From Chrysochromulina tobinii (Eukaryota > Haptophyta > Prymnesiales > Chrysochromulinaceae): a stretch of 23,900 nt of DNA. The stretch is from contig JWZX01002653.1 of NCBI GenBank assembly GCA_001275005.1, forward strand, positions 1-23,900, given 5' to 3'. The notes beneath the pieces are model-generated. The model searched no databases. It was not told the origin of the DNA and worked only from the letters and a program-made list of their open reading frames with translations. The translations under genes were made by a program, and so were the position numbers. Below, piece after piece: positions 1 to 23,900 of the stretch (within the stretch, counting starts at the first letter, position 1; each line of letters starts with the position of its first letter).

Positions 1-169
1 CGGCCACACCTCCGTCCATAGCGATAGAGGCCCTCGTGCTTGGGGGTCCGGAGGTTGTGCGCGTGTGTGTTTCACAGCAGCAGCAGCATAAACCCTGCAC
101 ATAAACCCAAACTTTTCTCAATCAAGGCCCCTTTCTAAGGAAAGCGGCGAAGCGCTGAGGTTGCGGCAC

Positions 170-778
170 ATGTCCTGGCTCGCGTTCGGCCTGATCGTTG
201 CCGTGGCTGGCATTGCCGTGGCTAACCAAAGCCCCATGCTCCTCTGCTTCCTCGCTGTTTGCTGTGCTGGCCGGCTGGTTTACTATACAGTGAAGCTGAA
301 TGTCACAGTCATCGGCTCCCGCAAGCAGTTGTTTGCATACCTCGCCGATTTTACCACGAACGCCGAATGGGATCCGAACACGCGTGAGGCGAAGCGGCTC
401 TCGGGTGATCCTCGGAACCCAACGAAGGGCGACGTGTTCGAGCTCATCACCTTGTTCAAGGGGAGCGCGTCCAAGATGCACTACGAGCTTCAGCAAGCAG
501 AGAGCGACTCGGGCACGGACGGAGCGGTGTCCCGGATCACGCTGATAGGCGAGAGCGAGATGGCCAAGGCGCGCGACGTCATCACGCTCACCGACGCTGG
601 CATCGGTGCCGACGGACTGCCGAGGACCACCGTGGACTACCAGCTCACGCTCAGCTTGAAGGGGTGGAGGCGGCCTTTCATCAGGCTGATTGCGTCCGAT
701 CTCGAGAATCTCGGGGCCGAGTCGATCGCGGGCCTTGTGAGCACGTGCGAGGCTCGCGCGAAGCGTATGTCATCATAG
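170..778 (+). CDS. Membrane-anchored SRPBCC/START-like lipid- or ligand-binding protein
   Basis: Intronless, 202 codons from the first in-frame ATG at 170 to TAG at 776-778. The reading frame opens slightly earlier at a TTG, but ATG is the sensible eukaryotic start. The N-terminus has two hydrophobic stretches (about residues 2-18 and 26-38), so the protein is probably anchored in a membrane with the rest as a soluble domain. From about residue 45 it resembles the SRPBCC / polyketide-cyclase-like fold: a first beta strand (VKLNVTVIGS), a helix with LFAYLADFTTNAEWDP (the W-D-P after the first helices is typical), then alternating strands and a long C-terminal helix (SDLENLGAESIAGLVSTCE). Such domains form a hydrophobic pocket for lipids or small ligands; the ligand cannot be read from the sequence. 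It converges on the sulfotransferase gene. An unseen upstream exon is possible because only 169 bp lie to the left. Confidence 0.6.
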   Translation: MSWLAFGLIVAVAGIAVANQSPMLLCFLAVCCAGRLVYYTVKLNVTVIGSRKQLFAYLADFTTNAEWDPNTREAKRLSGDPRNPTKGDVFELITLFKGSASKMHYELQQAESDSGTDGAVSRITLIGESEMAKARDVITLTDAGIGADGLPRTTVDYQLTLSLKGWRRPFIRLIASDLENLGAESIAGLVSTCEARAKRMSS

Positions 779-1217
779 GCAATCATAATAGGGCCATAGG
801 CAGTCAAAATAGGCCATCAGAGGCTCAGCTCCAGCACGTCTGAGGCTTTCGGGAACGCGAAGCTACCTTCGCGAAGCTTGGGTTGTGGGTAGCCGCGAGA
901 GAAGCAATGTCGAAGGCGTGCAGGAGGGGACGCGCTCCGAGGTCCCTGGCGGGGTGTGGCTGCGCGTACCGACGACTTCGATCTTCGTGCGCCGTTGCGA
1001 CGTTTTCAGATAACGAAAAATACGGAGCGCAGGACCGGTCGAGCGCTTAAAGAGTCTATAGCCGTCACATGCGCGATCATGTACGAGCTCAAAGAGGCGA
1101 GGGCGACTCGGCGATTGGGTTGGTCTGAATGGCATCCGACCTCGCGCTGCCGTTGCGCTTGCGGCGGTGACGCACCGATGTCCGCGGACCGCAGTGCAGC
1201 GTACTATACCAGTTGTC
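779..1217. other. Convergent intergenic region, no gene seen
   Basis: This stretch of about 440 bp lies between the 3' ends of the SRPBCC-like gene and the sulfotransferase gene and presumably holds both 3' UTRs. Frames open on either strand have no recognisable product. A short perfect palindrome, CTTCGCGAAG, sits at 867-876. The first 50 bases carry 'ataggccat..agaggc' motifs resembling degenerate intron repeat units of this window. Confidence 0.5.
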
Positions 1218-2769
1218 TCACTGCCCGAGGCGGAGGCTCTCGCGTAGTGCAGCGTAGTCGGCGCATCCAGTCCGAGGCTGCACGATGGTCGCCCACTTGG
1301 CCTTCAGCTTCAGCGCTACGTCCTCCGGTAGCTTGCGCCGTGAGCCGACGGTGCCGCCGTCCCGGCGTACCTTGCTCACGAGTAGCGGCGTGTTGGGCGC
1401 CAGACCCATCTTAGGCAAGATCTTGCTGCGCACGAAGTGGTCGTCGAAGTGATGCGCTTGCTGCTCACCTGTGAACGTGAACGCGGGACAACGGGGCACG
1501 CCGTAAGGAACGCATGCACGCATGGCGCGCTGTAGTGAGCATTTGCATGCAAGGCAGGGCTCGTCCACGCGTGATGAGCTCCAGTGCATCTCACTGGACA
1601 TGAAGTCGAAGCTCGCGCGCTCGAGGTCATCAGAGGTCATCAGAGGTCATCAGAGGTAATCAGAGGTGATGAGCTCCAGTGCATCTCACTGGACATGAAG
1701 TCGAAGCTCGCGCGCTCGAGGACATCAGAGGTAATCAAAGGTCATCAGAGGTAATCAGAGGTGATGAGCTCCAGTGCATCTCACTGGACATGAAGTCGAA
1801 GCTCGCGCGCTCGAGGACGAGCTTGATGAGCGGCTCGTCGTTCGGGTCGAGGCCCATAAAGGTGGCCACGCGCACCACCTGTTCACCCAACCATAAGCAT
1901 GCATGCGTGGGTTCATATGGGATTCGGTGGCACTCATGGCATGGCCCTCAGCGGCCCTCAGCGGCCCTCAGCGGCCATCAGCGCACCTGCTCGCGCAGAT
2001 TCTCAGCGAGGTCCTCAAAGAAGATGAAGAGCACGTTCGGATCGTGCCGATGGTCCCACCAGCCGAGTAGATGATTCCAAATTTGGCCCGAGTGCGAGGC
2101 GCCCGCGAAGATGGCGTCCGAGAAGGCGCGCTCGTCGATATCGTTGGGCTGCAACCCCGTGTACGCGGGCAAGAACTTGTAGAACGAGAAGAACGCGTCG
2201 AGAGGGTCACGGGCCACGTAAATGTACTTGCCGCCCTTGGCGATGTCGGCGTGGCTCTCGTGCGACTTGAAGACGCGCGGCGACGCGAGCTGGTCGTCGT
2301 CGAGGTTCTGGCCGCAATCGTGGGCCAGGATGTCCCAGGGGCACACCTCCGTAATCTCGCCAAAGTCCATCGAGCCGCGCGACCGCAGCATTTGGCAGAT
2401 CTGCGTCATCCACGTCGTGCCGCACTTGGGGTATGTGACGACGAACACGTCCGACTTGCGGACCTTGATCGCGCGGCCGACGCGCACGCTCTCCGCGGTA
2501 TGCATGAACCTGTTCCGAGTGGCCATCAGCTCGAGCGCAATCTCGTTGCGCCGCGCACTTGCCGCCTGCGCCTCCGCGCGCACCTCGCGGAGCGCTTTCG
2601 AGAGGAAGAGCGCGGCGGTGCCGAGGACGGCGAGCGCCAAGGCGAGCGCGCGCGTGGCGACGACGCTCCTAAAGGATTTCGCCTCGTAGGCGAGCGCCGC
2701 GCATCCAACTACCCAGGCCACGAGCGCGATGCCGAATTTCTCAGCTGGCTCCTTCGTGGCTCTCGGCAT
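1218..2769 (-). CDS. PAPS-dependent sulfotransferase, three exons
   Basis: Proposed CDS: complement(join(1218..1468, 1785..1878, 1987..2769)), 375 aa, all phases agreeing. The enzyme class transfers sulfate from PAPS to an alcohol or amine, often on glycans or lipids in the secretory pathway. Exon 1 has two hydrophobic stretches (about residues 12-30 and 38-58), fitting an N-terminal anchor. The 5'-phosphosulfate loop YPKCGTTW is at 113-120; VFKSHES (166-172) holds the usual Lys/His pair; YVARDPLDAFFSFY has the 3'-phosphate-binding Arg187 and Ser195. Exon 2 gives FMGLDPNDEPLIKLVLERASFDFMS. Exon 3 gives the family-typical HHFDDHFVR and SKVRRDGG. Exon 1 ends ENLREQ before gtgcgc; exon 2 starts VVRVATF. 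Exon 2 ends in A before gtgag and exon 3 starts GTGAG, which restores a Ser codon. The exon 2 end with its donor is present three times at 95-bp spacing. Substrate unknown. Confidence 0.85.
1571..1816 (-). repeat. Three 56-bp copies of an exon 2 end plus splice donor, 95-bp period
   Basis: On the plus strand, 56-bp copies begin at exactly 1571, 1666 and 1761. Each contains the last bases of sulfotransferase exon 2, the A|GTGAG donor and the first intron bases. The 39-bp pieces between them (1627-1665, 1722-1760) are made of TCATCAGAGG-type decamers, i.e. CCTCTGATGA on the gene's strand. The copies appear identical by eye. Only the 5'-most copy on the minus strand (1761-1816) continues the open frame from exon 2; after it the frame reaches a TGA in the repeat. 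Confidence 0.9.
1879..1986 (-). repeat. Sulfotransferase intron 1 with CTGATGGCC/CTGAGGGCC repeats
   Basis: Intron between exon 1 (ends 1987) and exon 2 (starts 1878). Read on the minus strand it starts gtgcgctgatggccgctgag, followed by further GGCCGCTGAG units (10 bp), and ends aacag. The repeat is on the sense strand of the host gene, as in the plus-strand genes. Confidence 0.7.
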
Positions 2770-3173
2770 TGACTGTATTCACAGCATATCAGTCAGTCTG
2801 CCCGTTTCGTATCCTGCAATTTCGCAAGCCTGCAACCATTGGCTGCTCGGGCGGTTTGGTTTCTTTCTAATGAGCCTCGTACCCTGTAACAAACCCTGAT
2901 GCAATTCGTTGTAAATCAGTCGCTCACCCTCCATGGGTCCTATGAGTTTTCCTGTGACGTGTCCACAATCATTCCGAGCTCGCAGATCTCGTTCTGTTTG
3001 AGTCCACATTCCGATGCTCTGAAGGGTGCCACACCGGAGCCGTGTCACGTGTGCGCGAGCCTCCGACGTGCCGAGGACGGTATGCGGGGAAAAGGCCGCC
3101 TCCACTACGGCACGCGTGCAGACGCCCGGTACGACGCGTCCTGGGACGACCGTTACGACGCACGTGGACGCCA
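2770..3173. other. Spacer between sulfotransferase 5' end and HEAT-like gene 3' end
   Basis: About 400 bp without a supportable gene. It should hold the sulfotransferase promoter and 5' UTR (minus strand) and the 3' UTR of the HEAT-like gene. The part from about 3110 is rich in degenerate ACG/CGT runs (tacgacgc, gacgaccgttacgacgcac), which keep several frames open without giving a recognisable protein. Confidence 0.4.
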
Positions 3174-4316
3174 TTACCGCGCGCGTGCGGATGTCCGTTG
3201 CGATTGCGCGCCCGGTACGGCGCGTTTGATCGCCTCGGCGCCTGTGTGACCATTGAGGTGCTCGATAGCGCGAGCGACGTGCGCTGCAAAGGAAGGGTCG
3301 CCTCCGTTCGCGAGCGCCGCGCGGAGCACGGGCTCGGTGAACGCGGGGGCGGCCCTCGCCAACGCCTCTTGCAGCACTGGCAGGGTCCACGTGGCACCGA
3401 CCTCCGCGAGCGCCTCCGCCGCCCGTGTGTCCGACCGGAGCAGAGCGACGGCCCAGAACGTCTCGGCGCTCGCACGATCGTGCGCCGACGCGGCCTTGAC
3501 GGCGTCGATCGGGAAGGCGGCGCCCGGCGTCCGGAGGGCACGACCGACCTCCTTACCCACGGCATCGTCGGGGTCGCCTTCATAGACAAGCCCAAGGGCG
3601 GCCGGGCTCATTCCCACAGCGAGGCCGCCGAAGGCCGCCCGAAGCCGCGCCGTGCCGAGCGCCCGGAGGGCTGGGGACGCGTTATCGAGTATCATCAGCC
3701 GCCCGATCTCGAGCGGCGCACTGAAGTTCTGGCGGGAGCCATCAGGCGTCATCACGAGGTGCTTGAGCTTCAGGCGTTCGATGAGGGAGTCGAAGGCTTG
3801 GTACCGTACGAGGTCGTCCGGATCGTCGAGGGCCGCCAAGATCGCATGCAACGCGGCGTGGTCCTCGACGTTGGTCAGGGCTACGAAGGAGGCGAAGCGC
3901 TCACCAATCGTGCCTTTCGCGCTGTCTCCGATCAGCCCGTCGACGGCCTCGTCATCCACGATGAAATCCACATCAGCCAGCCCGCCGTCGTGCCGGGCCA
4001 GCGGCCCGAGCTTCACGAGGGCCTGGCGCGCGACCACGGCGAGTGATCCCTGGCCGATCGAGAGCATGCGCAGGACCGGGAGGGCCTCGACGGCCCCAAG
4101 GTTGGCGAGCGCCATGACAGCCCACTGGTCGCCTTTCGCACGGACCCGCTCGAGCAGCACGTCGACCGCGGCAGTGCGCACCTCGGGTGAGACGGACGCG
4201 AGCTCAGAGACGTCGTGCGAGTCCTCGGCCGGGGCGGTAGCATCAAGGCTCGCGAGGAAGCGCGCAAGCTCCGGGGATGAGGCGGCTAGCGCCTCGCGTG
4301 AATTCTGGGCTCCCAT
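3174..4316 (-). CDS. HEAT-like alpha-helical repeat protein, function unknown
   Basis: Intronless, 380 aa, ATG at 4316-4314. The protein is an almost uninterrupted series of Ala/Leu/Val-rich helices in pairs of about 30-35 residues, e.g. SPEVRTAAVDVLLERVRAKG, QWAVMALANLGAVEALPVLR, DDLVRYQAFDSLIERL. Patterns such as ALANLGAVEALPVL and ARQALVKLGPLA are what HEAT or PBS-type repeats look like. There is no catalytic motif, no obvious signal peptide and no membrane segment. Such solenoids usually act as protein-binding scaffolds. The lack of introns contrasts with intron-rich neighbours. A long open frame on the opposite strand (about 3042-4046) appears to be a codon-bias shadow. The gene diverges from the SET gene across about 240 bp. 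I do not recognise a specific family. Confidence 0.6.
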   Translation of the reverse strand: MGAQNSREALAASSPELARFLASLDATAPAEDSHDVSELASVSPEVRTAAVDVLLERVRAKGDQWAVMALANLGAVEALPVLRMLSIGQGSLAVVARQALVKLGPLARHDGGLADVDFIVDDEAVDGLIGDSAKGTIGERFASFVALTNVEDHAALHAILAALDDPDDLVRYQAFDSLIERLKLKHLVMTPDGSRQNFSAPLEIGRLMILDNASPALRALGTARLRAAFGGLAVGMSPAALGLVYEGDPDDAVGKEVGRALRTPGAAFPIDAVKAASAHDRASAETFWAVALLRSDTRAAEALAEVGATWTLPVLQEALARAAPAFTEPVLRAALANGGDPSFAAHVARAIEHLNGHTGAEAIKRAVPGAQSQRTSARAR

Positions 4317-4552
4317 GTAGCGCCGCGCCTCGCGGGAGAAAGATGAGGTTAGATTTCCACATTCGTTGTCGGCAGTCGGACTGCCGTCGGCGATGGGTTA
4401 CGTCAATCGTTCTATTTTGGTGAGAGGCTTTGGGGCGACCACCCCTTTCGAAGCAATTATATGCAGTGAACGACTGGTGTAGCCTGGTTTGACCTTAGTT
4501 TGACCAGCTCAAATGGAGAATTGGCTGGAAGGTTTCGGAGAATAGTGGAAAC
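4317..4552. promoter_or_regulatory. Probable bidirectional promoter region (HEAT-like / SET)
   Basis: This spacer of about 240 bp separates the divergent starts of the HEAT-like gene and the SET gene. It is AT-richer than the coding DNA around it (e.g. tctattttggtgag, caattatatgcag). A direct repeat (gtttgacc, ttagtttgacc) sits at 4487-4505. No specific factor site was identified; the promoter role is inferred from position only. Confidence 0.35.
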
Positions 4553-5621
4553 ATGCCGGTCCTGCCTGACCGATCCGTGGAGTCCACGACTACCACCCGC
4601 ATGGACGAGGAGAGTGCCACCTTCCTCGACGCAGCTGCCGAGTGTTCGCATCGAAGAGCGCCCGGGCCTTGGGCGTGTGATGATAGCTGCGCGAGATTTC
4701 GCTCCCGGAGAGTTGGTGTTGCGAGAGCGGCCATGTCTCACCTGGCCTCGAGAACGAGCAGATGAGCTCGTATCGAGCTTCTTGGGAGCTTCCGCCGCCA
4801 TTCAAGCAGCTGTGCTGGGCATGGCGCAGCCTGCGCTGGACGCGGATCTGAGTCTCATCGAGGATGACGAAATCCGTGCAGCGATCCTTGCGGCGCGCAC
4901 AGAACGAGCAAGTGAAAGGAGACTGAATGCGCAATCTATGGCGGAGGACTACCAAGGCTTGCGCATCGTTGAGCTGATCGAGACGCTTCTACTGACGGCC
5001 GACTGCAATGCGCATGCGTCTGAGGAGCGAATTGCGCTGTTCCCTCAAGCCGCCATGGCCAATCACTCCTGCGACCCGAGCTGCGGTCACTCGACTGCCG
5101 TGGACGGCGAGATGCGCTACTACGCGAGCCGAGCCATTCGATGTGGGGAAGAGATGACCATCTCTTACATTACCAAGCTCTGGTGCACGAGCCGCACGGA
5201 GCGCCGTCGGATCTTGCTCACCGAGAAGCTCTTCTTTTGCCGCTGCCCACGCTGCTCGCGGCCTGAGGTTGAGCGCCAACCAACGCATGGAACCAGCGCC
5301 GTGATGAGCGCCGTGCAAGCTCTTATAGCCATGGAGTGTGCGGCCGCAGGCTGTGTCGTGGAGGGGTGCGCCCATGGGCGCATCTGGGGTTCTTGTCAGG
5401 AACTTGAGTCTGCCCTCTCGTTCAAGGTAGACAGCTTTCACCCTCCTCGCTCAGAGCTTGCTGGCGATGCCACTACGGCCTTCCTGGTGTGCTGCAAACC
5501 CGGCGGGCATGCAGCATCGAGGACCGTCGCGCAGTGGATCGGGAAACGGTATGCCCTCTGGTCTACCTTGCAGTTCGGTGAGCGCGACAGCGCAGTACAG
5601 TCCATGAGGTTCATGATGTGA
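4553..5621 (+). CDS. SET-domain (SMYD-like) protein lysine methyltransferase
   Basis: SET enzymes move a methyl group from SAM to lysine. The frame is open from about 4470 to TGA at 5619-5621 but has no ATG before 4680, inside the domain. A workable start is ATG 4553 with a 58-bp intron (4577-4634; donor gtggag, acceptor cttcctcgacgcag): join(4553..4576, 4635..5621), reading MPVLPDRS then LPSVRIEERPGLG. The donor is weak, so the 5' end is uncertain. SET features: RPGLGRVMIAARDFAPGELVLRE (N-terminal SET strand with GxG-like turn), MANHSCDPSC (SAM-binding NHSC), YYASRAIRCGEEMTISYI (GEE and catalytic Tyr region), then CRCPRC, a post-SET/SMYD cysteine cluster. A helical insert lies between the first strand and NHSC, as in SMYD proteins; I see no MYND zinc finger. 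The tail after the cysteines is unassigned. Confidence 0.75.
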
Positions 5622-6082
5622 GTTGATGTCTTTTGAGAGGCCGATGGAGTCGTAATGGAGTCGGTGTGTCAATCCGTCCGACACGACAGCATGCCCCTAC
5701 ATTATACATGTACACTGGTTCAAAGACACACTGGATTTGAAGCAGGTGGCTGGGGATAGTGTGGGTGAAAGAATGCCTCATCAGGGTATCCTATCGAGGC
5801 CTGGCGCCCAGTCGCCCACACTGGATTCGAAACCAGGTGGCGAAGGCGGATGCATCCATATAATTCACCCATATTATACCCACATTGTCAATAATATCTA
5901 ATTATATCACCGAGTTTGCATACCGGAACCCACACTTTATCGGTGAGTCCCAGTCGGTTTGGTACTTTGGTTGTGAGGTTCGTCTGTGTGATCCGACTGT
6001 GTCTGTCCCGTGTGTGTCCTGGCTCCACCTGGGGGAGCCGGGACCTGAAATTCAGAAAGATCGAGACCTCTCGAGACCCCCC
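5622..6082. other. Intergenic region with AT-rich stretch and a direct repeat
   Basis: About 460 bp between the SET gene and the cathepsin-like gene. A direct repeat starting CACACTGGAT(T)(T/C)GAA occurs at 5727-5750 and 5817-5842, 90 bp apart, both running into CAGGTGGC. An AT-rich block at 5858-5905 (atataattcacccatattat) is the most promoter-like part and lies about 180-220 bp before the ATG at 6083. The frame used by the cathepsin-like gene is open upstream to 5885 without an ATG. Confidence 0.4.
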
Positions 6083-9000
6083 ATGGAACGCAATCACAGG
6101 AATCATCTCCCCGACGCAACGCCGATCGACGCGAACATGGACGACGAGGCGGGAGGAGCGACGGTCTACTTGCTGCACGAGGAACCATCGGCGCCGCCGC
6201 AGCGCACCTGGCTCGCACTCCCATCCACTGCTGCAGCCGCACTGACCGCCTTCTGCGGCCTCGCGTTCCTCGCGCTCACCGCCAATCGGCTGCCCGCCTC
6301 GGCCATTCCCGCCTCGGCCATGCCCACGCTAGCGGCCACCGGAAAGCCAGACGGGCCGCCGCTGCTTTGCTACGAGTTCTCCGCGCGCGTGAGGCGCCGC
6401 GTCATCCTCCTCGGACCAAGCGCGCGCGAAAGCGCGGACGCGAGCGCCGATGAGGTCACTGGCGACGACACCTCTGAGTACGTGACGCACGTGTCCCGCA
6501 AGGATGACGTCGTCGGCATCCTCGAGGAGAACCATCAGTTCGAGAAGGAGTTCGCGTCGTTTTCGACGGCCGACGGCGACACGTGCGCCACCATCCAAAC
6601 TTGCGGCTTCTTCGACGAGCTCATCTGCGACGAGTTCCTCGCCTCCACGCCGCACCATCGGAATGATGGCTGCTCGGTGCGCGCACTCATGAAACAGATG
6701 CCGCTGGACTCGAGCTTCTCGCGCCCGAGCCCCGAGTATGCAAACGCGGAGCTCGTGGCCTCGTGGGCAGCACCACGAGGCGGCGGCGCGAGCCAGCAGC
6801 GTTGGATCTATTCGCCGCCCGTCACCTTGCTCAACGTGTCAGAGGATGGCCTGCAGTACACAGCCGCCATCAAGGCGCGAGTGACCTTCGATCTGGATCT
6901 CGATCTGGATCTGAGCAAGGGCGAGTTGCCTAATAAGGACGAGGCGGGCGCGGGATGCGGCGGGCGCGCGCGCCTCGCGTTCCTCAGATCAGAGCTCACT
7001 ACTACGCTCCATTGTGCCGACGACGAAGAGGCGTGCGCGGCGGCGGCGATGTTTCGGCCTCGCCGGCTGCGCACAGTCACCACGACCAACTTCACCGCGC
7101 TCGCACCCGATGATGAGGTCCTCAAGAAGCTCAAGCCGCCAGATCGGTGATTGCGACTGATGGCGTCTGAGTGACATTGAGTGACATTGAGTGCCTCCGA
7201 TGGCCTCTGATGGCCTCTGATGGTGTCTGATTGCCTCCGATGGCCTTCCTCATCAGGCTCCACTGCTACGACGGTCGCACAACTGCGCCGCCGCTGCCCT
7301 CGGACGACGACGACTACTCATACGACTCATATGACTCGTCATACGGAGCGTCCTATGGCGACGGCGTCAAGGGGGGCACGAACTCGTATGGGGCTTCCTA
7401 TGGCGGCGGCGACGTGGCGTCAGGCGACATCGACGAGGGCGAGGGTGAGGGCGAGGGTGAGGGTGGTGGCACGGACAAGAGCGCACGCGGCAACGTCACC
7501 ACCAGAGACCGCAGGCCTGCTGATTTGGAAGGTCCCGTTTCCAAATCAGGGCCTGACCTCGGCATGCAAACGGGACCTTCCAAATCAGGGCCTGACCTCG
7601 GCCGTCCTGCTCGAGACCGGAAGCGAAGGGAACGCGCTTCCAAATTAGGCAACGGTCACACCTTCCAAAATCGGGACCGGTCGCAACGCGCTGCGGGACG
7701 CGCTGCGGCCATGCCGTCCGCCCGAGCCACAGCGGCCTCAAAGCGCCCCGCCCCCCCTGCCACCGATCCTCTCGCCGCCTGGTTCATCGATCCTAATTTG
7801 GAAGGGGATGGAATCGATCCTAATTTGGATCCTCTCGCCGCCTGGTTCCTCGAACTTTCTGTGGAAGGCGATGGATTCGATCCTAATGTGGAAGGCAAAG
7901 GCCTCAAGCCGACGAAACGTCGGCATGCGGCCGGCGCGGCGGCGGCGGCGGGTGGGGCCGCGGCGGAGCTGGTGCCCTTTAGCAGCTGGCTTGCTCCGCC
8001 ACGCCGACTTGTGCTCGGGTTCGTCAATGATCCGGCGCTGATTGCGGCGCTCAATGCGCAGCCAGATCTTGGTTGGTGGGCTGGCACGTCAGAGTACATG
8101 CCCGGGGCGTCCCTCCTGGCGCTGCGGCGGGTGCGCCTCTTAGGGCTTCTGATGACCTCTGATTGCGCCTCATAGGGCTTCTGATGGCCTCTGATGGCCT
8201 TTGATTGCCTTCGATGGCCTCTGTAGCCTCTGAAAACCTCTGAGGACCTCTTGAGTGCATCCCTAATCAGGTTCTCCATGTCGCCCTGATTGCCATTGAT
8301 GGCCACAGATTGCGTCGCTCATCAGGTTCTCGGCACGTTGGGCCTCGGCCGCCCTGATTGCCATTGATGACCATTGATTGCCACTGATTGCGTCCCTCAT
8401 CAGGTTCTCGGCACGTTGGGCCTCGGCCGCGGCGCTGCCTCGCTTCGCGGGCTGCCGCCCTCACCGCACGCCCACAGCCTCCAGCGCCCCAAAGGCGCCG
8501 TACTGGGCGTAAAAGGCGCCGTGTTGGGCGACGAGGGACCTGCGCCACTGCCGGAGAGCTTTGACGCCGTACTGGGCGCAGAAGGCGCCGTGTTGGGCGG
8601 CGAGGGACCTGCGCCACTGCCGGAGAGCTTTGACGCGCGCGAGGAGTGGCCCGAGTGTGCAGCGATCATCGGGGCGGTGCGCAATCAAGGAGATTGCGGC
8701 AGCTGCTGGGCGTTTGGGGCCGTCGAGGTGCTCGCCGACCGGCACTGCATCCATTCAAAGGGAGCGATTGCGAAGCATCTCAGCCCGCAGTCGCTGGTCA
8801 ATTGCGATGCGCACGACAACGGCTGCCATGGTGGTTTCGTCGACAATGCGTGGCGCTTCCTGATGGCGCGCGGGGCGCAGGTGATTGCAATTGAGTGCCA
8901 TTGAGTGCCATTGAGTGTCAACTGATGGCCACCTGATGGCCCCTGATGGCCACCTGATACCCGTTGGCCACCTGATGGCCACCTGATGGCCACCTGATGG

Positions 9001-10557
9001 CCACCTGATGGCCGCTCTCCGCGCGCAGGAGGAGGTTTGCGTCCCTTACCAACACTGCGCCAACCCAAGCCTACCCAATTGCTCTAAGGGCCACGCGCAC
9101 GTCGACGATTTCTCTCTCTCTCCGCCGCCGCCGCCAGAGGAGGAGGAGGACGATGACAACGACGACGACCACCATCACCACCACCACCACCATGACGATG
9201 ACGGCCGGCCGTCGTCGTCGCCGCCGCCGTCGCCTTCCACCTCGCCGCCGCCCCGCCCCCCCCGCTCGCCCCCGCCCCCGCCCCCCCCCACCCCGGGGTG
9301 TCGGCGGGGCCAGAGTGCTCGACCTGCTCTACCGGCGCGCCCTCGATGCTGTACCGAGCCGCAAGTGCGTACGCCTCACTGATCTCCGCTGCACGCTCCT
9401 GGACTGATCACCCTCCTGGACACGCACCCTCCATCACTGCACGCTCCTGGACTGCGGCTCATTGCCCCTGATCGCCCTGAATCGCCCCTGTGATCTCCGC
9501 CCAAATTGCCGCTGATTGTCCCTGAAATGTCCCTGAAATGTCCCTGATTTTCGCTCTGATGACCTCTGATCACCTCTGATCACCTCTGATGACCTCCCTC
9601 ATCAGGTGCGTACGCCGTCGCTCGGCCGGAGAATGATGACCTCTGATGACCTCTGATGACCTCCCTCATCAGGTGCGTACGCCGTCGCTCGGCCGGAGGA
9701 TGCGGAGGGCATGCAGAGAGAGCTCCTAGTCAATGGACCGATCGTCGTGGCTTTCTACGTCTACTCCGACTTTGCACAGGTGATGAGCGTCGGTTGCCCC
9801 TGATTGCCCCTGATTGCCCCTGATTGCCACTGATTGCCCCTGATTGCCCCTGATTGCCACTGATTGCCACTGATTGCCACTGATTGCCACTGATTGCCCC
9901 TGATTGCACAGGTGATGAGCGTCGGTTGCACCTCCGGCGGCATGCATGCATGCATGGGTCACAGTGCCTCTGAGTGCCTCTGATGACCTCTGATCTCTGA
10001 TGACCGCTATGACCTCTGATGGCCTCGTATCTCCTCGGAGTGCTTAGCATTGCTTCCCGAAACCCGGGATCGCCTCCCCGACTGTGTCGGCATGCTCGGG
10101 TTGTCGTGCGCAGTACAAGGGCGGCGTGTACCGTCGCTCGAAGCAAGCTCAAGGGCCTCTCGGAGGCCACGCGGTCAAGCTCGTCGGCTGGGGGGTTGAG
10201 GACGGGAGACCCTACTGGACTGCGATGAACTCGTGGTCGCCGCTCTGGGGAGATCGAGGTTTCATCAAGATCGCCCGCGGCACGAACGAGTGCGGTATCG
10301 ACGGAGACGCCGGCGGCAGGGATGCCCGGCGAGGTGGTGGCCGCCACACCTCTGACGCCGCCCAAGTAAAATTGGTATCGTACGGCGACGCACGGCGTCT
10401 TGAGGTTCCCGTCCGCGTCCCGCTGTCCTGTGACGAGAATACACGTCATCGTAAGAAATTCCGCAAGACCGAGACGTCATTTGAAGAAAGCGGAGAGGTG
10501 ATTCCGAGCGCTCGCTGCCTCTTGCCGAGGCACCCCTGCTTTTTCAAAAGTCGGTGA
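6083..10557 (+). CDS. Membrane-anchored cathepsin B-like cysteine peptidase (C1A), six exons
   Basis: Proposed exons: 6083-7146, 7257-8130, 8404-8880, 9029-9364, 9673-9779, 10114-10557. Papain-type proteases cut peptide bonds with a Cys/His pair, usually in lysosome-like compartments. Exon 1 has one hydrophobic segment (about residues 45-66, type II anchor or signal anchor) and a region of unknown fold. Exon 2 is acidic and repetitive and ends with a cathepsin B-type propeptide (FVNDPALIAALNAQPDLGWW, then SLLALRR+VLGTLG across the splice). Exon 3 has LPESFDAREEWPEC and NQGDCGSCWAFGAVE with catalytic Cys at 8704-8706. Exon 5 has VNGPIVVAFYVYSDFAQ. Exon 6 has catalytic His (10168-10170), GWGVEDGRPYW and Asn in NSW (10228-10230). 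All joins agree in phase except exon 4, which is one base short: it enters as EEVCVPYQHC but leaves as PECSTC..LYRAAS one frame over, with C homopolymers between. Near the end, a one-base shift around 10310-10322 would give GEVVAATP and stop at 10367-10369. The join of exon 1 to exon 2 rests on phase only. Confidence 0.75.
7147..7256 (+). repeat. Cathepsin-like gene intron 1, TGATGGCCTC decamers
   Basis: Starts gtgattgcgactgatggcg and ends cctcatcag. It contains TGAGTGACAT and TGATGGCCTC units of 10 bp. Exon 1 leaves CG and exon 2 starts with G, making an Arg codon across the junction. Confidence 0.7.
7522..7586 (+). repeat. Perfect 19-bp inverted repeat inside coding exon
   Basis: GATTTGGAAGGTCCCGTTT at 7522-7540 is matched exactly by its reverse complement at 7568-7586 with a 27-bp loop. 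A direct repeat (CCAAATCAGGGCCTGACCTC at 7541 and 7580, 39 bp apart) overlaps it. Both lie in the low-complexity part of cathepsin-like exon 2. Confidence 0.85.
7765..7890 (+). repeat. In-frame 63-bp tandem repeat (two 21-residue units)
   Basis: Units at 7765-7827 and 7828-7890 both encode DPLAAWF followed by an acidic segment (EGDGIDPN / EGDGFDPN). The second unit has diverged. The repeat lies upstream of the propeptide-like segment of the cathepsin-like protein. Confidence 0.8.
8131..8403 (+). repeat. Cathepsin-like gene intron 2 with duplicated acceptor and exon start
   Basis: Donor gtgcgcctc, then TGATGGCCTC-type decamers, then two copies of the acceptor plus the start of exon 3: GTTCTCGGCACGTTGGGCCT begins at 8326 and again at 8404, 78 bp apart. 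The first copy runs into CCTGATTGCC repeats and stops, so the second is the usable acceptor. Confidence 0.8.
8515..8652 (+). repeat. In-frame 69-bp duplication at the pro/mature junction
   Basis: GGCGCCGTGTTGGGCG begins at 8515 and at 8584. Each unit encodes GAVLG-EGPAPLPESFDA, so the segment just before the mature peptidase (LPESFDA, normally present once) occurs twice in frame, 23 residues apart. Confidence 0.85.
8881..9028 (+). repeat. Cathepsin-like gene intron 3, TGATGGCCACC repeats
   Basis: Starts gtgattgcaattgagtgcc, continues with TGAGTGCCAT decamers and 11-bp TGATGGCCACC units, and ends gctctccgcgcgcag. Both ends are phase 0 (GAQ / EEVC). Confidence 0.75.
9365..9672 (+). repeat. Cathepsin-like gene intron 4; donor duplicates exon 5 start, acceptor duplicated
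   Basis: The intron begins GTGCGTACGCC, identical to the first 11 bases of exon 5. GTGCGTACGCCGTCGCTCGG follows an acceptor-like TCATCAG at 9606 and again at 9673 (67 bp apart). The rest is TGATGACCTC, TGATCACCTC and CCCTGAAATGT units. Confidence 0.8.
9780..10113 (+). repeat. Cathepsin-like gene intron 5, TGATTGCCCC/TGATTGCCAC arrays
   Basis: Between SDFAQ and YKGGVY. About a dozen 10-bp units TGATTGCCCC or TGATTGCCAC at 9799-9905 are flanked by two copies of CACAGGTGATGAGCGTCGGT (9775 and 9908). An ATGC run (GCATGCATGCATGCATG) is at 9941-9957, followed by TGATGACCTC units. It ends gtcgtgcgcag. Confidence 0.75.
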
Positions 10558-12967
10558 TGGAGCCATCCAAACCCTCGTCGCGTGCTGCCTACATCCAGCA
10601 GTCGGTGCGTCGCAGCGGCAGACCGCAGCCGTATCTGCAATTGGAAGTGCAGGTCATGAGTGTGGGTAAACCTCCGACGACGACGCTCGACTCGCCGACG
10701 TTCGGCGCGGCGACGGCGATGGCGGGCGCGTCGCTCGAGTCTCCCAGAGTGCCATCAGGGCCCATGGGCGCCCCCTCGGGCCAGCACGTGATGCTGCGCC
10801 GCTCATCGTCGCTCTCGAGCTCGAGCTACGTCGCGCCCACTGTGTCGCTGCCTCCACCCGAAGAGTTTGCCGGGGGGGACACTGATCGCAAAGCTGGTTC
10901 GGCGAGCGAGGCGCCGCGCCGCGAGTCGCTCTCTCCATCGAAACGCTCGCGCCGCGAGAGCGGTGGGGCGGCCTCCGCCTCGTCCACCTCGACCGGCACG
11001 GCGACCGTGCGGGCGGCACCCGATCCGTCACCGTCGCTCGATGAGGCCGAGGAAGAGTCAGTGGAAGGCCTTGGTTCACCCAAGAAGCGGCCTTCCCTTG
11101 GGAAGCGCGAGAGCGGGGCCGCTGTCGCCGAACGAGCCGCCGCCGCGGCCTCCGCACCGCCCTCGATCACCATCGTCGACATGTTCACACCGGGCATGCT
11201 CCGTGTGAACGTCTTCCGCATACCGTCGCTGCTCCCCCTGCCGAGTGGCGTCGTGCTGAGCTTCGCCGAGGCGCGCCCACAACTCGTCGACCACGGCGTG
11301 ATCAACATCGTCATGCGCCGTTCGACAGACGCGGGGCGTACGTGGGGACTTGCGCGGGTGTGCGTCGAGGGCGCCATGGTGGGCGGTGCCGCCAAGTTCA
11401 CAGTGGGCAACCCAACGGCTGTGTATGACAAGTCAGGGCCGCGCCCTCGCCCTCCACATCATCCCTTACCCTGACCTCAGCCTGAGATCATTTATGCCTC
11501 ACCCGACGCCTCATCCTAGTAGGACGACGAAACTGATCGTTGGTCTGATTGCCTCCGATGGCCTCCCTCATCAGGACGACGAAACTGATCGTTGGTCTGA
11601 TTGCCTCCCTCATCAGGACGACGAAACTGATCTGGCTCCTCTTCTGCACGAACCACGCGGCCGACGCCGAGTGGATGATCCACGCGCGCGAGGGGCGTGA
11701 CACGCGCCGAGTGTGGATCACATCCTCCGCTGATGAAGGTGATTGCTGATTACCACTGATGGCTACACGATTTCTAACTGTTGGTTAGTTGATTGCCTAA
11801 TCGATGGCAACTGACCGTGTGTGGATCGCCTCGTCCTCTGATGAAGGACTTCATTGGACCGTCCCTGCGGAGATCACCGCGTCTGTCAAGCTGCCGGGCT
11901 GGACCTGGTACGCGACCGGGCCGGGCGCGGGCATCCAGCTCACATCTGGCCGGCTGCTCATCCCGAGCAATCACGCCGGAGATGTCTACGAGCCGAACTG
12001 CCCCTATTTGGCAAGCACGCAGCGCTCGCGTATGGTGGCCCACGTCATCTACTCGGACGACCATGGGGCCACGTGGCACATCGGCGGCGTGGCGGCGAAG
12101 CACACGAACGAGTGCACGATCTCGCAGCTCGGAGATCGGCGCGTCCTGTTGAACGCGCGCGACTGGTCCGGCCGCTTCCTGCGAGCAGTCCAACTCTCAA
12201 GCGACGATGGCGCGAGCTGGCAAAAGCACCGGTACGGCCACGTGCTCACCACGGCGCTCAATTCGAGCCGGAGCCCGCGCGCTCGCATGCCAAGCGCTCA
12301 CCACGGCGCGACACACCGCCTCCCCACAGGTACGACCGCGAGCTCATTGAGCCGAGGCCGCAGGGGTGTCAGGGCTCGATGCTCTGTGTGCCGCCCCCCG
12401 AGGGGAGGGCAGGGCCGGGCATTCTCTTCTTTTGCAACCCGTCGTCCGACCGCCGCGAGATGCTCACGATCAGGCGCTCCGACGACGGCGGGATGACGTG
12501 GAGTCGATCGTACGCTGATGACTGATGACGCCTGATGATGCCTGATGACGCCTGATGACGCCTGATGACGCCTGATGACGCCTGATGACGCCTGATGACG
12601 CCTGATGACGCCTGATGACGCCTGATGACGATGACGTGGAGTCGATCGTACGCTGATGAGTGCGACTGATGACGCCTGATGACTGCTGAGGACGCCTGAG
12701 GACACCTGAGGACGCCTGAGGACGCCTGATGACACCTGATGACCTCCTTCATCAGGTACTGCCTCGAGGAGGGTCCGAGTGCCTGATGACGCCTGATGAC
12801 ACCTGATGACCTCCTTCATCAGGTACTGCCTCGAGGAGGGTCCGAGTGCGTATTCGTGCCTGGGGCGCACTGCCGACGGAGCGCTCGCATGCCTGTACGA
12901 GCGGGCCGATCGCATCTCGTTCGCCAAGATCCCCTCGCATGTCGACGGCCCCCTTGGCGTCTTCTGA
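10557..12967 (+). CDS. Sialidase (exo-alpha-sialidase, GH33-like), five exons
   Basis: Proposed join(10557..11431, 11617..11738, 11847..12231, 12330..12509, 12823..12967), 568 aa, all phases agreeing. Sialidases release terminal sialic acids (or related nonulosonic acids) from glycans. The first ~200 residues are Ser/Ala/Arg-rich and probably disordered, with no clear signal peptide. The propeller begins at MLRVNVFRIPSLL with the signature FRIP at 220-223 (first Arg of the arginine triad). Five Asp-box-like motifs follow: STDAGRTWG (256-264), SSADEGLHWT (built across a splice), SDDHGATWH, SSDDGASWQ and SDDGGMTWS. IWLLFCTN, GDVYEPNCPYLAS and CQGSML are typical conserved strands. The last exon, YCLEEGPSAYSCLG, carries the GPSAYS segment where the catalytic Tyr lies, and ends LYERADRISFAKIPSH. 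ATG 10557 overlaps the last bases of the in-frame end of the cathepsin-like gene, which supports the earlier cathepsin stop near 10369. Confidence 0.85.
11432..11616 (+). repeat. Sialidase intron 1 with three copies of the exon 2 start
   Basis: Donor gtcagg after AVYD+AA. GACGACGAAACTGATC occurs three times, starting at 11523, 11575 and 11617; each is preceded by AG and the last two by CTCATCAG. Only the third continues into TGGCTCCTCTTC (IWLLF). TGATTGCCTC decamers lie between the copies. Confidence 0.8.
11739..11846 (+). repeat. Sialidase intron 2, flanked by two copies of an Asp-box segment
   Basis: The segment GTGTGGATC..CTC..CTGATGAAG occurs at 11711-11738 (end of exon 2) and 11819-11846 (just before exon 3). 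The cleanest join removes 11739-11846, leaving GATGAAG then GACTTCATTGG (ADEG-LHWT). The upstream copy reads VWITSSADEG and the downstream one VWIASSSDEG. Confidence 0.65.
12232..12329 (+). repeat. Sialidase intron 3, GCTCACCACGGCGC class, acceptor CCCCACAG
   Basis: Starts GTACGGCCACG and exon 4 starts GTACGACCGCG, nearly the same 11 bases. The interior has two copies of GCTCACCACGGCGC (12243 and 12296), the motif that makes the 41-bp array at 22981-23226. The acceptor is ctccccacag. Confidence 0.75.
12510..12822 (+). repeat. Sialidase intron 4, CCTGATGACG array with duplicated donor and acceptor
   Basis: Exon 4 end and donor (ATGACGTGGAGTCGATCGTA) occur at 12493 and 12631, 138 bp apart, with about ten perfect CCTGATGACG decamers between (to 12630). 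The acceptor and exon 5 start (TCATCAG then GTACTGCCTCGAGGAGGGTC) occur at 12756 and 12823, 67 bp apart. Both exon edges are therefore duplicated inside one intron. Confidence 0.85.
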
Positions 12968-13316
12968 CAGGAGCCGACCTCAGCTACATGTATCCGCAGT
13001 GCCGCGCACTGCGGTGCGACATGTTGATGTTCGATTGGTGATGGTGTTCTGATCTCGGTTTAATCTCGGTACCGGACGCGGACCACCGTAAGTTCGTTAC
13101 ACCGTGAGTATAGAATATAGCTTTAACATAGAGGTTCATGTTGGCTGTGCTGCCCTTTGAGCTTTGTGCTGTATACACGATAACCAGATCACATGCACAG
13201 TTCACAGCCAATGTTTATAATTCACACGCGACGTGTGCTCTGCTGTCCTCCTGCCTCTGCTGCAGGACTCGCACTCCGCCCCCAAAGCGCCCCCGCGCGA
13301 GCACCGAGCCACGAGG
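12968..13316. other. Intergenic region before the DJ-1-like gene
   Basis: About 350 bp holding the sialidase 3' UTR and the 5' region of the DJ-1-like gene. It is AT-richer around 13100-13220 (tatagaatatagctttaac). A possible 5'-UTR acceptor (ctgcctctgctgcag) lies at 13250-13264, 52 bp before the ATG. No coding sequence recognised. Confidence 0.4.
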
Positions 13317-14111
13317 ATGGCGGCCGAGTCAGGACGCGCATATCTTGAGTCGCACGGTGTAGAGGAAGCCATCCGGCAGGCGCTCCTGAAGGTGCTCAAG
13401 GACAAGCCCGCCAACCCGATCAAGGCTCTCGGCATGCTCCTCGACAAGAAGAAGGTTGTGATCCTCGCGACGTCAGCAAGCGCGATGGGTGACCACACGA
13501 CTGGAGCGTGGTCGGAGGAGATCACCGGGCCGTACTACGTCTTCGCCGACGCTGGTTGCGACGTGACGATTGCTTCTATCGCCGGAGGCAAGATCCCGAT
13601 CGACGCTGGCAGCCTGTCCGAGGCGTTCAAGACGGCCAACGACAAGCGCTTTGAGGAGAGTGGTGACGTTGCCAAGCTTGAGACGTCGACGCCGCTGGCG
13701 AGCATTGCCGCGAGCTCGGTCGACATTCTCTTCCTCGCGGGCGGCCATGGCACGTGCGTCGACTTTCCCGACGGCGCCGCGAAGCTCGTGACCGATTGCT
13801 ACGCCTCGGGCAAGGTGGTTGGCGCCGTGTGCCACGGGCCGATGGGTCTCGTCAAAGCTACCGACGGCGGGAAGCCCCTCGTCGCTGGCAAAAAGGTGGC
13901 TGCGTTCAGCAATGTGGAGGAGGGCCAGGTGCAGCTCACGGAGAAGGTCCCGTTCAGCCTCGAAGACAAGCTCAAGGAGCAAGGCGCCGTGTACGTCGCC
14001 TCCGGTGCTTGGTCAGAGAATGCCGTGGTCGACGGGCGGCTTGTTACCGGACAAAACCCGCAGAGCTCCGTCATGACCGCGAAGCTGTGCCTCGATGTGG
14101 TCTACAAGTGA
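13317..14111 (+). CDS. DJ-1/PfpI (Hsp31-like) protein with N-terminal Dpy-30/RIIa-like segment
   Basis: Intronless, 264 aa from ATG 13317; the frame is open upstream from a GTG but that leader looks like 5' UTR. DJ-1/PfpI proteins are glyoxalases/deglycase-like enzymes, chaperones or amidases. Residues 47-264 form the domain: KKVVILATSAS (first strand), GAWSEEITGPYYVFADAG (acidic residue of the active site and the typical Hsp31 'E..GPY' helix), VDILFLAGGHGTCVDFP, then the nucleophile elbow GAVCHGP with Cys172 and His173. Length and order fit the Hsp31-like subgroup (about 230 residues) better than short DJ-1. Residues 9-43, YLESHGVEEAIRQALLKVLK then DKPANPIKALGMLL, match the pattern of the Dpy-30/RIIa dimerisation-docking helix pair (a Pro-rich NPI between helices). 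That half is common in flagellar and kinase-anchoring proteins. The combination is inferred by eye. Confidence 0.8.
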   Translation: MAAESGRAYLESHGVEEAIRQALLKVLKDKPANPIKALGMLLDKKKVVILATSASAMGDHTTGAWSEEITGPYYVFADAGCDVTIASIAGGKIPIDAGSLSEAFKTANDKRFEESGDVAKLETSTPLASIAASSVDILFLAGGHGTCVDFPDGAAKLVTDCYASGKVVGAVCHGPMGLVKATDGGKPLVAGKKVAAFSNVEEGQVQLTEKVPFSLEDKLKEQGAVYVASGAWSENAVVDGRLVTGQNPQSSVMTAKLCLDVVYK

Positions 14112-14283
14112 ATGTTGGCAGCCTCCGAGACGGGATTCGATAATGATGACTGAACAGAGAGGACGGGAGCATTACGGAGCTCCCTCAATATGCCTGAGTG
14201 CAGTGTGGCCATCAGTGTACCCCGTTCACAGTCTAGACCTCTCTCTACATGTACGGTCCTGTTGGGCCCTTTTTGTGAGACCC

Positions 14284-15906
14284 ATGGAACGCCGTCGTGA
14301 GCGCCCCCGACTTCGGAAACTTATGCTGAGGGCGTTTTCGCTGCTCGTCACGAGCATCCTCTCGAACACGAAGTACGCCTCCGCCGTCGCCGAGCTTTAT
14401 GCAAGCGGCTCCGCGCACGCGGCACCGCAACACCCGGCCACATGCAGCATCTCCGTGATCGACCCCGATCCTGCCTTCAACGTCGGCATCATCAAGCGTG
14501 GTGGCAAGGTCAAGTGGGCCGAGAACAACGTGGAGCGTGCGAGCCGCCACTTCCAGTACGGCTCAGAGTGGTGGGTCCACCGGCGCCTTGCCTCGCTGCC
14601 GGCCGCAAAGGCCACCAATACCAGCCTGGTGCGTGCGACGACGAAAGAGATGGGTTTCGCTCATCATCACACTCTCACGCAAGAAGCGGCGACAACGCGC
14701 GCGCGACGTCTCGCCTTGTGCTCACGGACGTGTTTCCATCCGCCGCTCCGTGCGCAGGCCTTCGTGGCCACCTACTTCTCATACATGCACATCTTCGCGC
14801 CGCACCTGCGCGACCGGGCACTCAAAGCCATCAGCAAGCTCAGCCATGCACGCCAGCACGAGCCGCGCTACATCGTGCCACACACGCACCCGGGCACATG
14901 TGCTCCGCAGACGCGGCACATGGTGCGCATGGTGGTGGACAACGACCTCTGCGGCGACGCACCCATGGACGTGCCCGTGCCCTACGTCGTCTCCTTTCCC
15001 CAGTGGCTTGTCGCGCCACAGATTCCCGAGTACCCACGTACCACGTGGCTCTTCTTCCGGGGCCACCTGCCCAAAACTTACATCGACCGGACGCAGGTGA
15101 GTGCCTCCCTCATTGCATGCTGAGTGCCTCCCGCCCAAATCTTACATCGACCGGACGCAGGTTGAGTGGGCCCACGTAGCGCGCAGCTAACCCTACCCTA
15201 TCCCTCACCCTATCAACGAACCCGAACCCTAACGAACCCTGACGAACCCTAACGAACCCTATCAACGAACCCGTACCTTGTGCAGGTGCGCGCGCGCATC
15301 ATCGAAGTCCTCAAGCACGAGCCGAACGTCTCGGTCGTGCCGGCCAACGTCAAGCCCGGCGCCAAGTACTCGCCTCATGACGAGTACTTGCAACAGATGC
15401 TGCGCGCCAAGTTCTGCTTCGCGCCGCGCGGCGACACCGCGTCCGCGAAGCGATTATACGAGTCGATTGCGGCGGGGTGCATCCCGATCATCATCTCGGA
15501 CAAGCTGAGATTGCCGTACCATCGCCAGATTGATTGGCGCTCCTTCTCTCTGCGGTACACGGAGGCCGAGGTGGCGTCGGACCCTCGCAAGGTACTTAGG
15601 GCCTCCCTCGTTGCATGCTGAGTGCCTCCCTCTATTGCATGCTGAGTACCCCCCTCATTGCATGCTGCTGAGTACCCCCTTCATTGCATGCTTGGTCTCC
15701 CTCTATTGCCTGCTGCTCAGTACCCCCCTCAATGCATGCAGGTGCTGCGCGACGTGCAGGCCATGGCACCCGAGCGAATCGAGGCGCTGCGGAAGGTGGT
15801 GCTCGCGGTGCGCCCTATGTTCTTATGGCACACGGACGACAATCGCAAGAGTGCCGTCGATTACGTCATTCACGATTTGTGCTCGTGGGAGCCCACCTCC
15901 TCATAA
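14284..15906 (+). CDS. Exostosin-family glycosyltransferase (GT47), three exons
   Basis: Proposed join(14284..15096, 15286..15591, 15742..15906), 427 aa, all junctions phase 0. Exostosins are Golgi type II membrane glycosyltransferases that extend cell-wall or heparan-like polysaccharides. A hydrophobic stretch LMLRAFSLLVTSILS near the N-terminus fits a signal anchor. Family features: SEWWVHRRLAS, AFVATYFSYMHIFAPHL, TTWLFFRGHLPKTYIDRTQ+VRARIIEVL across intron 1, then the C-terminal GT47 signature CFAPRGDTASAKRLYESIAAGCIPIIISD (exon 2), and DVQAMAPERIEAL (exon 3). The region 14629-14757 (donor gtgcgt, acceptor gtgcgcag, 129 bp, in frame) reads unlike the family and may be another intron. The frame is also open before 14284, but the ATG in CCCATGG is the better start. 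The stop follows HDLCSWEPTSS at the beginning of a CTCCTC-rich tract, so a further exon cannot be excluded. Confidence 0.8.
15097..15285 (+). repeat. Exostosin intron 1: duplicated exon end/donor and GAACCCTAAC repeats
   Basis: Exon 1 end plus donor (TTACATCGACCGGACGCAGGT) occurs ending at 15096 and again at 15160, 64 bp apart. It is followed at 15189-15275 by CCCTA-type repeats whose clear part is a 10-bp unit GAACCCTAAC/GAACCCTGAC. The acceptor is cttgtgcag. Confidence 0.75.
15592..15741 (+). repeat. Exostosin intron 2, CTCATTGCATGCTGAGTACC repeats
   Basis: Five or so units of about 24-29 bp built on CCTC-ATTGCATGCTGAGTACC. The acceptor itself is the repeat's own ATGCATGCAG. This is the same GCATGC class as the intron at 20257-20400. 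Confidence 0.75.
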
Positions 15907-16297
15907 TCTCCTCCACATATCTCCTCCTCATAATCTCCTCCTCCTCATAATCTCCTCCTCATATTAATCCGATCTCCTCCTCATCTCCTCCTCATCTCCT
16001 CCTTATCTCGTGAGAGCCATTCGCGAGAGCAGCTGATGAACACCTCAGAGGACGACCTCTTCGCCCGGACGCCGAACCTACTTCGTACGCTACTCGCCGC
16101 CGGTATCCCGGCTATCGTGCCACGGGCGGGTCGGCCGTCGCCGGTCGCGTCCCGTCTCGTCGCGCACGACATGCATTGGATTGACGGATGTGGGATGATG
16201 AAAAATCAACTTCGCTAACTTCATCTATGGTATGTGTGAGGTGTGCATTCGTGAGCTAAGGCCATTTTCCACATCTGGTCATTTTAAACGAGCGGAT
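15907..16297. other. Intergenic region starting with a CTCCTCATAAT pyrimidine tract
   Basis: 15895-16015 is almost wholly TCTCCTCC(TCATAA) repeats on the plus strand. The remaining 280 bp include a 60-codon open frame from ATG 16036 with no recognisable product. The two flanking genes converge here, so it should hold their 3' UTRs. Confidence 0.5.
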
Positions 16298-17026
16298 TCA
16301 ACGAAATCTCGACCAGAGCTCCTCCAAGCATCGTCGAGAGGTCAGACGGCCCGAGGCGAGTTCATCTGTGATCTGATCGATCTGGGATTCGCTCAAGAGC
16401 CGCCGCTCGAGCAGCGAGTCGAGCGCGCGGTCCAGCCGCTCCTCGTCGCTCTCGCTCGAGCTGGCAGGCGCATCCGCGTGTGCTCGTCCCTCTTGAACCG
16501 CGACGAGGCCCATCGCCATGGGCTGCGTCGTCGCCGCGGCCACCACGACGGCCGCGTGCCGTGCTCGCTCGAAGCCCATCTGACGCGCGGCGACCATCGC
16601 GGCGACCTGCGCCTTGCGTTGTTCTGACATGTAGTCCAGGCCGTCCTTGACTACCGGACCGGTTCGATGCACGATATGGCCTTGCCAGTGACGCTCAGCG
16701 TTGCCAATCGGTATGGCCAAATCTGGGCGAGCGAAATCCAAGACTGGGGCCGCGTCCTGCTCCGCCGCCTCCTCGACCCTGCGTTGAAACTCCAATGCGC
16801 TGGCCTCCTTGGCCTCGCGCTTCTTCTTCTGCTCGAGCATCTCTAGTTCGTGAGCAGTCAGCCGCGTGCTATCTTCGTTATGCGAGGCGGCATTGTGCCG
16901 ACCGCGCATGTGCCGCTGCTCAATGTACGCCTTCTTCTGCGCGTCGTTGATCGCCCGCCTTTTTAGCGCCGCCTTCTTGCCTGCGTCGGAGTTTTTGGCC
17001 GATTTCAGCTTGTCGCCGTTGGTCAT
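16298..17026 (-). CDS. Hypothetical charged, coiled-coil-like protein
   Basis: Intronless, 242 aa, ATG at 17026-17024. Not recognised. The first 110 residues are Lys/Arg/Glu/Ala-rich and helical (KKAALKRRAINDAQKKAYIE, HELEMLEQKKKREAKEASAL), with basic patches near the N-terminus that could be a nuclear signal. Residues 115-165 hold a more ordered stretch, FARPDLAIPIGNAERHWQGH then VVKDGLDYMSEQRKAQVAAM. The tail has a Ser/Glu-rich linker followed by a compact amphipathic segment LDRALDSLLERRLLSESQID then QITDELASGRLTSRRCLEEL, which looks like a small helical domain. There is no signal peptide, membrane segment or catalytic motif. It diverges from the GT25-like gene across about 270 bp. Codon use matches its neighbours. 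Confidence 0.55.
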   Translation of the reverse strand: MTNGDKLKSAKNSDAGKKAALKRRAINDAQKKAYIEQRHMRGRHNAASHNEDSTRLTAHELEMLEQKKKREAKEASALEFQRRVEEAAEQDAAPVLDFARPDLAIPIGNAERHWQGHIVHRTGPVVKDGLDYMSEQRKAQVAAMVAARQMGFERARHAAVVVAAATTQPMAMGLVAVQEGRAHADAPASSSESDEERLDRALDSLLERRLLSESQIDQITDELASGRLTSRRCLEELWSRFR

Positions 17027-17300
17027 TTTGGGAGCCTGTCTGGGGCGCCGGGGCGCTTTGCCGTCCGCGTCCGCGTGCGCCCTCGTCGCCTTCGCTAACC
17101 AGAAAGCGTGAACTCGAACGTGTGAATAGTCATGCTGAGATCGCGTACCTCGATGCGTGTAAAGCGCTGCGCGGCGCCAATCTGTGTAGTTTCAGTGCTG
17201 ACCTCACCGTGGAAATTACCGGTACGTATTGCGAGCGACCCGCGCGAGGCAACGCCCTCGAGATCCCCCCGCCCTCCGCCGCGCGCAAACGCGCGCGTGG

Positions 17301-18383
17301 ATGCCATGCTGGAGGGAGAAGCCCATATTACGTCCCCGGCATCCCGCAGGCTCAACTTGGCCTGCCTTGACGTCACGCGATGCGCTGCTGCGTGAGCTGA
17401 GACTGCCATCCTGTGCGTTTGACATCCTTGCTTCGTGCGCTCTCGAGGTGCTCACGTTGCGCCCCGACTTGTGCTACCAGTGCCCGCCGTGCAGCACGTA
17501 CTCTCAGTCTAGCGGGTGCTACTCCTGGACTGGACGATCTCTCGATCGCAGTCGAACACGGGTTCCTGGTGCGCAACGAGTAGCCGTCGACCACGCATAT
17601 ATTATACACTATTCACGTGTCGAAGCGCGACGGATTTTCCAGGTGTGCCAGTTCGTGAGGCTGGGCGTAAACGCAAGCTTCGTCGTCGGCCTGGACCGAG
17701 AGGACATCACCGAGGCGGTGCAGGACTGCCTGCTCGCTCCAGCCGGCCAGGGCGTGTGCGTATCCCCAGGACCGCACACATGCCCAATCGACATGCGCAA
17801 GGCCGACATGGCGTACGTGAGCCAGACCGCCAAGTTGTACGTCGCCTTGCTGGACGCGTACCGGATGGAGTATCGTAGCATCTTGGTTTGCGAGGACGAC
17901 GCTGAGGTGCGGTGGGACTTGTTGCCCTCGCTCAATGGTGCGCTGCACCGGCTGGGTGCCGCCGAGGGCGGCTTTCGCATTCTTTTCGCGGGCGCGTACA
18001 AGCGCGCCGATCGGCTCAAAACGGGCCTGTACGAGAAGACGCCTGCAAACTGGCCCGGGCACTGGCGCACGCCAAAGGCGCAAGCATGGCGTACGCCGTA
18101 TCGATCGGCAGGCATGCCGATGGCCGCTACCGGCACCGTGATCACGCTGCCGGGCATTCGCCACCTCCTGCGCTCGCTGCCGATTGCGACCTCAATTGAC
18201 CTCACGCTTTCCGATGTGCGGATGCCGAGCGGCAACCAGTCGGGCATGTGGGTGCTCAAGCCGATGCCCTTCGTACCTTATGAAGAGTTCAACCAGAACG
18301 CGAGCAAGCACGTGGGCTTGCGGCTCAAACCGGCGAAACGCACCATCAATCCGTTTGGCTTTGGGAATGAGCTGATCACATGA
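17301..18383 (+). CDS. GT25-like glycosyltransferase
   Basis: Reading frame closed by TGA at 18381-18383. The ATG at 17301 gives 360 aa, but the first ~90 residues are unlike the family, so the true 5' end may differ (an upstream exon is possible). From about 17595 the sequence follows the GT25 / LPS-type glycosyltransferase pattern: an opening strand AYIIHYSRVEARRIFQ, then ASFVVGLDRED, a helix with SQTAKLYVALLDAYRMEY, and the acidic motif SILVCEDDAEV at E198-D200, matching the conserved 'EDD' region. GFRILFAGAYKRAD and TGTVITLPGIRHLLRSL complete the core. DLTLSDVR near the end may be the second acidic motif. GT25 members add galactose or other sugars to lipopolysaccharide or collagen; the acceptor here is unknown. 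No signal anchor is visible, perhaps because the start is wrong. Confidence 0.6.
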   Translation: MPCWREKPILRPRHPAGSTWPALTSRDALLRELRLPSCAFDILASCALEVLTLRPDLCYQCPPCSTYSQSSGCYSWTGRSLDRSRTRVPGAQRVAVDHAYIIHYSRVEARRIFQVCQFVRLGVNASFVVGLDREDITEAVQDCLLAPAGQGVCVSPGPHTCPIDMRKADMAYVSQTAKLYVALLDAYRMEYRSILVCEDDAEVRWDLLPSLNGALHRLGAAEGGFRILFAGAYKRADRLKTGLYEKTPANWPGHWRTPKAQAWRTPYRSAGMPMAATGTVITLPGIRHLLRSLPIATSIDLTLSDVRMPSGNQSGMWVLKPMPFVPYEEFNQNASKHVGLRLKPAKRTINPFGFGNELIT

Positions 18384-18518
18384 GGGTTGTTTCGCTTATG
18401 AGAACGGGTAGTGTTACTGTGAAAGAGAGAGGCGTCGTCATGGGCATCTTTTTCTGAGGTCTGTCGAGGTGAAGCCCTCTCGGCGACTTCCATCCGCGGC
18501 TTGGACTTCTCCAGCACG
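18384..18518. promoter_or_regulatory. Short spacer upstream of valyl-tRNA synthetase
   Basis: 135 bp between the GT25-like stop and the ValRS start; its promoter and 5' UTR must lie here or overlap the upstream gene. No motif was recognised. Confidence 0.3.
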
Positions 18519-21500
18519 ATGCGTGGCCGGCGTTCGAAGCTCTCCCTGCTCATCTCGACCGCGACGCTGGCTCCCTCCGTTCGCGCCGCGCTTCTGCCGC
18601 ACGTGGCAGGGCTCCGCCGGCAGGCGGCGCTGACCACGCTGCGCCGCGACTTTGCGAGCGCGCCGCCGTGGGAGCGGCCGCCGGATGAGCTGCGAGCTGT
18701 GTGCGACCATCGCACGCGCACGTGCCGGCTCTTCTCCACGTCGCGCAGCGGCGGAGGTCGGACGCGCTCGCCGTCGATGCAAGCGGCTGAGTGCGCCGCT
18801 CCTCCCGCTGAGGAGATGGCCACGCAGTATGCTCCAGCCGAGGTCGAGCAGCGGCTGTACGAGTGGTGGGAGAAGTCGGGCTACTTCCAGCCGGCCAAGG
18901 ACTCGGACCAAGAGTGCTTCGTCATCTCGATGCCACCGCCCAATGTGACGGGCCGTCTGCATATGGGCCATGCCATGTTCGTCGCTCTGGAGGACATCAT
19001 GGCGCGCTTCCAACGCATGCGCGGCCGACCGACCTTGTGGCTGCCTGGCACCGACCACGCGGGCATCGCGACGCAGATGCTCGTGGAGCGCTCGCTGCGG
19101 GCGGATGGCATCGAGCGAAAGGCGCTCGGGCGCGACAAGTTCCTCGAGCGAGTCTGGTCGTGGAAAGAGATGTGATTGCATCCCTCATCAGCCTCTGATA
19201 GCCCATCTGAGTGCGACAGATTGCATCCCTCATCAGCCGCTGATGGCCCATCTGAGTGCGACTGATTGCATCCCTCATCAGGTACGGCGGCGCCATCACG
19301 AGCCAGATCCGCCGGCTCGGCGCCTCGTGCGACTGGTCACGCGAGAAGTTCACGCTGCAGCCCGAGCTCTGTGTGGCGGTGACGGAGGCGTTCGTCACCC
19401 TCCACGAGCGTGGTTTGATCTACAAGGGCAAGCAGCCCCACTCGAGCCGTCTGATGGCGTCTGAGTGCATCTGAGTGCATCTGAGTGCATCTGAGTGCAT
19501 CTGAGTGCATCTGAGTGCATCTGAGTGCATCTGAGTGCATCTGAGTGCATCTGAATGCGTCGGAGTGCGCCTAAGTGCGCCTAAGTGCGCCTGATTGTCC
19601 CGCTGGAGTTATCCGCCTGAGTGTCAATTGCTTCTCTCATCAGGTGAGTACATGGTCAACTGGTCGCCTTCGCTTGGCACCGCGGTCTCCGATCTCGAGG
19701 TTGATTACGTTGAGGAGCAGGGTACGCGCACCTCTGAGGACGTCTGAGTGCGTCTGATTGCGTCTGAGTGCGTCTGATGACCCCTCCGTCCACGTGCACT
19801 CTATGCGCAGGCAAGCTCTACTACTTCAAGTACATGCTCGCCGAACCGGGCACCGAAACCTATGTGGCTGTGGCCACGACACGACCAGAGACGATCCTGG
19901 GCGATGCCGCTGTGTGCGTGCACCCGTCGGATGAGCGCTACAAGCATCTGATCGGCAAGGAGGTGATTGGGTCTGATTGCGTCTGATTGCATCTGATCGG
20001 CAAATATGTGATTGCATCTGATTGCGTCTGATTGCATCTGATTGCGTCTGATCGGCAAATATGTGATTGCATCTGATTGCGTCTGATTGCGTCTGATTGC
20101 ATCTGATTGCGTCTGATTGCGTCTGATTGCGTCTGATTGCATGCCCATGGGCCTCTCTGATTGCATGCTGATGGGGCCGTCCCATGTATTGGCACGCAGG
20201 TGATCGTGCCGATGCTCAACAAACGAATCCCAATCATCGCCGATGAGTACGTGCAGGTACGCGATCGATTGCATGCTGACGGCCCTCCCTGATTGCATGC
20301 TGATGGCCCTCCCTCATGATTGCATGCAGATGGACTTCGGCTCAGGAGCTCTGAAGATAATGATTGCATGCTGATGGCCCTCCCTCATCATTGCATGCAG
20401 ATGGACTTCGGCTCAGGAGCTCTGAAGATCACTCCGGCGCACGACGTGAATGACTACGCGATCGGCAAGCGGCACAACTTGCCCATCATCAACATCATGA
20501 ACAAGGATGCGTCGCTCAATGAGCTGGCCGGCCCTTACGCTGGCCTCGACCGGTACACGAGACAGAGTGCCACTCTGAGTGCCACCCTGATTGCCACTCT
20601 GATTGCCACTCTGATTGCCACTCTGATTGCCACTCTGATTGTGTCTGATTGCGTCTGATTGCGTCTGATTGCCTCGACCGGTACACGAGACAGAGTGCCA
20701 CCCTGATTGCCACTCTGATTGCGTCTGATTGCCACTCTGATTGCGTCTGATTGCGTCTGATTGCGTCTGATGATGCAGGTACGCGGCGCGCGAGCAGCTC
20801 TGGGCTCTGATTGCGTCTGATTGCCACTCTGATTGCGTCTGATTTCGTCTGATTGCGTCTGATTGGGTCTGATGATGCAGGTACGCGGCGCGCGAGCAGC
20901 TCTGGGCGGACATGGGCGCGGCCGGCCTCACCATCAAGGTCGAGGCGCACATGCAGCGCGTGCCACGTTCGGAGCGTTCTGGAGAGGTCATCGAGCCCCT
21001 CGTCTCATCCCAGTGGTTCGTCAAAATGGACGGCATGGCCAAAAAAGGGTGCGACGCCGTGCGCGACGGATCGATTCAAATCATCCCGCAGCGCTTCGAG
21101 AAGGTCTACTTCAACTGGCTCGAGAATATCCAGGTGAGGATGGCCGCTGATGGCCGCTGATGGCCTCTGATTGTCTCGGAATGCCTCTGATGGCCTCTGA
21201 CGGCCTCTGACGACCATTGGCCCGAGACGCTGTTCAGGACTGGTGCATCTCTCGTCAGCTCTGGTGGGGCCATCGCATCCCCGTCTGGTACGCCGACGGC
21301 CATCCGAACAAGTTCTACGTCGCGCGCACCGAGGCGGAGGCGCTCGAGACGGCGCGCGCCGAGTTGGGCGCGGCCGTGACGCTCACGCAGGACGAGGACG
21401 TGCTGGACACGTGGTTCTCGTCGGGGCTGTGGCCCTTCGCCACCGTCGGCTGGCCGGCCAAGGACGCAGCCTCGCTAGCGGAGTTCGAGCGCTTCTACCC

Positions 21501-23791
21501 GTCGTCGGTGATGGAGACGGGCTATGACATCCTCTTCTTTTGGGTCGCGCGCATGGTGCGTGATGACGTCTGACTGCGCGCCTGATTGCGCGCCTGATTG
21601 CGAGCTCCTGATTGCGTGCTCCTGATTGCGTGCTCCTGATTGCCACTGATGACGTCCGATTGGCCGTTGGCAGGTGATGCTCGGGATCGAGTTCACTGGC
21701 AAGCCGCCCTTCCACACAATCTACATGCATGGCCTCGTGCGCGACGGCAATGGGCAGAAGATGTCCAAGACCAAGGGCAACGTCATCGACCCGATCGACA
21801 CGCTCGACGAGTACGGGACAGACGCGCTGCGACTCTCCCTCGTGACTGGATGCACGCCTGGACAGGACATACCGCTTTCGATGGAGAAGGTGATTGCGAC
21901 TGATTGCGACGGATTGCGACGGATTGCGACGGATTGCGACGGATTGCGACGGATTGCGACTGATTGCGACTGATTGCGCTGGCAGGTGATGGCCAACCGC
22001 AACTTTGCCAACAAGCTGTGGAACACCGCGCGCTTCATCGTGATGGGGCTGCAGCCGCTGCCCGAATCAGAGCGTGCGTCCCTCGCGGTGACAGAGCCGA
22101 TGAGTGCGGCGGAGCTCGCCACGCTGCCGCTGCCGGAGCGCTGGGTGCTCTCGCGCTGCCACGTGCTCGTGGGCTCCGTGACCGAGCAGTTGGAGGCGTA
22201 TGACTTCGGGCCGGCCGGGCAAGCCATCTATAGCTTCCTGTGGGATGAGTATGCCGACTGGTACGTCTAAGGGCCCTGATGAGCTCGGATGATCTCTGAT
22301 GGATGATGATCTCGGATAATCTCAGATGCATTATGATCTGATCTCTGATGAGCTCCTCCTGATTGTGCCTCCCAATTCGTCAACCTCCCATCTATCTCCC
22401 AATCTCCCAATTCGTCAACCTCCCATCTATCTCCCAATCTCCCAATTCGTCAACCTCCCATCTATCTCCCACTCTCCCAGGTACATCGAGATCTCAAAGA
22501 GGCGCATCAGCTCGAGCGAGGACCCAGTCGCGGCCCGTCAGGCGCGGCGCACGCTCGTGTACGTCCTCGACACGTGCCTGCGCCTCGGACCCGCCCTGCA
22601 TGCAAGCGCTCACCACGGCGCCCAACCCCCCCTCCTCCCCACAGGTACGTCCTCGACACGTGCCTGCGGCTGCTCCATCCGTTCATGCCCTTCATCACCG
22701 AGGAGCTCTGGCAGCGACTTCCCCACAAGGGCGAGGCACTGATGATCTCGCCGTGGCCCGAGCGCCGTGGCGGCGGCGCTCTTCCCATCGACTACGAGGC
22801 ACTCGCCCTAATTTGGAACCACTGATGACCTTTGAGTGTCCCCAATGATGATTGGCGCTTGATGACCGTTGATTGCGTCCCTCCTCAGGCGCTCGCCCAA
22901 TTTGGATCGCTGCAGGAGCTGACCCGCTCCATCCGCAACGCTCGCGCAGAGTACCGCCCCGAGCCCCTTTGAACCCCGATGTGCCCACCCGGCATGCACG
23001 TGCTCACCACGGCGCCCCGACGTGCCCACCCGGCATGCACGTGCTCACCACGGCGCCCCGATGTGCCCATCCGGCATGCACGTGCTCACCACGGCGCCCC
23101 GATGTGCCCACCCGGCATGCACGTGCTCACCACGGCGCCCCGATGTGCCCACCCGGCATGCACATGCTCACCACGGCGCCCCGGCGTGCCGATCCGGCGC
23201 GGCATGCATGTGCTCACCACGGCGCCCGTTCTTCCCCACAGGTACCGCGTGGAGCCCGCGAAGAAGATCGGCGCGACGGTGCAGGTAGCGGAGGGGCCGC
23301 TCGCGACGGCGCTTGTGGCCGAGGCGGACGCGCTCGCCTTTTTGGCGCGCGTCGACCCAGCGCTCCTAAATTGGGAGCTGACGAAACCCCCCAAGCCGAA
23401 CGGCGCCGTGCCGGGCGCGAGCGAGGTCCTGACGCGCACGCGACTGCGCCGCCGCCTTGCGTCGCTTGGCAAGGCGTGGCCGTACGTGCCAGAGTCGGCG
23501 GCAGAGGCAGCGGCGGCGGCGGCGGCGGCGGGCGCCGCGCCCCATGGGGCGGCCAGGGGCAGCGGCGCCGTCAACGACGACGACGACGACGGCAACAGCG
23601 TGCGGCTCGTCGTCAACGACCAGCTGCAAGCGCTGCTGCCGCTCGCGGACCTGGTCGATGCGGATAAGGAGCGGCAGCGGCTCGGGAAGCAGAAGAGCAC
23701 TCTTGAGGCTTCGATCGCGACGGTCTCCAAGCGGCTCAACTCGCCTGGCTTCAAGGACAAGGCCAAGCCGGAGATTCTCAAAAAGGCGCAG
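18519..23791 (+). CDS. Valyl-tRNA synthetase, 14 exons seen, 3' end outside window
   Basis: Exons: 18519-19171, 19282-19427, 19644-19721, 19811-19962, 20200-20256, 20401-20552, 20881-21133, 21238-21555, 21674-21889, 21986-22260, 22481-22558, 22645-22798, 22889-22950, 23242-23791. They sum to 3144 nt (1048 codons) with every phase agreeing. The enzyme is a class I synthetase charging tRNA-Val. The HIGH motif is HMGH at 148-151 ([13 protein letters not shown]). The connective (editing) domain carries [28 protein letters not shown] and [14 protein letters not shown]. The catalytic core continues with [18 protein letters not shown] and [11 protein letters not shown]. The second signature is KMSKT at 632-636. 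Anticodon-binding helices include [12 protein letters not shown] and [17 protein letters not shown]. The tail [20 protein letters not shown] starts the ValRS C-terminal coiled coil, which leaves the window. The N-terminus (about 100 residues, Arg/Ser-rich, no acidic run) looks like an organellar targeting peptide. An acidic/Ala-rich insert lies in exon 14. Start chosen as the first ATG in frame. Confidence 0.93.
19172..19281 (+). repeat. ValRS intron 1, ATTGCATCCCTCATCAG repeats
   Basis: GTGATTGCATCCCTCATCAG then about 37-bp units TGATGGCCCATCTGAGTGCG + ACTGATTGCATCCCTCATCA. The acceptor CTCATCAG is itself part of the repeat, so three potential AG acceptors occur; the last is followed by exon 2. 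Confidence 0.8.
19428..19643 (+). repeat. ValRS intron 2 (GC-AG), CTGAGTGCAT decamer array
   Basis: The join that preserves the family sequence YKG+EYMVNWSP needs a donor G|GCAAGC, i.e. GC-AG. The interior (19461-19560) has about nine consecutive CTGAGTGCAT decamers, then CTAAGTGCGC units. Acceptor ctctcatcag. Confidence 0.75.
19722..19810 (+). repeat. ValRS intron 3
   Basis: Donor gtacgcg after EEQ+G; units CTGAGTGCGT/CTGATTGCGT of 10 bp; acceptor ctatgcgcag before GCAAGCTCTAC. Confidence 0.8.
19963..20199 (+). repeat. ValRS intron 4, TGATTGCGTC/TGATTGCATC array
   Basis: Starts GTGATTGGG; exon 5 starts GTGATCGTG. The intron holds over a dozen 10-bp TGATTGCRTC units. The phrase TGATCGGCAAATATGTGATT occurs twice (about 19995 and 20049); it resembles the exon 4 end (ATCGGCAAGGAGGTGATTGG), so it is probably a decayed copy of the exon edge and donor. 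Confidence 0.8.
20257..20400 (+). repeat. ValRS intron 5, GCATGC class, duplicated acceptor and exon 6 start
   Basis: Units GATTGCATGCTGATGGCCCTCCCTCAT. ATGGACTTCGGCTCAGGAGC follows a TGCATGCAG acceptor at 20330 and again at 20401, 71 bp apart. The first copy runs into ATAATGATTGCATGCTGA (stop). Confidence 0.85.
20553..20880 (+). repeat. ValRS intron 6, donor and acceptor both duplicated
   Basis: The exon 6 end with its donor (CCTCGACCGGTACACGAGAC) is at 20543 and 20672 (129 bp apart). The acceptor with the exon 7 start (GATGCAG then GTACGCGGCGCGCGAGCAGC) is at 20779 and 20881 (102 bp apart). Units are 12-bp TCTGATTGCCAC and 10-bp TGATTGCGTC. Confidence 0.85.
21134..21237 (+). repeat. ValRS intron 7, TGATGGCCGC/TGATGGCCTC units
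   Basis: Donor gtgaggatggcc, decamers of TGATGGCCKC type, acceptor cgctgttcag. Phase 0 between NIQ and DWC. Confidence 0.75.
21556..21673 (+). repeat. ValRS intron 8, TGATTGCGTGCTCC units
   Basis: Donor gtgcgtgatg, exon 9 starts gtgatgctc. Units TGATTGCGCGCC (12 bp) and TGATTGCGTGCTCC (14 bp); acceptor ccgttggcag. Confidence 0.75.
21890..21985 (+). repeat. ValRS intron 9, ATTGCGACGG decamer array
   Basis: GTGATTGCGACT then about eight units of GATTGCGACG/GATTGCGACT (10 bp) filling almost the whole 96-bp intron; acceptor gctggcag. Exon 10 starts GTGATGGCC. Confidence 0.8.
22261..22480 (+). repeat. ValRS intron 10, with 35-bp pyrimidine-rich tandem repeat
   Basis: Donor GTACGTC and exon 11 start GTACATC. 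After TGATGATCTC-type units come three copies of a 35-bp unit starting CCCAATTCGTCAACCTCCCA at 22371, 22406 and 22441, the last running into the acceptor tctcccag. This gives a polypyrimidine tract of about 100 bp. Confidence 0.8.
22559..22644 (+). repeat. ValRS intron 11, first ~24 bases copy the exon 12 start
   Basis: Intron start and exon 12 start share GTACGTCCTCGACACGTGCC plus TGCG, 86 bp apart. The interior has GCATGCAAGCGCTCACCACGGCGC, the class seen at 12232-12329. Acceptor cctccccacag. Confidence 0.85.
22799..22888 (+). repeat. ValRS intron 12 (GC-AG), start copies exon 13 start
   Basis: Exon 12 ends DYE. The intron would begin GCACTCGCCCTAATTTGG and exon 13 begins GCGCTCGCCCAATTTGG, near-identical 17-mers 90 bp apart. 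No GT donor gives the family-consistent DYE+[14 protein letters not shown], so a GC donor is inferred. Confidence 0.75.
22951..23241 (+). repeat. ValRS intron 13, six 41-bp minisatellite units
   Basis: Donor GTACCGCCCCGAGCCC versus exon 14 start GTACCGCGTGGAGCCC. Six units of exactly 41 bp start at 22981, 23022, 23063, 23104, 23145 and 23186, each GTGCCCACCCGGCATGCACG + TGCTCACCACGGCGCCCCGA with small changes. Acceptor cttccccacag. Confidence 0.9.
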
Positions 23792-23854
23792 GTGGGCTTG
23801 ATTGCGACTGATTGCGACTGATTGCCAAACCGGAGAATCTCAAAAAGGCGCAGG
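23768..23854 (+). repeat. Duplicated ValRS exon 14 end plus donor
   Basis: CCGGAGATTCTCAAAAAGGC with GCAG|GTGGGC occurs at 23768-23791 and, with one change, at 23830-23853, 62 bp apart and separated by TGATTGCGAC decamers. Either copy could serve as donor; the frame from exon 14 runs through the first. Confidence 0.8.
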
Positions 23855-23900
23855 TGGGCCTGCCTCATGGACTCTTTGGAAGGCCCCTCCCCCCCAACAC

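Follow-up and report, generated by a model that had tools for sequence, protein, structure and literature searches.

The stretch of DNA analysed here, in the following called the window, comprises the 23,900 nucleotides at positions 1 to 23,900 of Chrysochromulina tobinii contig JWZX01002653.1. It carries a ValRS gene with 14 introns, a cathepsin-like gene, a sialidase gene and, on the minus strand, a sulfotransferase gene. The ValRS introns were spliced by hand and the protein was aligned with the Thermus ValRS 1gax; joins 1-13 lie inside the aligned part with no insertion or deletion at any of them, and join 14 lies beyond the query. The introns which are discussed are presented in Table 1, where E1 and E2 denote the two families of filler sequence found in them.

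Table 1. Introns of the window with their repeat copies and fillers
Feature	Position	Strand	Remarks
Cathepsin-like gene intron	9365..9672	+	first 11 nt recur at 9606 and at the exon start at 9673; E2 filler
Cathepsin-like gene intron	9780..9911	+	first 18 nt exact (21/22) as exon start at 9912; E2 filler adjoins the copy
Sialidase intron	12232..12329	+	E1 cores at 12242 (exact) and 12294 (one mismatch)
ValRS intron 5	20257..20400	+	intron end and exon start together present in two 40-nt copies (20319, 20390)
ValRS intron 6	20553..20880	+	secondary duplications: exon-intron border 20543/20671, intron-exon border 20765/20867
ValRS intron 11	22559-22644	+	24 exact bases shared with next exon start
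ValRS intron 11, first 27 nt	22559..22585	+	26/27 copy of next exon start; supplies donor GTACGT
E1 cassette, ValRS intron 11	22598..22644	+	GCATGCAAGCGCTCACCACGGCGCC, pyrimidine tract, TCCCCACAG
Second repeat copy, exon start after ValRS intron 11	22645..22671	+	
ValRS intron 12 (GC-AG)	22799-22888	+	
ValRS intron 12, first 26 nt	22799..22824	+	decayed copy of next exon start
TGATGACC-type (E2) filler, ValRS intron 12	after 22824, up to 22888	+	
Second copy, exon start after ValRS intron 12	22889..22912	+	
ValRS intron 13	22951-23241	+	
ValRS intron 13, first 16 nt	22951..22966	+	13/16 copy of next exon start
E1 tandem array, ValRS intron 13	22974..23241	+	six cores, mostly 41 nt apart; end TTCCCCACAG
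Second copy, exon start after ValRS intron 13	23242..23257	+	
ValRS intron 14	23792-23853	+	repeat pair region 23768..23862

Copies of the next exon start at the donor side

A preliminary description of this DNA proposed that introns of the window begin with a near copy of the following exon. The start of each of 23 introns was compared with the start of the next exon, a set to which the sulfotransferase gene on the minus strand contributes no intron. A score of at least 10 was reached by 5/23 true pairs and by 0/506 shuffled pairs (permutation p=0.0002). The introns starting with a copy of the next exon start are ValRS introns 11-13, cathepsin introns 9365-9672 and 9780-9911 and the sialidase intron 12232-12329, in which the copy matches the exon start at 12330 in 14/17 positions. 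The matches first reported could be reproduced for ValRS introns 11 (24 exact bases, or 26/27), 12 (12/15 ungapped, and about 21/26 by eye when two indels are allowed) and 13 (13/16), as well as for the cathepsin intron at 9365 (11/11), and most exons following an intron do start with GT (17/23 in the window). The copies in cathepsin intron 9780, sialidase intron 12232 and ValRS intron 14 lie outside the list first given. The short GTGAT and GTAC matches, which had been listed beside the long ones, are at chance level: the 16 remaining window introns, these cases included, show no excess (p=0.10).

ValRS intron 14 is organized differently. Near-identical copies of 33 nt (23768-23800 and 23830-23862) span the exon end and the donor with E2 filler between them, and this is the case in the window nearest to the classical AGGT duplication model, though with filler. 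The copies in ValRS intron 5 are a secondary duplication by which the intron was lengthened.

A search for unique direct repeats of at least 13 nt, 45-900 nt apart, in the window and 200 kb, unanchored to any filler, kept 128 pairs from 757. AG preceded the second copy in 9 and 7 cases compared to 7 and 11 in the controls, i.e., there was no enrichment, which stands against direct repeats being intron-linked in general here. The repeat set mixes coding repeats, repeats from stretches without such introns and duplications spanning borders. A test anchored on E1 took the place of this search.

Dispersed fillers between the copies

The clearest of the dispersed fillers found between repeat copies is E1, a sequence of about 40 nt consisting of GCATGCAAGTGCTCACCACGGCGCC, pyrimidines and CCCCACAG. 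Exact copies of its 16-nt core number 912 in the genome; the core is followed within 4-30 nt by CACAG in 583 cases and by CACAGGT in 487, i.e., 487/583 cassette acceptors stand directly before GT. An E1 25-mer has 616 exact copies, the reversed control none. E1 also contains CTCAC, followed by pyrimidines, which is a likely candidate for the branch site.

From the first 67 places listed for the 25-mer, 64 were retrieved, C8:8024, C114:3992 and C114:4067 being omitted, and the merging of four close pairs gave 60 stretches. Six of the 60 lack an acceptor after E1 and fall outside the simple scheme; when these and two duplicates were removed, 52 distinct E1 introns remained. In 37/52 of these the sequence in front of E1 matches the start of the downstream exon at a score of at least 10, compared to 13/2,652 shuffled pairs, and at a score of at least 15 it does so in 25/52 compared to 0/2,652; 15/52 introns have no repeat at the lower score. 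The comparison with shuffled pairs, which had been suggested as a check of the original claim, thus comes out in favour of the long copies in the window and in the E1 sample alike.

In the 37 repeat-bearing loci the gapless repeats are 10-45 nt long (median 23), the exon starts with GT in 29 and AG precedes the donor in 15. Of 28 GT/GC donors, 22 have G at -1, 14 have A at -2 and 21 have G at +5. Four loci with odd alignments (L042, L052, L081, L085) were dropped for the other measurements. In the 33 which remain, the span from donor to E1 is 24-50 nt and the nominal intron length 63-92 nt, L038 and L076 being measured with one of their two E1 copies left out of the count; over this span the identity of the copies runs from 97% to 65%, a graded decay in keeping with the gradation in age proposed earlier. 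Joining the exons gives at least one open frame in 29/33 loci, which is a weak test in short GC-rich DNA; in L032 the joined exons rebuild HCQQGVSRSASLVIAYVM, which we take to be a known motif.

The same cassette occurs in different surroundings. L032 and L089 have an identical 40-nt E1 plus tract between unrelated flanks, and L092 and L093, only 2.2 kb apart, have the same core and tract at different sites. Tract variants were compared in 98 rows among the E1/CACAG matches listed, two duplicates on C235 being left out: neighbouring E1s share variants (9/58 pairs with a similarity of at least 0.85 compared to 119/4,668; permutation p=0.0002), and their mean similarity is raised as well (p=0.0098). 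For E2 arrays the donor-side copy test gave 16/44 compared to 17/1,565, statistics which are softer because the E2 filler is of low complexity. In a viral collection E1 was found in one contig (L088) and the E2 pattern in two (L105, L106), where a 10-nt repeat looks unrelated. An Rfam scan of the window gave no family at the gathering threshold.

A second ValRS gene of the genome, C2095, is intronless across the part that corresponds to residues 273-1039 of the ValRS in the window; with 35% identity it is too distant to show an empty site. Alignment of the L014 paralogues gave no clear intron gain or loss, and none of the places scored showed an allele or strain lacking the intron. A search for an empty site of L061 found only the locus itself, and such a search tells little, since the sequence of the empty site is already present as exon 1 together with the first copy of the repeat.

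Models for the origin of the introns

Two copies of a target, a common filler between them, an AG|GT junction and an excess over shuffled pairs are directly observed. The model which we find probable is that the introns were made by a short dispersed cassette inserted in exons together with a long target duplication of variable length (about 20-50 nt). In targets that begin with GT (in many cases GTRCG preceded by G or AG), the first target copy would serve as donor and make up the entire 5' half of an intron of nominally 63-92 nt, E1 would become the 3' half with candidate branch site, pyrimidine tract and acceptor, and the second target copy would restore the exon, so that the mRNA would be unchanged. 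Later growth would come from more insertions into that AG|GT and from tandem amplification. Splicing, the use of the branch site and the direction of the change, a gain, we infer from the sequence.

A retrotransposition-like model hypothesizes that E1 RNA is inserted by target-primed reverse transcription, giving target duplications of long and varying length, with the 3' end of the insert precise and its 5' end ragged. We regard it as possible but doubtful. The repeat length is variable, as the target duplications of non-LTR retroelements (LINE/SINE type) are, and the CAG end is clean, exact repeats are adjoined by extra bases (15 in L049, 14 in L083), the 5' end of E1 is truncated or extended in L092, L097 and L098, and the genome has 26 RVT_1 matches, 22 of them over the cut-off, so that reverse transcriptase genes keep such a route open. 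At variance with the model, E1 is only about 40 nt long and ends with CCCCACAG in most copies among the matches listed, with no A-rich or simple-repeat tail; the neighbouring E1s with the same variants point to local copying, and the clean 3' end may merely reflect selection for splicing.

E1 could also be a very short non-autonomous DNA transposon, an ordinary introner moved by a transposase, which we find unlikely. Cut-and-paste elements usually spread locally. The family is dispersed in genes, and a donor co-opted from the duplicated target has been described for Symbiodinium introners (Gozashti et al., 2022; PMC9860276), where the element carries the acceptor. However, the gapless repeats of variable length found here are at variance with the duplications of 3-9 bp described for introners, and no terminal inverted repeats, which occur in 72/177 introner families (PMC9860276), could be seen by eye on E1, whose GCATGC end and CCACAG end do not form an inverted pair.

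The Rogers model, that of the preliminary description, postulates plain tandem duplication of a coding segment containing AGGT, one AGGT becoming donor and the other acceptor. The intron would then be copied exon, and its 3' end a copy of the upstream exon end. The direct repeats, with one copy at the donor and one at the downstream exon, the repeat across AG|GT in ValRS intron 14 and the AG before some of the donors agree with this. However, the copies are separated by a dispersed filler, the cassette acceptors mostly stand immediately before GT, and the intron end is no copy of the upstream exon end in 32/33 E1 introns nor in ValRS introns 11-13; such a copy is found in ValRS intron 14 and in L037, the exception among the 33, which seems to sit inside an older E1 intron. 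Plain tandem duplication is thus largely refuted for E1 introns and, as an account of the whole, very improbable. What stands of the first proposal is intron gain with a donor from a duplicated coding segment; the acceptor would be brought by the dispersed cassette.

An assembly artefact or collapsed repeats, suggested by exactly identical stretches common to some contigs (L043/L066, L044/L067, L090/L091), is hardly credible in view of the graded divergence of the copies, the different flanks at each locus and the E1 before GT on L088, a metagenome contig of another assembly. Splice-site consensus alone is enough for the short GTGAT and GTAC matches but has next to no chance of explaining the long repeats, for which it is refuted by the shuffled pairs, which retain the consensus and yet score below the observed ones.

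Returning to cassette insertion with target duplication, the variable repeat length, the extra bases, the ragged 5' and clean 3' ends and the neighbours with the same variant hint that the cassette was copied from a nearby one by staggered-break repair or template switching; a cut-and-paste transposase would fit less well. The bias towards GT and the span of 24-50 nt may reflect selection for spliceable, long-enough introns, not insertion chemistry. We tentatively suggest that staggered breaks take up copies of an acceptor cassette of about 40 nt which has no transposon ends, the template often lying nearby or in the same gene, and that the long fill-in duplication becomes the other half of the intron. 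If true, introns would proliferate by DNA- or nascent-RNA-templated repair, not by a transposase.

Relation to known systems of intron gain

The introners (PMC9860276) resemble E1 in being a dispersed family which makes introns, E1 having its hundreds of cores and of CACAGGT junctions; they differ in their short duplications, where the spans found here make up the 5' half of the intron. The introner survey, which covered 3,325 genomes, uses similarity at both intron ends as its criterion, and in 37/52 E1 introns the 5' half is a locus-specific exon copy. Its rule wants similarity starting near both ends and would, on our reading, drop E1 introns, which are alike in the 3' half only; E2 would probably be lost in its low-complexity filter. 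Such half-introns would be invisible to a both-ends similarity screen because half of each intron is unique.

Intron gain at staggered breaks in Daphnia (PMC4202315) is alike in that the end of an adjacent exon recurs as a direct repeat on the opposite side of the new intron. The repeats reported there are shorter (4-12 bp) and the filler is assorted, whereas one recurring cassette is found here. In the RdRp gene of potato (PMC4974935) an intron 3' end and exon start were duplicated, and a cryptic GT of the copied exon became the donor. The final anatomy is the same, and it resembles the secondary border duplications of ValRS introns 5 and 6; however, the acceptor half in potato came from the neighbouring intron in tandem, while the present cassette recurs hundreds of times within apparent exons. 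The survey by Rogers and Bendich (PMC11782384) of 213 introns in several classes likewise has direct repeats at or near both borders (mean 11.4 bp, range 4-30); the part of it used here makes no mention of a common filler family. The Rogers AGGT model itself shares with E1 introns the copy of the downstream exon start at the intron start (37/52 compared to 13/2,652) and differs in the copy expected at the intron end.

How introns are gained is a long-standing question for which few cases have been dated. In this genome many introns seem to have arisen by a right-half intron sequence of about 40 bases entering genes, and there seem to be hundreds of gains at all stages of decay, many of the targets being readable in duplicate. 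This makes it possible to measure how donors are created, how targets are chosen, how short an intron can be and how the repeats decay, and a whole class of introns with one locus-specific end could be missed by the published introner survey (PMC9860276) with the rule given there. The genome offers an unusually clear look at the birth of new introns.

Donor-side copies in the introns of the window

The window is one complete contig (C1497) from a 53-Mb eukaryotic assembly of 2,253 contigs, and its GC content is 0.55-0.69 in 1-kb steps. Its 3' third is occupied by a valyl-tRNA synthetase (ValRS) gene which continues past the contig end. We spliced 14 introns of this gene by hand. An alignment of the resulting protein to Thermus ValRS 1gax (E 2.4e-202) shows no indels at joins 1-13, all within the aligned region; join 14 is outside the query. 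The second ValRS, 35% identical to the first, is intronless over residues 273-1039, where the window gene has eleven introns (3-13), a striking difference in intron content for two genes with similar functions. ValRS introns 2 and 12 are apparently GC-AG introns. A further gene contains two introns, and its piece 14301-15179 gave no Pfam match.

Features with their coordinates (window unless stated)
Feature	Position	Strand	Remark
Repeat-filler-repeat piece	1581-1816	minus	beside sulfotransferase frame
Sulfotransferase frame	1978-2778	minus	PF00685
Papain-type protease ("cathepsin-like") gene			
Cathepsin introns	9365; 9780		score ≥10
Sialidase-like BNR protein gene			
Sialidase intron	12232		score ≥10
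Introns of one further gene	15097; 15592		
Duplicated exon end	15077/15141		
Intron filler	15187-15290		
ValRS intron 2	19428		
ValRS introns 11, 13			score ≥10
ValRS intron 12	22799		
Second ValRS (L001)	G000:C2095:34935-38375		

The preliminary description postulated that these introns were born by tandem duplication of AGGT-type sites, and proposed comparing intron starts with next-exon starts against shuffled pairs. In 23 window introns, a set which leaves aside the minus-strand sulfotransferase introns, this similarity score reached 10 in 5 true pairs, whereas none of the 506 mismatched pairs did so (p=0.0002 by permutation), so the long copies do exceed shuffling; the copy claimed for cathepsin intron 9365 is among them. 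The near copies described at ValRS introns 11-13 hold for 11, with 24 exact bases in common, and for 13, while 12 reaches an ungapped score of only 9 because of indels. When ValRS 11-14, both cathepsin introns and the sialidase intron are set aside, the other 16, the GTGAT and GTAC cases among them, are not above shuffling (p=0.10). The long copies are thus real, and the short GTGAT and GTAC matches, earlier read as duplication traces, need nothing but the donor consensus.

The E1 cassette and its flanking repeats

The stretch between two 27-nt copies in ValRS intron 11 ends with GCATGCAAGCGCTCACCACGGCGCC, pyrimidines and TCCCCACAG. This cassette, E1, resembles a string in the sialidase intron and another that has been amplified in ValRS intron 13 into tandem units of 41 nt, and on a sampled contig (L014) it lies between two 44-nt copies (9354 and 9439) with one mismatch. 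A 25-nt form has 616 exact copies genome-wide (reversed control 0) and the 16-nt core has 912. CACAG follows the core after 4-30 nt in 583 of the 912, and in 487 of these (84%, where chance is 1 in 16) GT comes directly after it. Three fetched stretches (L080, L084, L085) have cores between repeats of about 30-35 nt without the CACAG end. On its opposite strand E1 carries GTGAGC, which could serve as a donor, and introns might therefore arise from antisense copies too.

The sample comprised 60 fetched stretches, which together cover 64 of the 67 E1 places at the head of the list; 6 had no acceptor, and 52 of the remaining 54 were distinct and were used to compare the 110 nt 5' of E1 with the exon start following the acceptor. 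The excess over shuffled pairs extends to this genome sample, with scores of at least 10 in 37/52 against 13/2,652 and of at least 15 in 25/52 against 0/2,652; 15 of the 52 showed no repeat scoring 10 within the 110 nt. In the 37 repeat-bearing loci the gapless repeats are 10-45 nt long (median 23), the exon begins with GT in 29, and the donor-to-E1 span has a median of 40 nt, or a range of 24-50 nt once four odd alignments (L042, L052, L081, L085) are dropped. Of 28 GT/GC donors, 22 have G at -1, 14 have A at -2 and 21 have G at +5. The repeat stops at, or one base short of, GCATGC in five loci (L032, L034, L036, L040, L054), so that the exon copy makes up the 5' half of the intron and E1 the 3' half. 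The graded apparent ages suggested earlier are borne out by whole-span repeat identity, which declines evenly from 97% to 65% over 33 loci.

An identical 40-nt unit of E1 and its tract stands in loci L032 and L089, whose flanks are unrelated; the tract thus moves together with E1. Tract similarity was at least 0.85 in 9/58 neighbouring pairs (same contig, 150-5,000 nt apart) against 119/4,668 distant pairs (permutation p=0.0002 for the count, 0.0098 for the mean). One neighbour pair (C90) is a tandem duplicate; pairs on C396, C395, C191 and C97 differ in their repeats as judged by eye. L092 and L093, 2.2 kb apart, have core and tract in common, L092 being without the GCATGCAA start; the copies in L093 are identical over about 36 nt, and its E1 was apparently inserted exactly at the CAG/GT of a pre-existing intron. 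Fetched stretches of C101/C235 and of C65/C498 are identical, flanks included, and C114 and C1238 were equal matches in the ValRS-region DNA search; these pairs look like duplicate contigs or very similar haplotypes.

The low-complexity filler E2

Many introns hold arrays whose units resemble TGATTGC/TGATGACC (E2). The window plus 200 kb contains 64 arrays, of which 44 had an acceptor and could be used; 16/44 showed a donor-side copy against 17/1,565 shuffled pairs, and for 14 of these 16 the copy lay no more than 5 nt from the array. These statistics are softer, since E2 has low complexity and the 16 include some second copies within one intron. E1 is joined to E2-like sequence in L097 and L098. 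Searched at the DNA level, the ValRS region and L014 yielded 1,145 and 2,014 candidate places at first look; about 40 of each set were scored, and among the matches listed most fall on E2 arrays. The arrays occur in 8 of 21 sampled sequences, the window and 7 out of 20 stretches of 10 kb at arbitrary positions (L008-L027), a patchiness which may reflect an assembly mixing organisms or intron-poor regions.

Beside the sulfotransferase frame one piece occurs in three exact copies of 46 nt, separated by E2-like filler; the layout of repeat, filler and repeat is the one described above, here on the opposite strand. Another intron filler consists of ACGAACCCT-type repeats preceded by a duplicated exon end. 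Similar GACGAACCCT repeats lie at about 4406-4446 in a metagenome contig of a viral collection (L088, IMGVR_UViG_3300027760_000958), whose last ~300 bases resemble the intron-rich sequence of this eukaryote, the rest looking bacterial or phage-like by eye. This contig is probably a chimera, and its end hints at an environment holding the organism or a relative.

Origin of the introns and comparison with introners

An intron made of a tandem coding copy should end with a copy of the upstream exon end, which is absent from 32 of 33 E1 loci, the exception (L037) looking nested in an older E1 intron; plain duplication of AGGT segments therefore fails for these loci, and the one real exception is ValRS intron 14, where the repeat spans AG/GT, also with filler between the copies. 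An unanchored direct-repeat test was negative. The anatomy is repeat, cassette, repeat, with the cassette end as acceptor and the repeat start as donor. From the DNA sequence of this one genome we infer that the cassette was inserted and its target duplicated. The E1 introns are presumably spliced, with CTCAC as a candidate branch site; at least one reading frame runs open through the joined exons in 29/33 loci, weak evidence in short GC-rich DNA, and in L032 they restore HCQQGVSRSASLVIAYVMW, which we take to be a dual-specificity phosphatase loop. As to how the cassette is copied, the main rival is a target-primed retro route, and the genome has 26 RVT_1 matches. Our preference is for staggered-break repair or template switching, given the variable repeat length, the extra bases between exact repeat and cassette (15 in L049, 14 in L083), the ragged 5' end and the local spread.

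Among the open-licence PMC papers listed, at the level of titles and abstract starts, we found no report of introns that share their 3' half while the 5' half comes from a target duplication; this does not show that none has been published. The potato RdRp intron (PMC4974935) has the same final anatomy but arose via tandem duplication across a neighbouring border. Repeats at introns are 4-12 bp in Daphnia (PMC4202315), 3-5 nt in Amoebophrya and 4-30 with a mean of 11.4 in the survey of Rogers and Bendich (PMC11782384). The closest known kind is the introners. An introner survey (PMC9860276) gives target duplications of 3-9 bp, against 10-45 nt for the gapless E1 repeats, and describes elements that co-opt a donor from the duplication. 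On our reading, its methods require similarity to start no further than 5 exonic or 10 intronic bases from each end of the intron, and discard low-complexity families; they would miss E1 introns, which are alike only in their 3' half, and probably E2 introns too. The GT preference and the donor-to-E1 span may reflect selection favouring introns that can be spliced and exceed a minimum length.
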